64,000 bases of DNA. Origin: Allokutzneria sp. A3M-2-11 16 (GTDB taxonomy: Bacteria > Actinomycetota > Actinomycetes > Mycobacteriales > Pseudonocardiaceae). The notes below the pieces were generated by a model. The model searched no databases. It saw only the letters and a list, made by a program, of their open reading frames with translations, and was not told the DNA's origin. The DNA is taken from the NCBI RefSeq assembly GCF_024213555.1, contig NZ_JANAVO010000002.1, positions 542,269 through 606,268 of the forward strand, in the 5' to 3' direction. The stretch's first letter is position 1; each line of letters opens with the position of its first letter. Of the stretch, positions 1 to 64,000 are shown piece after piece. Made by a program: the position numbers and the translations under genes.

Positions 1-291
1 CCAGTAGAAGGTCAGCGCCGCCCAAGGGTTCGCGGCCAGCTCCCGGCCTTTGCGCCCCGCCCGGGAGGAGGCGAACTGCCAGCCGTCTCCCTTGAGGTCC
101 TTGAGGATCAGCACCCGCGCCGACGGCCACCCATGTTCGTCCACAGTGGACAAAGTGGCGGCGTGCGGCTCCCGCACACCGGCCTCGACGGCCTCCGTCA
201 GCCAGTCGGCGAACAGGGGCGCGGGCGCGGGTGGCGCGACCGCGGGATCGAAGGACGGCAGCGGTCCGACCAGGGACGGCAGTCCGAGCAC
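1..291 (-). CDS. Pyridoxamine 5'-phosphate oxidase-like FMN protein (3' part outside window)
   Basis: The visible 97 residues are the N-terminal part of a PdxH / PhzG-type FMN-binding split-barrel oxidase. The sequence contains the family pattern FADWLTEAVEAGVREPHAA, then STVDEHGWPSARVLILK (FMN-binding strand pair) and GRKGRELAANPWAALTFYW. Family members oxidise pyridoxamine or pyridoxine phosphate to PLP, or act on related small molecules, as cytosolic dimers with FMN. The start is taken as GTG at 291 because GGGAG lies just upstream; the rest of the gene runs off the left edge. It is divergent from the CGNR zinc-finger gene at 374, and the shared intergenic region carries repeated CTAATGG boxes, so the neighbour may regulate it. 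Whether it is true PdxH or a paralogous oxidase cannot be decided without the C-terminal half. Confidence 0.8.
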   Translation of the reverse strand, partial: MLGLPSLVGPLPSFDPAVAPPAPAPLFADWLTEAVEAGVREPHAATLSTVDEHGWPSARVLILKDLKGDGWQFASSRAGRKGRELAANPWAALTFYW

Positions 292-300
292 GGCAACTCC

Positions 301-364
301 CTAATGGCTTCTATCGGTATTCCCATTAGGCAAGCTACATGGTTGCAAGCCGAAAAACCATTAG
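301..364. promoter_or_regulatory. Divergent promoter with three CTAATGG/CCATTAG boxes
   Basis: CTAATGG at 301-307 faces CCATTAG at 323-329, and a second CCATTAG lies at 358-364, 35 bp from the first. The boxes form one inverted repeat and one direct repeat in an AT-richer stretch between the flavin oxidase gene and the CGNR regulator gene. Such an arrangement is typical of an operator; that the CGNR protein binds it is inference. Confidence 0.5.
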
Positions 365-373
365 ACTGCGGTC

Positions 374-904
374 GTGGACCAGCTCCTGGACTTCGTGAGC
401 ACCATCCGGCACGACGGGCACGGAGGCGTGGCCGACGCACTCTCGACCGAGTGGGTGGCGGAACGCTTCGGCGCTCAGGTGCCGGACGACTCGCTGCCCC
501 GGATCGTCGAGCTGCGCCGCGCGATCCGCTCGCTGTTCGCCCTGGCGGTCCGCCCCGATCCGCCGAGCAAGGCCGACGCGAACCGGCTCATGGACCCGCA
601 GGAGGCCGTGGCAACGCTGAACGCGGCGGCGCGCCCTCGGCTGACGCAGCTCACTTGGCCCGCAAACGGCATGCCGTCCCTGATCGACCGCATGGAGCCA
701 ACCGACGTGACCACCACCGTGCTCGCAACGCTCGCGCAGGCAGCGATCCAGTTCCTGACCGGCCCAGAACGCGAGCGCCTACAAGCATGTCCGGCCCCGC
801 GCTGCGTGCTCTACTTCGTCAAGCAGCACCCGCGCCAGGCATGGTGCAAACCCTCATGCGGCAACCGCGCGCGCGTCAGCAAGTACTACAAAACCCATCG
901 CTGA
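374..904 (+). CDS. CGNR zinc-finger (ABATE-type) putative transcriptional regulator
   Basis: 176 residues. The C-terminal end shows the family signature: CPAPRCVLYFV, then WCKPSCGNRARVSKYYK, that is four cysteines of a treble-clef zinc finger with the CGNR motif at about residues 160-163. The N-terminal two thirds match the helical ABATE (stress-induced, ligand-binding) region in layout: a short LDFVSTI segment, then ELRRAIRSLFA. CGNR proteins are thought to be DNA-binding regulators in actinobacteria. The start is GTG at 374. The last CTAATGG-type box (358-364) ends 10 bp before it and TTAGACT there could serve as a -10, so the mRNA may have almost no leader. Divergent from the FMN oxidase gene. 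Confidence 0.8.
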   Translation: MDQLLDFVSTIRHDGHGGVADALSTEWVAERFGAQVPDDSLPRIVELRRAIRSLFALAVRPDPPSKADANRLMDPQEAVATLNAAARPRLTQLTWPANGMPSLIDRMEPTDVTTTVLATLAQAAIQFLTGPERERLQACPAPRCVLYFVKQHPRQAWCKPSCGNRARVSKYYKTHR

Positions 905-921
905 CCCCGCGCCCGTAGGAC

Positions 922-1034
922 GGTCTTCAAGTACCCCCAACCCCACCCAAAACCGTCTCAAACCGCCCCCAACCCTCCGGGGGTTGGACGCGGTTAACGA
1001 CCGCTGGGGCGGGGGTTGGCGGTACTTGAAGACG
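922..1034. repeat. Palindromic intergenic element, copy 1
   Basis: 113-bp imperfect palindrome with termini GGTCTTCAAGTACC (922-935) and GGTACTTGAAGACG (1021-1034). Inner complementary segments include AACCGCCCCCAACCC against GGGTTGGACGCGGTT. It lies between the convergent 3' ends of the CGNR gene and the DUF2165 gene. Related copies are at 37038-37158 and 43855-43979. No T-run follows, so it is not a classical intrinsic terminator. Confidence 0.85.
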
Positions 1035-1045
1035 CCAGAACCCCG

Positions 1046-1546
1046 CTAGTCCCGCGTGCGTGCACCGCCGAGCGCGATGACGAGGCCGATCGAGGCGATC
1101 ACGACGTTGCGGAAGGCCGCCTCCACGCCGTTCCACTTCGAGGACTGCCACATCTGGAACCACTCGCCGCCGATCGCGATGAACCCGCCGCCGAACAGCA
1201 GCACGGCCATCACCCAGCCCACGACGGCCAGCCGCCGCGCGGTCTCCTCGCGACCCCGCCGCAGCCACGCGACGAACGCGGCGACCAGCACCGCCGCGGT
1301 CACCGCCTCCCACACGATGATCAGCACGTAGGCGATCGTGACGACGGCGGGACTGGTGATCGCCCGCCACATCACGTCGGGATCGTTGAACGTGGTGTCC
1401 ATCGCCAGCACGTGCACGACGAACTGCTCGTTCGTGCCGTAGTCGGTCACGTTGCCAAGGACGATCAGCACGAAGTACAGCGCCGTGACACCGGTCAGCG
1501 CGGCCAGTGCGACGCGCGCGGTACCGAACCTGCCGATCACGTTCAT
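1046..1546 (-). CDS. DUF2165-like small integral membrane protein
   Basis: 166 residues with four hydrophobic segments at about 10-32, 62-92, 104-125 and 140-158. The layout, length and the WFQMWQSSKWNG segment before the last helix match the DUF2165 (COG5472) family of predicted four-helix membrane proteins of unknown function. It probably sits in the cytoplasmic membrane with both ends inside; the topology is inferred from hydrophobicity only. It is followed, on its 3' side, by palindromic element copy 1 and preceded by the secreted protein gene at 1575-2756 on the same strand, with 28 bp between them. No enzymatic motif is visible. Confidence 0.75.
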   Translation of the reverse strand: MNVIGRFGTARVALAALTGVTALYFVLIVLGNVTDYGTNEQFVVHVLAMDTTFNDPDVMWRAITSPAVVTIAYVLIIVWEAVTAAVLVAAFVAWLRRGREETARRLAVVGWVMAVLLFGGGFIAIGGEWFQMWQSSKWNGVEAAFRNVVIASIGLVIALGGARTRD

Positions 1547-1574
1547 GTCGTTGTCCCCCTTGGCATCGGCAACA

Positions 1575-2756
1575 TCACCGGCGGTTACGGTACGCCGCCG
1601 CGGCCGTTCCCGCTCCCATCATCACCATGATGACCGTGGCCATGGTCCACTTCCGGGCGGGTGTCAGCGAGGTCTGCGCGACCTCCTTCTTCTTGAGGTC
1701 GGACACGGGCAGCGGCTTGGACTTCGGCTTCGGCGGCGGGGCGGGCGGCGGCGCCGTGGTGGGTGGCGGCTCCGTCGTGACCGGAGGAGTCGTCGTCGGC
1801 GGGGCGGTGGTGGTCGTCGTCGGAGTGGGCCGGGGCGTCGTCGGAGTGGGCTTCGGCGGCGGTGGGGGCGGAGGCGGAGAAGGCGGCGCCGCAAGGCATC
1901 CCGCGCCGTCGGCGGCCACCACCCGGGGCCCCTGCGCGACCTCCCGCGTCGCGCCCGAGCCGTCGAGCGAGATGTGGAAGACGCGGCTGGCCCCGTGCGA
2001 GTTGTTGTTGAGCGCGTACATGTTCCGCGCGGAGTCGATCACCACGGCGCCGTAGGAGGACCAGCCCGGCAGCTCGGGGTGCGTGGGGAGTTTGGTGACG
2101 GCACCGGTGGAAGGGTTGATGCGCACCAGGATTCCGTGCAGCGGTCCGCTGGAGGACACCCCGTAGAGCTGCCCGTCCGCTTCGTTGACCGCGAAGTCGT
2201 CGACGCCCTCGACGGGCCAGCTCGGCCGCATCCGGACCGCGCTCAGCACCCCGAGGAAGGTCGGGCTCGACGGGTTGATGTCCAGCGCGTACAGCGTGGA
2301 GTCATCGCGCAGGTAGAGCCGGTTCCCGGAGGCCGCGCCCGCGTAGGCGTCGAGGAAACCGCTGTGCGGCAAGCGAACCGGGCCGGTCTTGCGCACCGGG
2401 CCGAGGTCGGTGACCCGCCCCTGGTTGTCGATGGTGACCACGTGCGCGATGTGCCGGAACGGCCCGCTCCGGTCCCGCGAGGCGATGCCGTAGGTCAGTC
2501 CCTGGGAGCGCGCGAAGCCGATCGCGTTCACCGCGAAGTCCAGCTGCCGCTGGGAAACCGGGTTCCACGAGGGTGACTGGACCCGGAGCAGCGTGGACAG
2601 GGACCCGTGCCCCGTCGTCCGCACTTGGTAGGCGGTGCAGACCGGCGGGGCGGCCTCGCCGTCCGGCAGCGGGACGACAGCGACCAGCACCAGGGCCGTT
2701 CCGCACACGACAACGATTCGACCCCGCCACCGTAATGGAGCAACGGAATACGACAT
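1575..2756 (-). CDS. Secreted beta-propeller-like protein with Pro/Thr stalk and C-terminal membrane anchor
   Basis: About 393 residues if translation starts at ATG 2756 (MSYSVAPLRWRGRIVV); an in-frame ATG at 2792 would add 12 residues. A signal peptide (RIVVVCGTALVLVAVVPL) is followed by a roughly 240-residue domain with recurring YGI/YALDI/YGVSSSG/YALNNN blade-like strands, similar to the DUF6923 / NHL-type propeller proteins of actinomycetes. Then comes an 80-residue Pro/Thr-rich stalk and a C-terminal hydrophobic helix with a positively charged tail (YRNRR). This is the architecture of a cell-surface protein tethered to the membrane. No LPXTG motif is seen, so sortase anchoring is not supported. 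Divergent from the DUF4239 gene at 2881. Confidence 0.65.
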   Translation of the reverse strand: MSYSVAPLRWRGRIVVVCGTALVLVAVVPLPDGEAAPPVCTAYQVRTTGHGSLSTLLRVQSPSWNPVSQRQLDFAVNAIGFARSQGLTYGIASRDRSGPFRHIAHVVTIDNQGRVTDLGPVRKTGPVRLPHSGFLDAYAGAASGNRLYLRDDSTLYALDINPSSPTFLGVLSAVRMRPSWPVEGVDDFAVNEADGQLYGVSSSGPLHGILVRINPSTGAVTKLPTHPELPGWSSYGAVVIDSARNMYALNNNSHGASRVFHISLDGSGATREVAQGPRVVAADGAGCLAAPPSPPPPPPPPKPTPTTPRPTPTTTTTAPPTTTPPVTTEPPPTTAPPPAPPPKPKSKPLPVSDLKKKEVAQTSLTPARKWTMATVIMVMMGAGTAAAAYRNRR

Positions 2757-2880
2757 TCGAGCACCACTTCCGGTATCGCACCGTGTTTTCACCCGGCGCG
2801 GACGCCTTCTGTCCCATCTGTTCAGCGACTGTACGGCCCAAGCCCACCGTGATGTAATTCTGCCCCAGAAAGGGGCCGAA

Positions 2881-3636
2881 TTGAATATCTACACCATTGG
2901 GTTACTTTGGGTCCTGGGTGCTTCGGCCGTGGCGGCCACCATCGCGGTGGTGCTGCAGACGAAGTTCGGCTGGGACGACGAGCGGAACAACTCCTCGGCG
3001 GGCAGCGTGTTCGCCGTGGTCGGCGGCCTGCACGCGGTGCTGACCGCCTTCGTGCTGATCTCCCTGTTCGACGCCTCCGCCAAGGCGCGCACCGACTCCG
3101 CCCAGGAGGCCAACGCCCTCGTCGCGGTGCACTGGGCGGGCAGTTCGCTCCCGGAGCCGACGAAAGACCAGGTCAAAGAGCTGGTCAGGACGTATGCCGC
3201 CTCGGTGATCAACGAGGAGTGGCCCCGGATGCGCGAGTCCGAGCCGATCGCGGCCACCGGCGCGCAGACCCTGGAACGGCTCAAGACCGTCATCGCCGAG
3301 GCGAAGCCCGAGGGCGACTGGCAGGAGAGCAGGCAGGCCGAGGCGGCCAACCAGCTGTGGCAGGTCTACCAGTCCCGCCAGTCCCGGGTGGACGCGGCAG
3401 GCAAGGGCGTGAACAGCGTGGTGTGGTTCGCGCTGATCATCGGCGGCATTATGTCGGTTTCATTCCCGTATCTGTTCGGCGGCCCCAACCTGGTCCCGCA
3501 CGTCATTATCGTGGTGGCCCTGACCGCGACCATCACGCTGCTGCTCTTCGCTATCTCACAGATGGAGAATCCGTACAGCGGCGGTGCTCATGTCAACCCG
3601 GACGCATTTCGCGCCGCCGCCGAACGACTCCTCTAG
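2881..3636 (+). CDS. DUF4239 (bestrophin-like) membrane protein
   Basis: 251 residues. Start taken as TTG 2881 because AAAGGGG lies 6 bp upstream and the protein then begins with a transmembrane helix (IYTIGLLWVLGASAVAATIAVVLQ). A second helix (FAVVGGLHAVLTAFVLISLF), a long soluble helical segment with QEANALVAVHW, and a C-terminal pair of helices (VVWFALIIGGIMSVSFPYLF and HVIIVVALTATITLLLFAI) give the typical DUF4239 layout, which is related to bestrophin-like channels. Function is unknown. The gene is divergent from the anchored propeller protein and ends 12 bp before the convergent ADP-ribosylglycohydrolase gene. Confidence 0.75.
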   Translation: MNIYTIGLLWVLGASAVAATIAVVLQTKFGWDDERNNSSAGSVFAVVGGLHAVLTAFVLISLFDASAKARTDSAQEANALVAVHWAGSSLPEPTKDQVKELVRTYAASVINEEWPRMRESEPIAATGAQTLERLKTVIAEAKPEGDWQESRQAEAANQLWQVYQSRQSRVDAAGKGVNSVVWFALIIGGIMSVSFPYLFGGPNLVPHVIIVVALTATITLLLFAISQMENPYSGGAHVNPDAFRAAAERLL

Positions 3637-3648
3637 GAAATAGCTCGC

Positions 3649-4518
3649 CTACCAGCCGGGAAGCGGTTCCCGCGCGGTCAGCCAGCCCTCCGGCACCACC
3701 GACCGCGTGGCCACCACCCCACCGACGATGGCCCCCGTCGTATCGACGTCGCCGCCCGCCTCGACGCACGCGGTGATCGCGGCGGCGTAGTCGTCCAGGT
3801 GGGTCGCGGCCACCCACAGGGTGAAGGGAACCGTGTCCTGCGCGGTCACCCTGGACCCGTTACCGAGTTGGTACGCCGCCTCGGCCGTAGAGCAACCGAG
3901 CAACCCGGCGGCTTTGGCAATTCCCTGTCTCACTTGCCCTTCAGCCGTCTGGTCCAGGACCGCGGCGAGCAGGTCGCGCGCGGTCGTCCGGGGGTCGGCC
4001 GCGTGCGCCGCGGCGAGGGCGATCGCGACAGCTCCGGCGATCCCCTCCGGGTGCAGGTGCGTGACCTCGGCGGACAGCGCCGCCTCCCGTGCGGCGCGCG
4101 CCGGGTCGTCAGCGAAGTACGCGCCCAGCGGAGCGACCCGCATCGCCGCCCCGTTGCCGCACGACCCCTGGCCGCCGAAGGCTTCCCCGGCGACCGCGCG
4201 CCAGGGCTCGCCCTCGCGGATGCGGCGCAGGATCACCACCGCGCCGGGACCGTAGCCGCGATAGGGCTCGCAGCGCTCGGCGAACGCCATCGCCAGCCGA
4301 TCCTGTTGTACAGAGCCATGATCTCGGAGTTCGGCGGCCAGAGTGCACGCCATCTCGGTGTCGTCGGTCCACGGCCACGGGGGCGGTGGGGTCTTTCCGG
4401 CGAGGAGGTCCGGCACCGAGGAGCCGGGGACGAAGAACTGGGCGCCGAGCGCGTCGCCGACGGAGAGCCCGTCAAGTGAGTCGGAAGTGCGTTTCCCTGT
4501 GTCGGAGGTAGAAGTCAT
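3649..4518 (-). CDS. ADP-ribosylglycohydrolase (DraG/ARH) family protein
   Basis: 289 residues, the usual length. Motifs: SVGDALGAQF near the N-terminus, WTDDTEMA (magnesium ligands, about residues 50-57), GNGAAMRVAPLG (about 121-132), HLHPEGIAGA and the C-terminal GGDVDTTGAIVGG with the paired acidic metal ligands. These enzymes remove ADP-ribose from arginine, serine or other targets, using two Mg ions, in the cytosol. All metal-binding acidic residues appear intact. It shares an ATGA overlap (4515-4518) with the upstream TetR-type gene stop, so the two are translationally coupled and the regulator probably controls it. Substrate unknown. Confidence 0.88.
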   Translation of the reverse strand: MTSTSDTGKRTSDSLDGLSVGDALGAQFFVPGSSVPDLLAGKTPPPPWPWTDDTEMACTLAAELRDHGSVQQDRLAMAFAERCEPYRGYGPGAVVILRRIREGEPWRAVAGEAFGGQGSCGNGAAMRVAPLGAYFADDPARAAREAALSAEVTHLHPEGIAGAVAIALAAAHAADPRTTARDLLAAVLDQTAEGQVRQGIAKAAGLLGCSTAEAAYQLGNGSRVTAQDTVPFTLWVAATHLDDYAAAITACVEAGGDVDTTGAIVGGVVATRSVVPEGWLTAREPLPGW

Positions 4519-5144
4519 CGCGGCGGATCATGCCAGGTCCCGCGGTGTTCCGGCAGCAACACCGAGTCGATGTGAGCGACGACGACCGCGCGCGCCCGCT
4601 CCGGCGTCATCCGCTCCGGCTCCGTCGCGACCTGCACCGACAGCCCGTCGAAGAGCGCGTGCAGCCGGTCCGTCTCCAAATCGACATCGATCTGTGCGGA
4701 CGTCATCCCCGCGTCGCGCAATCCCCCGACCAGCCCAGCGAACAGTTCCGAGGTGTCACTCGCAGTCGCGGTGTTGAACGCCCGCGCTTCGGCGTCGACC
4801 AGCACCCGAGACAGGAAAGCCACCCACAGCTCCGCGGCGACCCGCGCATCGGAGTCCACCGGTAGCAACCGCTCCACCAGCGCGAACACCAGCGCTCGCG
4901 GATCTTCCGGCATCCCCTCCTCGTTCCGCAGCCGTTCCTCCGCTCCGTCGACGGTCATCCGCATGGCGAAGGTCAGCAGCTCGTCCTGGGTGGCGAAGTA
5001 GTACTGCACCGAACTCGGCGACCAGCCCGCCTCCCTGGCCACGGCGCGCACCGACGCGGCGCCCAGCCCTTCCCGGCGGACCACGCTCCACACGGCTCTG
5101 GCCAGCTCCCGCCTGCGCTGGTCGTGGTCGACGATCTTCGGCAC
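4515..5144 (-). CDS. TetR-family transcriptional regulator
   Basis: 209 residues. The N-terminal TetR helix-turn-helix is clear: RRRELARAVWSVVRREG, then SVRAVAREAGWSPSSVQYYF, with the usual YF-x-T-x-DELL follow-on at about residues 50-60. The C-terminal ligand domain is of the BetI-like TetR_C_6 type (FDGLSVQVATEPERM). It is transcribed divergently from the CPBP protease gene with 62 bp between, and overlaps the ADP-ribosylglycohydrolase gene by ATGA, so it likely autoregulates a divergon. The inducer cannot be read from sequence. Confidence 0.9.
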   Translation of the reverse strand: MPKIVDHDQRRRELARAVWSVVRREGLGAASVRAVAREAGWSPSSVQYYFATQDELLTFAMRMTVDGAEERLRNEEGMPEDPRALVFALVERLLPVDSDARVAAELWVAFLSRVLVDAEARAFNTATASDTSELFAGLVGGLRDAGMTSAQIDVDLETDRLHALFDGLSVQVATEPERMTPERARAVVVAHIDSVLLPEHRGTWHDPPR

Positions 5145-5206
5145 ACCCCCACTCTAGCCATCCCGGATTTTTTCTGTACAGTCGTACGAAATCGAGGGGG
5201 GACACC
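5145..5206. promoter_or_regulatory. TetR / CPBP divergent promoter with GTAC repeats
   Basis: The 62-bp gap contains TTTTTTCTGTACAGTCGTAC, with GTAC-N4-GTAC symmetry around 5179-5190, in an AT-rich patch. This is a plausible TetR operator. A strong ribosome binding site (GAGGGGGG) precedes the ATG of the protease gene. Confidence 0.45.
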
Positions 5207-6028
5207 ATGCATCCGTACTTCCGGGCACTTCTGGGCACCGCGGCCTTCGCGATCGCCCTAGGTGTGGCGGGCGGTAGCGGCACTGGCCACCTGGTCACCG
5301 CCCTGCTGTGCGGTGGCATCGCGGTCCCACTGATCATCGTGCTGTGCAGGCAGGTGGACCGCCGACCGCTGTCCGATTTGGACATTCGCTGGTCTGCGCG
5401 GTCCTTCAGCCTCGGCTTCCTCGTCACCGCGAGCTCGGCGACGATCACGGTCGGCACCGCGACCGCGCTCGGCTGGCTGCGTTGGGGTCCCGTGGACCTG
5501 TTGGCGCTGCTGGGTTTTCTCGGCACCAACGCGGTGATCGCCTTCGCACTGGAGGCACTGCCGGAGGAGCTGGCGTTCCGCGGCTACGTCTTCCAGAACC
5601 TGCGCGAGCACCACAAGCAGGGCTGGGCGATGGCGCTCACCACCGCGCTGTTCATGGTCGCGCCTGGTCTGTCCACAGTGGTCGCTTCAGGGATTTCGGC
5701 TCTGTTGGGCGGAGATTCGCCCCCGCCGTCAATCGCCCCGGCTGGCGAGGAACCCGTCTCGTACCTGCTGCTGCTCGCCCTGTTCGGCTACACGCTGCTC
5801 GTCGCCAGGACCGCGACCGGCTCGCTGTGGACGAACATCGCCCTGCACCTGACCTTCTTGTCCGTCAACAGGATCGTCCTCGGCCGCGCGGATGGCGCAC
5901 CCGTCGAGATCGTCGCTCCCGAGGCACTGCTCGCCGTCCCGGCCTACCTCGTGCTCACCGTCGCGACCTTCAAGCTCATCACGCGCTACCGCTCGTCGAC
6001 CACTTCGGCCGCCAGCCTGTGCAGATAG
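5207..6028 (+). CDS. CPBP-family intramembrane glutamic protease (Abi-type)
   Basis: 273 residues with about eight hydrophobic helices. The CPBP/Rce1 motif EELAFRGYVFQNLREH starts at residue 120, giving the EExxxR catalytic pattern (Glu120, Glu121, Arg125); a later helix has LWTNIALHLTFL with the second conserved histidine. Such proteins are membrane-embedded endopeptidases; bacterial members include bacteriocin-immunity and MroQ-type proteins. The loop with DSPPPSIAPAGEEP between two helices is unusually acidic. It is divergent from the TetR gene and its last 43 bp overlap the convergent MarR gene. Substrate unknown. Confidence 0.85.
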   Translation: MHPYFRALLGTAAFAIALGVAGGSGTGHLVTALLCGGIAVPLIIVLCRQVDRRPLSDLDIRWSARSFSLGFLVTASSATITVGTATALGWLRWGPVDLLALLGFLGTNAVIAFALEALPEELAFRGYVFQNLREHHKQGWAMALTTALFMVAPGLSTVVASGISALLGGDSPPPSIAPAGEEPVSYLLLLALFGYTLLVARTATGSLWTNIALHLTFLSVNRIVLGRADGAPVEIVAPEALLAVPAYLVLTVATFKLITRYRSSTTSAASLCR

Positions 6029-6411
6029 TCCGCGAACCTCTTGCGATCAGCCGGTTCCCAGTGCGCGACCAGGCTGTCGAACCGCTCCTGCTGCCACCTG
6101 TGCGAGGCGTCCAGCAACTCCGCCCCCGCGTCGGTCAGCCGCACCGTGACCCGACGCGCGTCGACCGCCGAGGCTTCCCGCGCCACATACCCGGCGGCCA
6201 CCGCCTCGGTGATCATGCGGCTGGCCACCGACCGGTCCACCCCGAGCTGGTGCGCGACCCCGGCGGTGTCCCCGGTCAAGCTGACCGCCTCCACCACCTG
6301 GACATACACCCTCTCGTCCGTATGCCCGGCCACCTCCCCGGCCCACCTGCGCGACCAGAACCGCACCAGCCGGAACAGCTCCGGCCCACCTCGTTTCACC
6401 GCCACGCCCAC
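5986..6411 (-). CDS. MarR-family transcriptional regulator
   Basis: 141 residues, the normal MarR size. The winged helix is visible: TAGVAHQLGVDRSVASRMITEAVAAGYVAREAS, followed by the wing DARRVTVRLTDAGAELL at about residues 88-104. Start GTG 6411. It is divergent from the alpha/beta hydrolase gene with only 46 bp between starts, and that gap holds two palindromes, so it probably represses the hydrolase and itself. Its 3' end overlaps the convergent CPBP protease gene by 43 bp. Confidence 0.9.
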   Translation of the reverse strand: MGVAVKRGGPELFRLVRFWSRRWAGEVAGHTDERVYVQVVEAVSLTGDTAGVAHQLGVDRSVASRMITEAVAAGYVAREASAVDARRVTVRLTDAGAELLDASHRWQQERFDSLVAHWEPADRKRFADYLHRLAAEVVDER

Positions 6412-6428
6412 ATCCTGCCACTTGTTCC

Positions 6429-6466
6429 GTGCAAATCACACGGATAGTGTGTGCAATATGCACATA
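6429..6466. promoter_or_regulatory. MarR / hydrolase operator region
   Basis: The region holds GTGCAAATCACAC followed by GTGTGTGCA and the palindrome TGTGCAATATGCACA (6450-6464), whose right arm overlaps the ATG (6458) of the hydrolase gene. TAGTGT at 6445-6450 could be a -10 for a leaderless transcript. A MarR dimer bound here would block both promoter and start codon. Confidence 0.55.
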
Positions 6467-7132
6467 TATGTCCTCGTCAACGCCCACTGGCACGGAGCAT
6501 GGTGCTGGGACCTGACCGCCACCGCGCTCCGCCGCGCGGGCCACACCATCCTCACCCCCGACCGCGCCACCGTCGAGGAGATCCGCGATCTCGTTGTGGC
6601 CCAACCCGAACCCGTGATCCTCGTCGGTCACAGCTCTTCCGGCATGCAGATCTCCGCTGTCGCTGAGCTCGCCCCTCAGCACGTGCGCACACTCGTCTAC
6701 ATCGCCGCGTTCTTGCTCCCCAACGGCGTTCTCCCACCCGACGTCATGCGCGACGACACCGAGTCCGTCCTGCGCGACCACCTCGTGCTGGACAACGATC
6801 AACTCACCGTGTCCGAGCCCGAGAAGGTGCTCTTCGAGGACTGCTCTCCCGAGGTCGCCTCATGGGCGTCAGCCCACCTCGTCCCCGAACCCGTGATCCC
6901 GCTCGGCGGCCCCGAAGTCCTTCTGACAGACCAGAATTTCGGCCGCGTCCCCCGCGTGTACATCGAGTGCCTCAACGACCGCGCGCTCGGCATCACCACC
7001 CAGCGCCGCATGCACGCCGCCCTGCCCTGCTCACAGGTCTACAGCCTGCCCAGCGGTCATTCCCCGTTCTTGTCCATGCCCGACCGCCTGGCAGTTTGCT
7101 TGTTGGACTTGACGAGCCAACCACGCAGTTGA
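6458..7132 (+). CDS. Alpha/beta hydrolase (methyl-esterase / hydroxynitrile lyase-like)
   Basis: 224 residues. Begins MHIYVLVNAHWHGAWCWDLT, the oxyanion-hole segment HWHGAWCW typical of the salicylate methylesterase / hydroxynitrile lyase branch. The nucleophile elbow is GHSSSG at residues 57-62 (Ser59 predicted nucleophile), and the catalytic His lies in SGHSPFLSMPDRLA near the C-terminus. Bacterial members are cytosolic esterases of unknown substrate. ATG 6458 is chosen because the protein then starts directly at the first strand. It is divergent from the MarR gene, and its last 76 bp overlap the convergent small gene at 7057. Confidence 0.85.
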   Translation: MHIYVLVNAHWHGAWCWDLTATALRRAGHTILTPDRATVEEIRDLVVAQPEPVILVGHSSSGMQISAVAELAPQHVRTLVYIAAFLLPNGVLPPDVMRDDTESVLRDHLVLDNDQLTVSEPEKVLFEDCSPEVASWASAHLVPEPVIPLGGPEVLLTDQNFGRVPRVYIECLNDRALGITTQRRMHAALPCSQVYSLPSGHSPFLSMPDRLAVCLLDLTSQPRS

Positions 7133-7386
7133 TCGTCATCACTGAGGCTGATCAATCGGACAAGTTCGGCGTTGCCACGATGGTTCGGCGCATGCAGCAG
7201 ACGCTGTTTCCAGTCGTCCGCGTACTCCCGCAGGGCATCGATCATCTCCGCGACCGCCTCGCCGAACGACTCGCCGTCAACAGCCACGGGCACCCCTGGG
7301 ATGGAGATGGACCAGCCGCCGGTCTCGCACACCGCCAGCACTCGCAACGGTAGCCGGTCAGGCTCCGGGCTCGGCTCGAAGATCAC
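7057..7386 (-). CDS. Small HicB-like protein, third gene of Xre-peptidase / PIN cassette
   Basis: 109 residues. The first 55 (VLAVCETGGWSISIPGVP, then VAVDGESFGEAVAEMIDALREYADDW) have the strand-strand-helix pattern of HicB-type antitoxins: a short beta hairpin with a WSISIPGVP turn, then a helix that follows 'ESFGEA'. The C-terminal half is charged and helical with no recognisable domain. It starts with GTG that overlaps the stop of the PIN-like gene (GTGA at 7383-7386), so the two are translationally coupled. The 3' end overlaps the convergent hydrolase gene by 76 bp. Assignment as an antitoxin is inference from fold pattern and context. Confidence 0.6.
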   Translation of the reverse strand: MIFEPSPEPDRLPLRVLAVCETGGWSISIPGVPVAVDGESFGEAVAEMIDALREYADDWKQRLLHAPNHRGNAELVRLISLSDDDQLRGWLVKSNKQTARRSGMDKNGE

Positions 7387-7748
7387 ATCAATCCCCGCTC
7401 GGCGATCCAGGTGCCGAACTCCGCTCCGGTCATCGGCAGACGCATTCCGGTGTCACGAAGCGCGTCCACCAGGCTTCCCGCGCCCACCACCGTTTGCTTG
7501 CCGTTCCGGCAAGCCCTGGCGAGCAGCCACACCGTGCCGTGAACTTCCAACCCGTACTTCCGCGCGACTCGCGTGGCGGCCTGGTCGTCGGTGACCGCCA
7601 TTCCCTTCAGCAGTTCGGCCGCCGCGAACACGCTGGCCTCACCCTGGTTTCGATCACCCGCACCGATCCGATCGATGCGCGCGAAGTGGTTGAGGCACAT
7701 GGCATCCAGGACCAGCGCGGAGGGCGGTGGCGTTGAATCGTCACTCAC
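7383..7748 (-). CDS. Minimal PIN-like (DUF3368-type) nuclease domain protein
   Basis: 121 residues. LVLDAMCLNHFARIDR matches the first strand of PIN/DUF3368 proteins with the first catalytic Asp; GEASVFAAAELLKG supplies the central acidic residue; MAVTDDQAATRVARKYGLEVHGTVWLLARA is the hallmark C-terminal half with the last Asp pair and the GT-x-LLARA helix. Ordinary DUF3368 proteins are about 150-160 residues; here the segment between the first strand and the central Glu is about 35-40 residues shorter while the acidic triad remains. PIN domains are Mg-dependent RNases, often toxins. The start is GTG, overlapping the stop of the metallopeptidase gene (GTGA at 7745-7748). Confidence 0.7.
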   Translation of the reverse strand: MSDDSTPPPSALVLDAMCLNHFARIDRIGAGDRNQGEASVFAAAELLKGMAVTDDQAATRVARKYGLEVHGTVWLLARACRNGKQTVVGAGSLVDALRDTGMRLPMTGAEFGTWIAERGLM

Positions 7749-8833
7749 GGCTCGAAGTCCACGTCCGGCTTGATCGGGAGGTCGTCCGCCACGATCTGCC
7801 CGTGCATCAGCTCAACGGCTCGGGCGGTCGTGATGTAGTCCTCATGCCAGGCCACCATGACGGCATGGGCATAGCTCGGTGGAACGCGTACCGAGGACAG
7901 GTCGGCCTGCGGCGCCCACCCGACGGCTTCGCGGAGTTCGGCGCGCGTAGGCGCGACGGAACACCACTTGGCCACCTGGCCGACCTCGATCACACCCGCG
8001 AACGCCGCTTGCCGCACCGCCAGCGACCACGACGTTCGGAAGACGGCGGCGAGTCTGGTCAGCTCGGACCGTCGATCGGCACCCACCACGTGCTTCGCCA
8101 CCACTTCCTCCGGCAGCAGCAATTCCGCGGCGAAGGCGTCCACAACGCTTTCCCGATCCGCTCGCGACGCCGAGACCCCCAGATCACTCGAGTACTCGTC
8201 GCCGAGCACGAGGTGACCGAGTTCGTGCGCCGCGGTGGTCCGTCTCCGCCCTGGATCGGGCTGTCTGCTGACAACGGCCACCGCGACGTCCTCGTCGACG
8301 ACCGATGCACCTTCACCGGGCAGGTCCGTGACGAGGACGAACTGCCCTGCCTGCGCGCACACCGACATCAGCGTCTCGATCGGCTCGTTCCGAAGATCGA
8401 GATGATCGCGAACCCAGCGTGCGGCCACGCGTGCGTCATGCGCGTTGTGCACTGGTTCCGGGTAGATCAGCAGCGGCTGGAGCGGCAGCACCTCCAGCTT
8501 GACCAGCTGACGAACATCGTGGAGCCAGGTGAGGAGGCTGGCGTCGAGCCGATAGGACTGCCGAGCCGCCTCGGTGTCGGTGTCGTCGACCAGTTGCGCG
8601 CGCCTGGACAGCACCGGAGGCCATCGCCGCAAGAAATGACTCATGGGAACGCCCAGCGCTGAGGACAGCCTGGCCAGTTCCATCGCGTCGACCCTGCGGT
8701 CCCCGGATTCGATCTTCGCCAGCTTCGTGCGTTCGAGACCGATCTTCCCGGCGAGTCCCTCCTGGGACAGACCGGCCGCGAGGCGACACTCGCGCACCCG
8801 CCCGCCGATCTCAGACCACCCCACCGACTCCAT
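7745..8833 (-). CDS. Xre-type HTH fused to ImmA/IrrE metallopeptidase
   Basis: 362 residues from ATG 8833; an upstream in-frame start at 8878 is disfavoured because the 8834-8850 palindrome sits between. The N-terminal HTH_3 domain (RECRLAAGLSQEGLAGKIGL, TKLAKIESGDRRV) occupies about residues 9-65. The ImmA/IrrE (DUF955, COG2856) zinc peptidase domain follows, with HELGH at residues 203-207 and a downstream VDAFAAELLLPEEVV containing the third zinc ligand region. Family members cleave phage-type or stress repressors, or act as regulators of toxin modules. First gene of a three-gene operon with two GTGA overlaps. The palindrome overlapping its start implies autoregulation. Confidence 0.88.
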   Translation of the reverse strand: MESVGWSEIGGRVRECRLAAGLSQEGLAGKIGLERTKLAKIESGDRRVDAMELARLSSALGVPMSHFLRRWPPVLSRRAQLVDDTDTEAARQSYRLDASLLTWLHDVRQLVKLEVLPLQPLLIYPEPVHNAHDARVAARWVRDHLDLRNEPIETLMSVCAQAGQFVLVTDLPGEGASVVDEDVAVAVVSRQPDPGRRRTTAAHELGHLVLGDEYSSDLGVSASRADRESVVDAFAAELLLPEEVVAKHVVGADRRSELTRLAAVFRTSWSLAVRQAAFAGVIEVGQVAKWCSVAPTRAELREAVGWAPQADLSSVRVPPSYAHAVMVAWHEDYITTARAVELMHGQIVADDLPIKPDVDFEP

Positions 8834-8850
8834 CGTGCGATTTTCGCACG
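8834..8850. promoter_or_regulatory. Palindromic operator at the start of the Xre-peptidase gene
   Basis: CGTGCGATTTTCGCACG is a 17-bp palindrome with perfect 7-bp arms, directly abutting the ATG of the Xre-peptidase gene. Position and symmetry suit binding of the Xre domain as a dimer and blocking of ribosome or polymerase access. Confidence 0.65.
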
Positions 8851-8927
8851 GACCGGGCGCTACGTCGAGCCAGCCCAAGAGGGCGGGAGCCGACTCGCGT
8901 CGACTCCCGCCCTGTGCTGGGAAAACG

Positions 8928-11747
8928 TCAGCTGCAGCCGGAGGTGGAGCCGCAGCCCTCGCAGACGTAGCAGGACCCGGCGGGCCGCATCTTGGTGCCG
9001 CAGGTGAAGCACAGCGGCGCGTCTGCGGCCTTGCCCTGGCGCAGTTCCAGCATCTCCATGGAGCTGCCGACCTTGCCAGCGGGCTCGGACTTGGCCTTCT
9101 CCACCTGCGGCGCGGGCTGCGGGGTGGCGTCGACGGTGGTCCGCAGGCTGGTCAGGTCCACATCGGAGCCGTAGCCCTGCTCGACCTGGGCGGCGCGCTC
9201 CTCGGCGGTGAAGATGCCGAGCTCGGAGCGCTTGTCCAGCGGCAGGTGGTCCAGGGCGAGCCTGCGGAACAGGTAGTCCAGCACGCTGGTGGCGATCCGC
9301 AGGTCCGGGTCGTCGGTCATGCCCGCGGGCTCGAAGCGCTGGTTCATGAACTTCGAGACGTAGAACTCCAGCGGGATGCCGTACTGCAGGCCCACCGAGA
9401 TCGACATCGAGAACGCGTCCATCACGCCGGACAGGGTCGAGCCCTGCTTGCCGAGCTTGACGAAGATCTCGCCGAGGCCGTCGTCGGGGAAGGACCCCGC
9501 GGTCAGGTAGCCCTCGGCGCCGCCGACCGTGAAGGACACGGTCTGGCTGGGGCGCTTCTTCGGCAGGCGCTTGCGCACCGGGCGGTACTCGATGATCGTC
9601 TCGGGCTGGGTCTCCCCGGCGGCGCGCGCGGACTTGCCCGCCGACAGCGGCTGGCCGACCTTGCAGTTGTCGCGGTAGATCGCCAGCGCCTTGAGGCCGA
9701 GCTTCCAGCCCTCGAAGTAGATCCGCTCGACCTCCTCGACCGTCGCCGACTCCGGCATGTTGACGGTCTTGGAGATCGCGCCGGAGATGAACGGCTGCAC
9801 CGCGGCCATCATCCGCACGTGCCCGATCGGCGCGATCGAGCGGTCGCCCATCGCGCAGTCGAAGACCTCGTAGTGCTCGGGCTTCAGGCTCGGCGCGTCG
9901 ACGACGTGGCCGTGCTCGGCGATGTACTCGACGATCGCCTCGACCTGCTCGGCCTGGTAGCCGAGGGACTTCAGCGCGCCGGGCACGGTCTGGTTGACGA
10001 TCTGCATGGAGCCGCCGCCGACCAGCTTCTTGAACTTGACCAGCGCCAGGTCCGGCTCGATGCCGGTGGTGTCGCAGTCCATCATCAGGCCGATGGTCCC
10101 GGTGGGCGCGAGCACGCTGGCCTGCGCGTTGCGCCAGCCGTTGCGGGCGCCGATCTCCAGGCAGTCCTGCCAGGCGATGGTGGCCAGCTTGTGCACGGTG
10201 GAGTCGTTCTTGTGCAGCGTGCGCACCAGGTCGTTGGCCGCGGCGTGCTGGCGCATGACCCGGCGGTGCGGGTCGGCGTTGCGGGCGAAGCCCTCGTACG
10301 GGCCGACCACCCCGGCCAGCTCGGCGGAGCGCTTGTACGCCGTGCCGGTCATCAGCGAGGTGATCGCCGCCGCGAGCGTCCGGCCGCCGTCGGAGTCGTA
10401 GGCGTGGCCGGTGGCCATCAGCAGCGCGCCGAGGTTGGCGTAGCCGATGCCCAGCTGGCGGAACCTGCGCGTGGTGTCGGCGATCGGCTCCGTCGGGAAG
10501 TCGGCGAAGCAGATCGAGATGTCCATCGCGGTGATGACGACCTCGACGGCCTTGGCGAAGGTCTCCGCGTCGAAGGTGCCGTCGGGGAGCAGGAACTTCA
10601 TCAGGTTCAGCGAGGCGAGGTTGCAGCTGGAGTTGTCCAGGTGCATGTACTCGCTGCACGGGTTCGACGCGGTGATCCGGCCCGACTCGGGGCAGGTGTG
10701 CCAGGCGTTGATCGTGTCGTCGTACTGGATGCCCGGGTCGGCGCACTCCCACGCGGCCTTGGCCAGCTTGCGGAACAGGCCCTTGGCGTCGGTGGTGGAC
10801 ACCACCTCGCCGTCGGTGCGCGAGCGCAGCCCGAAGGAGTTGCCGTCCTCCACCGCGCGCATGAACTCGTCGGAGACGCGGATGGAGTTGTTGGCGTTCT
10901 GGTACTGGACGCTGGTGATGTCCTTGCCGCCGAGGTCCATGTCGAAGCCGCCGTCGCGGAGGATGCGGATCTTCTCCTCCTCGCGCGCCTTGGTCTCGAT
11001 GAACTCCTCCACGTCGGGGTGGTCGACGTCGAGGATGACCATCTTGGCGGCGCGGCGGGTGGCGCCACCGGACTTGATGGTGCCCGCGGAGGCGTCCGCG
11101 CCGCGCATGAAGGAGACGGGGCCGGAGGCGTTGCCGCCGGAGGAGAGCAGCTCGTGCGAGGAGCGGATGCGGGAGAGGTTGACGCCGGCGCCGGAGCCGC
11201 CCTTGAAGATCAGACCCTCTTCCTTGTACCAGTTGAGGATCGACTCCATGGTGTCGTCGACGGCCAGGATGAAGCAGGCGGAGACCTGCTGCGGGGAGGG
11301 CGTGCCGACGTTGAACCAGACCGGGGAGTTGAAGCTGAACACCTGGTGGAGCAGCATCCAGGTGAGCTCGTGCTCGAAGACCTCCGCGTCGGCGGCGCCC
11401 GCGAAGTACCCGTGGTCGACACCCGCCTTCACGTAGGTCAGCACCACGCGGTCGATGAGCTGGCGCAGGCTGTGCTCGCGCTTCTCCGACCCCACGGCGC
11501 CGCGGAAGTACTTGCTGGTCACGATGTTGACCGCGTTGACCGACCAGCTCTCGGGGAACTCGACGCCACGCTGCTCGAAGTTCACCGTGCCGTCACGCCA
11601 GTTGGTCATCACCACATCGCGGCGTTCCCACTTGACCGAGTCGTAGGGGTGCACTCCCTCGGTGGTGTAGACGCGCTGCACGCGCAGTCCGCCACCCCTG
11701 CCCCCTGACGCCGCCGTTGTCCCGCCAGCGCCGACGGTCTCCGTCAT
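8928..11747 (-). CDS. nrdJ: Adenosylcobalamin-dependent (class II) ribonucleotide reductase
   Basis: 939 residues from ATG 11747 (MTETVGAGG), which has a strong AGGGAAGG ribosome binding site and matches the start of streptomycete NrdJ. An in-frame ATG at 11978 overlaps the nrdR stop (ATGA) and would add 77 basic, disordered residues. The core shows SVNAVNIVTSKYFRG, the substrate-site NPCSEYMHLDNSSCNL (Asn-Cys-Glu radical triad), ANLGALLMATGHAYDS, and a C-terminal zinc-ribbon CFTCGTKM / CYVCEGCG typical of long actinobacterial NrdJ. The enzyme reduces ribonucleotides using B12 and needs no oxygen. It is cotranscribed with nrdR, its repressor, from the NrdR-box promoter at 12580-12627. Confidence 0.97.
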   Translation of the reverse strand: MTETVGAGGTTAASGGRGGGLRVQRVYTTEGVHPYDSVKWERRDVVMTNWRDGTVNFEQRGVEFPESWSVNAVNIVTSKYFRGAVGSEKREHSLRQLIDRVVLTYVKAGVDHGYFAGAADAEVFEHELTWMLLHQVFSFNSPVWFNVGTPSPQQVSACFILAVDDTMESILNWYKEEGLIFKGGSGAGVNLSRIRSSHELLSSGGNASGPVSFMRGADASAGTIKSGGATRRAAKMVILDVDHPDVEEFIETKAREEEKIRILRDGGFDMDLGGKDITSVQYQNANNSIRVSDEFMRAVEDGNSFGLRSRTDGEVVSTTDAKGLFRKLAKAAWECADPGIQYDDTINAWHTCPESGRITASNPCSEYMHLDNSSCNLASLNLMKFLLPDGTFDAETFAKAVEVVITAMDISICFADFPTEPIADTTRRFRQLGIGYANLGALLMATGHAYDSDGGRTLAAAITSLMTGTAYKRSAELAGVVGPYEGFARNADPHRRVMRQHAAANDLVRTLHKNDSTVHKLATIAWQDCLEIGARNGWRNAQASVLAPTGTIGLMMDCDTTGIEPDLALVKFKKLVGGGSMQIVNQTVPGALKSLGYQAEQVEAIVEYIAEHGHVVDAPSLKPEHYEVFDCAMGDRSIAPIGHVRMMAAVQPFISGAISKTVNMPESATVEEVERIYFEGWKLGLKALAIYRDNCKVGQPLSAGKSARAAGETQPETIIEYRPVRKRLPKKRPSQTVSFTVGGAEGYLTAGSFPDDGLGEIFVKLGKQGSTLSGVMDAFSMSISVGLQYGIPLEFYVSKFMNQRFEPAGMTDDPDLRIATSVLDYLFRRLALDHLPLDKRSELGIFTAEERAAQVEQGYGSDVDLTSLRTTVDATPQPAPQVEKAKSEPAGKVGSSMEMLELRQGKAADAPLCFTCGTKMRPAGSCYVCEGCGSTSGCS

Positions 11748-11974
11748 GACCTTCCCTCTCTCCTGCTGCTCCACCTGTGCCTGCGCGACCTCGTCCGAGC
11801 TCCCCGTCCGGTCCGGTCGTGCCTGCTGCTTGTTGGACGCCGTCCTCGGCGTCGCGGCGGCCCCGCTGTTGTCGGCGCCGCCCTTCTGCTTCCCGCCACG
11901 CCGTTTCCCGGCGGCGGGGGCAGCGGTCGCGGTGCCGCGCTTGCGCCGCGGCCTGTCGTCTTCTGACCCCGCGC

Positions 11975-12466
11975 TCATCCGCTGGTCGCCTCCGCTGCTG
12001 TGCCTGCTGTGCCGTCTTCGGAGCCTGCCTGCCGCAGGTCCGCGATCTCCTTCTCGAAGTCCTCCACCGAGCTGAAGGACCGGTACACACTGGCGAAGCG
12101 CAGGTAGGCGACCTCGTCCAGCTCCCGGAGGGGGCCGAGGATCGCCAGCCCCACCTCATGACTGGGCACCTCGGCCGCGCCGGTGGAGCGGATCGCCTCC
12201 TCCACCCGCTGGGCCAGCTGCTGGAACGCGTCCTCGTCGACCGGACGGCCCTGGCAGGCCCTGCGCACGCCGGTCACGACCTTCTCCCGGCTGAACGGCT
12301 CGGTCACGCCGGAGCGCTTGACCACGGCGAGGATGGCCTCCTCGACCGTGGTGAACCTGCGGCTGCACTCGGTGCAGGACCGCCTGCGCCGGATCACCTG
12401 GCCTTCATCGACCTCACGCGAGTCGACGACCCGGGAGTCGGAGTGTCGGCAGAACGGGCAACGCAC
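11975..12466 (-). CDS. nrdR: Transcriptional repressor NrdR
   Basis: 163 residues from GTG 12466 ([17 protein letters not shown]), with AGGGG upstream; a GTG/ATG slightly upstream at 12487 would add seven atypical residues. The zinc ribbon has CPFC and CTEC (residues 3-6 and about 31-34), and the ATP-cone domain follows ([24 protein letters not shown]). NrdR senses ATP/dATP and represses ribonucleotide reductase genes. It is the first gene of an nrdR-nrdJ operon, and tandem NrdR boxes lie about 115-160 bp upstream, so autoregulation is expected. Confidence 0.96.
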
Positions 12467-12579
12467 CCGGCTCACCCCTTCCCTCATGCCGCTGGTTCGG
12501 CGGCCGCGCGGCGGGTGTCCGGGGTGCGGGCACGGCTGACCGAGCGTGCCGGAAACGACACACTGTGAAAACCGCGTGA

Positions 12580-12627
12580 ACCCAACCTGTGGACTGGCGA
12601 CACCGACGCAACCACTAGATGTTGGGG
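12580..12627 (-). promoter_or_regulatory. Tandem NrdR boxes upstream of nrdR-nrdJ
   Basis: CCACTAGATGTTGGGG at 12612-12627 matches the palindromic NrdR-box consensus (ACACWATATMTTGTGT type) at about 11 of 16 positions. A weaker second copy in inverted reading, ACCCAACCTGTGGACT, lies at 12580-12595. The start-to-start distance is 32 bp, about three helical turns, as known for paired NrdR boxes. Confidence 0.65.
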
Positions 12628-12747
12628 TAGAACCTATGCACCGCGTCAGCGAGATGCAACTCGCCTGGCCAGAGCACGGGCGTGAAAGTCACTCTAAATG
12701 GGAGTCTTCGTCGCCCGGCAGGAGGAGGTCCCGGGCGTGGCGGCGTG

Positions 12748-13218
12748 CTACTGCCGGGCCCGGCCGTCCGGTACGCGTAGGGGCTGCCCCGGGTAGACCA
12801 CGTGGTCGGCCAACTCGTTGAGCTCGACGATGCGATCGATCACCGCACCCGATGGCGAGTCCGGCGCGACACGGCGCGCCAGCTGCCACAACGACTCGCC
12901 CGGGTCGACCTCCACCACGGAGACCGCCTCGGGCAGGTCGGGCCCGTCTCCCACGCCGCGCAGCTGGGCCAGCAGCCCGAGCGCGACCACCGCGACCGCC
13001 GTGAGCACCAGGGCGCCCACCACCCCGCGCACCCGCGCCGCCGCGCTCCGCCTGCGCACCCGGCAGGCGATGACGGCGTGGGCGGGCGCCGGCACGATCA
13101 CCGTGCCGCGCCCTGGATGCCCGCGAAGGGGACGCCGGTGAAGCTCGACGACCACCCGGCGAGCGCGCTGCTCGTCCTCGGGCCGGATTTCCGCCTCGGT
13201 ACGCGTCAGGATCGCCAT
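12748..13218 (-). CDS. LysM membrane protein, SOS-linked division-arrest protein (Rv2719c/ChiZ-like)
   Basis: 156 residues. A basic cytoplasmic part, one transmembrane helix (VGALVLTAVAVVALGLLAQL, about residues 67-86) and a C-terminal extracytoplasmic LysM domain (VVEVDPGESLWQLARRVAP to VVYPGQPLRVPDG, about 100-150). The position, divergent from lexA and upstream of nrdR, is exactly that of mycobacterial Rv2719c, an SOS-induced protein that arrests division, and of the functional analogue YneA in Bacillus. An SOS box (13264-13279) lies 46 bp upstream of the start. Peptidoglycan hydrolase activity was claimed for the mycobacterial protein; no separate catalytic domain is visible here. Confidence 0.85.
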   Translation of the reverse strand: MAILTRTEAEIRPEDEQRARRVVVELHRRPLRGHPGRGTVIVPAPAHAVIACRVRRRSAAARVRGVVGALVLTAVAVVALGLLAQLRGVGDGPDLPEAVSVVEVDPGESLWQLARRVAPDSPSGAVIDRIVELNELADHVVYPGQPLRVPDGRARQ

Positions 13219-13263
13219 GACACGCCTCCTCGTCCTACCGTTCGCCTCGGTCGTGCAGTAAGA

Positions 13264-13279
13264 TCGAACAGGCGTTCGA
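13264..13279. promoter_or_regulatory. SOS box (LexA site) for the LysM gene
   Basis: TCGAACAGGCGTTCGA fits the actinobacterial LexA consensus TCGAAC-N4-GTTYGA at every fixed position. It lies 46 bp upstream of the LysM protein start, in the promoter region. Confidence 0.9.
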
Positions 13280-13359
13280 TCGAACTGCTGTGCGAATGTC
13301 TACCACCCGGGGCCGCGGAAATCGAGCGGAACCGCAGAGGCGACCCGATGGCGTGGCGT

Positions 13360-13375
13360 TCGAACACCTGTTTGA
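13360..13375. promoter_or_regulatory. SOS box (LexA site) for lexA
   Basis: TCGAACACCTGTTTGA matches TCGAAC-N4-GTTYGA with one deviation (TTTGA in the right half still fits GTTYGA). It lies 68 bp upstream of the lexA start and implies LexA autoregulation. Confidence 0.88.
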
Positions 13376-13442
13376 TCTCTCGCGCGGTGACGGCTAGCGT
13401 TCACCGGGTGACGCACACCAGCGACCAGGGAGGGCGAGGACG

Positions 13443-14207
13443 GTGACACGCGAGGGAACCGGCGACCAGGCCGGCTCGTCCGGCGCGACCGGCGAACTCG
13501 GAGCGCGGGCCGAGGTCCGCGTCTTCCCCGACCGCGGCGACCAGCTGGTCGCCGACGGGGCAGGCGGCGAGGCCGCCGACGACACCGCCCTCACGCCCCG
13601 GCAGCGCCGGGTGCTGGAGGTGATCCGGGACTGGGTGGAGCGCTACGGCTACCCGCCCAGCGTCCGCGAGATCGGCGAGGCGGTCGGCCTGACCTCCACC
13701 TCCTCCGTCGCCCACCAGCTGCGGGCCCTGGAGCGCAAGGGCCACCTGCGCCGCGACCCGAACCGGCCGAGGGCCTACGGCGTGCGCTCCCCCGAGCCGG
13801 ACGCCCAGGCCGAGCAGGCCGCCGACCGCCCGCAGCCCGCCTACGTGCCGGTCGTCGGCCGGATCGCCGCCGGTGGGCCGATCCTGGCCGAGCAGGCCGT
13901 CGAGGACGTCTTCCCGCTGCCCAAGGAACTGGTCGGCGAGGGCTCGCTGTTCCTGCTGAAGGTGGTCGGCGACTCCATGGTCGACGCGGCGATCACCGAC
14001 GGGGACTGGGTGGTCGTGCGCCAGCAGCCCACCGCCGAGAACGGCGACGTGGTCGCGGCGATGATCGACGGCGAGGCCACCGTGAAAACCTTCAAGCGGC
14101 GCGACGGCCACGTCTGGCTGCTGCCGCACAACCCCGCCTACGAGCCGATCCTCGGCGACGAGGCGGCGGTGCTCGGCCGCGTCGTGGCGGTGCTGCGCCG
14201 CCTGTAG
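13443..14207 (+). CDS. lexA: LexA repressor
   Basis: 254 residues from GTG 13443 (AGGGCGAGGACG before it). After a disordered 40-residue leader comes the winged helix ([39 protein letters not shown]), then the S24 self-cleavage domain: scissile bond Ala143-Gly144 in GRIAAGGPI, nucleophile Ser178 in GDSMVDAAI and general base Lys215 in ATVKTFKR. RecA-stimulated self-cleavage relieves repression of SOS genes. Three SOS boxes are visible in the window (two here, one upstream of recA). Divergent from the LysM division-arrest gene, the order conserved in mycobacteria. Confidence 0.97.
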
Positions 14208-14223
14208 CCAGGGCCCTCAACGC

Positions 14224-14261
14224 ACCCGCCCCGGGGACTCCCTCCCAGCTCCGGGGCGGGT
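14224..14261 (+). terminator. Hairpin after lexA
   Basis: ACCCGCCCCGG (14224-14234) pairs with CCGGGGCGGGT (14251-14261), a perfect 11-bp stem with a 16-nt loop, 17 bp after the lexA stop. It lacks a U-run, as usual for actinobacterial terminators. Confidence 0.7.
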
Positions 14262-14391
14262 ACAACCCTGTCCGGACCCAGGTCCCTTCGGCCTACGGCG
14301 AACGCGTGGCCGGGACACACGTTCGGCGGGTGCGCGAGCCCTGCGATCGGCGGTAGTCCGGCTGGAGCGGCCGCACGTACATTCGGAGGCG

Positions 14392-15684
14392 ATGATCACC
14401 CAACCAGAGCAACGTATGACGTCCACTCCGGGGTCGAAGCTCGCCGACCTCCCCCAGGTGAGCAGGCTCGCGCCCGAGCTGCGCCGCGACATCGCGGTGG
14501 TCAGTACCGTGCTGCCGTTCAAAGTGAACAACTACGTCCTGGACGAGTTGATCGACTGGTCGGCCGCGCCCGACGACCCGATCTTCCGGCTCACCTTCCC
14601 GCACCGGGACATGCTGCCGGACTCGATGTACCAGCACGTCGCGGCGATGCTGGACGCAGGAGCCAACCGGACCGAGCTGCGCGCGGCCGTGGAACCGCTG
14701 CGCAAGGAGCTCAACCCGCACCCCGGCGACCAGATGGAGAAGAACGTCCCCGGTGACGACGAGGGACAGCTCTCCGGCGTCCAGCACAAGTACCGGGAGA
14801 CCGCACTGGTCTTCCCGGCCAACGGGCAGACCTGCCACTCCTACTGCGGTTACTGCTTCCGGTGGGCGCAGTTCGTCGGCATCTCCGAGCTCAAGCAGCA
14901 GGTGGACCGGCCGGAGCGGGTGTTCGGCTACCTGCGCGCGCACCCGGAGGTCTCCGACGTGCTGCTCACCGGCGGCGACCCGATGATCATGAAGACCCAG
15001 CTGCTGGCGCGCTACGTGGAACCGCTGCTGGAGCCCGGGTTCGAGCACGTCCGCAACGTCCGCTTCGGCACCAAGGCCCTGTCGTACTGGCCGTACCGCT
15101 TCACCACCGACCCGGACGCCGACGCGCTGCTGCGGTTGTTCGAACGCCTTGTCGCGATGGGAAAGCACGTCGCGGTGATGGCGCACTTCTCGCACCCGCA
15201 GGAACTGCGCACCGACGCGGTGCAGGAGGCGATCCGGCGCATCAAGGGCACCGGTGCGGTGATCCGCGCGCAGGCCCCGATCGTCAAGCACGTCAACGAC
15301 AACGCGGACGCGTGGGCCACGATGTGGCGTGAGCTGGTCCGCGTCGGAGTCGTGCCGTACTACATGTTCGTGGAGCGCGACACCGGCGCGCGGGACTACT
15401 TCGCCCTTCCGCTGTACCAGGTCCTGGACATCTACCGCGACGCGATCAGCCAGGTCTCCGGCCTGGAGCGGACCGCGCGCGGACCGGTGATGTCCGCGTC
15501 ACCCGGCAAGGTGGTGCTCGACGGCACCGCCGAGGTCGGCGGCGAGAAGGTCTTCGTCTGCCGCTTCCTCCAGGCGCGGGACCCGAGCAAGGTGAACCGG
15601 CCGTTCTTCGCCGCCTACGACGACCAGGCGCTGTGGTTCGACGACCTCAAGCCCGCATTCGGCAGGCCGGACTTCCTGGACTAG
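14392..15684 (+). CDS. KamA-family radical SAM aminomutase-like protein
   Basis: 430 residues. The radical SAM cluster motif is CHSYCGYCFRW (CxxxCxxC, about residues 148-155), followed by DVLLTGGDPMIM, the family's SAM-binding GGD motif. Later segments (RFGTKALSYWPYRF, VMAHFSHPQEL, VGVVPYYMFVERDTGA) match lysine 2,3-aminomutase-like KamA proteins, which use [4Fe-4S], SAM and PLP to move an alpha-amino group to the beta position. The usual C-terminal PLP lysine region is not obvious to me, so substrate and exact reaction are open. ATG 14392 has GGAGGCG just upstream. It stands alone between two hairpins. Confidence 0.88.
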   Translation: MITQPEQRMTSTPGSKLADLPQVSRLAPELRRDIAVVSTVLPFKVNNYVLDELIDWSAAPDDPIFRLTFPHRDMLPDSMYQHVAAMLDAGANRTELRAAVEPLRKELNPHPGDQMEKNVPGDDEGQLSGVQHKYRETALVFPANGQTCHSYCGYCFRWAQFVGISELKQQVDRPERVFGYLRAHPEVSDVLLTGGDPMIMKTQLLARYVEPLLEPGFEHVRNVRFGTKALSYWPYRFTTDPDADALLRLFERLVAMGKHVAVMAHFSHPQELRTDAVQEAIRRIKGTGAVIRAQAPIVKHVNDNADAWATMWRELVRVGVVPYYMFVERDTGARDYFALPLYQVLDIYRDAISQVSGLERTARGPVMSASPGKVVLDGTAEVGGEKVFVCRFLQARDPSKVNRPFFAAYDDQALWFDDLKPAFGRPDFLD

Positions 15685-15691
15685 CGGGCCG

Positions 15692-15723
15692 GACACCGGA
15701 CATCAACGACGCTGTCCGGTGTC
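15692..15723 (+). terminator. Hairpin after the KamA-like gene
   Basis: GACACCGGACA (15692-15702) pairs perfectly with TGTCCGGTGTC (15713-15723) around a 10-nt loop, 7 bp after the stop codon. Confidence 0.75.
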
Positions 15724-15821
15724 TGCCTGGCAATTCCGCGGCAATCCCGATTCACCCATGACGTGGCCTTTTGTCCCGTTAGCATCGGAACGTGCCTGCG
15801 GGGGCGGCAAAGGGGGCGTTG

Positions 15822-16964
15822 ATGGTGGGCGATCGGCACTTCTCCGGTTCGGACAACTACGCGGGGATGTCACTGGAGCAGCTCCGGGACCTGCTCGGCA
15901 GCGTTCCGGACAGCGCCGCGGCGCACCTCGCGCGGGACTTCCAGGAACGCGGCAAGGTGGCCGTGCAGCTGGCCGACCGGATGAACAAACTCGCCGACCG
16001 GCTCGCGGGCCGTTGGCAGGCGCCTTCGGTGGACAAGGCGAAGAAGGCCGGGGACGGCCTTCGCGGTTACGGCGACACCCAGCAGCAGGCGGCTCAGCAG
16101 ATCAGCGCCATGCTGGAGCCCGCGGCGACCAAGGCGAACAGCGTTTCGGAGACGGTCAAGACCCTCACGGTCTCCGGCCGCGAGTTCCCCAAGAACACGG
16201 CCGGGCTCGGCCCCCAGTCGCTGGCCTTGATCAATGCTGACCACGCCCGCTACGAGCAGCAGAAGGAAGCGAAACGCCGGGAGGCCATCGAGCTGGGCGC
16301 CCAGCTCGACAAGCAGGCAGCCGCGATGGACAGCGGAACGCCGCCTTTTCCCACCATCCCAGCCAATTTCTTCGACCCGGGTGGTGAGCCCCCGCCCCGC
16401 CCACCGCGCGATCCCATTGGTGGTGGCGGAGGGGCCGGTGGCGGATGGAGTGGTGTACAGGGTGGCCCTGATCCTTCACCCGATCCGGCACCTGTTCCGC
16501 AGCCCACGCCCGCTCCGCACCCCAACCGCAGGGGCGATTCCGAGCTGGCGGGTTCGGACAACATCGACACCAAGCGCCCGCTTCCGCCGCCCAACACGGG
16601 CTCCGACGGGGACAGCCGTTCCGGGGGTTCCGGTGGCATCGGCGCCGGGGGTGCCGCTCTCGGCGGCATGGCCTTCGGCGCGGGCCCCTCGGGTTACGAC
16701 TCTCCGCGCAGCACGCCGTCTCCGGGCACCGGTCGACCAGGCACTTCGAGCCCAGCACCACCCGGTGCCGGTGCTCCCCACGCCAACACGGCTGCCCCGC
16801 GCGGCGCCGGAGGCGGTTTCCTTCAGCCCGCGCTCGGCGGCACGGGTCAGCGCGCCGAGGACGAGGAGCACCAGCGGAAGTACCCGATCACCGATGATCT
16901 GGTCGGCGAGCTCCCCTTGGTGGCCCCGCCGGTGATCGGCGAATACTCCGACGACGAGCGGTGA
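15822..16964 (+). CDS. ESX-associated PPE/WXG100-like protein with Gly/Pro-rich tail
   Basis: 380 residues from ATG 15822; an in-frame start at 15792 adds ten. The first 160 residues are helical (MSLEQLRDLLGSVPDSAAAHLARDFQ, RMNKLADRLAGRWQAPSVDKAKKAG) with a W near residue 65, the helical-hairpin pattern of WXG100/PPE proteins. A long Gly/Pro/Ser-rich region follows, and the C-terminus ends in KYPITDDLVGELPLVAPPVIGE, a tail seen in Pseudonocardiaceae ESX proteins. It is probably a type VII secretion substrate. It heads a four-gene unit with a small helical protein, a DUF3558 lipoprotein and an EspG-like chaperone, the latter three joined by short overlaps. Confidence 0.7.
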   Translation: MVGDRHFSGSDNYAGMSLEQLRDLLGSVPDSAAAHLARDFQERGKVAVQLADRMNKLADRLAGRWQAPSVDKAKKAGDGLRGYGDTQQQAAQQISAMLEPAATKANSVSETVKTLTVSGREFPKNTAGLGPQSLALINADHARYEQQKEAKRREAIELGAQLDKQAAAMDSGTPPFPTIPANFFDPGGEPPPRPPRDPIGGGGGAGGGWSGVQGGPDPSPDPAPVPQPTPAPHPNRRGDSELAGSDNIDTKRPLPPPNTGSDGDSRSGGSGGIGAGGAALGGMAFGAGPSGYDSPRSTPSPGTGRPGTSSPAPPGAGAPHANTAAPRGAGGGFLQPALGGTGQRAEDEEHQRKYPITDDLVGELPLVAPPVIGEYSDDER

Positions 16965-16972
16965 GGGGACCG

Positions 16973-17386
16973 ATGACCGCCTGGAACGATCAGCCCGCTC
17001 CGGACACGCCCTACCAGGACATGCGCGATTCCCTGGACCGCGTCAACGCCCAACTCGGCCAGGGCATCACCTACGACAAGGTCACCGCCGACTGGGTCAC
17101 CAAAGAACTCACTGACATGATCAACATCGCCGAAGAAGAAGTCCGAAAAGCGGAGCGATTCTACGACGACACACAGAGAATCAATCTGGGGAAGTCACAG
17201 GCGGGCCAGGCAATCCGGGCGAAGATCATCGCCCGAGCGTCAGACCAGGAAGGCGGGGCCCTACGCTTCTGGATCGACTACCACAAGGCCCTCATCACCT
17301 ACCGCGACAAGGTGGCGGCAATGGCGCGGGAATGGGAACGCGCAGACCGGACCAGCGCAGACAACCTTCCAGGAAGCCCTCGATGA
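16973..17386 (+). CDS. Small helical protein of the ESX-associated operon
   Basis: 137 residues from ATG 16973 (GAGGGG before it); a GTG at 16961 overlapping the previous stop is an alternative. Mostly amphipathic helix (YDKVTADWVTKELTDMINIAEEEVRKAERFYDD and a second helix ending in REWERADR). No signal peptide. The codon use is slightly lower in GC than its neighbours. The size and position suggest a partner of the PPE-like protein, as EsxA/B- or PE-type partners are, but no WXG motif is seen. Not otherwise recognised. Confidence 0.7.
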   Translation: MTAWNDQPAPDTPYQDMRDSLDRVNAQLGQGITYDKVTADWVTKELTDMINIAEEEVRKAERFYDDTQRINLGKSQAGQAIRAKIIARASDQEGGALRFWIDYHKALITYRDKVAAMAREWERADRTSADNLPGSPR

Positions 17387-17925
17387 ACCTCCGCTTTCGC
17401 CTCGTCGCCACGCTCATCACGATCGCGGTCGCGACCTCCTGCGCTCCCAACCTCGCAGGGGAGCCGTACCCCGTTCCAACCACGCAGACTCCTCACCCGA
17501 CAACCACGTCGAACGGTCGAATCACTGCTACCGATGTCTGCAAGCTGATGACACCTGCGGATTTTCCCTATCAAGGGCCCGAGACCAAGCCAGCCGAACT
17601 CGACGAAGAGCCTTTCCCTGACTGCGGTTACCAGATGAAGCCATCTCCGGACATCTCCTCGGTACTCACGGTCGGACTCACCTTCCTCCCCGACCGAAAG
17701 CTTGAACCCTTCGACTTCGACAACCGCAGGGAAATTACCGTCGATAGAAAACGCGGAGTCCTCGGCCAAGGAAAACTCACCGGGAACTCAGGCCGGTGTG
17801 AGCTGATCTTTGAGACGCCCCGCGGTCTGTGGCGGATCATCGTGGTGGACAGTTCGGCGCCTGGGCGGGATGGGTGTGCGACGGCGAAGCACATCGGTGA
17901 CCGGGTCGCGCCGCGAGTGCCATGA
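17383..17925 (+). CDS. DUF3558-type lipoprotein
   Basis: 180 residues from ATG 17383, which overlaps the previous stop (ATGA). Signal peptide RFRLVATLITIAVATSC with a lipobox-like cysteine at about residue 18, then a Thr/Pro linker and a domain starting TATDVCKLMTPADFPYQG, the signature of DUF3558 lipoproteins, with further cysteines in PDCGYQM and GRCELIFE likely forming disulfides. It would be exported and anchored to the outer face of the membrane. Genes for DUF3558 lipoproteins often sit next to ESX-type genes in Pseudonocardiaceae. Function unknown. Confidence 0.8.
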   Translation: MNLRFRLVATLITIAVATSCAPNLAGEPYPVPTTQTPHPTTTSNGRITATDVCKLMTPADFPYQGPETKPAELDEEPFPDCGYQMKPSPDISSVLTVGLTFLPDRKLEPFDFDNRREITVDRKRGVLGQGKLTGNSGRCELIFETPRGLWRIIVVDSSAPGRDGCATAKHIGDRVAPRVP

Positions 17926-18677
17926 GGGTTCCGGCGGTGGTCTACGAGGTCTGCTGGGAGCGGCTCGGGCTCGGCATGATGCCCTACCCGCTGGTGGTTG
18001 TGCAGCACGGCGTGGACGACGAGGGACGAGCCCATGCGAAGGCGTGGGCGGCGGAGTGGCTGGCGCGGCACAGGCTCGGTGACGCGGTGCGGATCGACGA
18101 CGCCCTGAGCGGAGCCCTGCACGCGATCGCGCACGCGAACAGCGAACTTGCCGTGTTGTACGCGGACCAGGCGGGGCAAACGCGGATCGGGAGCTTCCTG
18201 CACGGGCGTGCATGCCTGAGGGCGGTGTGGCGCGGCGACACGATCGACCTGACCTGGCTGGACCGCGACGACCACGCGCGCGGAGTGGTGGAGGCGCTCC
18301 CGCAGTGCCGTCCGGGCAGGGGACAGCCGGGGCAGGTGCCCGCCGCGGCATTGGAGCAGGCGGGAACCGCGTGGGCGGACAGAGGGGCGATCACCGCCGC
18401 CGAGGACAGCCTGGTGGCGGCGGGAGCCGAGCGGGCTCAGGCGCGGAGGTTCCTGGTCGCGTACTCCGCCACCACCGCGATGGGCCAGGCGACGGCGTTG
18501 CGGCCGCAGCCGCACAAGGAGAACAGGGCCATCGCGCGGTCGCCGGTGACGTTCCTCGACACCCCGGACGGGCGGTATTCGATCACCGAGCGCTCGAACT
18601 GGTTGACGCTCTCCCCCGTGGACCAGAACCTGCTGGCGACACGCCTCGCCGAGCTGCTGACCGGGCCCTTCAGCTAG
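17922..18677 (+). CDS. EspG-family ESX secretion chaperone-like protein
   Basis: 251 residues, the usual EspG length. The start ATG overlaps the previous stop (ATGA at 17922-17925). The N-terminal WERLGLGMMPYPL, the central ARACLRAVWRGDTIDLTWLDRDD strand segment and the C-terminal RYSITERSNWLTLSPVDQNLLATRLAELL match the EspG fold pattern, including the terminal helix with a Leu-rich end. EspG proteins bind PE/PPE-type substrates and keep them soluble for type VII export. This fits the PPE-like gene at the head of the operon. The last 8 bp overlap the convergent gene at 18670. Confidence 0.8.
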   Translation: MRVPAVVYEVCWERLGLGMMPYPLVVVQHGVDDEGRAHAKAWAAEWLARHRLGDAVRIDDALSGALHAIAHANSELAVLYADQAGQTRIGSFLHGRACLRAVWRGDTIDLTWLDRDDHARGVVEALPQCRPGRGQPGQVPAAALEQAGTAWADRGAITAAEDSLVAAGAERAQARRFLVAYSATTAMGQATALRPQPHKENRAIARSPVTFLDTPDGRYSITERSNWLTLSPVDQNLLATRLAELLTGPFS

Positions 18678-19704
18678 CGTTTCGCTTACGGCGGCTGAAG
18701 AAGAGCACCACGCCGAGCGCGAGGAGACCGGCCACGGCGAACGCGCCCAACGACGACGACCCGGTCTCCGCGGGCGGCTGCGCCTGGCTAGAGCCGTCAG
18801 AGGTCGGAGTGGGATCTGTGCGTTGGTCGCCGCCCTGGCCGCGGGCGAGCTCGACGGCGCCTTCGACCGCGCGGATCGGCTGGTTCTTGCCCTCGGTCCC
18901 GGACAGCAGCGACCCGTCGCTGTCGAAAGCGATGGCCTCGCCCTGTTCCTCGTTGGGCAACGACACGCGCACGGGCTTCCGGGCGAGCGCGGCGGCGATG
19001 TCGCCGTCCGGCGCGGAGAACAGGTACGCCTCGGTGTAAGTACGAAGCGCCACAACGGTTCCGTCCGCGTTCACGGCTCCGCCGGTGACCAGGATGGAGC
19101 CGATCCCGGCGCCGACCGGGCCGCCGGGAGTGCTGGTGGACCGCAGGGAAACCGCGCCGACCTTCTCCAGAGGCGTCGGCCCGGGGGCGGAGAGCTTGCC
19201 CGCCGGCCGGTAAACCTTGGCTTCGCCGAACGGTTCTTTGGACACGAGGTACGGCACGTTGTTGCGGTCGAGCAGCAACGCCTCGACGTCGTGCGGGCCG
19301 TCCGGGTAGGTCAGCCGGTACAGCGTGGACTTGCCGTTGGGGTTGAGCGCGTGCAGCGCGACGGTCTCGCGCTGCTTGCGGTTGTCCCCGGTGTCGGCGA
19401 GCCAGAGCGTGCCGTCCGCGCCCCGCGCCAGGTCCTCGACGTCGAAGGGATCGGTCGAGTTGGTGATGGTGCGCTGCACGGCACAGCTCTTGTTCAGCAC
19501 GTAGACGGTCAGCCTCGTGCCGCCGTCGTTCATCGCGTACCAGTTCCTGCCGTCGGCGGCCAGGCCGGACAGCTCGCCGATGCGCTTGTCGGCGATGCGG
19601 CAGCGCTCCACCGGATCGGCGGAGGCAGGTACGGCGGTGAGGGTCAGCAGCGCAGCGGTGATACCCAGAAGAGCGCGCAGCCGACCCACTCGTTTACCCC
19701 CCAC
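18670..19704 (-). CDS. Secreted beta-propeller-like protein with C-terminal membrane anchor
   Basis: 344 residues. Signal peptide RLRALLGITAALLTLTAVPASADP, then repeated blade-like segments (ELSGLAADGRNWYAMNDGG, DVEDLARGADGTLWLADTGDN, HDVEALLLDRNNVPYLVSKE, EAIAFDSDGSLLSGTEGK), a Ser/Thr/Pro linker and a C-terminal helix with a charged tail (VAGLLALGVVLFFSRRKR). The architecture is like the protein at 1575-2756, a cell-surface propeller on a stalk. 'Known' homologues are uncharacterised actinomycete extracellular proteins. Overlaps the EspG-like gene's 3' end by 8 bp, tail to tail. Confidence 0.72.
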   Translation of the reverse strand: MGGKRVGRLRALLGITAALLTLTAVPASADPVERCRIADKRIGELSGLAADGRNWYAMNDGGTRLTVYVLNKSCAVQRTITNSTDPFDVEDLARGADGTLWLADTGDNRKQRETVALHALNPNGKSTLYRLTYPDGPHDVEALLLDRNNVPYLVSKEPFGEAKVYRPAGKLSAPGPTPLEKVGAVSLRSTSTPGGPVGAGIGSILVTGGAVNADGTVVALRTYTEAYLFSAPDGDIAAALARKPVRVSLPNEEQGEAIAFDSDGSLLSGTEGKNQPIRAVEGAVELARGQGGDQRTDPTPTSDGSSQAQPPAETGSSSLGAFAVAGLLALGVVLFFSRRKRNAS

Positions 19705-19735
19705 ATCGGAGAAGACGCATGAAACACCAGTGGGT

Positions 19736-21139
19736 TCAGTGCCGCACGACGAACTCGTCCAGCGCTCCGGCCAGTGGCGGCAGCACGCGGGCGCGCAGCT
19801 CTGTGCCGTCGTCGGTGTGCTTCTCGTCCAGCACGACGCCCTCGGCGTGCACCCTGGCGACCATCTCGCCGCGGGCGTACGGCACGAAGACCTCCAGCTC
19901 GACGTCGGTCCTGGGCAGCCGCTCCGCGATCACCGCGCGCAGGTGCTCGATGCCCTCGCCGCTGTGCGCGGAGACGAACACCGCGCCGGGGAACAGGTGG
20001 CGCAGCCGGGTCAGGGTGACCTCGTCTGCGGCGTCGATCTTGTTCACCACCAGCAGCTCCGGCGGCATCGGGCTCTCGCGCTCGGCGATGATCTCGTTGA
20101 ACACCTCGCGCACCGCGGAGACCTGGCGCTCGGGCAGCGGGTCGGACGCGTCCACCACGTGCACCAGCAGGTCGGAGTCGGCGACCTCCTCCAGCGTCGA
20201 GCGGAACGCCTCGACCAGCTGGTGCGGCAGGTGCCGGACGAAGCCGACGGTGTCGGTGAGGGTGAAGGTGCGCCCGTCCGGGGTCTCGCTGCGCCGGGTG
20301 GTCGGGTCGAGGGTGGCGAACAGCGCGTCCTCGACCAGCGCGCCCGCGCCGGTGACCGCGTTGAGCAGGCTGGACTTGCCCGCGTTGGTGTACCCGGCGA
20401 TGGCGACGCTGGGCACGTCGTTGGCCCTGCGCATGCCGCGCATGGTCTCGCGGACGGTGCCCATGGCGCGCAGTTCCTTGCGCAGCTTGGCCATCCGCTT
20501 GTTGATCCGCCGCCGGTCGGTCTCCAGCTTGGTCTCACCGGGACCACGGGTGCCGATGCCACCACCGGTGCGGCTCATCGCCTGACCCCAGCCGCGCAGC
20601 CGGGGCATCATGTAGGACAGCTGGGCCAGCTCGACCTGCGCCTTGCCCTCCCGGGACCGGGCGTGCTGGGCGAAGATGTCCAGGATCAGCGCGGTCCGGT
20701 CGATGACCTTGACCTTCAGCTTCTCCTCCAGCTGGCGCAGCTGACCGGGCGAGAGCTCGCCGTCGCAGACCACGGTGTCGCAGCCGGTGGACACCACGAC
20801 CTCCCGCAGCTCCGCGACCTTGCCGGAGCCGATGTAGGTGGCGGTGTCCGGCTTGTCGCGGCGCTGCACCAGGCCGTCGAGGACCTCCGAGCCCGCCGTC
20901 TCGGCCAGCCGGGCCAGTTCGGTCATGGAGGCTTCCGCCTCCTGGGCGTCGCTGCCGGTCCACACGCCGACGAGGACGACGCGTTCCAGCCGCAGCTGCC
21001 GGTACTCGACCTCGGTGATGTCCTCGAGTTCGGTGGACAGCCCGGCGACGCGGCGCAACGCGGCGCGGTCGGCCAGTTCCATCTCGCCCGTGGAGACGAA
21101 GTCGAGCTCGTCGTCGGGCAGGCTCATGTGTTCACTCAT
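19736..21139 (-). CDS. hflX: GTPase HflX
   Basis: 467 residues. The HflX N-terminal domain (VVLVGVWTGSDAQEAE, ELARLAETAGSEVLDGLVQRRDKPDTATYIGSGKV) precedes the coiled linker with GGGIGTRGPGETKLE and the G domain: GYTNAGKSSL (Walker A), DTVGF (G3) and NKID (G4, written VVNKIDAAD). HflX splits stalled 70S ribosomes during heat or antibiotic stress. ATG 21139. It lies downstream of dapF and miaA on the same strand, the mycobacterial order (Rv2725c to Rv2727c). Confidence 0.97.
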   Translation of the reverse strand: MSEHMSLPDDELDFVSTGEMELADRAALRRVAGLSTELEDITEVEYRQLRLERVVLVGVWTGSDAQEAEASMTELARLAETAGSEVLDGLVQRRDKPDTATYIGSGKVAELREVVVSTGCDTVVCDGELSPGQLRQLEEKLKVKVIDRTALILDIFAQHARSREGKAQVELAQLSYMMPRLRGWGQAMSRTGGGIGTRGPGETKLETDRRRINKRMAKLRKELRAMGTVRETMRGMRRANDVPSVAIAGYTNAGKSSLLNAVTGAGALVEDALFATLDPTTRRSETPDGRTFTLTDTVGFVRHLPHQLVEAFRSTLEEVADSDLLVHVVDASDPLPERQVSAVREVFNEIIAERESPMPPELLVVNKIDAADEVTLTRLRHLFPGAVFVSAHSGEGIEHLRAVIAERLPRTDVELEVFVPYARGEMVARVHAEGVVLDEKHTDDGTELRARVLPPLAGALDEFVVRH

Positions 21140-21190
21140 ACGCGGTCCAGTCTCCCACGCCCCGCATCCGATTTCCCTAGTCCCGGGCGA

Positions 21191-22054
21191 TTAACCACCC
21201 AGCCACCAGGAGTCGGACAGCGTCCCCTCGGCCACCAGGACCGCCGGGCCGGTGAGCGTGCTGGTCTCCTCGCCGATCGACACGCGCACCTGACCACCGG
21301 GGATGTTCACCAGGAGTTCGCCACCGTCACGACCGGATCGGTGCAGGAAGGCGGCTACGGCGGCCACGGTCCCGGTCCCGCAGGAACGGGTCTCGCCGAC
21401 ACCGCGCTCGTGGACGCGCATGCGCAGCTCGAAGTCGGACAGCGGGGAGATGAACTCGACGTTCACCCCATGCGGGAACATCACCGGATCGTGGCCCGGC
21501 GGCACGGTGAGGTCGAGGTCTGCGATCTCCACGTCGGTCACGCAAACCAGGTGCGGGTTGCCCACATCGACCGCGATGCCGCAGAACGCGCGACCAGCCA
21601 CCGTGGCGGTGGATTCGCCGACGATGCGCGCGGGGCCCATGTCTACCGAGACCTGCTTGCAGGGTCGAGCATCCAGTCCCGTCACGGAGTCATCTTCTTC
21701 AATGACGATCACGGGCTTGTCGCCCGCACGCGTACCGACGAGGAAGCTGCCCGCCTCCGCCAGCTTCTTGTGCACCAGGTAGTTCGCGAAGACGCGGACA
21801 CCGTTGCCGCACATCTCCGCGATCGAGCCGTCGGCGTTGCGGTAGTCCATGAACCACTCCGCCTCGGTGCCCTCCGGGGCGTCCGCGATGTGTTCGCTGC
21901 GCACCACCCGCAGCACGCCGTCCGCGCCGAGGCCCCGGTTGCGGTCGCACAGCGCGCGCACCCGGTCGTCGGTCAGCTCCAGCTTGCCCTCGGCGTCAGC
22001 GAGCACCACGAAGTCGTTCTGCGTCCCGTGGCCCTTGGCGAACTCAATACCCAC
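21191..22054 (-). CDS. dapF: Diaminopimelate epimerase
   Basis: 287 residues from GTG 22054 ([18 protein letters not shown]). Both active-site cysteines are present: [17 protein letters not shown] and [16 protein letters not shown]. The enzyme converts LL- to meso-diaminopimelate for peptidoglycan and lysine. The start overlaps the 3' end of miaA by 11 bp, so the two are probably translated in a coupled way. Longer upstream frames are rejected because the family begins at this strand. Confidence 0.96.
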
Positions 22055-22940
22055 GCTGTCCAGCGTAGTTACCGAGCACCGCCTCCAGCAGGCCGGGCCG
22101 CGCGGCGTCCAGCCAGGTGATGCGCTTGTCCCGCCGGAACCACGAGCGCTGGCGCCGGACGAACCGCCTGGTCGCCTGCGCGGTCGCCGCCACGGGGTCC
22201 GGGGCCTCCTCCAGGACCTGCTGGTAGCCCAGCGCGCGCGACGCGGTGCGGCCTTCGCGCAGCCCGGCCGCCTCCAGTCGGCGGACCTCCTCCACCAAGC
22301 CCGCTTCGAACATCCGCACAACTCGTTCATCGATGCGTTTGTCCAGCTCAGCAGTGTCGCGGTCGAGGCCGATCAGCAGTGCGCCGTAGCGCGGGGGCCC
22401 CGGGCGCGGCAGCGTCGCCGAGAACGGGCGGCCGGTCAGCTCGATGACCTCCAGCGCCCGCACGATGCGGCGGCCGTTGGTCGGCAGCACCGCCTCGGCC
22501 GCGGCCGGGTCGAGCTGGGAAAGCCGCTGGTAGAGCACGTCCAAGCCCGATTCGGCGGCTTCGGCCTCCAGGCGCGCGCGGACTGAGGGATCGGTGCCCG
22601 GGAACTCCAGGTCGTCCAGCACCGCCTGCACGTACAGCCCGGAACCCCCGACCAGGATCGGCACGCGCCCCGCGGCGAGCACCGCCTCGACGTCGGCGCG
22701 GGCGTGCCGCTGGTAGGCCGCCACCGACGCGGTCTCGGTGACGTCGAGGACGTCGAGCTGGTGGTGCGGGACCCCGCCGCGCTCCGCCTCGGTGAGCTTG
22801 GCGGTGCCGATGTCCATGCCCCGGTACAGCTGCATGGCGTCGGCGTTGACGACCTCACCGCCGAGGCGCAGGGCCAGCGCGACGCCGAGGTCGGACTTCC
22901 CGGTGCCGGTCGGCCCGACGACGGCGATCAGCCCGGTCAC
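22044..22940 (-). CDS. miaA: tRNA dimethylallyltransferase
   Basis: 298 residues from GTG 22940. P-loop [18 protein letters not shown], then [47 protein letters not shown] and [14 protein letters not shown], all standard MiaA blocks. It transfers a dimethylallyl group to A37 of tRNAs reading U-initial codons; MiaB, encoded at 34335, then methylthiolates the product. Start overlaps the stop of the upstream gene by GTGA (22937-22940); the 3' end overlaps dapF. Confidence 0.97.
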
Positions 22941-23668
22941 GCGGCCGGTTCCCAGCGGGCCACGTGGTAGCCGACGCCGTAGGGCGCGCCGGAGTAGTCG
23001 ACCGCGCCGCGCCAGCTCACCCCGGAGCTCTGCGCGACGCTGGCCAGCACCTGCCACGCCGAGCGGCCGCGCGCGCCCAGTTCGGCGGCCAGGTCGGCGT
23101 CGATGTCCATCAGCGCGTCGGCGTCGGCCGCGGCGAGCGCCTCGCGGACCGCCTCGTCGAACTCGGCGGCGCGCGGGTCCGGCTTCCCGGGGGCGCGGTC
23201 GCCGTGCCGGGGCGAGGAGTCGCCGAGCACCAGCAGCGCGACCGGCTCCGGCCCGGACAACGCGTCCACCAGTTCGTGGCCGACCAGCCAGCACTGGTCC
23301 GGGTCCAGCTCCGGGGTGACCAGCCGGACCCGGACCTCCCCGGCACCGGAGTGCTCGCGCAGCCAGCCCGCGATCAGCGCGGGCAGCGGCAGCAACGGAT
23401 CGCTGCGGCCCTCGTCCTCGGCCAGCTCGGCGAGGCTGACCGGGACGTCCACCCCGTACCCGGCGAAGCTGCCCCTGGTCGCGGGCTCGATCACGCGCGA
23501 GCCCACCTCGTCCACCGCGACCGCCGACCACCTCGGTGTCACCTCGGCCAGCCAGCGGGCGGCGTCCAGGCAGGCCCGGCGCAGGGGCTCGGTCTCCTCG
23601 GAGGCACCCGCGACCAGTTGCGGCACGAGCAACGGTGGGTGTGGCAGCACGGCGGCACGAACGATCAC
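22937..23668 (-). CDS. Class III extradiol dioxygenase-like protein (Rv2728c-like)
   Basis: 243 residues from GTG 23668 ([21 protein letters not shown]). The opening [11 protein letters not shown] and the central [13 protein letters not shown] have the His-containing strands of the LigB-like class III extradiol dioxygenase fold, and the C-terminal [14 protein letters not shown] is typical of the actinobacterial branch. The gene has the place of Rv2728c in the dapF-miaA cluster. It overlaps miaA by GTGA. Metal ligands are only partly identifiable, so enzymatic function is uncertain. Confidence 0.8.
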
Positions 23669-23807
23669 GTTCGGGCAGGCTAGTGCCCCCTCACACGTTC
23701 GGCCGAACACACCCGGGTGGGCGGTGCAAGGTCATGGGTAGGTCACAACCCGGCCTCGAAGTTCCGACGAGCGCCCTGACCTGTTTCAATCCCCCTTCAG
23801 GGATCGC

Positions 23808-23879
23808 GGGCCACACCGGCCCGGATGCCCCGGTTGCCAGGCCCCGCCGCCATGCGGGGCGCCCGCACGCGGTGCGGGC
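23808..23879 (+). promoter_or_regulatory. Three consecutive hairpins in the leader of the DUF349 gene
   Basis: GGGCC/GGCCC (23808-23822), GCCCCGC/GCGGGGC (23841-23860) and GCCCGCAC/GTGCGGGC (23861-23879, 8-bp stem, 3-nt loop) follow each other and end 10 bp before the GGAGGAG ribosome binding site of the gene at 23904. A structured leader that could affect translation or act as an attenuator. Confidence 0.45.
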
Positions 23880-23903
23880 GGTGAAGGCTAGGAGGAGCCG
23901 GCG

Positions 23904-25280
23904 ATGACGGACCAGGAGACGACCCAGGCCGACGGGCAGCAGGGTCGGGCCACTCCGGACACCACGGCCCAGGACACCACGGCCCAGCACAACACGCCCC
24001 CGGTCAGCGCGCCCCCGGCGCCCGCCGCCCCGCCCGCCGCCCCGGTGGTGCCTGCCGCGTCGGACCACCCGGAGCGCTGGGGCCGGGTGGACACCGACGG
24101 CACGGTCTACGTGCGCACCGCGGACGGCGAGCGGTCGGTCGGGTCGTGGCAGGCGGGTGAGCCCGCCGAGGGTCTCGCGCACTTCGCGCGCAAGTTCGAC
24201 GACATGCTCACCGAGCTCGGCCTGTTGGAGGCCCGGCTGAGCTCCGGCGCCGGTGACCCCAAGCAGGCGCTCGGCAGCGCCAAGCACCTCAAGGAAGCGC
24301 TGGTCGACGCGGCCGTGGTCGGCGATCTGGCCGGGCTGGCCAAGCGGGTCGAGCACGTGATCGCCCGCGCCGGGGTGGCGATGGAGGCGGGCAAGGCGGC
24401 CAAGGAGCAGGCCCGCGTCGAGGCGATCGCGCGCAAGCAGGCCCTGGTCGACGAGGCCGAGGGGCTGGCGAACGACTCCACCCAGTGGAAGGCGGCCGGT
24501 GACCGGCTGCGCTCCATGCTGGAGGAGTGGAAGTCGGTGCGCGGGGTGGACCGCAAGACCGACGAGCAGCTGTGGCGGCGCTTCGCCAAGGCCAGGGACG
24601 CGTTCAACCGCAGGCGCGGCTCGCACTTCGCCGACCTGGACCGGCAGCGGTCCACGGCCAAGCAGCGCAAGCAGGAGATCGTGGAGGAGGCGGAGTCGAT
24701 CGCCACCTCGACCGAGTGGGGCGAGACCGCCAACCGCTACAAGGAGCTGATGACGGACTGGAAGGCGGCCGGGCGCGCGCCCAAGGACGCCGACGACGCG
24801 CTCTGGAAGCGGTTCCGGGCGGCGCAGGACCAGTTCTTCTCGCACCGCTCCGAGGCCTTCAGCGAGCGGGACGCGGAGTTCTCCGCCAACGCCAAGCTCA
24901 AGGAGGAGCTGCTGGCCGAGGCGGAGTCGATCGACCCGGCGGCGGGCGGCCTTGAGGCGGCCCGCAACCAGCTCTACAAGATCCAGGAGCGGTGGGACCA
25001 GATCGGCAAGGTCCCGCGCGAGCGGGTGCGCGAGCTGGAGGGCAAGCTGCGCTCGATCGAGGAGCGGGTGCGCTCGGCGGCCGACGCCCAGTGGCGGCGC
25101 ACCGACCCCGAGGCCGAGGCCCGGGTCGCGCAGTTCCGCGAGCGGGTCGAGCAGTTCGAGTCGCAGGCGGCCAAGGCCCGCGCCTCCGGCGACAAGCGCC
25201 GCGCGGAGCAGGCCGAGTCGCAGGCCGCGCAGTGGCGCGAGTGGCTGGCCGCGGCCGAGAGCTCGGTCGCCAACCGCTGA
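23904..25280 (+). CDS. DUF349 domain protein (Rv2731-like)
   Basis: 458 residues. After an acidic, Pro/Ala-rich 60-residue leader, the protein has a short beta region (WGRVDTDGTVYVRTADGERSVGSW) and then four or so DUF349 helical repeats, each about 70 residues with the motif W-x-x-G/A-...-LW-x-RF (DEQLWRRFAKARDAFNRRR, DDALWKRFRAAQDQFFSHR), and a C-terminal coiled coil. The family is widespread and uncharacterised in actinobacteria; a helical scaffold role is likely. Same place as Rv2731 in Mycobacterium, divergent from the dioxygenase-like gene. ATG 23904 follows GGAGGAG. Confidence 0.88.
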   Translation: MTDQETTQADGQQGRATPDTTAQDTTAQHNTPPVSAPPAPAAPPAAPVVPAASDHPERWGRVDTDGTVYVRTADGERSVGSWQAGEPAEGLAHFARKFDDMLTELGLLEARLSSGAGDPKQALGSAKHLKEALVDAAVVGDLAGLAKRVEHVIARAGVAMEAGKAAKEQARVEAIARKQALVDEAEGLANDSTQWKAAGDRLRSMLEEWKSVRGVDRKTDEQLWRRFAKARDAFNRRRGSHFADLDRQRSTAKQRKQEIVEEAESIATSTEWGETANRYKELMTDWKAAGRAPKDADDALWKRFRAAQDQFFSHRSEAFSERDAEFSANAKLKEELLAEAESIDPAAGGLEAARNQLYKIQERWDQIGKVPRERVRELEGKLRSIEERVRSAADAQWRRTDPEAEARVAQFRERVEQFESQAAKARASGDKRRAEQAESQAAQWREWLAAAESSVANR

Positions 25281-25295
25281 GAGAGCTGATGTGCG

Positions 25296-25326
25296 CCGGA
25301 GCCCCCGACCCCCTCGGGGGCTCCGG
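25296..25326. terminator. Bidirectional hairpin terminator
   Basis: CCGGAGCCCCCGA (25296-25308) and TCGGGGGCTCCGG (25314-25326) form a perfect 13-bp stem with a 5-nt loop between the convergent DUF349 and esterase genes. Confidence 0.85.
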
Positions 25327-25331
25327 CCAGG

Positions 25332-26819
25332 TCAGCAGGACCAGCCCCGCGCGCAGAGGCTCCGCACGACCGAACCGAGCGCCTCCACCGACTTCGGGTC
25401 GGCCGTGCGCAGGTCCGGTCGCGGCTCGTTCTCGGGTCTGCGGGCGTACACCACGACCGCGTTGCCGACCCGCGTCGCCGCCCGGAACAGTCCCTGCCCG
25501 AGTTCGCCGACGGTGAACGCGCCGGAGAACTTGCTCCGGCTGAAGCCGCCCGCGCCGACCGGGATGTCGACCGCCGGGCCCACCTGACCCGTGCACTCCT
25601 CCCCCGCGCGCAGCTCGGCCAGCGCTGTGGCCGCCGTCGCGTCGTCCGGGTAGAGCGCGAGCTGCCAGTGCTCCCGCGTCGTCGAGTAGGAGTCGGCGGC
25701 CGGGTAGAAGACGTCGCGCATCTGCACGCGCGCCTGGTCGCTCGGCCGGGGATCGCCCGCCGCGCAGCCGTTGGCGATGTCCCAGGGCCGCATCGCGTTG
25801 ATGACCTTGCCCTCGTCCTCACGCGGCAGCCGGAACCACGGCGGGATGCGCGTGGGGTTGGCCTTCGCGGTCTTCTCGACGAAGCCGAAGATGTCGTCCT
25901 GGACGCCGATCCGCTCTTTCAGGCGTGAGTGGGAGCAGGTCGAGGTGAACACCTTCAGGAGCCCGCCCGGCTCGCACTCCTTCACCCGCCGCCCGTCCCC
26001 GCGCTGCACGGCCGTGGCCGAGGAGACCGTGACGAAGGGGTCGCCGACGTCGAAGTCGTGGACCTTGATGTCGGGGAGGAGGAGCAGCTTCACCTCCCAG
26101 CGGTACTTGGTGTTCCCGGCCACCGACAACTGCGGCAGCTCGCGCGGCCACGGCGGCAGGGCCTTGATCTGCGGCGAGTCGGCCATCAGCGCCTTGCCGA
26201 CCGGCTTGCTGGCGATGGCGTCGATCGTGCCGCACAACGAACTCGGCTTCTTCTGGAACTTCTTGCAGAACGCGAGCGCGGCGCGGAACGCCAGGTAGCC
26301 CTGTGACCGGAGCATCGCGTGGCCCAAGTGCACGCCCTGCCCCACCGACAGCAGGACGGAACCGCGGAACGGCGTCCCGACCGTGAAGACTCCCGTGACG
26401 CTGTCCCTGGCGCTGCCGAGGGCGTACTGCGTCACCAGCCCGCCCATCGAGTGCGCTCCGACGATGACCTGCCTGCCGGATGCCGCCGCGAGGCACTGGA
26501 TGGCGCGCACCAGCGCGGGCCCGATCCTGGAGTGCGTGACCCACTGGTCGGACACCTCCGAGTAGTCGAAGGTCCACAGGGTCACCGAAGGCAGCTCGCG
26601 CAGTCGCTGGTGGAGATCCGCGAGATCGCTTCCGCCCCAATGGTTCCGGCCGCTGAGGATGCCGTGCACGAGCAGCACCGGCCTGCTGCCCGCGAGTGCG
26701 GGCTGCGATCCCGGCACCGGCGCGACCTGGTCGCCGCAGGGCTGGTCCGCCGCACCCGCGGCGTGCGCGGGCACCAGCAGCCCGGCCAGCAGGACCAGCG
26801 CGAGGAACAGCCGCCTCAC
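25332..26819 (-). CDS. Secreted PGAP1-like alpha/beta hydrolase (lipase/esterase)
   Basis: About 495 residues from GTG 26819. Signal peptide RRLFLALVLLAGLLVPAHAAGA, then the hydrolase domain: VLLVHGILSGRNHWGG (oxyanion hole) and the nucleophile elbow IVGAHSMGGLVTQYAL (GxSxG as G-A-H-S-M-G-G). Several cysteines (CLAAAS, CKKF, LCGTIDA, CTC/CSH) suggest disulfides. A C-terminal domain of about 130 residues (QLALYPDDATAATALAELRAGEEC to VVVYARRPENEPRP) resembles the PknH-like extracellular sensor pattern with a terminal Cys pair. Coupled (GTGA) to the membrane protein gene upstream. Confidence 0.78.
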   Translation of the reverse strand: MRRLFLALVLLAGLLVPAHAAGAADQPCGDQVAPVPGSQPALAGSRPVLLVHGILSGRNHWGGSDLADLHQRLRELPSVTLWTFDYSEVSDQWVTHSRIGPALVRAIQCLAAASGRQVIVGAHSMGGLVTQYALGSARDSVTGVFTVGTPFRGSVLLSVGQGVHLGHAMLRSQGYLAFRAALAFCKKFQKKPSSLCGTIDAIASKPVGKALMADSPQIKALPPWPRELPQLSVAGNTKYRWEVKLLLLPDIKVHDFDVGDPFVTVSSATAVQRGDGRRVKECEPGGLLKVFTSTCSHSRLKERIGVQDDIFGFVEKTAKANPTRIPPWFRLPREDEGKVINAMRPWDIANGCAAGDPRPSDQARVQMRDVFYPAADSYSTTREHWQLALYPDDATAATALAELRAGEECTGQVGPAVDIPVGAGGFSRSKFSGAFTVGELGQGLFRAATRVGNAVVVYARRPENEPRPDLRTADPKSVEALGSVVRSLCARGWSC

Positions 26820-27235
26820 AGTTCCTCCTCGAACAGCAGCCGCCACAGGCCGTCCACCCGCTCGAACCCGAGCAGGACCCGGCGGGCGAGCTGCCCCGGC
26901 GGCGTCACGGTCGCCGTCGCGCTCGCGAGCGGCGAGGCGTCACCGCTCCACCCGTCCGGGTCAAGCACGATCTTCGTCCCCAGCGGTAGCGGTTCGGTGC
27001 GACCGACGAGTTCCAGTGCCTCCGGGCTCACCGCGGACTCGCGTTCGGCGCGATCGGTGGACAGCAGCCGCCGCACGGTCTCGGCCGCCTCCGGTGGCGG
27101 TGGCCCGCCCGCGTCGAACTCCTCGGCCGCGGCCGGTCCCGACGGGGTGAGCAGATAGCCTGCGAGACCGCCGAGCAGGGTGGCCAGCACCAGCGCGACG
27201 ATGACGATCGTCGTGCGGCGTCGGGCGGATGCCAT
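26816..27235 (-). CDS. Single-pass membrane-anchored protein of unknown function
   Basis: 139 residues from ATG 27235 (MASARRRTTIVIVALVLATLLGG). One N-terminal transmembrane helix, then an exported domain of about 100 residues that ends LLGFERVDGLWRLLFEEEL, the pattern of Mce-associated or Tim44/NTF2-like extracellular domains (a final W-x-L-F strand). The gene is coupled by GTGA overlap to the secreted esterase. Not recognised as a named family. The longer frame to 27334 lacks a plausible start context. Confidence 0.65.
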   Translation of the reverse strand: MASARRRTTIVIVALVLATLLGGLAGYLLTPSGPAAAEEFDAGGPPPPEAAETVRRLLSTDRAERESAVSPEALELVGRTEPLPLGTKIVLDPDGWSGDASPLASATATVTPPGQLARRVLLGFERVDGLWRLLFEEEL

Positions 27236-27393
27236 GGTCGACTCCTCGGTCGTGACCTTCCGGTGGTGCCGGGATGGGAACACACTGCGGGCCCGGACGG
27301 TGATCATCTGGCTGCTGTCCTGCCGAACGACCACTCCCGTTCAGCGGCCCGAACGCAGGTCAACGCCGTTGCTTCGACGAGGAGAAAGAGCGA

Positions 27394-28311
27394 GTGAGCG
27401 CACCGAAGGCCCCCGGGCTGCCCACGGACCACGCGGAGCTGCGCGAGCGGCTGCTGCGGCTCTACGAGGAGTCGGGCCGCCCGAGCTACAAGGCGATGGA
27501 CACCGCGGCGCGCACCTACGGCGTCGCGTTGGCCAGGGCGACGCTGTCGGACCTGCGCAACGAGAAGTACCGCGATCGCCGCAACGGCTGGGACGTGGTG
27601 AAGGCCGTGGTGGTCGGCTGCCTGCTGTGCCGCGGCGAGACGGACGAGACGGTCTCCGAGGAGCTGGAGCGCTGGCAGGGCTGGTGGCTGCACGTCTCGG
27701 TCGAGGCGGGCGAGTTCGTCAACCGCAAGGCCGCCAAGCCCGAACCCGAGTCTGAAACTGAGCCCGAACCCGAACGGAAGCGGAGGTGGCTCGCCAGGCG
27801 GTGGCGGGTGCTCGCCGCGTGCACCGCCTGCTTCGCGTTGGGCACGGCCACCGGCGTGGTCGCGGCGACCTGGGAGCAGGGCCCGGACCCCTCGCTGGCG
27901 TACGGCCCGTGCGGGGAGTCGCTGGCGCGGTCCGGCAAGCACGGCAGCACGGTGCTGCTCGCGGACACCGGCCCGCACGGCAAGCCGGTGATGGACCGGT
28001 TGATCGAGCTGCGCGTCCAGGTGCACCCCGAACACGGCTGGATCGCGTGGGCGCGCCTGGAGAAGTCGGCCAGCGACGTGGACCGGGTGTGGCTGGACTG
28101 GAGCTACTTCCGCTCGCCGAACGACCAGTCGGGCTGGCGGCAGTGCGGTGCCCAGCCGATCAGCCAGGGTCGCGAGACCCCGGCGATGCTGATCCGGGAC
28201 GCCGGGGGCCGGGAGCGCTGGTTCCGTGCCTGCGGCCAGGCGCCGTACTGGGACCGGGCGCCGGATCACTCGGGCACCTTCTGCACCAGCTGGACGCGGC
28301 CGAGGACCTAG
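27394..28311 (+). CDS. HTH - transmembrane - extracellular domain protein
   Basis: 305 residues. The N-terminal 80 residues look like a DNA-binding domain of the Streptomyces Xre-like type (RLLRLYEESGRPSYKAMDTAARTYGVALARATLSDL, then RNEKYRDRRNGWDVVKAVVVGCL). An acidic PEPESETEPEPER linker leads to one transmembrane helix (VLAACTACFALGTATGVVAATW, about residues 143-164) and an exported domain with four cysteines (YGPCGE, RQCGAQP, FRACGQ, TFCTSW). This is the plan of a one-component membrane-bound sensor-regulator. Function not known. ATG/GTG at 27394 follows GAGGAGAAAGAGCGA. Confidence 0.7.
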   Translation: MSAPKAPGLPTDHAELRERLLRLYEESGRPSYKAMDTAARTYGVALARATLSDLRNEKYRDRRNGWDVVKAVVVGCLLCRGETDETVSEELERWQGWWLHVSVEAGEFVNRKAAKPEPESETEPEPERKRRWLARRWRVLAACTACFALGTATGVVAATWEQGPDPSLAYGPCGESLARSGKHGSTVLLADTGPHGKPVMDRLIELRVQVHPEHGWIAWARLEKSASDVDRVWLDWSYFRSPNDQSGWRQCGAQPISQGRETPAMLIRDAGGRERWFRACGQAPYWDRAPDHSGTFCTSWTRPRT

Positions 28312-28412
28312 CTTGAGCTAGCCGCGTTCGCCGTACCGAACCGCGCGGGCGTTCGGCCGGGCGACGCCGAACCGGGTTCCGGTGGCGGGGCGGCTGTGCT
28401 GCGCTGCCGATC

Positions 28413-29162
28413 ATGAGACGCGCCACCGCCCTGATCGGGCTGTTCCTGTTCGCGGTCCTGGCGCTGTCCGGGTGCACCCGCTACCGCGCGACCGCGGTGC
28501 TCGGCGTCGACGACACCGTCAGCGGATCGGTGATCGTCGCCTATTCGCCGGAGGGGCTCGGCATGGCCCAGGGGTCCGGGCGCGACGTTGTCGCGGAGCT
28601 CAAGGAGTTCCTGGAGCGCAACGCCACGAAGGTGAGCAGGGGCAGCGCGACCGTGCGCCCCTACACCGCCGACGGTCACAAGGGCTACGAGACCGTCTTC
28701 AGCGGAGTGTCCACATCGGACTTCCTCTCGCTGCTGCGCTACGAGGAGGGCGGGCAGGGGGTCGACTTCTCGCTGACCAGGACGCCGGAGGGCTACGCGT
28801 TCTCCGCGAAGGAACAGCCGGACAAGCCGGGACAGATCAGGATCCCGGCGGAGGCGGTGGCCTCGGTGGAGATCGCCTTCTCGATCACCTTCCCCGGGCC
28901 GGTGCTGCGCGCCAACGGCGAGGTGTCCGGCTCCACCGTGACCTGGCGGCCGAAGCTGCGGCAGTCGATGACGCTGGAGGCCGTCGGCGCCGCGACGGCT
29001 CCGCCCGCGCCCTCGGTCGCCGATCCGCCCGGCAGCACGCCGGACGACACCTCGGCACCGGAGAGCGGCGGTCTGCCGATCGGCATCATCATCGGAGCGC
29101 TGTGCGGGCTGCTCATCGCCGCGGCGGCCGTGGTGCTCATCCTGCGACGATTCCGGAACTAG
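28413..29162 (+). CDS. LppM-family lipoprotein with C-terminal membrane helix
   Basis: 249 residues. Lipobox: LFAVLALSGCTRY (Cys20). The exported domain (YRATAVLGVDDTVSGSVIVAYSPEG, FPGPVLRANGEVSGSTVTWRP) matches the LppM/DUF3153 domain of Mycobacterium (Rv2171), a surface lipoprotein implicated in phagosome modulation there. A Pro/Ser linker and a second membrane helix (GIIIGALCGLLIAAAAVVLIL) with a basic end complete it, so it is anchored at both ends. In this presumably free-living organism its role is open. Confidence 0.82.
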   Translation: MRRATALIGLFLFAVLALSGCTRYRATAVLGVDDTVSGSVIVAYSPEGLGMAQGSGRDVVAELKEFLERNATKVSRGSATVRPYTADGHKGYETVFSGVSTSDFLSLLRYEEGGQGVDFSLTRTPEGYAFSAKEQPDKPGQIRIPAEAVASVEIAFSITFPGPVLRANGEVSGSTVTWRPKLRQSMTLEAVGAATAPPAPSVADPPGSTPDDTSAPESGGLPIGIIIGALCGLLIAAAAVVLILRRFRN

Positions 29163-29216
29163 GTCGAAAAGCACGGCCGCGTAGACGATTGATCGGATGT
29201 CTGCCCGGGTGGAGCA

Positions 29217-29246
29217 TTGACGCGTCCCGCGCTCCGCTTCTAGCTT
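29217..29246 (+). promoter_or_regulatory. Sigma70-type promoter for the GH95-like gene
   Basis: TTGACG (29217-29222) and TAGCTT (29241-29246) are separated by 18 bp, 67 bp before the start codon at 29313. No other -35/-10 pair as good is in this gap. Confidence 0.5.
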
Positions 29247-29312
29247 CGAACCTCACAGAGGGCCAGCTGCCTGCCGCAACAGCGCGCCCACCGGATACGA
29301 GGTGGAGCAGAC

Positions 29313-31589
29313 GTGGGCAACCAGAGATGGGATGTATCGCGGCGCGGAGTGCTGGCGGGCTCGGCGGGAGTGATCGCGGCGAGCGCCCTGAGCGGTGTCG
29401 CCGGGACCGCCGCGGCGGCGGAGGCGCGGGGGCCGGACTGGGCGCGGTTCCTGCGCGAACAGGACCTCGTGTGGCGGAAGCTGCCCACGAAGTGGTGGCA
29501 GGGGCCGTTCCTGGGGGACGGGCGGCTCGGCTCGATGATCTACCAGGAGCCCGGCCGCAACGCGATCCGGTTCACCACGCAGCACAGCGAGGTGCAGGAC
29601 TACCGGCCGCGGTTCAACAGCGGCTGGGGCGTGTGCCGCCTGCCGGTCGGCCACCTCACCCTGGAGCCGGTCGGCACGATCACCGGCGTGGACTGGCGGC
29701 TGGACCTGCACAACGCCGAACTGGTGGGCACCGTGCGCACGGACAAGGGATCGCTGGCGTTGCGCGCCTACATCCACACCGAGCGCTCCGTGCTGGTCGC
29801 CGTCGTCACGCCCTCCGGAGGTGAGCGCGTCCGCTGGGTTTTCCACCCGGAGAAGGCGATCAGCCCCAAGCACACCAAGGAGGACCCGCCCGCCGGGTAC
29901 GTGGAGAACCCGCCGCCCACCACGAAGACCACCGGTGGGACGAACCTTGTCCTCCAAGGGCTCGTCGCCGGCGGGCAGACCGCGACCGCGTATCGCGTTG
30001 CCGGACAGACCCTGTACCTGTCCGTTGCGCACACCCACCCGGGCACCGGTGCGGAGGCGAAGGCCCTCTCCGCGGTGAACCGGGCGAGCGCGCTGCCCGA
30101 GCACCAGCTGTTCGCGACGCACCGCGCGTGGTGGAACGCCTACTACCGCAAGAGTTTCGTCTCGATCCCCGACCAACGGCTGCAGAGCTTCCACTGGGCG
30201 CAGCTCTACAAGATCGCCTCCGGCACGCGCGCCGACGCGCCGGTGATGGCGACCTGCGGGCCGTGGCTCGAGGACACCGGCTGGCCCGCGACGTGGTGGA
30301 ACCTCAACGTGCAGCTGGAGTACTGGTTGATCAACGGCTCCAACCACCTGGAGCTGGACGCGATCACCACGACGCTGGACGTGAACCGGCAGCACCTGAT
30401 CGACAACGTCCGCGCCGAGTACCGCAAGGACTCCGCGGGGGTCGGCCGCAGCACCGACCGCCGCACGGTCAAGGGCAGCGCGGTGGCACGGCCCGGCGAC
30501 GGCGGGGGCAGCCCGGAGACCGGGAACCTCACGTGGGCGCTGCACAACGTGTGGCTGAGCTACCGGCACTCGATGGACGACCGCGTGCTGCGCGACACGC
30601 TCTTTCCCTTGCTGCGCAGGGCGATCAACTACTACCTGCACTTCCTCAAGCCCGGCGCGGACGGCAGGCTGCACCTCGCGGAGACGCATTCGCCGGAGTA
30701 CGGCAACGCGCCGGACTGCAACTACGACCTCGCGCTGGTCCGCTGGGGCTGCGAGACCTTGCTCGACGCCGACAAACGGCTCGGCACAAGGGATCCGCTG
30801 ACGTCGAAGTGGCGCCAGGTGCTGCGCGACCTCACGCCGTACCCGGTGGACGACACCGGCTTCATGATCGGCGCGGGGGTGCCGTACGCGAAGTCGCACC
30901 GGCACTACTCGCACCTGCTGATGGTGTACCCACTGCACCTGGTGACGCCCGAAACCGCGGAGAACCGCGCGCTGATCGAGAGGTCCATCAAGCACTGGCA
31001 CAGCCTGACCGGCGCGCACCGTGGTTACAGCTACACCGGGGCCGCGTCGATGCTCGCGCTGCTCGGCGACGGCGACCGCGCGTTGGATTACCTGCTGAAG
31101 TTCTTCGATACCAGCACCAGATTCCCGGTCACCGAGAACACGATGTACCGCGAAGGCAGCCCTGTGGTGGAAACGCCGCTCTCGGCTTCACAGTCCATTT
31201 TGGACATGTTGTGCCAGAGCTGGGGTGGCGTGATCCGCGTCTTCCCCGCGATCCCCGAGGCGTGGCAGGACGTCGCGGTGGAGAACTTCCTTACCCAGGG
31301 CGCTTTTCTGGTCAGCGCGGTTCGCAAGCAGGGGCACACCCACTGGGTCGGCGTCCGCAGCCAGGCCGGACAGCGTTGCCACGTACGGCACGGCATCGGC
31401 GGCGAGATCGCGGTGAGCACCCCGGCGGGTGCGCCGATGAGCTGGCGCCAGGTCTCCCCCGGGGTCGTCGAGATCGACCTCGCGCGCGGGGCGACCGCGA
31501 TCGTGCACCCGAAGGGCCCGCTGCCGGACCTGCGGATCGAGCCGGTGCGGGTCTCCGTGCCCGGCAAGCCGTGGGGCCTGCCCGACTGA
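29313..31589 (+). CDS. Tat-exported GH95-like glycoside hydrolase
   Basis: 758 residues from GTG 29313. Twin-arginine signal [20 protein letters not shown]. The N-terminal beta domain ([20 protein letters not shown], the GH95 GNGRLGAM-like block) is followed by the (alpha/alpha)6 barrel with [39 protein letters not shown] and [18 protein letters not shown]95 members are alpha-L-fucosidases or alpha-L-galactosidases. The catalytic-region wording (SPEY rather than SPEN) is divergent, so the substrate is uncertain. It is followed 42 bp later by a GH27 alpha-galactosidase pseudogene, so the pair was probably a galactoside-degrading unit. Confidence 0.82.
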
Positions 31590-31630
31590 GACTCCCGCCG
31601 CCGCGGTCATCCCTAGTCGAGGAGAAAACC

Positions 31631-32683
31631 TTGCGCAGCACAGCAATGGCGGCCGCACTCACCGTTGCCGCCGGTCTCCTGGTCACCCCGCAGGCCATCG
31701 CATGGGAGAACGGCCTGGCCCGGACTCCCCTGATGGGCTTCAACAACTGGAACACCACGCACTGCCGGGCCGAGCTCACCGAGAAGATGATCAAGGACAC
31801 GGCGGACCTCTTCGTCTCGCGAGGGCTGAAGGACGCCGGGTACCGCTACGTCAACATCGACGACTGCTAGGCCGAGCCCACGCGCGACGCCAACGGCAAG
31901 CTCGGCTTCCCCGGAGCGCTCGGGCACGAGGACTCCGACGCACAGCAGTTCGCGGACTGGGGCGTGGACTACCTGAAGTACGACAACTGCAACAACCAGG
32001 GCGTGGACGCGAAACAGCGCTACACGAAGATGCGCGAGGCGATCAAGAAGACCAGGCGGCCGATGGTCTACTCGATCTGCGAGTGGGGCCAGAACAAGCC
32101 GTGGGACTGGGCGCAGGACGTCGGCAACGCCTGGCGCACCACCGGCGACATCAACGACACCTGGGCGAAGATGGTGTCGATCTTCAAGAAGAACCTGCCG
32201 CTGGCCGCGCACGCCAAGCCCGGCGCGTGGAACGACCCGGACATGCTGGAGGTCGGCAACGGCGGGATGACGCCGACCGAGTACCGCTCGCACTTCAGCC
32301 TCTGGGCGATCATGGCCGCGCCGCTGCTGATCGGCTCGGACCTGCGCAAGGTGAGCGCGGAGAACTTCCAGACCCTGCTCAACACCGACGTCATCGCGGT
32401 CAACCAGGACCGCAAAGGCGTGCAGGGCAAGCAGATCAAGGCTTCCGGGGGCCTGTACGTGATCGCGAAACCGTTGGCGGACGGGGATGTCGCGGTGGCG
32501 CTGTTCAACGAGAACGCCGACGCGCGCAGGATCAGCACCACGGCGGCGGAGATCGGGCTCAGTGGCGCGGCGCGCTACCGGTTGCGGGACCTGTGGTCCA
32601 AGCGCACCACGACGAGCACGGGGGCGATCAGCGCCGACGTCCCCGGGCACGCCACGGTGGTCCTGCGAGTGCGAAAGGGCTGA
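31631..32683 (+). pseudogene. Broken GH27 alpha-galactosidase (nonsense codon and internal deletion)
   Basis: Reading from TTG 31631 (GAGGAG upstream) gives a signal peptide and [18 protein letters not shown]...YVNIDDC, where the family has Trp; here TAG at 31868-31870 stops translation after 79 residues. The same frame continues without interruption to TGA at 32683 with DWGVDYLKYDNCNN (nucleophile Asp), GAWNDPDMLEVGNGGM (acid/base Asp), a lectin-free C-terminal beta domain and DLWSKRTT. Compared with intact family members, about 35 residues (the FPSGI...KGLKFGIYSDAG region of the barrel) are also missing between NGKL and GFPGALGHE. Both catalytic aspartates are still encoded. It is a decaying gene downstream of the GH95-like gene. 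Confidence 0.85.
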
Positions 32684-32698
32684 TGAAACCTGTATGTA

Positions 32699-32754
32699 AC
32701 CTTTTGTCCAGGAGCTGGGAATCCTTGACACTGCAAAAGGTCAAGTCCTAGCGT
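32699..32754 (+). promoter_or_regulatory. Promoter with flanking ACCTTTTG/CAAAAGGT inverted repeat
   Basis: TTGACA (32725-32730) and TAGCGT (32749-32754) with an 18-bp spacer form a near-consensus sigma70 promoter for the Xre gene at 32896. ACCTTTTG (32699-32706) and CAAAAGGT (32734-32741) bracket the -35 box, a likely operator. Confidence 0.65.
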
Positions 32755-32895
32755 CATTACCGTGCAGCGAGGAGTGCGTCTGGTCACGCGGGGTCCCATC
32801 GACCTCGTCCGCGTGGCGTCTTCCCTCTGTCGCTGATCCCGCACAGTCGCCCGTCCACCCTCGCCAGACACCAGACGACACGTGGGACCGAATCC

Positions 32896-33861
32896 ATGAC
32901 GCTGACCGCAGGCCGCCAGAACGCCATCGCGGAGCCAGATCCCCAGTCCGAGCTCGCCGAGCTGCTGCGCACCGGGCCGTTCCCCGCGGCGCTGCGCGCG
33001 GCGATCCAGGCGAGCGGGCTGAGCCTGGACCGGGTGCAGTACCGCTTGCGCGCCAAGGGGGCCTCGGTCAGCGTCGCGACGCTGAGCAACTGGCAGTCCG
33101 GCCGCCGCCAGCCCGAGGGCGACGCGTCCTTCGCCGTGCTCGCCAACCTGGAGAGCGTGCTCGGGCTGCCGTCGTCCGCCCTGCGCGCGCTGGTCGGCCC
33201 GCCCCGCCCGCGCGGCCGGTACGCGCCGAACACGCTCAGCGCGCCCGCCATGGAGGCGATGTGGACGGCCAAGGACCGGCTGACCGCCCTTCTGTCCACA
33301 GTGGACACCAGCTCGGACGCGCTGCTCACCCGGCTCAGCCAGCACGACCTGGTCGAGGTGGACTCCTCCGGCGCCCAGCGCCGCGTCCGGGTGCGCCAGG
33401 TGCTGCGCGCCGACGCCGACGGGGTGGACCGCTGGGTGGTCGTCTACTCGCCGGGCCATCCCCGGGGCGCCGCCGCCGAACTGGTGCCGCTGCGGCACTG
33501 CGCGCTCGGCCGCGGTTCCGTCGACGACACCGGGCTGATGGTGGCCGAACTGCTCTTCGAGGCCCCGCTCGCCCGGGGTGAGACGATCATGATGGAGTAC
33601 GACCTGGTCAACCCGCCGGGCATGGCGGGCCGCAGCGGTGACGTGTTCACCCGCAAGTTCCGCAGGCCGGTCCGCGATTACCTGATCGAGGTCCAGTTCG
33701 CCCCGGCCGCCCCGCCCCGCCGCTGCACCCAGATCAGCGCGCCGCTGGACCAGCCGACGCAGTTCCGCCGCCGGGCGCTCACCGTCAGCCCCGCGGGCGC
33801 CGCGCACGCGGTGGCACTCGACTTCGGCCCCGGCACCTTCGGCATCCAGTGGGACCTGTAG
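32896..33861 (+). CDS. Xre-like HTH regulator with large C-terminal domain
   Basis: 321 residues from ATG 32896. The N-terminal region (FPAALRAAIQASGLSLDRVQYRLRAKG, VSVATLSNWQSGRRQP) is an Xre-type helix-turn-helix with the LSNWQSGRRQP recognition element, about residues 30-65. The remaining 220 residues form strands with EVDSSGAQRRVRVRQVLRADADGVDRW and REYxIEV-like blocks typical of uncharacterised actinomycete regulators; no known ligand domain recognised. Transcribed from the promoter at 32725 with a 140-nt leader. It ends 3 bp from the convergent Rv2732c-like gene. Confidence 0.72.
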   Translation: MTLTAGRQNAIAEPDPQSELAELLRTGPFPAALRAAIQASGLSLDRVQYRLRAKGASVSVATLSNWQSGRRQPEGDASFAVLANLESVLGLPSSALRALVGPPRPRGRYAPNTLSAPAMEAMWTAKDRLTALLSTVDTSSDALLTRLSQHDLVEVDSSGAQRRVRVRQVLRADADGVDRWVVVYSPGHPRGAAAELVPLRHCALGRGSVDDTGLMVAELLFEAPLARGETIMMEYDLVNPPGMAGRSGDVFTRKFRRPVRDYLIEVQFAPAAPPRRCTQISAPLDQPTQFRRRALTVSPAGAAHAVALDFGPGTFGIQWDL

Positions 33862-33864
33862 GGC

Positions 33865-34338
33865 TCAGCGGCGCGAGCTGGCGATCTTCACCCACATGAC
33901 CGCGAGGGCGATCGCCGCCAGTTCCGCGATCACCAGGCCGAATCCCGGGCCCGGACCGGGCACCTTGTTCGACTTGCCGGTCTGCTGCGTCCAGATCGAG
34001 AGCATGCCGAGCACCGCCGCCGCGCAGCCGCCCACCGCGCACACCCAGGCCAGCGCCCAGTTGCGCAGCGCCAGGGTCAGCCCCGAGCCGATCACGCCGA
34101 CTCCGAGCAGGAAGGCGGCGAACAGCACCGGCAGCAGGCCGACCTTGGCCCCGCCGAAGAGCACCTGCCAGCCCACCGCGTCGCCCACCCACGGCAGCAC
34201 CGAGGTCACGAGCACCACCAGCACCGCGACCGCGATCCGCACCGCGCGCATACCGGGGTCGATCCGACCGGCCACGCGGCGCTCGACCTGGCGCAGCTCC
34301 TCGCGGAACTCCTCGAACCCGTTGTCCCGCTCGCTCAC
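33865..34338 (-). CDS. Conserved four-helix membrane protein (Rv2732c-like)
   Basis: 157 residues from GTG 34338, whose codon overlaps the miaB stop (GTGA at 34335-34338). A charged N-terminus ([31 protein letters not shown]) precedes four hydrophobic helices ([76 protein letters not shown]). In mycobacteria the same position downstream of miaB is held by Rv2732c, a membrane protein of unknown function. Likely cotranslated with miaB. Confidence 0.78.
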
Positions 34339-35828
34339 CGGACCGCGCACCCGGACTCCGCGGGCGCGGGCGGCGGGGTGCCGAAGCCGGGCAGCCCGAG
34401 GCTGACGCCGGAGGTCTCCGGGCGGACCCCGGCCTCCCAGTGGTCGCCCGCCCTGGTGCGCCGGTGCGTCAGCAGGTCACCGTCGGCGTTGAGGTGGTGC
34501 GGGGCGCCGTAGGTCACCACGGTCTCCACGATGTCGCCCGGCCGGATCTCCCGGTCCACCGCCGATCCGGTCGGGGTGAAGTGCACCAGCCTGCCGTCCC
34601 TGGCGCGGCCGCTCATCCTGCGGGTCTCGGTGTCCTTGCGGCCCTCGCCCTCGGAGACCAGGACCTCCAGCCTGCGGCCGACGAGCTCCTTGTTCTGCTC
34701 CCAGGACACCGCCTCCTGGACCTCGATCAGGCGCATGTAGCGCTCCTGCACGACGTCCTTGGGCAGCTGCTCGGCCATCTCCGCGGCGGGCGTTCCCGGC
34801 CGCTTGGAGTACTGGAAGGTGAAGGCGCTGGAGAACCGGGACGCGCGCACCACGTCCAGGGTGGCCTGGAAGTCCTCCTCGGTCTCCCCGGGGAAGCCGA
34901 CGATGATGTCGGTGGTGATCGCCGCGTCCGGCATGGCCGCGCGCACCTTGTCGATGATCGAGAGGTAGCGCTCGCTGCGGTAGGAGCGGCGCATCGCCTT
35001 GAGCACGCGGTCCGAACCGGACTGCAGCGGCATGTGCAGCTGGTGGCAGACGTTCGGCGTCTCGGCCATCGCCGCGATCACGTCGTCGGTGAAGTCCTTG
35101 GGGTGCGGGGAGGTGAAGCGCACCCGCTCCAGGCCCTCGATCCCGCCGCAGGCGCGCAGGAGCTTGCCGAAGGCGAAGCGGTCGCCGAACTCCACGCCGT
35201 AGGAGTTGACGTTCTGCCCGAGCAGCGTCACCTCCAGCACGCCCTCGGCGACCAGGGCCTCGACCTCGGCCAGGATCTCGCCGGGACGGCGGTCCTTCTC
35301 CTTGCCGCGCAAGGAGGGGACGATGCAGAAGGTGCAGGTGTTGTTGCAGCCCACCGAGATCGACACCCAGCCGGAGTGCGCGGAGTCGCGGCGCGCGGGC
35401 AGCGCGGAGGGGAAGACCTCCAGCGACTCCAGGATCTCCACCTCGGCCCTGGCGTTGTGCCGGGCGCGGTCCAGCAGCGCGGGCAGCGAGCCGATGTTGT
35501 GCGTGCCGAAGACCACGTCGACCCAGGGCGCTCGCTTGACGATCTCGCCGCGGTCCTTCTGCGCCAGACAGCCGCCGACCGCGATCTGCATGTCCGGGTG
35601 CTCCGACTTGACCGGGCGCAGGTGGCCCAGGTTCCCGTAGAGGCGGTTGTCCGCGTTCTCCCGCACCGCGCAGGTGTTGAACACCACCACGTCGGCCACG
35701 TCCTCGTCACCGGCCCGGACGTACCCGGCGTCCTCCAGCAGCCCCGACAGGCGCTCGGAGTCGTGCACGTTCATCTGGCAGCCGTACGTGCGGATCGCGT
35801 AGGTGCGTGGGTCCTGCAGCGTGCTCAC
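34335..35828 (-). CDS. miaB: tRNA-2-methylthio-N6-dimethylallyladenosine synthase
   Basis: 497 residues from GTG 35828 ([25 protein letters not shown]). N-terminal UPF0004 domain with three cluster cysteines ([21 protein letters not shown]), radical SAM motif [20 protein letters not shown] (CxxxCxxC), [10 protein letters not shown], and a C-terminal TRAM domain ([12 protein letters not shown] to [15 protein letters not shown]). MiaB adds the methylthio group to i6A37 made by MiaA (22044-22940). The ATG at 35858 is less likely because the GTG matches the family start. Confidence 0.96.
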
Positions 35829-36063
35829 TTCGTCACCATATCCCCTGGTCAGCGGCAATCCCCAGCTCGGGCCACGAGGGGGTGCCCTCCGGCCATGGTA
35901 GGCACCGCCGCCGCACCGGCCCGCACCAGGCGGTCAGCGCCGTACAAGACGGTGAGCGTGTCCAGGCGATTCGCCCGCTGCCACCACCGCACCCGGGCGC
36001 CACCGCGTTTCACCGAAGTCGTGATTGATCTGGAATTGATGTTCCGCTCCGGACTGGCACCAT

Positions 36064-37023
36064 GTGCGAGTGCTTCGGAGGAGAACGCTCACGGCCCTCG
36101 TCCTCGTCGCGGCGAGCGTGCTCGTCGGCTGCCAGGCGGGTTTCGGCGACCTGCGGCTGAAGGTGGCGGCGGGCTCCCGCGGCGGCGTCTACTACGGGCT
36201 GAGCAACACGCTGGCCACGGTCTGGGGCCGCCACCTGGCGATCAGACCGCCGGAGGTGCTGGCCACCGAGGGCTCGGTGGACAACCTGAAGATGCTGCGC
36301 GAGGGGCGTGCGCAGGTCGGCTTCTCCCAGGGCGACACCGCCTCCGACGAGTTCGCGCGCGAGGCGACCAACCCGACGCTCGCGGGCAACGGGCTGCGCG
36401 CGCTGACCCGGATGCACGACGACTACCTGCAGCTCGTGGTGCGCGCGGACTCGCCCGTGCGCAAGGTCTCCGACCTGCGCGGCAAGCGGGTCTCGATCGG
36501 CGCGATGAACTCCGGCGTCCAGGTCATCGCGCAGCGCGTGCTGGACGCGGCGAAGGTGCGCGTGGAGAAGGACCTCGTCGCGGTGCAGTACGGCGTCGCC
36601 GACTCCGCGACGGCACTGCGCGAGGGCCGGATCGACGCGTTCTTCTGGTCCGGTGGCCTGCCGACGGACGCGGTGACCGCGCTGTCGAAGGCGGTCAAAC
36701 TGCGCATGATCGATCTCTCGGACGTGCTGCCGGACCTGCGCAAGCGCTACCCCGGCTACGGCGCGGCCAGCCTGCCCGCGTCCACCTACGACCTCGCGTC
36801 CGGGCCGGTGGTCACCCTGGTGGTGCGCAACTTCCTGGTGGTGACCGCCTCGATGCCCGACGACATCGCCGAGGCGCTGACCCGCAGCGTCTACGCCTCG
36901 CTGCCGGACCTCGTGGGCGCGAACTCGGCGGCCCGCACCATCGACGTCCGCGGAGCGGTGGAGACCGAGCCGCTGCCGCTGCACCCCGGCGCGATCAACT
37001 ACTACCGCACGGTGAAGCTCTAG
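36064..37023 (+). CDS. TAXI-family solute-binding lipoprotein
   Basis: 319 residues from GTG 36064. Signal and lipobox TLTALVLVAASVLVGCQAG. The TAXI (TRAP-associated extracytoplasmic immunogenic) domain shows KVAAGSRGGVYYGLSNTLA, VLATEGSVDNLKMLREGRAQVGFSQGDTA, LRGKRVSIGAMNSGVQVIAQRVL and DAFFWSGGLPTDAVTAL. TAXI proteins bind small acids such as glutamate for TRAP transporters. No TRAP membrane genes are in the window, but the gluRK/gluABCD genes follow, so it may act as a sensor partner of the GluK-like kinase; that is inference. Convergent with that kinase gene, with palindromic element copy 2 between. Confidence 0.88.
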   Translation: MRVLRRRTLTALVLVAASVLVGCQAGFGDLRLKVAAGSRGGVYYGLSNTLATVWGRHLAIRPPEVLATEGSVDNLKMLREGRAQVGFSQGDTASDEFAREATNPTLAGNGLRALTRMHDDYLQLVVRADSPVRKVSDLRGKRVSIGAMNSGVQVIAQRVLDAAKVRVEKDLVAVQYGVADSATALREGRIDAFFWSGGLPTDAVTALSKAVKLRMIDLSDVLPDLRKRYPGYGAASLPASTYDLASGPVVTLVVRNFLVVTASMPDDIAEALTRSVYASLPDLVGANSAARTIDVRGAVETEPLPLHPGAINYYRTVKL

Positions 37024-37037
37024 CCCCCGGGTTCGCC

Positions 37038-37158
37038 GGTCTTCAAGTACCGCGAACCCCCGCCACAGCGGTCGCAAACCGCCCCCAACCCTGGCGCGGC
37101 CGCGAGGTATGCCGTGGTTAGCGATCGCCGGAGCCGGGGTGGGGCGTACTTGAAGACC
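37038..37158. repeat. Palindromic intergenic element, copy 2
   Basis: 121 bp with perfect 13-14 bp termini GGTCTTCAAGTAC (37038-37050) and GTACTTGAAGACC (37146-37158). Inner arms AGCGGTCGCAAACC and GGTTAGCGATCGCC pair imperfectly; the centre has diverged from the other copies. Located between convergent TAXI and gluK-like genes. Confidence 0.85.
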
Positions 37159-37188
37159 GTCAAACCACCGCGGTGATATTCGGGGCGG

Positions 37189-38589
37189 CTAACGGATCGA
37201 GCGCTCCGGCGGGGCGAGCGGCATGGTCACCACGACCTTGAGGCCGCCGCCCTTGGGCAGCTCCAGCCGGACGTTGCCGTCCACCCGCGCGACGATCCGG
37301 GTCACGATCGCCAGTCCGAGCCCGGAGCCGGGCACGTTCTGGTGGCTCGGGCTGCGCCAGAACCGGTCGGTGGCCCGCTCCAGCTCCTTCGGGCGCAGGC
37401 CGGGGCCCTCGTCGCGGACGCTGACCTCGACCCGGTTGTCGACCCGCCGCGCGCCCACCTCGACCACCGTGCCGTCGGAGGTGAACTTCAGCGCGTTGTC
37501 CAGCAGCGCGTCCAGGATGCCCTCCAGGCCGCGCGGGGTGAGCATCGCCACGAGGTCGGTCTCGCCGGTCTGCACCAGCTCGACGTGGCGCGAGTCGGCG
37601 ACGGCGCTCCACGCCTGCAACCGCTCGATGATGATGTCGTCCACGTCGATCGGCACCGGGTCCAGCGAGCTCGCCTCGGCCCGCGCCATCACCAGCAGCT
37701 CGTCCAGCAGCCGGTTCAGCCGGTCGGTCTCCTCGATGGCGGCCTCGTGGTGCACCTCCGCCTCGGCGTCGACGTGGCCCTCCAGGTTGCCCAGCCGCAG
37801 CCGCAGCGCGGTGAGCGGGTTGCGCAGCTGGTGCGAGGCGTCGGCGACGAAGGCCCGCTGCGCGGCCAGCACGTCACCGACCGCGGCGGCCATCTGCTCG
37901 AAGGAGCGGGTCAGCATCCGCAGCTCGGGCGGGCCGCCGTTGCCACCCACCGGCTCGACGGGGCGGCCCATGACCAGCGCGGTCACCATCTTCCCGGTGG
38001 CCTCGTCCAGCCGCTGCACGGGTTTGAGGATCCAGCGCACCACCGGCAGCGCGAACAGGATGCCCGCGCCCAGCGCCAGCAGGCTGCCCAGCAGCAGCGC
38101 GCCCCACCAGACCACCACCCGCCCGCGCGCCGACGCCGTCGGCGAGATGATCAGCGCGGCGCCGCGCACCTCGCCGTCGGCCAGCACCGGTGCCGCCAGG
38201 ACCAGTGGTTCCTCGTGCCACGGCAGCATCAGGTCACCGGGCTCGGAGTGCCGCCCGGCCAGCGCCAGCGAGACCCGGTCGATCACCTTCCGGTCGGTCA
38301 GCTCCAGGCCCGGCCGCGAGCGCGCGACCACGGTGCCGTCCCGGTCGGTGATGGCCACCGCGATCCGGTAGACCTCGTCGTAGCGGCGCAGCTCGCGCTC
38401 GATCACCGAGGGCTGGTCGTCGATGATCGGCCGCTGGGCCAGCGAGGCGAACCGGGTGACGTCGGTCAGCCGGTCCAGGAACAGCCGCTGCTGCTCGGCG
38501 CCCGCGACGGTGGCGGCGAGCGGCACACCCAGCCCGGCGAGCACCAGCACCAGCAGGGACAGCACCGTCGTCAGCAACCGGGAACGCAC
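37189..38589 (-). CDS. gluK: GluK-like sensor histidine kinase
   Basis: 466 residues. N-terminal membrane helix (LLTTVLSLLVLVLAGLGVPLAATV), an extracytoplasmic sensor of about 130 residues, a second helix (VVWWGALLLGSLLALGAGILFALP), a HAMP linker (VRWILKPVQRLDEATGKMV), the HisKA dimerisation box FVADASHQLRNPLTALRLRL (His near residue 252) and the HATPase domain with the N box LDNALKF and the G boxes RDEGPGL and GSGLGLAIV. The gene lies next to gluABCD as GluK does in Streptomyces coelicolor, where GluR-GluK responds to extracellular glutamate. It is 102 bp downstream of the response regulator gene. Confidence 0.82.
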   Translation of the reverse strand: MRSRLLTTVLSLLVLVLAGLGVPLAATVAGAEQQRLFLDRLTDVTRFASLAQRPIIDDQPSVIERELRRYDEVYRIAVAITDRDGTVVARSRPGLELTDRKVIDRVSLALAGRHSEPGDLMLPWHEEPLVLAAPVLADGEVRGAALIISPTASARGRVVVWWGALLLGSLLALGAGILFALPVVRWILKPVQRLDEATGKMVTALVMGRPVEPVGGNGGPPELRMLTRSFEQMAAAVGDVLAAQRAFVADASHQLRNPLTALRLRLGNLEGHVDAEAEVHHEAAIEETDRLNRLLDELLVMARAEASSLDPVPIDVDDIIIERLQAWSAVADSRHVELVQTGETDLVAMLTPRGLEGILDALLDNALKFTSDGTVVEVGARRVDNRVEVSVRDEGPGLRPKELERATDRFWRSPSHQNVPGSGLGLAIVTRIVARVDGNVRLELPKGGGLKVVVTMPLAPPERSIR

Positions 38590-38691
38590 CCGACCACCCT
38601 TCCAGCGGCACCCACTGCCGCGAAACCCTTACCGGAAACCCGAAGCCCGGTGCACGTACACCGGATCGGAATGAAGATCCACTCGATCGGG

Positions 38692-39360
38692 TTACCCCGC
38701 CGGGGTCGCCGCGGCCAGCCGGTAGCCCACCCCGCGCACGGTCTCGATCAGGTCCGGGCGGCCGAGCTTGGTGCGCAGCGTGGCCACGTGCACGTCCAGC
38801 GTGCGGTTCACCCCCGACCAGGTGCGTCCCCACACCTCGGAGATGATCCGCTCCCGCGTGCACACCGACCCGCGCGCGGCGACGAGCAGTGCCAGCATCT
38901 GGAACTCCTTGCGGGACAACGCGATCGGCTCCCCCGCTACCCGCACCTCGTGCCGGTTCAGGTGCACCTCGACATCGCCGATCTTGACGACGTCGTCGGT
39001 GCCCGCGTGGCCGCGGCGGCGGCGCACCGCCTGCACCCTGGCCATCAGCTCGCCCACGTCGTAGGGCTTGACCAGGTAGTCGTCCGCGCCCGCGTGCAGC
39101 CCCAGGATCCGGTCGTCGACCTCTCCGCGCGCGGAGACGACGATGATCGCCACATCGCTGGCGGCCCTGATGGCCCGGCACAGCGCGACACCGTCCACAT
39201 CGGGCAGTCCGAGGTCCAGTAAAACCACGTCCACATCGGACAGGCTCTCCAGGACTCCCTTTCCACCCGGAAGACGGGACACCGTCATTCCGCGCCTGGT
39301 GAGGGCCGGTTCCAGCGCCTCGGCGACGCGGTCGTCGTCCTCGACGAGCAGTACCCTCAC
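38692..39360 (-). CDS. gluR: GluR-like OmpR-family response regulator
   Basis: 222 residues from GTG 39360 (VRVLLVEDDDRVAEALEP), with GGGAGG 9 bp upstream; an ATG at 39393 would add 11 residues. Receiver domain with DD (residues 8-9), phosphoacceptor Asp in VVLLDLGLPDVDG and Lys in GADDYLVKPYDVGEL, then a winged-helix output domain (SRKEFQMLALLVAARG, VWGRTWSGVNRTLDVHVATLRTKL). It is divergent from gluA across 141 bp, the arrangement in which GluR activates gluABCD in S. coelicolor. Confidence 0.85.
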   Translation of the reverse strand: MRVLLVEDDDRVAEALEPALTRRGMTVSRLPGGKGVLESLSDVDVVLLDLGLPDVDGVALCRAIRAASDVAIIVVSARGEVDDRILGLHAGADDYLVKPYDVGELMARVQAVRRRRGHAGTDDVVKIGDVEVHLNRHEVRVAGEPIALSRKEFQMLALLVAARGSVCTRERIISEVWGRTWSGVNRTLDVHVATLRTKLGRPDLIETVRGVGYRLAAATPAG

Positions 39361-39501
39361 GGGTGGTACCTCCCTTGAGCCGGTGCGACTCATCCGTGAC
39401 AGAGTTGAGACCCTAAGTCTTGCTCAACCGATCTGGACTCGTGTGGTCGCCCACACCTAGGTTTCCGCCAACTGAATCACCCTTGTCGACGAGGAGCGCC
39501 G
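39361..39501. promoter_or_regulatory. gluR-gluA divergent regulatory region
   Basis: 141 bp between the start codons. GTTGAG (39404-39409) and CTCAAC (39423-39428) form an inverted repeat in its centre; CTTGAGCC at 39374 and CAACTGAAT at 39469 are partial half-sites. A GluR-type response regulator is the natural candidate binder. The gluA ribosome binding site is GAGGAGCG. Confidence 0.45.
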
Positions 39502-40257
<756 letters not shown>

Positions 40258-40327
40258 CCATTGAAGTGACCCGTGGAGGACGCGGGCGGCGTCCGAGAGA
40301 GTCAGCCAAGTCGAAAGAAGGAACCAG

Positions 40328-41158
40328 ATGCGTTTCAGCAAGGGACTGCGGATCGGCGCGGCGGCCGCCGCGCTCGCCGTGCTGGCGGCCTGTGGGGGCG
40401 GCAGCGGTGGTGGATCCGGCCTGGAGGCGCGGGCCAAGAGCGGCAAGCTCGTCGTCGGCATCAAGTTCGACCAGCCCGGCATGGGCCTGAAGACGCCGAC
40501 CGGCTACACCGGCTTCGACGTCGACGTGGCGAAGTACATCGCCAAGGAGCTCGGCCTCGACGAGTCGAAGATCGAGTGGAAGGAAGCGCCCTCCGCGCAG
40601 CGGGAGAACCTGCTGGAGAAGGGGGACGTGGACATGGTCACGGCCACCTACTCCATCACCGAGGACCGCAAGAAGAAGGTCCTCTTCGCGGGCCCGTACC
40701 TGACCCCCGGGCAGGACCTGCTGGTGCGCGCCAACGACACCAGCATCAACAGCCCGGAGAACCTCAACGGCAAGAAGCTGTGCTCGGTCAAGGGCTCCAC
40801 CTCGGCGGCCAAGGTCAACGAGAAGTTCGGCACCCAGGCCGGGCTGCAGGAGTACGGCGGCTACTCGGAGTGCCTGACCGGCCTGGAGAGCGGTGCCATC
40901 GACGCCATCTCCACCGATGACTCCATCCTGGCCGGCTACGCCGCGGCCAACCCCGGCAAGTTCAGGCTGATCGGCAAGCCCTTCACCAAGGAGCTGATCG
41001 GCGTCGGCCTCGCCAAGAGTGACACCAAGGGCCGGGACGCGGTGAACAAGGCGCTGGAGAAGATGATGACCTCCGGTGCCTGGAAGGCCGCGCTGGAGAA
41101 GAACCTCGACAAGTCGGGTTACAAGATCCCCGAGCCGCCGCAGATCACCGAGAAGTGA
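40328..41158 (+). CDS. gluB: Glutamate-binding lipoprotein
   Basis: 276 residues. Lipobox ALAVLAACGGGSGG (Cys near residue 22). The SBP_bac_3 domain reads KLVVGIKFDQPGMGLKTP, GFDVDVAKYIAKELGLDESKIEW, MVTATYSITEDRKKKVLFAGPYL and DAISTDDSILAGYA. Exported and tethered, it delivers glutamate to the GluC/GluD permease. A hairpin follows before gluC, which would keep gluB transcripts in excess, as for many binding proteins. Confidence 0.93.
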   Translation: MRFSKGLRIGAAAAALAVLAACGGGSGGGSGLEARAKSGKLVVGIKFDQPGMGLKTPTGYTGFDVDVAKYIAKELGLDESKIEWKEAPSAQRENLLEKGDVDMVTATYSITEDRKKKVLFAGPYLTPGQDLLVRANDTSINSPENLNGKKLCSVKGSTSAAKVNEKFGTQAGLQEYGGYSECLTGLESGAIDAISTDDSILAGYAAANPGKFRLIGKPFTKELIGVGLAKSDTKGRDAVNKALEKMMTSGAWKAALEKNLDKSGYKIPEPPQITEK

Positions 41159-41177
41159 CGCGGTAGAGGATCGAGTC

Positions 41178-41211
41178 GCGGCGCGCCGGAGGACCACGTC
41201 CGGCGCGCCGC
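41178..41211 (+). terminator. Intra-operon hairpin between gluB and gluC
   Basis: GCGGCGCGCCGGA (41178-41190) and TCCGGCGCGCCGC (41199-41211) form a perfect 13-bp GC-only-rich stem with an 8-nt loop. With gluC starting 51 bp downstream it is likely a partial terminator or 3' stabiliser of gluAB mRNA rather than the operon end. Confidence 0.75.
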
Positions 41212-41262
41212 CCCCGTTGCGGACCGCAGACCTGTTGAAACACGGCTAGGAGAACTCACACC

Positions 41263-41946
41263 GTGGACCTGTTGAGCAAGTACGACGTGCTCGGCGCGTT
41301 CTGGGTCACCGTGCAACTCACCTTCTACTCGGCGGTGGGCGCACTGATCTGGGGCACGATCCTGGCCGGTATGCGGGTCAGCCCCGTACCGCTGATGCGC
41401 GGCATCGGCACCGTGTACGTGAACGTGGTGCGCAACACCCCGCTCACCCTGATCATCATGGGCACGTCCCTCGGTCTGTACTCGACGCTCGGCGTGGTGC
41501 TCACGACCAAGTCCGACAAGGACCTGCTGTTCCTGCCCAGCAACAACTTCTGGCTGGCCGTGCTCGGCTTCGTCGCCTACACCGGCACCTTCGTCTGCGA
41601 GTCGCTGCGCTCGGGCATCAACACGGTCCCGGTCGGCCAGGCCGAGGCGGCGCGGGCGCTGGGCCTGAAGTTCACCCAGACCCTGGGCATCATCGTGCTG
41701 CCGCAGGCGTTCCGCGCGGTGATCGCGCCGCTGGCCAGCGTGTTGATCGCGCTGACCAAGAACACCACCGTGGCCAGCGCCATCGGGGTGGCCGAGGCCG
41801 CCGTGCTGATGTCGAAGATGATCGAGTTCGACTCGCAGTACCTGTTCCTGATCTTCGGGATCATCGCGCTCGGCTTCGTGATCCTGACCCTGCCCACCGG
41901 CCTCTTCCTCGGCGCGGTGGCCAAGAAGGTGGCGGTGAAGCGGTGA
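41263..41946 (+). CDS. gluC: Glutamate ABC transporter permease
   Basis: 227 residues from GTG 41263. Five or so membrane helices (FWVTVQLTFYSAVGALIWGTIL, NFWLAVLGFVAYTGTFVCESL) and the HisM-type EAA loop EAARALGLKFTQTLGIIVLPQAFRAVIAP that contacts the ATPase. The RNTPL motif (VRNTPLTLIIMG) is typical of PAAT permeases. Overlaps gluD by GTGA (41943-41946). Confidence 0.92.
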   Translation: MDLLSKYDVLGAFWVTVQLTFYSAVGALIWGTILAGMRVSPVPLMRGIGTVYVNVVRNTPLTLIIMGTSLGLYSTLGVVLTTKSDKDLLFLPSNNFWLAVLGFVAYTGTFVCESLRSGINTVPVGQAEAARALGLKFTQTLGIIVLPQAFRAVIAPLASVLIALTKNTTVASAIGVAEAAVLMSKMIEFDSQYLFLIFGIIALGFVILTLPTGLFLGAVAKKVAVKR

Positions 41947-42842
41947 GCGCGCCCTCGGTCCTCTACGACGCCCCCGGCCCGAAGGCCAAGACCCGCAACG
42001 TCCTCTACACGGTGCTTTTCGGCCTGGTGCTGGCCGCCGTCGCCTGGTTCACCATCTCCGGACTGGCGGAGAAGGGCCAGCTCGAAGGCGCGAAGTGGTC
42101 TCCGTTCCTGCTCGGCAGCACGTGGACGGAGTACCTGCTCCCGGGTCTGCTCAACACCCTGATCGCGGCCGGGCTGTCGATCGTGATCGCCCTGCCGATC
42201 GGCTTCGTCCTCGGCATCGCCCGGCTCTCCGAGCACAGGTGGATCAGCATGCCTGCCGGCGCGCTGGTGGAGTTCTTCCGCTCGCTGCCCGTGCTGATCC
42301 TGATGATCTTCGCCAACGAGCTGTTCGCCCGGTTCATGGACGTGGACCGCGATGTCCGGCCGCTGGCGGCCGTGGTCACCGGCCTGGTGCTCTACAACGC
42401 CTCGGTGCTCGCCGAGGTGGTCCGGGCGGGCATCCTGTCCCTGCCCAAGGGCCAGAGCGAGGCCTCGATGGCGCTGGGCCTGCGCAAGGGCCAGACGATG
42501 CGGATCATCCTGCTGCCGCAGGCGATCACCGCGATGCTGCCCGCGATCGTCAGCCAGCTCGTGGTCATCCTCAAGGACAGCGCGCTCGGCGGTGCGCTCG
42601 TCGGGTACGCGGAACTGTTCGCCCAGTACCGCTACATCTCCAACAACTACCAGAACCTGATCCCGACGATGATCGTCATCGCGGTCGTCTACATCGTGAT
42701 CAACACGCTGCTGACCACCTTCGCCTCCTGGCTGGAGAAGCGGATGTCCCGCAGGGGCCGTCCGACGGTCGGCGGCGGCCTGGTCGAGGAGCAGGCGCCG
42801 GGCATGGAGTTCACCGGTCTGCGGACCGGCGACAACTTGTAG
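41943..42842 (+). CDS. gluD: Glutamate ABC transporter permease
   Basis: 299 residues, longer than gluC by an N-terminal cytoplasmic leader and a C-terminal tail (SRRGRPTVGGGLVEEQAPGMEF). Membrane helices include VLFGLVLAAVAWFTISGLAE and LLPGLLNTLIAAGLSIVIALPIGFVLGIARL; the FFRSLPVLILMIF and EASMALGLRKGQTMRIILLPQAITAMLP elements mark a PAAT permease. Translation is coupled to gluC by GTGA. Confidence 0.92.
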   Translation: MSAPSVLYDAPGPKAKTRNVLYTVLFGLVLAAVAWFTISGLAEKGQLEGAKWSPFLLGSTWTEYLLPGLLNTLIAAGLSIVIALPIGFVLGIARLSEHRWISMPAGALVEFFRSLPVLILMIFANELFARFMDVDRDVRPLAAVVTGLVLYNASVLAEVVRAGILSLPKGQSEASMALGLRKGQTMRIILLPQAITAMLPAIVSQLVVILKDSALGGALVGYAELFAQYRYISNNYQNLIPTMIVIAVVYIVINTLLTTFASWLEKRMSRRGRPTVGGGLVEEQAPGMEFTGLRTGDNL

Positions 42843-42894
42843 CGCGCTCTCCTCTAGGGTGCTCTGGACCCAGTACGACCCGCGAGGGGGAGAA

Positions 42895-43830
42895 ATGCCC
42901 ATGCACCGTCGGTCCGCATTCGTCGCGGCGGTCGTGATGGGGGTTCTCCCCCTCGCGGCGTGTGGTGGCGGCTCTGAGGAGACTCCGGCGCCCACCGAGG
43001 CCCCGCGGACCTCGGTCACCGACGACGGCTCCGGCTCGCCGACGATCGACAAGATCCGGCAGAACGGGCGCCTGCTCATGGGCACCACCGACAGCCTGCC
43101 CGGGGTGTCGCTGCAGGACCAGGGCAACGGCAAGTACTCCGGCTTCGACACGAAGCTGGCGACCGCCATCGCCAAGGAGATCGGCCTCAAGGACCCGGAC
43201 CCGGTGCGCTACCGCTCCGCGAGCCCGGAGACCCGGTTCAACTCGCTGCGCAGCGGCGACGTGGACCTGGTGGTCGGCGGGATCAAGACCAACCAGCCGC
43301 AGCCGCAGATCTCCTTCGTCGGCCCCTACCTGAAGGTGGCGCAGGACCTGCTGGTCCGCTCCGACAGCGGCATCAGCACGGCCGCCCAGCTGGCCGACAA
43401 GCAGGTGTGCGTGGTCGCGGGGTCGGGCGCGGCGCAGAAGCTGAAGGCCGCGCGGGTGACCCAGAACGTGGTCGAGGAGAACCTGGGCAGCCGCTGCGTC
43501 GAGTCCCTCCAGGCGGGCCGGGTCGCGGCGTTCTCCGCCGACGACGCGGTGCTGCGCGGGTACTCGGAGCAGGCCAAGGGCGCGCTGAAGGTGCTCGGCG
43601 TGAAGCTCACCGACGAGGGCTACTACATCGGCATCCCGGCCCGCGACAAGGAGCTGCGCCGCCAGCTGGAGGCGATGCTGAAGAAGTCCTTCCAGGACGG
43701 CTCCTGGGCGCGGATGTACGGCGAGGTCTACGGCACCGCCGAACCCGCGCCCACTCCCCCCGTCCTGAGCCCGGCCCCCGTCACCACGACGCCCTCCACC
43801 TCCGTCACCACCACCGCGCCCCCGCGCTAA
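42895..43830 (+). CDS. Second glutamate-type binding lipoprotein with Thr/Pro tail
   Basis: 311 residues from ATG 42895 (GGGGGAG upstream). Lipobox MGVLPLAACGGGS. The SBP_bac_3 domain (LLMGTTDSLPGVSLQDQGN, SGFDTKLATAIAKEIGLKDPDPVRY, LVVGGIKTNQPQPQISFVGPYLK) resembles GluB but is clearly diverged, and a C-terminal 35-residue Thr/Pro/Ser tail follows. Only 53 bp separate it from gluD, so it is probably the last gene of the gluABCD operon, giving the transporter two binding proteins or a receptor for the GluK-like kinase. Then comes palindromic element copy 3. Confidence 0.88.
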   Translation: MPMHRRSAFVAAVVMGVLPLAACGGGSEETPAPTEAPRTSVTDDGSGSPTIDKIRQNGRLLMGTTDSLPGVSLQDQGNGKYSGFDTKLATAIAKEIGLKDPDPVRYRSASPETRFNSLRSGDVDLVVGGIKTNQPQPQISFVGPYLKVAQDLLVRSDSGISTAAQLADKQVCVVAGSGAAQKLKAARVTQNVVEENLGSRCVESLQAGRVAAFSADDAVLRGYSEQAKGALKVLGVKLTDEGYYIGIPARDKELRRQLEAMLKKSFQDGSWARMYGEVYGTAEPAPTPPVLSPAPVTTTPSTSVTTTAPPR

Positions 43831-43854
43831 TCCACCTCCGCCAGGTGGTCGGGG

Positions 43855-43979
43855 CGTCTTCAAGTACCACGAACCCCACCTGAAACGGTCGCTAACAGCA
43901 GCTAACCCCCGTCCGCAGAGACGGGGGTTAGCTGCTGTTAGCGACGGCTGGGGCGGGGGTTGGGGGTACTTGAAGACCG
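43855..43979. repeat. Palindromic intergenic element, copy 3 (most perfect)
   Basis: 125 bp. Outer termini CGTCTTCAAGTACC (43855-43868) and GGTACTTGAAGACCG; the inner arms pair without mismatch for 26 bp (43888-43913 with 43920-43945, starting GTCGCTAACAGC) around the 6-nt loop CGCAGA. It separates the convergent second binding protein gene and sdhB. Right arm nearly identical to copy 1. Confidence 0.9.
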
Positions 43980-43994
43980 GCCAACCCCCCGGCG

Positions 43995-44741
43995 TCACTG
44001 CTTCCTGATGCGGCGGAACAGGTGCTGCATCGGGTCGTAGCGGCGGTCGGCCACCCGCTCCTTCAAGGGGATCAGCGCGTTGTCGGTGATCTGGATGTGC
44101 TCCGGGCAGACGTCCGTGCAGCACTTGGTGATGTTGCAGAAACCGAGCCCGTGATCGGCCTGTGCGGTCTCCACGCGGTCCTCGGTGTCCAGCGGGTGCA
44201 TCTCCAGCTCCGAGATGCGCATGAGGAACCTGGGGCCGGAGAACGACTCCTTGTTCTCGTCGTGGTCGCGGACCACGTGGCAGGTGTTCTGGCACAGGAA
44301 GCACTCGATGCACTTCCGGAACTCCTGCGAGCGCTCCACGTCGACCTGCTGCATGCGGTACTCGCCCGGCTTCAGCCCCTCCGGCGGTTTGAAGGACGGG
44401 ACCTCGCGCGCCTTGACGTAGTTGTAGGACACGTCGGTCACCAGGTCGCGGATCACCGGGAACGTCCGAAGTGGAGTGACGGTGATCGTCTCGTCCTCGG
44501 TGAAGGTGGACATCCGGGTCATGCACAGCAGGCGCGGGCGGCCGTTGATCTCCGCCGAGCACGAGCCGCACTTGCCCGCCTTGCAGTTCCACCGCACCGC
44601 GAGGTCCGGGGCCTGGGTGGCCTGGAGCCGGTGGATGATGTCGAGTACGACCTCGCCCTCGTTGACCTCCACCACGAAGTCGGCGAGCTCGCCGCCCTCG
44701 TCGTCGCCGCGCCAGATGCGGAAGTTCGCCTTGTAGCTCAT
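43995..44741 (-). CDS. sdhB: Succinate dehydrogenase iron-sulfur subunit (Sdh1 type)
   Basis: 248 residues from ATG 44741. N-terminal [2Fe-2S] ferredoxin domain (WNCKAGKCGSCSAEINGRPRLLC) and C-terminal cluster domain with CIECFLCQNTC and CNITKCCTDVCPEHI. Its length and order match mycobacterial Rv0247c of Sdh1. Electrons pass from the FAD of SdhA to the membrane quinone site. Start overlaps sdhA stop (ATGG/TGA region at 44738-44741). Confidence 0.94.
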   Translation of the reverse strand: MSYKANFRIWRGDDEGGELADFVVEVNEGEVVLDIIHRLQATQAPDLAVRWNCKAGKCGSCSAEINGRPRLLCMTRMSTFTEDETITVTPLRTFPVIRDLVTDVSYNYVKAREVPSFKPPEGLKPGEYRMQQVDVERSQEFRKCIECFLCQNTCHVVRDHDENKESFSGPRFLMRISELEMHPLDTEDRVETAQADHGLGFCNITKCCTDVCPEHIQITDNALIPLKERVADRRYDPMQHLFRRIRKQ

Positions 44742-46633
44742 GGAAGCTCCCCGTGTCCGGCCAGTTCGGAGTCGGTGTAGTACTTCTGCAGCTCCTCGCG
44801 CTCGAACAGGTCGAGCAGGTCCGAGCGCATCTCCGGCTGCGGCAGGCTGGTCACCGCGATCCCGTCTCCGTCGGCCTCGCAGCGGAGCACCTGCTTGCGC
44901 CACAACGGGTCCATCCCCGGGTAGTCGTCGCGGGTGTGCCCGCCCCGGCTCTCCGTGCGCAGCAGGGCGGCCCTGGCGACGCACTCGCTGACCAGGATCA
45001 TGTTGCGCAGGTCGATCGCCAGGTGCCAGCCGGGGTTGAACTGCCGGTGCCCCTCCACCGCCGCGTTGCGCGCGCGGATCTTGAGCTGCTCCAGGTTCTC
45101 CAGCGCCTGCTCGATCTCGCCGCCCTTGCGGATGATGCCGACGAGGTCGTTCATCGACTGCTGGAGCTCGGTGTGCACCGTGTACGGGTTCTCCACCTCG
45201 CCGCCCTCGGCCGCGTTGAACGGCGCCTGCGCCCACTGCGCCGCACTGTCCACATCGGACTGGCTGATCGCCGGGCGGGCGCTCAGACCGTCCACGTAGG
45301 ACGCCGCGCCGAGCCCGGCCCTGCGGCCGAACACCAGCAGGTCCGACAGCGAGTTGCCGCCGAGCCGGTTCGACCCGTGCATGCCGCCCGCCACCTCGCC
45401 GGCGGCGAACAGGCCGGGCACCCTGGACTGCGCCGTGTCCGGCTCGACCTCCACCCCGCCCATGACGTAGTGGCAGGTGGGGCCGACCTCCATCGGCTCG
45501 GCGGTGATGTCGACGTCGGCCAGCTCCTTGAACTGGTGGTGCATCGACGGCAGCCTGCGGCGGATCTCCTCGGCGGGCAGACGCGTTGACACGTCGAGGA
45601 AAACGCCGCCGTGCGGGGTTCCGCGCCCCGCCTTCACCTCGGAGTTGATCGCACGCGCGACCTCGTCGCGGGGCAGCAGCTCCGGCGGCCTGCGGTTGCT
45701 GTCCGGGTCGGTGTACCAGCGGTCCGCCTCGGCCTCGTTGTCGGCGTACTTGTCCTTGAAGACCTCGGGGATGTAGTCGAACATGAACCGGCGGCCCTCG
45801 GAGTTGCGCAGCACACCGCCGTCCCCGCGCACCGACTCGGTGACCAGGATGCCCTTCACGCTGGGCGGCCAGACCATCCCGGTGGGGTGGAACTGGATGA
45901 ACTCCATGTTGATCAGGCTGGCGCCCGCGCGCAGTGCGAGCGCGTGCCCGTCGCCGGTGTACTCCCAGGAGTTCGAGGTCACCTTGAAGGACTTGCCGAC
46001 TCCGCCCGTCGCCAGCACCACGGCGGGCGCCTCGAAGAGCACGAAGCGGCCCGTCTCGCGCCAGTAGCCGAACGCGCCCGCGATCGCCCCGTCGTCCTTG
46101 AGCAGCTCGGTGACCGTGCACTCGGCGAAGACCCGGATGCGCGCCTCGTAGTCGCCGGAGTCGCGGAAGTCCTGCTGCTGCAAGGAGACGATCTGCTGCT
46201 GGAGGCTGCGGATCAGCTCCAGACCGGTGCGGTCGCCGACGTGCGCGAGCCGCGGGTACTCGTGACCGCCGAAGTTGCGCTGGCTGATCCGGCCGTCCTT
46301 GGTGCGGTCGAACAGCGCGCCGTAGGTCTCCAGTTCCCAGACGCGGTCGGGGGCCTCGCGCGCGTGCAGCTCGGCCATCCGCCAGTTGTTGAGGAACTTC
46401 CCGCCGCGCATGGTGTCGCGGAAGTGGACCTGCCAGTTGTCCCGGGAGTTCACGTTGCCCATCGCCGCGGCGATACCGCCCTCGGCCATCACGGTGTGCG
46501 CCTTGCCGAACAGCGACTTGCACACGATCGCGACGCGCTTGCCCTGTTCCCGCGCCTCGATCGCCGCGCGCAGGCCGGCCCCGCCGGCACCGATCACCAC
46601 GACGTCGTAGGCGTGGCGCTCGATCTCACTCAT
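44738..46633 (-). CDS. sdhA: Succinate dehydrogenase / fumarate reductase flavoprotein subunit
   Basis: 631 residues. FAD-binding VVVIGAGGAGLRAAIEAREQG, the flavin-linking region with KAHTVMAEGGIAAAMGN, substrate residues in FIQFHPTGMVWPP, HGSNRLGGNSLSDLLVFGRRAG and GGHTRDDYPGMD. Like mycobacterial Rv0248c (Sdh1). It oxidises succinate to fumarate on the cytoplasmic face of the membrane. sdhC lies 20 bp upstream, sdhB overlaps downstream. Confidence 0.95.
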   Translation of the reverse strand: MSEIERHAYDVVVIGAGGAGLRAAIEAREQGKRVAIVCKSLFGKAHTVMAEGGIAAAMGNVNSRDNWQVHFRDTMRGGKFLNNWRMAELHAREAPDRVWELETYGALFDRTKDGRISQRNFGGHEYPRLAHVGDRTGLELIRSLQQQIVSLQQQDFRDSGDYEARIRVFAECTVTELLKDDGAIAGAFGYWRETGRFVLFEAPAVVLATGGVGKSFKVTSNSWEYTGDGHALALRAGASLINMEFIQFHPTGMVWPPSVKGILVTESVRGDGGVLRNSEGRRFMFDYIPEVFKDKYADNEAEADRWYTDPDSNRRPPELLPRDEVARAINSEVKAGRGTPHGGVFLDVSTRLPAEEIRRRLPSMHHQFKELADVDITAEPMEVGPTCHYVMGGVEVEPDTAQSRVPGLFAAGEVAGGMHGSNRLGGNSLSDLLVFGRRAGLGAASYVDGLSARPAISQSDVDSAAQWAQAPFNAAEGGEVENPYTVHTELQQSMNDLVGIIRKGGEIEQALENLEQLKIRARNAAVEGHRQFNPGWHLAIDLRNMILVSECVARAALLRTESRGGHTRDDYPGMDPLWRKQVLRCEADGDGIAVTSLPQPEMRSDLLDLFEREELQKYYTDSELAGHGELP

Positions 46634-46653
46634 AGAAGCAAAACCCTCGCTTT

Positions 46654-47454
46654 TTAGTTGAACAGCCGCAGGTCCGTGAGCACGCCGCTGGCCACCAGCG
46701 CCACGTAGAGGTCGGTCAGCCCGACGGAGATCAACGAGGCCCAGGCGAGCTGCATGTGCTTGCCGTTGAGCTTGGAGACCAGCGTCCAGAGCCGGTACCG
46801 GACCGGGTGGCGGGAGAAGTGGGTCAGCTTGCCGCCGACGATGTGCCTGCAGGAATGACAGGACAGCGTGTACGCCCAGATCAGCGCCACGTTGACCAGC
46901 ATGATCAGTGTGCCGAGGCCGATGCCGACGCCACCGTCGGCGCCCTTGAAGGCGATCACCGCGTCGTAGGTGAGCACGCTCGCGACGGGGATCGCCGCGT
47001 AGAAGAAGTACCGGTGCAGGTTCTGCATCACCAGCGGGAAGCGCCGCTCACCGGTGTACTTCGAGTGCGGCTCGGCCACCGCGCACGCGGGCGGCGACAG
47101 CCAGAACGAGCGGTAGTAGGCCTTGCGGTAGTAGTAGCAGGTGAACCGGAAGCCGAGCACGAACGGCAGCACGAACAGCGGTGGCGTGATCAGCCAGCCC
47201 AGGTCCGGGAACCACCTGCCGAAGTGCGCGGAGCCCTCGACGCAGACCTCCGAGAGGCACGGCGAGTAGAACGGCGCCAGGTAGTTGTACTGCGGTACCC
47301 AGTAATGCGCGTTGGCGAAGGTGCGGACCAGGCCGTAGACGACGAACGCCGTCAGGCCCGCAGCGGTCAACAACGGCGACAGCCACCACCGGTCGGTGCG
47401 AAGCGTGCGCGCCTCGATGCGCGCCCGGCCGGTGGGGCCGGTTGAAGCGGTCAT
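46654..47454 (-). CDS. sdhC: Succinate dehydrogenase membrane anchor (Rv0249c-like)
   Basis: 266 residues with five hydrophobic helices (LLTAAGLTAFVVYGLVRTF, LITPPLFVLPFVLGFRF, YFFYAAIPVASVLTYDAVIAF, LIMLVNVALIWAYTLSCHSC, LAWASLISVGLTDLYVALVA). Histidines in several helices could ligate haem b. The CHSCRH element and overall size match Rv0249c, the single large anchor of mycobacterial Sdh1. First gene of the sdhCAB operon. Confidence 0.88.
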   Translation of the reverse strand: MTASTGPTGRARIEARTLRTDRWWLSPLLTAAGLTAFVVYGLVRTFANAHYWVPQYNYLAPFYSPCLSEVCVEGSAHFGRWFPDLGWLITPPLFVLPFVLGFRFTCYYYRKAYYRSFWLSPPACAVAEPHSKYTGERRFPLVMQNLHRYFFYAAIPVASVLTYDAVIAFKGADGGVGIGLGTLIMLVNVALIWAYTLSCHSCRHIVGGKLTHFSRHPVRYRLWTLVSKLNGKHMQLAWASLISVGLTDLYVALVASGVLTDLRLFN

Positions 47455-47523
47455 AGTGTCCTCGGTCTACGCGGTCGGGACACCAGTCCTACGGACGGCA
47501 GGACCCGACCGCGGACCGAACGC

Positions 47524-47805
47524 TCATCTGCCGTGCGGGCGATAACCTCCGACGCCTTCGTCGTCCGCGCCGTCCCACAGCTGCGGGTCGTACGGCGTGT
47601 CCGGGACGACGACCATCTCGGCCTGCCGAGGCATGGGGGCGAGGCGCCCGCCAGCCAGCTCGGCGGCGTCGATCTCCAGCCGCTCGATGTCGTTCGCGAT
47701 GCGTCGCACAGCAGGGGTGTCGCCGTACCGCCCGCGGAGAGCGGACATCGTCTGGCGCAGCTCGTCGATGGAGCGTTGCAGGGCAGTCAGTTCCGTGTTC
47801 GGCAT
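47524..47805 (-). CDS. Small conserved hypothetical protein
   Basis: 93 residues from ATG 47805, which has GGAGGTG 6 bp upstream. An N-terminal coiled-coil-like helix (ELTALQRSIDELRQTMSALRGRYGDTPAVRRIANDIERLEIDAAEL) precedes an acidic, Pro-rich tail ending GGYRPHGR. No known domain. It lies 69 bp upstream of sdhC on the same strand, so it may be cotranscribed; its promoter would be in the 325-bp gap before edd, which contains CRP-like half-sites. The longer frame to 47967 includes no credible start. Confidence 0.65.
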   Translation of the reverse strand: MPNTELTALQRSIDELRQTMSALRGRYGDTPAVRRIANDIERLEIDAAELAGGRLAPMPRQAEMVVVPDTPYDPQLWDGADDEGVGGYRPHGR

Positions 47806-48130
47806 GCCGAACACCTCCGTCGGCGCATCGTGGTGGTGGGCAGACTTTGCACCTACCCACCCCCGAGTGACAAGGGACACACGTCGCGAACCCCCGTTGA
47901 TCGCAACGGTGACAAGGATCACCCTCAAGGCGATTTGTCGTCGCGTCAAGAGAGTGACCTGCGGCACAGCGTTTTCGCAACCGGGATGTCAACCTTCTGG
48001 ATCGTTTTTGTGGTTACCCACGTGTAACCCGTAGTGTGTGAGGTCTATCGCACCCGAGTGGCGCCATCGTCGTCGTCCAATCGGCCCGGAACCCCCCTTT
48101 CGAGTCCGTAGACAACGACGAGGAGACGTG
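47806..48130. promoter_or_regulatory. edd / small-gene divergent regulatory region
   Basis: 325 bp without a gene. It holds GTGAC-N6-CAC at 47867-47880, 47909-47922 and 47954-47967. The middle one, GGTGACAAGGATCACC (47908-47923), has the GTGA-N6-TCAC core of CRP/GlxR sites. A second palindrome, GGTTAC-N6-GTAACC, lies at 48012-48029 next to a TAGTGT that could be the edd -10. The edd ribosome binding site is AGGAGACG. Confidence 0.55.
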
Positions 48131-49993
48131 ATGAACGCGCCCTTGAACCCGGCGATCGCCGCGGTGACCGAGCGCATCGCAGCCCGCAGCCAGCGCACCC
48201 GCTCCGGCTACCTGCGCAAGATCGCCGCCGCCGCTTCCGAGGGCCCCGCCCGGGGCGCGCTGGGCTGTAGCAACTTCGCCCACGGCTTCGCGGGCTGCGT
48301 CGGCGAGGACAAGCAGGCACTGCGCGAGCTGCGCGGCGCCAACGTCGCGATCGTCTCGTCCTACAACGACATGCTCTCCGCGCACCAGCCGCTCGCGGAG
48401 TACCCGGACCTGCTGAAGGACGCGATCCGCGCCGCGGGCGGTGTCGCCCAGTTCGCCGGTGGTGTGCCCGCGATGTGCGACGGCATCACCCAGGGCCGCG
48501 CGGGCATGGAGATGTCCCTGTTCAGCCGCGAGGTCGTGGCGATGGCGACCGGGGTGGCGCTGGCGCACGACATGTTCGACGCCGCGCTGCTGCTGGGCGT
48601 CTGCGACAAGATCGTGCCCGGCCTGATGATCGCGGCGCTGTCCTTCGGCCACCTGCCGACCATGCTCGTCCCGGCCGGGCCGATGGCCTCCGGCCTGTCC
48701 AACCCGGAGAAGAGCCGCGTCCGCCAGCTCTTCGCCGAGGGCCGCGCCGACCGCAAGAACCTGCTCGACGCCGAGGCCGCCTCGTACCACTCGCCGGGCA
48801 CCTGCACGTTCTACGGGACGGCGAACTCCAACCAGCTGGTCATGGAGGTCATGGGCATGCACCTGCCCGGCTCCTCCTTCGTCGCGCCGAACACGCCGCT
48901 GCGCCGCGCGCTCACCGAGCACGCCGGGCGCCGTGTGCTGGAGATGACCCGTGGCGGCGACGAGTTCACACCGGTCGGTGAACTGGTCGACGAGCGCGTT
49001 GTCGTCAACGGCGTGGTGTCGCTGCTGGCCACGGGCGGTTCGACCAACCACACGATGCACTTGGTCGCCATCGCGGCGGCGGCGGGCATCCAGCTCACGT
49101 GGGACGACTTCTCCGACCTGTCGGCGGTGGTCCCGCTGCTGACCCGCGTGTACCCCAACGGTTCCGCGGACATCAACCACTTCCACAACGCGGGCGGGGT
49201 GCCGTTCCTGGTGGCCCAGCTGCTCGACGGCGGACTGGTGCACCGCGACGTGAACACGGTCGCGGGCTTCGGCCTGGACCGCTACCGGCAGCAGCCGGAG
49301 CTGGTCGACGGCGAGCTGCGGTGGGTCGACGCGCCCGCGGTGAGCGGTGACGAGTCCGTGCTTCGCCCGCACACCAAGCCTTTCGCCGCGGACGGCGGGC
49401 TGCGCGTGCTGCACGGCAACCTGGGCAACGCGGTGATCAAGGTGTCGGCGGTGAAGCCGGAGCACCGGATCGTGCTCGCACCGGCCCGCGTGTTCACCGA
49501 CCAGGCTCAGTTCAGCGCCGCGTTCCGGGCGGGCGAGTTCACCGGCGACATGGTCGTGGTGATGCGCAACCAGGGCCCGAAGGCCAACGGCATGCCGGAG
49601 CTGCACGGGCTCACGCCGTCGCTGGGTGTGTTGCAGGACAAGGGTTTCAAGGTCGCTCTCGTCACCGACGGGCGGATGTCCGGGGCGTCGGGGAAGATCC
49701 CGGCGGCCATCCAGGTCACCCCGGAGGCGGCCGTGGGCGGGTTGCTGGCCAAGGTGCGCGACGGCGACATGATCCGGCTGGACGCCGAGAACGGCGCGCT
49801 GGAGGTGCTGGTCGGCGACGCCGAGCTGGCCGCGCGGGAGATCGTCGACGGCCCGCCGAGCGACGACGAGTGGATCGGCACCGGGCGTGAGCTGTTCACC
49901 GCGCTACGTCGCGCGGTCGGCCCGGCCGACCAGGGCGCAATCGCGTTCGGCACGATGAACCAGGACGAGACGCGAGTGGAGGTTCCTCGGTGA
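48131..49993 (+). CDS. edd: Phosphogluconate dehydratase
   Basis: 620 residues from ATG 48131. IlvD/Edd family with [42 protein letters not shown] (cluster Cys), [48 protein letters not shown] and [17 protein letters not shown]. It dehydrates 6-phosphogluconate to KDPG using an iron-sulfur cluster. It overlaps eda by GTGA (49990-49993), making an Entner-Doudoroff operon. Confidence 0.96.
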
Positions 49994-50613
49994 GCACTGC
50001 GCACGAGCTGCTTGAAATCTCCCCGGTAGTGCCGGTGGTGGTGATCGACGACGAAGCGCACGCGGTGCCGCTGGCGCAGGCGTTGCTGCGCGGCGGAATC
50101 GGCGTCATCGAGGTCACCCTGCGCACCCCCGCGGCTCTGCGCGCGATCGAGCGGATCGCCGAGGAGGTCCCGGACATCGTGCTCGGCGCGGGCACCGTGA
50201 CCGCCCCGGAACACGCCGCCAAGTCCGCCGCCGCGGGCGCACGGTTCCTGGTCACCCCCGGCACCACGGACACGCTGCTCGCGGCGGTCAAGGACACCGG
50301 GCTGCCGTTCCTGCCCGGCGCGGCCACGGTCTCCGAGGCGATGCGCCTTGCCGAGCAGGGCGTGGAGGCGCTGAAGTTCTTCCCCGCCGAGCCCAGTGGC
50401 GGCGTGGACTTCCTGAAGGGCCTCGGCGGCCCGCTTCCGCACCTGAGGTTCTGCCCGACCGGCGGCATCACCCCGCAGAGCGCGCCGAAGTACCTGGCGC
50501 TGCCGAACGTGGGCTGCGTCGGCGGTTCCTGGCTGACGCCGAAGTCCGCCGTCGCCGCGGGTGACTGGGGCGCGGTCGAGGCCCTGGCGCGGGAAGCCGC
50601 CGCGCTTCGCTGA
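49990..50613 (+). CDS. eda: KDPG aldolase
   Basis: 207 residues from GTG 49990. Class I aldolase: [15 protein letters not shown] with the catalytic Glu, [39 protein letters not shown] with the Schiff-base Lys, and [29 protein letters not shown]. It splits KDPG into pyruvate and glyceraldehyde 3-phosphate. Translationally coupled to edd. A hairpin terminator follows. Confidence 0.96.
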
Positions 50614-50621
50614 CGCGTCGC

Positions 50622-50647
50622 GACCGGGCGGTGGGCACCGCCCGGTC
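50622..50647. terminator. Bidirectional hairpin terminator after eda
   Basis: GACCGGGCGGT (50622-50632) and ACCGCCCGGTC (50637-50647) give a perfect 11-bp stem with the loop GGGC, between convergent eda and HAD genes. Confidence 0.85.
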
Positions 50648-50652
50648 GGCCC

Positions 50653-51309
50653 TCAGGCGGGCTGAATCAGTTGCAGCGCCTCAGGAATCGAGTCCGCGAC
50701 CGGGACTCCGGTGGCCTCCAGCGCGGCCCGCCCCATCACTCCGGTGGTGACCAGCACGCAGCGCGCGCCGACCTGCTGAGCGGCGAACGCGTCATCCACG
50801 ACGTCGCCGATGAGCACCACGTCGGCCGGGTCGAGTTGCTGCGCCTGGAGGTGGTGCGCGAGGTGGTCGGCCTTGGAGTCGCCGCCCACCTCCGTGCGCA
50901 GACCGTCCACGCGCTGGAAGAGATCGACCAGCCCCATCTCGGTGATCAGCGGGACGAGGCGGTCATGGAACCACATCGACAGCAGCGACTGGGAACGCCC
51001 GGCGTCGCGCCACGCGTGCAGCAGCTCGGGAACTCCCGCCGCGAGCCCGCACGTGTGCAGCAGCAGCTCGTAGCGATCGTGGTAGAGCCGGTCGATGCGA
51101 GCCCAGTCTTCGGTGCTGAGCGAACGGTCGAGGACGCGCTCGTAGCACTGGAGCAGCGGACGGCTGAACAGCCCGCGCCACTCGTCCAGGGTGAGCGCTT
51201 GGCGACCGAACCCTGTGCAGACGTCGTTCACCGCGGCCAGCACCGCGTTGTTGTCATCGAGCAGCGTCCCGTTCCAGTCCCACACGATGTGCTTGGCGCT
51301 GAGCGCCAT
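50653..51309 (-). CDS. HAD-superfamily hydrolase (phosphatase)
   Basis: 218 residues from ATG 51309; GTG 51324 is an alternative. Motif I IVWDWNGTLLDDN (DxxG/T type with nucleophile Asp and WDWNGT rather than FDxDGT), cap domain helices, motif II SLLSMWFH, motif III around GGDSKADHLAHHL and motif IV VLIGDVVDDAFAAQQVGARCVLVTTG. Such WDWNGTL proteins are common in actinomycetes as phosphoglycolate-phosphatase-like enzymes; substrate not known. Convergent with eda. Confidence 0.85.
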   Translation of the reverse strand: MALSAKHIVWDWNGTLLDDNNAVLAAVNDVCTGFGRQALTLDEWRGLFSRPLLQCYERVLDRSLSTEDWARIDRLYHDRYELLLHTCGLAAGVPELLHAWRDAGRSQSLLSMWFHDRLVPLITEMGLVDLFQRVDGLRTEVGGDSKADHLAHHLQAQQLDPADVVLIGDVVDDAFAAQQVGARCVLVTTGVMGRAALEATGVPVADSIPEALQLIQPA

Positions 51310-51374
51310 CCCAAGGCTCGTCACCGGACCGAGCCTAGGCAAGTCGCGGCCGCTGGCCCAACGTGATTCCGCTG

Positions 51375-51548
51375 TCAGCGGGTGAGGGTGCGGAAGGCCA
51401 GCTGACGACCGTGCCCGACCGCCCCGGCCTCCGCGACGGTGATCTCGGTAGGGCTGTCGCCGGGATCGCGGGAGCCGAAGACGGTGGGAATGCCTGCGTT
51501 GGCGAAGGCTCGGCCGATGAAGCCGGTGCCGATCACTGCGGTGGTCAT
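51375..51548 (-). pseudogene. Remnant of an NAD(P)-binding oxidoreductase
   Basis: 57 residues from ATG 51548, starting MTTAVIGTGFIGRAFANAGIP, the Rossmann N-terminus of F420-dependent NADP reductase-like proteins, then FGSRDPGDSPTEITVAEAGAV and an abrupt end. Intact relatives are about 200 residues. The helix after the GxGxxG motif is also shortened. It is thus a truncated gene, divergent from the MarR-PDZ gene that may once have controlled it. Confidence 0.65.
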
Positions 51549-51566
51549 GCAGCCCCTCGGAGGATC

Positions 51567-51580
51567 GCTTGGATTCAAGC
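51567..51580. promoter_or_regulatory. Putative MarR operator
   Basis: GCTTGGATTCAAGC, a palindrome with 5-bp arms and the TTG-ATTCAA core usual for MarR sites, lies 40 bp upstream of the MarR-PDZ start, between it and the oxidoreductase remnant. Confidence 0.5.
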
Positions 51581-51619
51581 ATTGGCGCAAACGCATGGGC
51601 TCCATGTAAAGTCCCGGCC

Positions 51620-52420
51620 ATGAATGCGGCCGAACGCGACAGCGTGGACGAGGTCCTCGCCGACTGGGCCAGGGAACGCCCCGACCTGGACTTCTCCCCG
51701 ATCGCGGTGATCTTCCGGATGGGCCGGGTGCGCGCTCGCCTGGAAACGGCGATGGCGGAGGTGTTCGCGGGCTTCGACCTGAGCCCGGCGGACTTCCTGG
51801 TGATCGTCACGCTGCGCCGGGCGGGCGCCCCGTACCGGCTGCCGCAGGCGCGCCTGATGGCCGCGCTCGGGCTGACCTCGGGCACGGTGAGCGTCCGCCT
51901 CGCGCGGCTGGAGGAGCGCGGCGTGGTGCGGCGGGAGAGCGATCCCGGCGACAAGCGCACGCAGATGGTGCGGCTGACCGAGGACGGCGTCGCGCTGTTC
52001 GACCAGCTCGCCCCCGCGCACCTGGCCGGGGAGGACCGGCTGCTCGCCGCGCTGGACGCCGGGGAACGCGATCAGCTGGCGCACCTGCTCCGCAAGCTGC
52101 TCGTCTCCTTCGAGCGCACCGGGACCGAGGCGCCGTGGCTGTGGGGAATGCGGTTGGAGCCCGCGCACATCGCGCACCGCCGCCGCGCCCAGGTCGGGCT
52201 GTCCTGTCCGCCCGGCCTGCTCATCGCCGAGACCCGGCACGACGGCCCGGCCGCCGCCGCGGGCCTGCTGCGCGGCGACCTGGTCACCGAGGCGGACGGC
52301 CGCCCCGTGCGCCACATCGACCACCTCAGGGCAGCCGACGCCGAGCGGTTGCCGTTGCGGCTGCTGCGCGGCGAGACGCCCGTCGAAGCCACCTTGACCA
52401 TTCCCCGGAGGACCACGTGA
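51620..52420 (+). CDS. MarR regulator fused to a C-terminal PDZ domain
   Basis: 266 residues from ATG 51620. The first 165 residues are a MarR domain: LSPADFLVIVTLRRAGAPYRLPQ, LMAALGLTSGTVSVRLARLEERGVVRRESDPGDKRTQMVRLTEDG. After a short linker, residues 190-264 form a PDZ domain (GLLIAETRHDGPAAAAGLLRGDLVTEADGRPVRHIDHLRAADA, LRLLRGETPVEATLTI) of the HtrA/DegP type. MarR proteins are rarely fused to PDZ domains; the PDZ could sense peptides or C-termini. It overlaps the ABM-haemoglobin gene by GTGA (52417-52420), so the pair forms an operon. Confidence 0.85.
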   Translation: MNAAERDSVDEVLADWARERPDLDFSPIAVIFRMGRVRARLETAMAEVFAGFDLSPADFLVIVTLRRAGAPYRLPQARLMAALGLTSGTVSVRLARLEERGVVRRESDPGDKRTQMVRLTEDGVALFDQLAPAHLAGEDRLLAALDAGERDQLAHLLRKLLVSFERTGTEAPWLWGMRLEPAHIAHRRRAQVGLSCPPGLLIAETRHDGPAAAAGLLRGDLVTEADGRPVRHIDHLRAADAERLPLRLLRGETPVEATLTIPRRTT

Positions 52421-53178
52421 TCGTCGAGTACATCCGTTACCGCATCGAGGAATCGCGCCGGAGCGCCTTCGAGTCGGACTACGCCCGCGCGGCGGAGGTG
52501 TTGTCCCGCGTGCCGCAGTGCGTGGACTACGAGCTCAGCCGCTGCGTGGAGGAGCCCGCCGCCTACACGCTGCGCATCGTCTGGACATCGCCGGAGGACC
52601 ACCTCCAGGGCTTCCGCGGGGGCGAGCACTTCCCCGCGTTCTTCGCGGCGATCAAGTCCTACGTCGGCGACATCGAGGAGATGCGGCACTACGAGCGGAC
52701 GGCCGTGCGGGGCGCGGGCGCCTCGGTACCGTCGCTGTACGAGTGGGCGGGCGGCGCGAGCGCCCTGGAGCGGCTGACCGAGGCGTTCTACGACCTGGTC
52801 CGCAAGGACGACCTGATCGGCCCGCTGTTCGCGCACATGGATCCCGCGCACCCGCGGCACGTGGCGGTGTGGCTGGGCGAGGTCTTCGGCGGCCCGGACA
52901 CCTACACCCGCGATCACGGCGGCTACCGGCACATGCTCAGCCAGCACGTGGGCAAGGCGATCACCGAGGCGCAGCGCCGCCGCTGGATGAGCCTGCTCCT
53001 CGACGCCGCCGACGAGGTGGGCCTGCCCGACGATCCGGAGTTCCGGTCGGCGTTCGTCGCCTACATCGAGTGGGGCACCCGCCTCGCGCTGCAGAACTCC
53101 CAACCCGGCGCGCGCCCCTTCCCCAACGCCCCCGTCCCCCACTGGGGCTGGGGCGTAGCTCCCCCCTACCGCCCCTGA
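52417..53178 (+). CDS. ABM monooxygenase-like domain fused to a truncated haemoglobin
   Basis: 253 residues from GTG 52417. Residues 1-100 form a ferredoxin-like antibiotic biosynthesis monooxygenase (ABM) domain (IVEYIRYRIEESRRSAFESDY, YELSRCVEEPAAYTLRIVWTSPEDH, FPAFFAAI). From about residue 108 a group II truncated globin follows: SLYEWAGGASALERLTEAFYDLVRKDDLIGPLF, HPRHVAVWLGEVFGGP, RDHGGYRHMLSQHVGKAIT (proximal His) and MSLLLDAADEVGLP. The same chimera is known from Streptomyces avermitilis. It may bind oxygen or remove reactive species in quinone chemistry. Cotranslated with the MarR-PDZ regulator. Confidence 0.9.
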   Translation: MIVEYIRYRIEESRRSAFESDYARAAEVLSRVPQCVDYELSRCVEEPAAYTLRIVWTSPEDHLQGFRGGEHFPAFFAAIKSYVGDIEEMRHYERTAVRGAGASVPSLYEWAGGASALERLTEAFYDLVRKDDLIGPLFAHMDPAHPRHVAVWLGEVFGGPDTYTRDHGGYRHMLSQHVGKAITEAQRRRWMSLLLDAADEVGLPDDPEFRSAFVAYIEWGTRLALQNSQPGARPFPNAPVPHWGWGVAPPYRP

Positions 53179-53192
53179 CCCAGCCCCGTTTC

Positions 53193-53255
53193 CCCGTTTC
53201 GTACTCATAGCGGCCTATGGGAGCGCTCTTTTTCCCGCTATGAGTACGAAACGGG
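53193..53255. repeat. Perfect 21-bp inverted repeat between convergent genes
   Basis: Arms at 53193-53213 and 53235-53255 (core TTTCGTACTCATAGCGG) are perfectly complementary over 21 bp; the 21-nt spacer contains GAGCGCTC and CTTTTT. It lies between the haemoglobin fusion gene and recX and is unlike the 922/37038/43855 family in sequence. It may act as bidirectional terminator. Confidence 0.85.
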
Positions 53256-53278
53256 CTTGGGGGGGCGGGGGCGGAGTG

Positions 53279-53869
53279 CTAGTCGTCGAGGAGGGTGGTT
53301 TCCTCGCCTGCGGAGCGGAGTTCGTCGCGGACCACGCGGTAGGCCAGGCCCTCGGGGTAGCCCTTGCGGGCGAGCATGCCGACCAGGCGGCGGACGCGGG
53401 CCGTCTCGTCCCCCCGGAGCACCGAGGGGATCTTGCGGCGGACCAGGGCGCGCGCTCGCTCCTCCTCCGCCTCACCGTCCACTGTGGACGCAGCTTCGGC
53501 GGCGGTCTCGCCGTCCACGCCCTTGCGGCGCAGCTCGGCGACGAGTGCGCGCCGGGCCATGCCCTGGTGGGTGTGCCGCGAGCGCACCCACAGTTCCGCG
53601 AACGCGGCGTCGTCGACCAGCTTGAGATCGCTGTAGCGGTCGAGCACCGTCGCGATCACGTCCTCCGGGATCTCCTTGCGCCGCAAGGCCTGCTCCAGCT
53701 CGACGCGGGTGCGCGGACGCACCGTGAGCAGTCGCAGGCAGATCTCGCGCGCCTGCTCGACCGGATCACGCGGGGCCTGCTGCCGCTGGGTGGCCGCGCC
53801 CTCGCGGGAGCCGGACTCGGGGCCGGAATCAGAGCCGGGGCGGCGCCGGGAACGACCGGGCCGGGCCAT
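53279..53869 (-). CDS. recX: Regulatory protein RecX
   Basis: 196 residues. Three-helix RecX repeats: AREICLRLLTVRPRTRVELEQALRRKEIPEDVIATVLDRYSDLKLVDDAAFAELWVRSR, HQGMARRALVAELRRKGVD and a C-terminal YRVVRDEL. It inhibits RecA filaments. Located 104 bp downstream of recA with a strong hairpin between, the standard actinobacterial arrangement. Confidence 0.94.
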   Translation of the reverse strand: MARPGRSRRRPGSDSGPESGSREGAATQRQQAPRDPVEQAREICLRLLTVRPRTRVELEQALRRKEIPEDVIATVLDRYSDLKLVDDAAFAELWVRSRHTHQGMARRALVAELRRKGVDGETAAEAASTVDGEAEEERARALVRRKIPSVLRGDETARVRRLVGMLARKGYPEGLAYRVVRDELRSAGEETTLLDD

Positions 53870-53895
53870 GGGAGATCACCTCGGTCCTGGCGTTC

Positions 53896-53939
53896 CCTCC
53901 CGCCGGGGCGCCGGAGCACCCGGCACCCCGGGCGGGAGG
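53896..53939 (-). terminator. Hairpin between recA and recX
   Basis: A long imperfect stem: CCTCCCGCCGGGGCGCCGG (53896-53914) against CCGGCACCCCGGGCGGGAGG (53920-53939), one bulge and one mismatch, 5-nt loop. It probably stops most recA transcripts so that recX is made at a low level. Confidence 0.75.
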
Positions 53940-53973
53940 ACGAACGCTGTCGCACTGCAAGAAAGAAAGAGAA

Positions 53974-55023
53974 CTAGAACTCGACCGGGGCGGGCGCGGC
54001 GTCCTCGCCCTCCACCACGACCTGCTGGCCGATGTTGAGCTTCTCCTTGATGCGCTTCTCGACCTCGTTGGCGATGTCGGGGTTCTCCCGCATGAACTTG
54101 CGGGCGTTCTCCTTGCCCTGGCCGAGCTGGTCGCCCTCGTAGGTGTACCAGGCGCCGGACTTGCGGACGATGCCCTGGTCGACACCCATGTCGATCAGGG
54201 AGCCCTCGCGGCTGATGCCCTGGCCGTAGAGGATGTCGAACTCCGCCTGCTTGAACGGCGGCGCCATCTTGTTCTTCACGACCTTGACCCTGGTGCGGTT
54301 GCCGACGGCGTCGGTGCCCTCCTTCAGGGTCTCGATCCGGCGCACGTCCAGCCGCACCGAGGCGTAGAACTTCAGCGCCTTGCCACCGGTGGTGGTCTCC
54401 GGGCTGCCGAACATCACGCCGATCTTCTCGCGCAGCTGGTTGATGAAGATCGCGGTGGTGCCGGAGTTGTTCAGCGCGCTGGTCATCTTCCGCAGCGCCT
54501 GGCTCATCAGCCGGGCCTGCAGACCGACGTGGCTGTCACCCATCTCGCCCTCGATCTCCGCGCGCGGCACCAGGGCCGCCACGGAGTCGATGACCAGGAT
54601 GTCCAGCGCGCCGGAGCGCACGAGCATGTCGGCGATCTCCAGCGCCTGCTCACCGGTGTCCGGCTGGGACACCAGCAGGGCGTCGGTGTCCACGCCGAGC
54701 GCCTTGGCGTACTCCGGGTCCAGCGCGTGCTCGGCATCGATGAACGCCGCGATGCCGCCGAGCCGCTGGGCGTTGGCCACCGCGTGCAGGGCGACGGTGG
54801 TCTTACCGGAGGACTCCGGCCCGTAGACCTCGACGACGCGGCCCTTGGGCAGGCCGCCGATGCCCAGCGCCACGTCCAGGGCGATGGAGCCGGTGGGGAT
54901 CACCGCGACCGGTGGCCTGGTGTCCTCACCGAGGCGCATCACCGATCCCTTGCCGAACTGCTTGTCGATCTGGGCCAGGGCAAGCTCAAGAGCCTTGTCC
55001 CGGTCGGGTGCTACCGCTGCCAT
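53974..55023 (-). CDS. recA: Recombinase RecA
   Basis: 349 residues from ATG 55023 ([20 protein letters not shown]), AGGAAG upstream; ATG/GTG at 55044 would add seven. Walker [10 protein letters not shown], the ATPase Glu in [10 protein letters not shown], Walker [24 protein letters not shown]2 loop [32 protein letters not shown], and an acidic C-terminus ([13 protein letters not shown]). No intein. It drives homologous recombination and LexA cleavage. A LexA site lies at 55174-55189 and a LexA-independent type promoter at 55093-55115. Confidence 0.98.
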
Positions 55024-55092
55024 GGGCTTCCTGCCTTGCTTCACTGCCTCGCCTTTAGCCGTCAGATGGGGCCCTCTACCGGGTCGTGGTCG

Positions 55093-55115
55093 ACGCTACG
55101 GCGTAGGTCTGACAG
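55093..55115 (-). promoter_or_regulatory. RecA-NDp-like (damage-inducible, LexA-independent) promoter
   Basis: On the minus strand CTGTCAGA (55115-55108) and TAGCGT (55098-55093) with a 9-bp gap resemble the mycobacterial RecA-NDp promoter (TTGTCAGT ... TAGGGT) recognised with the PafBC regulator. It sits 70 bp before the recA start. Confidence 0.5.
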
Positions 55116-55173
55116 TCAGCGCGGAGAGGTCGGGATCTGTGGATAGCTGGTGCCGATGTGGACAACACCTTAG

Positions 55174-55189
55174 CCGAACATGTGTTCGA
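55174..55189. promoter_or_regulatory. SOS box upstream of recA
   Basis: CCGAACATGTGTTCGA differs from the LexA consensus TCGAAC-N4-GTTYGA only in the first base. Located 151 bp before the recA start. Confidence 0.88.
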
Positions 55190-55226
55190 GTCCACCTCGA
55201 CACGCGGCGGGAGCCGATCGCGCAGG

Positions 55227-55421
55227 TCAGCGCCGTTCCGGCGGGATGTCGAACGCCTCGCAGACGGCCCGCCAGATCCTCTTCGGGTCCATCCCGGCCT
55301 CCATGGCCTGGTCCACGGTGCGCCCGCCGAGGGCGGAGAACACGTGGGTGCTGGCCATCAGCTCGGCGCGGACCTCGCCGAACTCGTCGTTCATCCGGCT
55401 GCGGAAAACGGTGATACGCAC
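55227..55421 (-). CDS. DUF3046 protein (Rv2738c-like)
   Basis: 64 residues, the normal size of DUF3046. Sequence MRITVFRSRMNDEFGEVRAELMASTHVFSALGGRTVDQAMEAGMDPKRIWRAVCEAFDIP covers the whole family domain with RMNDEFG and RTVDQAMEAG. The gene always sits upstream of recA in actinobacteria, as here; function unknown. Start GTG 55421. The recA SOS box lies between it and recA, so recA can be induced independently. Confidence 0.9.
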   Translation of the reverse strand: MRITVFRSRMNDEFGEVRAELMASTHVFSALGGRTVDQAMEAGMDPKRIWRAVCEAFDIPPERR

Positions 55422-55445
55422 CGGGATCAGGCTACGCTCGGGCCC

Positions 55446-55565
55446 ATGTTCGAAGACGACCCCACCGGACTGTCCTCCCCGCTCGGCCAGCTGATCATCG
55501 CGGGCGGCCTCATCGGCGTGATCGTCTACGGCCTGATCTGGTTCCGGCAGAACCGAAAGCGCTGA
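55446..55565 (+). CDS. Possible 39-residue single-helix membrane protein
   Basis: ATG 55446 opens MFEDDPTGLSSPLGQLIIAGG, then IGVIVYGLIWFRQNRKR: an acidic N-terminus, one transmembrane helix and a basic end, a typical small membrane protein. It lies 24 bp from the divergent DUF3046 start. Its last 56 bp overlap the 3' end of the MFS gene on the other strand, which weakens the case. Not recognised. Confidence 0.4.
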   Translation: MFEDDPTGLSSPLGQLIIAGGLIGVIVYGLIWFRQNRKR

Positions 55566-56796
55566 GCAGGCAGAAGACCAGGAACGGCAGCGCGAGCACG
55601 CCGACGAGCAGCCCCAGCACCCGGTAGGACCACACCGTCACCACCAGGCCCGCGGTGATCCCGCCGAGCGCGCCGCCGAGGTTCATCGCCAGGTCGGACA
55701 TGCCCTGCAGGGCGGGCCGATCGGCCAGCGGAACCGACTCGGTGAGCAGCGCCGATCCCGACACCACCCCGGCCGACCAGCCGAAGCCCAGCAGCACCAG
55801 GCCCACCGCGAGTTGTGGCGCGTCATGGGAGTCAGCGGTGCCCGCCACCCCCGCCGCGGCGACCACGAAGCCCGCGCCCAGCGCGAGCACGGGCACCCGG
55901 CCCCAGCGGTCGGCCATCCAGCCGAACACCGGGCTGGCCGCGTACATCCCGGCGATGTGCAGGCTGATCACCACGCCGACCAGGCTCAACGAGGCGCCGC
56001 CGTGGTCCATGTGCACCGGCGTCATGGTCATCAGCCCGACCATCGCGGTGTGGCAGAGCACGATCCCGGCCAGCGCCAACCACCCCATCGGGTGAAGTTT
56101 GGCGAGGCGGCCGGACCACCGCAGCGGAGCGCCGTGCGCCGGGCAGGACGGCCCCTGGTCGACGGCCGCGGCGGAGCGCGCCAGCACCAGCGGATCGGGC
56201 CGCAGGCCGAACCACACCCACGCCGCCGCCGCGCTGAAACCCAGTACGGACACCAGGAACGGGCCGGAGCGCTCGGCGAGGCCGATCGAGGCGGCCAGCC
56301 GCTGCGCGGGCTCGGCGAGGTTGGGGCCCGCCACCGAGCCGATCGTGGTCGCCCACACCACCAGCGACAGCGATCTGGCCCTGCGGTCCGGGGCCGCGAG
56401 GTCGGTCGCGGCGTAGCGGGCCGCCAGGTTGGCGGTGCTGCCCCCGCCGACCAGCACGAGCGCGGCCAGCAGCATCGGCCACGCGCCCAGCGCGATGGCC
56501 GTCGCCGCCAGCGCGGCACCGACGGCGGCGAGGCCGTAACCCATGATCAGCGCGGGTCTGCGGCCCCTGCGCTCGGCCAGCCGGGCGGCGGGCAGCGACA
56601 GCAGCGCCGCGCCCACCACGGCGCTGGTCTGGGCCAGCCCGCCGATCACCTCGGAGCCGGAGAGCGAGGCCGCGGCGAGCGAGCTGACGGTGACCCCGGT
56701 CGCCACGCCGACGCCGCCGAGGACCTGGCTGGTGGTGAGCGTGCCGAGCACGCGGCGCTGCACCGCCGCCAGCGGCGGGCCGAGAACTCCGGTCAT
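55510..56796 (-). CDS. MFS transporter
   Basis: 428 residues from ATG 56796. Twelve hydrophobic helices; the MFS cytoplasmic loop 2-3 motif reads RLAERRGRRPALIMG, and a second one in the C-terminal half is FGWMADRWGRVPVLALGAG. Loop 6-7 contains CPAHGAPLRWSGR. It is a drug- or metabolite-exporter-like protein of unknown substrate. It overlaps the acyl-CoA dehydrogenase gene by ATGA (56793-56796), so the pair is an operon. Confidence 0.85.
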   Translation of the reverse strand: MTGVLGPPLAAVQRRVLGTLTTSQVLGGVGVATGVTVSSLAAASLSGSEVIGGLAQTSAVVGAALLSLPAARLAERRGRRPALIMGYGLAAVGAALAATAIALGAWPMLLAALVLVGGGSTANLAARYAATDLAAPDRRARSLSLVVWATTIGSVAGPNLAEPAQRLAASIGLAERSGPFLVSVLGFSAAAAWVWFGLRPDPLVLARSAAAVDQGPSCPAHGAPLRWSGRLAKLHPMGWLALAGIVLCHTAMVGLMTMTPVHMDHGGASLSLVGVVISLHIAGMYAASPVFGWMADRWGRVPVLALGAGFVVAAAGVAGTADSHDAPQLAVGLVLLGFGWSAGVVSGSALLTESVPLADRPALQGMSDLAMNLGGALGGITAGLVVTVWSYRVLGLLVGVLALPFLVFCLLSAFGSAGTRSGRRRSRR

Positions 56797-57950
56797 GATC
56801 TGTCTTCCAGGCCGAGCGACCGGCCGATGATCTCCTTCATGATCTCGTTGGTGCCCGCGTAGATCGCCTGCACCCGGCCGTCCAGGAACAGCTTGGCGAT
56901 CGGGTACTCGGTCATGTAGCCGTAGCCGCCGTGCAGCTGCAGGCACCGGTCGGCGGTCTTCCTGGCCAGCTCGGAGGTCCACAGCTTGGCCATGGCCGCG
57001 TCGGTCGCCGACAGCGTGCCCGCGTTGAGGTCGCGGACGCAGCGGTCGTTGAAGACCTGCGTGACCCAGTACTCCGTCTCCAGCTCGGCCAGCTCGAAGC
57101 GGGTGTTCTGGAACGCCCCGACACTGCGCCCGAACGCCTTGCGCCCGCGCACGTACTCCTTGGTCAGCTCCAGCGCGGTACTGACCGTGGCGATCGAGCC
57201 GACCGCGACGGAGATCCGTTCCTGCGGCAGCATCGCCATGAGGTGGTAGAAGCCCCGGTTGCACTCACCGACCAGGTTCTCCGCGGGCACCCGCACGTCC
57301 TCGAAGAACAGCTCGGCGGTGTCCTGCGCCTTCAACCCGATCTTGTCCAGGTTGCGGCCGCGGGAGAAGCCGTCCATTCCGCGCTCCACCGCGAGCAGGC
57401 TCAGCCCCTTGCTGCCGGGCGCCTCCGGGTCGGTCTTGACCACGACCAGCACCAGGTCGGCGTTGATGCCGTTGGTGATGAAGGTCTTCGAGCCGTTGAG
57501 CACGTAGTCGGAGCCGTCGCGGCGCGCGTGGGTCCGGATGCCCTGGAGGTCCGACCCCGCGCCGGGCTCGCTCATCGCGATGGCGGTGATCAGCTCGCCC
57601 GAGCAGAAACCGGGCAGCCAGCGTGCCTTCTGCTCCTCGGTGGCCAGCTCGCGCAGGTACGGACCGACCACGTCGGTGTGCAGGCCGAACCCCAGGCCGG
57701 AGGCCCCGCTGCGGACCAGTTCCTCGCCGAGCACCGTGTTGAACCGGAAGTCCCGCTGCCCGCCGCCGCCGTGCTCCTCCGGCATGTCGAAGCCGAGCAT
57801 GCCCAGCTCGCCCGCCGCCGCCCAGATCTCCCTGGGGACGATGCCGTCGGACTCCCACTGGGAGTGCTTGGGCACCACCTCGTCGGCGAAGAACCTGCGC
57901 ACCAGCTCGCGGAACGCGTCGTGGTCGGCTTCGAAGAGATCACGCTGCAT
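56793..57950 (-). CDS. Acyl-CoA dehydrogenase
   Basis: 385 residues. N-terminal helical domain (DAFRELVRRFFADEVVPKHSQWE), the beta domain with AIAMSEPGAGSDLQGIRTHA and NGSKTFITNGINADLVLVV, and the C-terminal four-helix domain with LPQERISVAVGSIA, ERGRKAFG-type QNTRFELAELETEY and IYAGTNEIMKEIIGRSL. The MCAD-type catalytic Glu in the last motif is replaced by Ala (IYAGT), so the base is probably the Glu of LPQER as in LCAD/isovaleryl types. Uses FAD. Coupled to the MFS gene. Confidence 0.92.
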   Translation of the reverse strand: MQRDLFEADHDAFRELVRRFFADEVVPKHSQWESDGIVPREIWAAAGELGMLGFDMPEEHGGGGQRDFRFNTVLGEELVRSGASGLGFGLHTDVVGPYLRELATEEQKARWLPGFCSGELITAIAMSEPGAGSDLQGIRTHARRDGSDYVLNGSKTFITNGINADLVLVVVKTDPEAPGSKGLSLLAVERGMDGFSRGRNLDKIGLKAQDTAELFFEDVRVPAENLVGECNRGFYHLMAMLPQERISVAVGSIATVSTALELTKEYVRGRKAFGRSVGAFQNTRFELAELETEYWVTQVFNDRCVRDLNAGTLSATDAAMAKLWTSELARKTADRCLQLHGGYGYMTEYPIAKLFLDGRVQAIYAGTNEIMKEIIGRSLGLEDRS

Positions 57951-57993
57951 ACCCCGATCGTGGCACGCGCGAATCGGCCCCGGATAGCTCCGG

Positions 57994-59826
57994 TCAGGTC
58001 CCCGGCTGGACCTGCTTCTCGAAGTAGTCGGCCATGTCGTTGGCCTTCGGCGCCGGTCCGGAGGAGCTGATCACGGTCATCAACCCGACCACCGGGCGGT
58101 CCTTCACCGTGAAGACGAGGTAGCCGACGCTGTCGGAGGTGGTGGCCTGGTAGTGGCCGGTGAGCCCGTTGCCGCCCCAGTCCGCCTCGACCTGCTCGGT
58201 CCTGGACTCGCCGACCACGCTGCTCGCGATGCCCTGCACGACCTCCATCGACGGCGCGTGCGCGTAGGCGACCGTGAGCGTGGGCGCGCCGTTGCCCGCG
58301 GGCAGCTGGCAGGTCACCTTGACGCCCTGGATGCGGCCGAGCGCGTTCTCGGCGAGCCCCTTCACCCCCGGGTCGCACTGGACGTTGTCGGCCACGTCGC
58401 CCGCGAGCTGGCGCAGGCAGGAGGTGAAGCCCTTGGTGTCGGCTTCGCCCGGCTTCTGGCAGTCGCTCGCGCTCGGCAGGCCGGAGCTGTTGAGCAACAC
58501 GATGCCCAGCACCACGGCCAGCACGACCACGATCGAGGCCGCGACGCCGATCAGCATCCCCTTGGAGTTCTTCTTCGCCCGCTGCTGGTGCATCTGCGGG
58601 TAGCCGCCGTACTGCGGCGGAGCCTGGTGCTGCACCGGTTGCGGCCCGGTGCCGGGGAACGACGGGCCGTTGGTGACCGCCGTCGGGTACGGCGCGGTCG
58701 CCCCGCCCTGGTACATGTCCTGCGGCGGCGGGAGCTGGCCGGTGCGGGCGCTGGTCCCGTCCTGGGGCACGTGGTGCGCGCCGAGCGCGACCGCGGTCTC
58801 CGGCTGGTCCAGGCTGGTCGGGACCACGCGCAGCCGCTCGGAGATCAGCTTGGCCACGAGCGGGATGCGGCTGGAGCCACCGACGAGGTAGATGCCCGCG
58901 AGCGACTCCGGGGTCATCCCGGCGGAGCCGATGGTGTCGGCGAGCAGCTCGATGCTGCGCAGCAGGCTGGGGCGGATCAGCGCCTCCAGCTCGGCGCGGG
59001 TGACGAGCACGTCGTCGAAGGGCTCCGGCATCGGCACCTCGGTCTGCGGGTGCCGGGACAGCGCCTCCTTCGCGGCCCGCACGTCTTCGAGGAGGGTGCG
59101 GCGGGCGCGGCGGTCGGCGGTCGACTCCGGGCGCAGCACGCGCTGCCACTTGCCGGGGTCGCGGTAGGACACCTCGCGCCCCACGTGCACCAGCAGCGCG
59201 TGGTCCACGTCGAGACCACCGAGGTCGGGCAGGCCGTTCTCAGCGAGCACGACGAAGCCGGTGGGGGTCGCGCCGACCACGGCGACGTCGAAGGTGCCCG
59301 CGCCGAGGTCGTAGACGGCCAGCGCCTGCCCCGGGGCCAGCGAGCGCTCCGGGAAGGACGCGAAGTGCGCGGCGGCCGCGACCGGTTCGGGCACGAGGGT
59401 CAGCTGCGGGCCGAACCCGGCCAGCCGTGCGGCGGAGAGCAGGACGTTGCGGCGGATCGCGCCCCACTGCGCGGGGTGGGTCAGCCGCACCTCGTCCGGC
59501 ATGGCGCCGCCGAGCTGGCGCTTGGTCTCGTCGGCGACGCGCTGCAGCACGGCCGCCATCGCGTCGGTCACCGTGATCACGGTGTTGCCGAGCAGCAGCG
59601 TGGTGTCGTCCACCCGGCGCTTGGGGTTGGGCTCGAAGCGCGCGGGGTCGAGACGGGCCCGCCGTTCGGCGTCCCGGCCGACGACCAGTCCACCGTCCTC
59701 GGCGGCGAAGACGGCCGAAGGCATCGTCGCCGAACCGTCGACCTCGACCACACGCGGTGGCCTGCCGTGTGCTGACAACACGGCAACGGTGTTGGACGTA
59801 CCCAGGTCCACCGACAGGACGCGCAC
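57994..59826 (-). CDS. Membrane-anchored Hsp70-family protein with extracytoplasmic C-terminal domain
   Basis: 610 residues from GTG 59826 (AAGGGG upstream). Residues 1-370 are a Hsp70/actin-like ATPase: VDLGTSNTVAVLSAHG (phosphate 1), VYDLGAGTFDVAVVG (phosphate 2), IYLVGGSSRIPLVAKLI (adenosine). The substrate-binding domain of DnaK is missing. Instead a Pro/Gln linker (QHQAPPQYGGYPQMHQQ) leads to a transmembrane helix (GMLIGVAASIVVVLAVVLGIVLL, about 450-472) and an exported 130-residue domain with three or four cysteines (SDCQ, TSCLRQL, VQCDPG, VTCQLP). The C-terminal part resembles sensor domains of actinobacterial Ser/Thr kinases. An ATPase linked across the membrane is unusual. Confidence 0.88.
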   Translation of the reverse strand: MRVLSVDLGTSNTVAVLSAHGRPPRVVEVDGSATMPSAVFAAEDGGLVVGRDAERRARLDPARFEPNPKRRVDDTTLLLGNTVITVTDAMAAVLQRVADETKRQLGGAMPDEVRLTHPAQWGAIRRNVLLSAARLAGFGPQLTLVPEPVAAAAHFASFPERSLAPGQALAVYDLGAGTFDVAVVGATPTGFVVLAENGLPDLGGLDVDHALLVHVGREVSYRDPGKWQRVLRPESTADRRARRTLLEDVRAAKEALSRHPQTEVPMPEPFDDVLVTRAELEALIRPSLLRSIELLADTIGSAGMTPESLAGIYLVGGSSRIPLVAKLISERLRVVPTSLDQPETAVALGAHHVPQDGTSARTGQLPPPQDMYQGGATAPYPTAVTNGPSFPGTGPQPVQHQAPPQYGGYPQMHQQRAKKNSKGMLIGVAASIVVVLAVVLGIVLLNSSGLPSASDCQKPGEADTKGFTSCLRQLAGDVADNVQCDPGVKGLAENALGRIQGVKVTCQLPAGNGAPTLTVAYAHAPSMEVVQGIASSVVGESRTEQVEADWGGNGLTGHYQATTSDSVGYLVFTVKDRPVVGLMTVISSSGPAPKANDMADYFEKQVQPGT

Positions 59827-60208
59827 TGCTTTCCCCTTGTCGCCACGGGACGCACAGCGTCCGGTTTGGACGCTGGGGTGTGATGCTGCCATGTCGGGGT
59901 TAGGCCATGTGGCGGGGTTGGGAATTGTTTCGTTGGTCTGCGGAGATTTGCGATCGAACACATGCGCTACCGGATGGGCGAGCTTGGCTGAGTGGGCGCG
60001 GTCGTTCAGGGGGCGGCCGCAGATGGCCCGAGCCGGAGCGTGGCGTGTCGGGTGCAGTGAGGTTTTCTTCAGGGTTGTGCTGTGGTTGTCCGCCACGTCA
60101 TTGGTGGTGTTCCTCAGTGTTTCCGTGGTTCTGGCTTCCTAGTGTCGGTGGCGTGATCGACGAAGTCATGAACCTGGCTGCCGGGCACGATCTCTGTGAG
60201 GTCGCGGG
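59827..60208. other. 382-bp gap: Hsp70 promoter side and left end of the TnpB element
   Basis: No convincing gene. It is lower in GC than its surroundings. The last 60 bp encode GTG-started VIDEVMNLAAGHDLCEVAG, whose stop overlaps the tnpB GTG (GTGA), a possible leader peptide. No clear IS left-end hairpin was found; the left boundary of the element is therefore unknown. Confidence 0.4.
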
Positions 60209-61570
60209 GTGACCAGCGTGCTCCAGGCGTTCCGGTTCGCGCTTGCCCCGCCCCCCGGGCAGGATGCCGCGTTGCGGTCGCACTGTGGTGGGCAGCGTTA
60301 TGCGTTCAACTGGGGTCTGGCGCTGGTGAAGGCTGTGCTGGATCAACGAAGGGCTGAAGCCTCCTACGGGGTCCCGGATTCCGAGCTGACACCGTCGTTG
60401 CAGTGGTCGGCCTACAGCCTGCGGAAGTTGTGGAACGAAGCCAAGGATGAGCTCGCGCCGTGGTGGAGGGAGAACTCAAAGGAGGCATGCGCGTCCGGGC
60501 TGGCGAACCTCGCGACGGCGTTGGGCAACTGGAATGCCTCGCGCAACGGTGCCCGGCGTGCGCCGAGGATGCGGTTCCCGAGGTTCAAGGGCAAACGGCG
60601 GATGTTGTCGTGCCGGTTCACGACCGGCGCCCTCGGCTTAGTCGATCATGACCGCAGGCATGTCAAGCTTCCCCGCATCGGTGTGGTGCGTACGCACGAG
60701 TCCACCCGCAAGCTCGCCCGGCACGTCCAGCGCGGCACTGCCCGCATCCGCTCGGCCACGGTCACTTACCGGGGCGGGCGCTGGTTCTGCTCGTTCTCTG
60801 TCGAGATCGAACGGGCCGACCCGCCACCGACCCGGCCAGCCTCGGTGGTCGGTGTCGACCTGGGGATCACGTCTCTCGCGGTGTTGTCGACCGGGGAGGT
60901 CATCGCCAACCCGCGTCATCTCGAAGTAGCACAACGAGAGCTGCGTCGTCTGCAACGCCAGGCCGCACGCCGCGTCGGCCCCGACCGCCGCGTCCGCCGG
61001 CAGCCCTCGCGGCGGTGGCGCCATACCCGGGCCCGCATCGCGAAGCTGCACACCGCTGTCGCGAACGCGCGCCAGGACGGTCTACATCGACTCACCACTG
61101 GCCTCGCGAGGACCCACGGCACGATCGTGGTCGAGGACCTGCACGTCGCCGGGATGCTCAGGAATCGGCCGTTGGCCCGGCAGGTCGCCGATGTCGGCAT
61201 GGGTGAACTTCGCCGCCAGATCGAGTACAAAACTGGCTGGCTCGGTGGCGCGCTGCATGTCGCGGACCGCTGGTACCCGTCCTCCAAGACTTGTTCGGCT
61301 TGTGGCTCGGTGAAAGCCAAACTGCGCCTGTCCGAACGGATGTTCCGCTGCGACGAGTGCCCGCTGGTGCTCGATCGCGATCTCAACGCCGCCCGCAACC
61401 TCGCGAAGCTGGTTGAGGCAACGTCTTCCCCGAGTTGCGGGGTGACGGTAAACGAGCCCGATGGAAACCCATGTCAGACCCGCACTGCGCGGGCAGCGGG
61501 TACCGCCACGGGAAGACCCGGACCCACCAGTCCGGGCCAACGTCGACACCGCAAGGTGACGGCTACTTGA
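60209..61570 (+). mobile_element. tnpB: IS605/IS1341-type element: TnpB RNA-guided endonuclease gene
   Basis: 453 residues from GTG 60209. OrfB/TnpB layout: N-terminal HTH_OrfB (QRYAFNWGLALVKAVLDQRR), RuvC-like core with Asp217 (VVGVDLGITSLAVLS), Glu309 (IVVEDLHVAGM) and Asp391 (LDRDLNAARNL), and a zinc ribbon CSACGSVKAKLRLSERMFRCDEC between them. All catalytic residues and zinc cysteines (two CxxC pairs) are intact. The C-terminal 50 residues are low-complexity, as expected where the omega RNA gene overlaps the 3' end. No TnpA transposase is nearby, so it is a stand-alone TnpB; it cannot move unaided but could cleave DNA at guide-matched sites. Confidence 0.93.
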
Positions 61571-61603
61571 ACAGAGCAGACCTACACCAGCTCTGTTCAA
61601 GTA
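61564..61603 (+). repeat. 14-bp hairpin at the tnpB 3' end (likely right-end structure)
   Basis: TACTTGAACAGAGC (61564-61577) and GCTCTGTTCAAGTA (61590-61603) pair perfectly around a 12-nt loop. The tnpB stop TGA (61568-61570) lies inside the left arm. The position fits the right end of an IS605-type element and the end of its omega RNA. Confidence 0.7.
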
Positions 61604-61637
61604 ACGGTTGCCCAGATTGGCGGCTACGGTCGGCGAC

Positions 61638-62147
61638 ATGGGCCCGCTGAGCACAGAGCGCCTCGACCTGGTTCCGCTCCGCGTAGAGCATGCGGAGGAG
61701 ATGGCGGAGGTCTTGTCGGACCCGACGCTGCACGAGTTCATCGGCGGTGAGCCCGCCACGGTCGAGCAGCTGCGCCGACGCTACGAGAAGCAGGCCGCGG
61801 GTTCACCCGATCCGGCCGTGACCTGGGTGAACCTGGTCATCAGATTGCGCGCGGAGAACTGCCTCGCGGGTTACGTGCAAGCCACTGTCGCCCATCGCAG
61901 CGCGGAAATCGCGTGGGTCGTCGGCACGCCGTGGCAGGGCCGTGGAATCGCGTCCGAGTCAGCGCGCGCGTTGACGGACTGGCTGCGCTCAACCGGTGTC
62001 AACGAGATCGTGGCGCACGTGCACCCTGAGCACGCCGCGTCCGGCGCGGTCGCCGCGGCGGCTGGTCTCACGCAAACCGACACGGTCGTTGACGGTGAGT
62101 TGCGTTGGCTGTGGCGGACAACCGCTCAGGTCACGAACGCGTCATAG
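61638..62147 (+). CDS. GNAT-family N-acetyltransferase (RimJ/RimL-like)
   Basis: 169 residues from ATG 61638 (MGPLSTERLDLVPLRVEHAEEM). STERLDLVPL is the standard opening of RimJ/RimL-like acetyltransferases; AEIAWVVGTPWQGRGIASESARALTDWL is the acetyl-CoA binding motif (QGRGIA), and HPEHAASGAVAAAAGLT is the terminal helix. No substrate can be named. It lies directly downstream of the TnpB element and 5 bp upstream of the methyltransferase gene. Confidence 0.88.
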   Translation: MGPLSTERLDLVPLRVEHAEEMAEVLSDPTLHEFIGGEPATVEQLRRRYEKQAAGSPDPAVTWVNLVIRLRAENCLAGYVQATVAHRSAEIAWVVGTPWQGRGIASESARALTDWLRSTGVNEIVAHVHPEHAASGAVAAAAGLTQTDTVVDGELRWLWRTTAQVTNAS

Positions 62148-62152
62148 ATGCG

Positions 62153-62737
62153 ATGCCTTTCAATCACAACGACTTCTATCACCGACGACTCCTACGACAC
62201 GTACCGTCACACTGCGCCGACGCGCTTGATGTCGGTTGCGGTAGCGGCACATTCGCTCGGCGTCTGGCCCGCCGTGCGGGTTGGGTGGACGCGATCGACA
62301 CGTCGGCCGAGATGGTCGACGCGGCGCGCACGAGGTCGATGGGCGCGGCGAACATCGAGTTCCGCACCGGTGACCTCATGGACGTCGAGCCGGCGCGCTA
62401 CGACTTCGTCTCGTGCATCGCGACCGTGCACCACCTGCCGTCCTTTCCTGCCGCACTTGAACGCTTGCGGGACTCGTTGCGACCGGGCGGCGTATTGGCG
62501 GTACTGGGCCTGTATCGCGAGCGGACCGCTTCGGACCACGCGATCACCTTGGCGGCCGCACCCGTCAACCTGTTGCTCAACGCGTTGTCACGGAAGGACG
62601 TCGAAGTCTCTCCGCCGGTCAGCGATGCCACGCTGACCTACGCGGAGATCCGTGCCGACGCCGACCGCGTGCTGCCGGGACACCGCGTGCGACGCCATCT
62701 GTTCTGGCGCTACTCACTGCTCTACCGCAAGCCATAG
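62153..62737 (+). CDS. Class I SAM-dependent methyltransferase
   Basis: 194 residues from ATG 62153 (MPFNHNDFYHRRLLRHVPSHC). Motif I ALDVGCGSGTFARRLARRAG, acidic motif II AIDTSAEM, motif III FRTGDLMDVEPARYDFVSCIATVHHL and PALERLRDSLRPGGVLAVLGLYRE are the standard Methyltransf_11 blocks. Substrate unknown; nearest wording is like small-molecule or ubiquinone-type enzymes. Starts 5 bp after the GNAT stop, so the pair is likely cotranscribed. Confidence 0.9.
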   Translation: MPFNHNDFYHRRLLRHVPSHCADALDVGCGSGTFARRLARRAGWVDAIDTSAEMVDAARTRSMGAANIEFRTGDLMDVEPARYDFVSCIATVHHLPSFPAALERLRDSLRPGGVLAVLGLYRERTASDHAITLAAAPVNLLLNALSRKDVEVSPPVSDATLTYAEIRADADRVLPGHRVRRHLFWRYSLLYRKP

Positions 62738-62771
62738 CGCGAGTGTCAGACCCCTGGTTCAGGATGGGTGC

Positions 62772-64000
<1,229 letters not shown>

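Follow-up and report, generated by a model that had tools for sequence, protein, structure and literature searches.

Do the three palindromic segments that lie between convergent genes in the window (the whole 64,000-nucleotide stretch of DNA analysed here) belong to a mobile or protein-recognised repeat, or to a family of bidirectional terminators, as the initial annotation proposed from their shared ends and long self-complementarity? All three segments were found where it had placed them, each with a core bounded by perfect GTCTTCAAGTAC / GTACTTGAAGAC ends. Element 1 (922-1034) has a palindromic core of 111 bp (923-1033), with the left end box GTCTTCAAGTAC at 923-934 on the plus strand and the inverted right end box at 1022-1033 on the minus strand. 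Element 2 (37038-37158) has a core of 119 bp (37039-37157) with end boxes at 37039-37050 (plus) and 37146-37157 (minus), and carries an outer GGTT at 37030-37033 and an outer AACC at 37163-37166. Element 3 (43855-43979) has a core of 122 bp (43856-43977) with a long near-perfect inner stem and end boxes at 43856-43867 (plus) and 43966-43977 (minus). The outer motifs are part of a conserved dyad that in the family extends about 9 bases past each end (GGTT...AACC); the left side of element 1 lacks the full GGTT. A scan for elements over positions 260001-660000 of contig C22, which includes the whole window, found exactly these three inside the window.

The convergent setting was borne out by the flanking reading frames. 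An ORF at 133-918 (plus strand) ends 4 bp ahead of the core of element 1, and the convergent gene for a DUF2165 membrane protein (1046-1546, minus strand) ends next to that element. Element 2 is preceded by the end of a gene for an NMT1-like substrate-binding protein (36064-37023, plus strand) and followed by that of a convergent histidine kinase gene (37189-38589, minus strand), while element 3 lies between the ends of genes for a solute-binding protein (42859-43830, plus strand) and an Fe-S domain protein (43995-46523, minus strand). Pfam domains were found in five of these six proteins, the exception being the product of 133-918. The predicted long hairpins also held, since all three elements fold far better than dinucleotide shuffles: -70.2 kcal/mol for element 1 (z -7.1), -72.8 kcal/mol for element 2 (z -5.8) and -97.1 kcal/mol for element 3 (z -13.8); for each element, none of 200 shuffles folded as well. 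A known RNA family was ruled out by the absence of any Rfam match above the gathering threshold within the window.

We sought the terminal pair across the genome that carries the window (G000, 8.81 Mb). The 12-mer GTCTTCAAGTAC occurs 222 + 227 times (reversed control, 1 + 1), as an exact inverted pair 138 times (control, 0), and the inverted end 9-mers stand 81-111 bases apart 220 times (control, 0). The genome-wide search that the initial annotation had called for thus revealed a large family, and the reversed-pattern controls rule out a chance origin in this genome. In contigs C11 and C22, 2.0 Mb or 23% of the genome was read in detail and holds 83 elements when one substitution per end is permitted, from which we extrapolate that the genome probably carries about 300-450. 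Not all exact end 9-mers are paired: of 190 in 1.6 Mb, about a quarter (48) stand without a partner at a distance of 40-170 bp. On inspection by eye, roughly half of the 48 look like chance occurrences in coding sequence, and the rest like arms whose partner is distant or absent. Cores are mostly 108-123 bp long, most commonly 119 bp (18 of 60 pairs).

The ends of the elements are almost invariant. In an end-aligned set of 124 arms, the consensus starts with GGTT, five variable bases and GTCTTCAAG, each base of which is present in 99-100% of arms, a percentage to be read with the selection of these arms by their ends in mind. There follow TAC (T 93%, A 84%, C 100%), C at position 15, ACCCC at 18-22 and a loose stretch at 24-34. 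The inner module then has C at positions 35, 44 and 47, AAC at 39-41 and AACC at 49-52, and is followed by a short loop. At positions 10-12, 42 of 72 elements read TAC in both arms, 18 read TCC/TAC and 1 reads TCC/TCC. Searches from the interior gave the same picture. A profile of positions 13-54 only, allowing a shift of 3 bases and trained on arms that had been located by their ends, found 110 arms in the 2.0 Mb, of which 109 have a perfect 9-mer and one has a single mismatch; the same profile found 1 arm in 0.4 Mb of a sister species (G002). The inner hairpin alone gave 52 matches. Both 9-mers are perfect in 50 of them, and the other two also have intact ends, one being a shifted hit and one an element of 308 bp in total with extra DNA in its middle. 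The interiors themselves are diverse: with two overlapping neighbours set aside, the best-scoring pair is 87.5% identical, and no near-identical, recent copies were found among the best 30 scoring pairs. By eye, the outer module (positions 1-22) resembles the inner one (33-54; GTCTTCAAGTACCCCGAACCCC / GTCGCTAACCGCCCCCAACCCC), and the element looks like a nested doublet. By eye again, in 48 listed elements read on either strand, the 5' arm is rich in C and poor in G, and the 3' arm is G-rich. A transcript of either strand would therefore meet a C-rich stretch first, which would suit a Rho-type or G-quadruplex idea.

Placement relative to genes was assessed with a codon-usage gene caller, without annotation, which called 1870 genes in the 2.0 Mb. 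The 83 elements comprise 48 in convergent junctions, 31 between genes of the same direction, 3 in divergent gaps and 1 inside a called gene. Convergent junctions thus hold 48 of the 82 intergenic elements versus 19% expected from intergenic length (p 3.7e-15), and divergent gaps hold 3 of the 82 versus 29% expected (p 3.9e-9). With 1 of 83 inside a called gene and 3 of 83 in divergent gaps, the pattern that the initial annotation had named as refuting its proposal, copies as common in genes and promoters as at convergent junctions, did not appear. Elements between same-direction genes lie a median of 18 nt past the upstream stop and 113 nt ahead of the next start, and in convergent gaps the median distance between element and gene is 26.5 nt. 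We also surveyed gaps of 40-500 bp for inverted repeats. Among gaps free of the family, a perfect inverted repeat of at least 9 is present in 53% of 116 convergent, 20% of 560 same-direction and 7% of 290 divergent gaps. Hairpins at convergent gene ends are thus general in this genome, and the GTCTTCAAGTAC-ended family is one kind among them. Convergent gaps that contain the family hold such a repeat in 44% of 43 cases, a lower share because family stems are often interrupted.

How far does the pairing between arms extend, and is it maintained? In 72 elements, positions 35-54 agree between arms in 78.0% of cases versus 70.0% when permuted (z 9.4), positions 24-34 show no excess over permutation (z -1.5), and positions 13-23 agree less than permuted (z -2.3). 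The inner 20 bp of each arm therefore covary and positions 13-34 do not. The statement that nearly the whole element is self-complementary likewise applies across the family to the outer 12 bp and to the inner 20 bp, and not to the middle of the arm (24-34), which has no consistent pairing. In an alignment of 46 sequences, 52 cells have changes on both sides; the shuffled value is 23.4, and none of 500 shuffles came as high. Pairing falls from 96% to 34-51% when the partner is shifted by 1-3 columns; further pair types are not above shuffles (16 versus 15.2; 219 of 500 shuffles), and the RNAalifold covariation term is only -0.16. Shared descent from palindromic founders could be part of the source of this signal. 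At one orthologous junction, where each of the three species of the genus has the inner stem, reading by eye showed two pairs in which both bases had changed and one mismatch of an intermediate kind. This junction supports the maintenance of pairing once the species had separated, whether through selection or through template switching. Selection at the RNA level was tried as an explanation and received no support from wobble pairs: on the transcribed strand of the inner stem in 25 same-direction elements, G-U and A-C stand at 17 to 23 (p 0.43). A DNA-level role, through a cruciform or single-strand recognition, is thus at least as open. On the plus strand of 44 convergent elements, three of four stretches have more A-C than G-U (p 0.017, 0.016 and 0.005); in the inner stem the counts are 37 versus 16 (p 0.005), an asymmetry between the strands.

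The family is patchily distributed among relatives. Among 390 genomes of the Pseudonocardiaceae, each pair pattern, long or short, matches 6. The long pair was found 220 times in its own genome, 6 times in a second species of the genus (G001) and once in the third (G002), and 384 of the 390 genomes have none. The other long-pair matches read as coding sequence (G206 and G215) or as a cluster of short units (G261, 2 matches); the reversed control itself matches once each in two genomes (G075 and G021), so counts of one or two mean little without the sequence. A short pair, spanning 14-44 bases, was found 46 times in G008, 9 in G261, 5 in G010, 2 in G238 and once each in G001 and G002 (control, 1 in one genome). 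Short two-unit forms thus occur in a few other Pseudonocardiaceae, and the long pair is nearly confined to its own genome. A covariance model matched 6 of 26 genomes, namely the three of the genus, G008 (28), G010 (10) and G009 (1). Counting both strands, it gave 41 matches in G001 and 32 in G002 (about 20 and 16 elements) and at least 126 in the own genome.

Scanning 84,980 species for the short form yielded 34 stretches, of which Pseudonocardiaceae bacterium YIM PH 21723 contributes 21, Actinocrispum wychmicini 8, Herbihabitans rhizosphaerae 4 and a Chloroflexi MAG 1. By eye, the three Pseudonocardiaceae share a GTCTTCAAGAC core, which in many copies of each has flanks particular to the lineage: in YIM PH 21723 the core is preceded by TTATCC, and it is followed by CACCAAC in Actinocrispum and by AGCAAAC in Herbihabitans. 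The end unit is, also by eye, a clear small palindrome in the short forms of these other genera and a degraded one in the own genome (GTCTTCAAGTAC). Of the 34 stretches, 13 are convergent, 6 same-direction, 3 divergent, 2 in a called gene and 10 at the edge of the locus; 13 of the 24 placed short relatives are thus convergent. Two loci in an Actinocrispum-type genome carry four end units in a row (L121:2307-2416 and L222:1501-1610). These clusters recall the higher-order REPIN clusters described beside RAYT genes in PMC3116915.

To follow turnover, we compared C22:260001-660000 with the sister genome G002, which aligns to it in long blocks of mostly 88-94% identity. This segment contains 16 element loci, 14 of which could be resolved in G002 and 2 of which could not. 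When sorted by eye, none of the 14 holds an intact element: 4 hold relics (C22:464228, 483329, 616255 and 624327), 3 hold other hairpins (C22:418460, 470649 and 586124) and 7 are bare or short junctions (C22:438463, 439472, 493139, 528044, 543191, 579307 and 609675). For the elements of the window, the junction of element 1 is bare in G002 and that of element 3 holds a different hairpin; element 2 is missing in both G001 and G002, whose two convergent stop codons overlap there (CTAG). Overlapping stop codons in G002 were also seen at another site, at which G000 and G001 both carry elements. Bare junctions would be compatible with gain in G000 and with loss in G002 alike; loss in G002 is nevertheless real, because relics stand there. 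The small number of copies in G002 excludes essential terminators in the genus.

What kind of repeat is this? Its REP-like character is well supported: the inverted ends hardly vary, the middle varies but pairs, and the elements lie at gene 3' ends. REPINs are described as having two invariant 16-bp ends and a less conserved spacer with frequent compensatory changes, and are regarded as passengers of one transposase family (PMC3116915). Similarly, our family has two inverted, highly conserved end repeats (a perfect 9-mer in 109 of 110 arms found from the interior), a spacer that is variable and pairs over the inner 20 bp of each arm but not over positions 13-34, and many extragenic copies (220 exact long pairs; 82 of 83 elements outside called genes). 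It shares with the Pseudomonas REPINs described in PMC3116915 the two inverted invariant ends, the many dispersed extragenic copies, and a spacer that is less conserved than the ends, keeps a fairly constant length and shows compensatory changes in its fold. Unlike them, it comes from an actinobacterial host, contains an additional inner module and lacks both a GTAG tag and a Y1/RAYT match, and its cores of mostly 108-123 bp compare with 71 bp between end starts in the Pseudomonas GI REPIN (PMC3116915). An unpaired GTAG (or CGTC) tag is absent from our elements: the end box GTCTTC lies in a paired region of the fold, and the base before GTC (-1) is G in 44% and C in 40% of arms. Y1_Tnp (PF01797, the RAYT family) has no match in the own genome, and the same search was positive in 5 of 14 control genomes; mobilisation of the RAYT/IS200 type was rejected on this basis. 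With no Y1 match and no tag, together with a failed test for MITE-type duplication and a lack of recent copies (see below), the family is to be named REPIN-like rather than REPIN. Our main reading, a REPIN-like family without the known REPIN transposase whose copies probably act as two-way 3'-end hairpins, has in our estimate a probability of roughly one half.

Other known systems show partial likeness. Enterobacterial ERIC / IRU palindromes, which are imperfect, intergenic and about 127 bp long, are alike in size and location and differ in sequence and host. REPs adjoin gene 3' ends in the survey of PMC3733652, where the GTAG and CGTC families are, like ours, small palindromes near 3' ends, mostly convergent or same-direction, and where the CGTC families are likewise without a dedicated transposase. 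Our ends differ from these in being paired and without unpaired tags, with C before GTC in 40% of arms; Actinobacteria are not among the hosts listed in PMC3733652, and the word occurs 0 times in its main text. The 'I-shaped' terminators of Streptomyces clavuligerus, also a GC-rich actinobacterium, resemble our elements as GC-rich stem-loops that lack a U-run, and bidirectional transcript ends exist there (PMC8269248); the part of PMC8269248 drawn on here mentions no repeated sequence family, unlike ours. Searches of the open-access literature, judged by title, returned nothing on this sequence or on a REPIN family in Pseudonocardiaceae, a weak absence as genus names swamped some of the results, and the 12-mer GTCTTCAAGTAC turned up in three papers whose titles concern unrelated subjects.

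We suggest the following model. The element would be a doublet of a short repeat, GGTT-N5-GTCTTCAAG-N3...ACCCC, inverted and joined by a middle that varies but pairs with itself; an additional copy-like module inside it (GTCNNNAAC...AACCC) would make each element of this genus a nested hairpin of about 137 bp. In a first step, a sequence-specific factor acting on the end box, either a mobilising enzyme or a protein that binds hairpins or cruciforms, would keep the ends intact in this species, and would have been lost or weakened in relatives. In a second step, copies would persist at gene 3' ends, where they may be harmless or somewhat beneficial. The transcript of either strand is predicted to fold into a hairpin that most likely stops or protects both convergent transcripts. 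Recognition by a protein, as the invariant ends suggest, and bidirectional termination, which fits the position of the elements, both remain putative. An intrinsic terminator would have a stable stem-loop soon after the stop codon, as our elements do; a U-run after the stem was seen by eye in none of 48 listed elements, the sequence there being GC-rich. As an overall account, an actinobacterial REPIN-like system in which a dedicated but unnamed enzyme or factor of this species recognises GTCTTCAAG, perhaps folded, and spreads or preserves hundreds of nested 3'-end hairpins, with decay following its loss in the sister species, is one that we hold tentatively, at somewhat less than even odds.

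The elements may instead be host-side bidirectional terminators or mRNA 3'-end hairpins that are inherited vertically without mobility, their ends fixed by a termination or RNA-binding factor. Their 3'-end placement, the three-species site with compensated changes and the other hairpins that G002 has at 3 of the 14 junctions all agree with this explanation. However, none of the 14 resolvable sites in G002 retains an intact orthologue, the family is patchy (6 of 390 genomes per pair pattern), and neither an RNA-type wobble signal nor a U-run was found, which makes this explanation doubtful, at perhaps the level of a minority view. Sites for a nucleoid or chromosome-organising protein would be read in the duplex, with the palindrome reflecting dimeric binding and 3' ends merely being tolerated. 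The almost invariant short boxes would suit this, as would a phasing of A/T content in the arms at about 11 bp, a weak signal (permutation p 0.04) that has a peak of the same height at 3.2. Covariation between arms at the variable inner positions, though, is not needed for a protein that reads the duplex, and the elements are scarce in the sister species, so that we consider such sites improbable.

A comparably slim chance falls to an ordinary MITE, in which case the elements would be non-autonomous derivatives of an insertion sequence that has the same terminal repeats. Terminal inverted repeats are present (138 exact 12-mer pairs and 220 9-mer pairs), copies are dispersed, element-free sites exist in G002, a 10-bp direct repeat surrounds the element at L213 (by eye), and one 518-bp copy has a gene between its arms. 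A 5-bp flank repeat with one mismatch is also seen at element 2. These suggestive single sites are outweighed by the null result over all 83 elements, in which flanking direct repeats scored no better than when permuted and none reached 10 or more, against 0.8 expected; target-site duplication was rejected accordingly. In the 2.0 Mb that were read, 23% of the genome, we noticed no parent element with a transposase. Given the lack of a duplication signal and of near-identical copies among the best 30 pairs, the MITE of the initial annotation is not supported in the strict sense. Finally, template switching between the arms of functionless elements during replication, which can create and maintain hairpin pairing (PMC8794818), leaves both the almost invariant end boxes (109 of 110) and their decay in G002 relics unexplained, and is very improbable.

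Under the REPIN-like reading, a copy-rich REPIN look-alike in a genome without a RAYT match, with ends kept here and relics in the sister species, offers a natural comparison for other means of repeat maintenance. If the hairpins do end transcripts, they would provide more than 200 natural two-way terminators of shared sequence, useful in GC-rich actinobacteria.

Other palindromes occur alongside the family. A second one, TACCCAATGTGGCATT...AATGCCACATTGGGTA, interrupts a family element at L041:37-190 (G000 C11:200037-200190); its CCCAATGTGGCAT is found 21 times in the 2.0 Mb, and a diverged hairpin like it replaces element 3 of the window in G002. A further palindrome family contains CCCGTTTCGTACTCATAG / CTATGAGTACGAAACGGG, and its 13-base words are spread over as many as 40 intergenic regions within the 2.0 Mb. 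The palindrome words GAACGGGTCGTTC and TGAATGAGTCATT occur there 22 and 47 times, some copies lying inside or beside family elements, and GTCCACAGTGGAC occurs 97 times, both strands counted. The 518-bp copy (G000 C11:926154-926671; L081:6154-6671) carries, as its only gene, a minus-strand ORF of 117 aa between its arms, whose product matches Glyoxalase (PF00903, E 1.2e-4).
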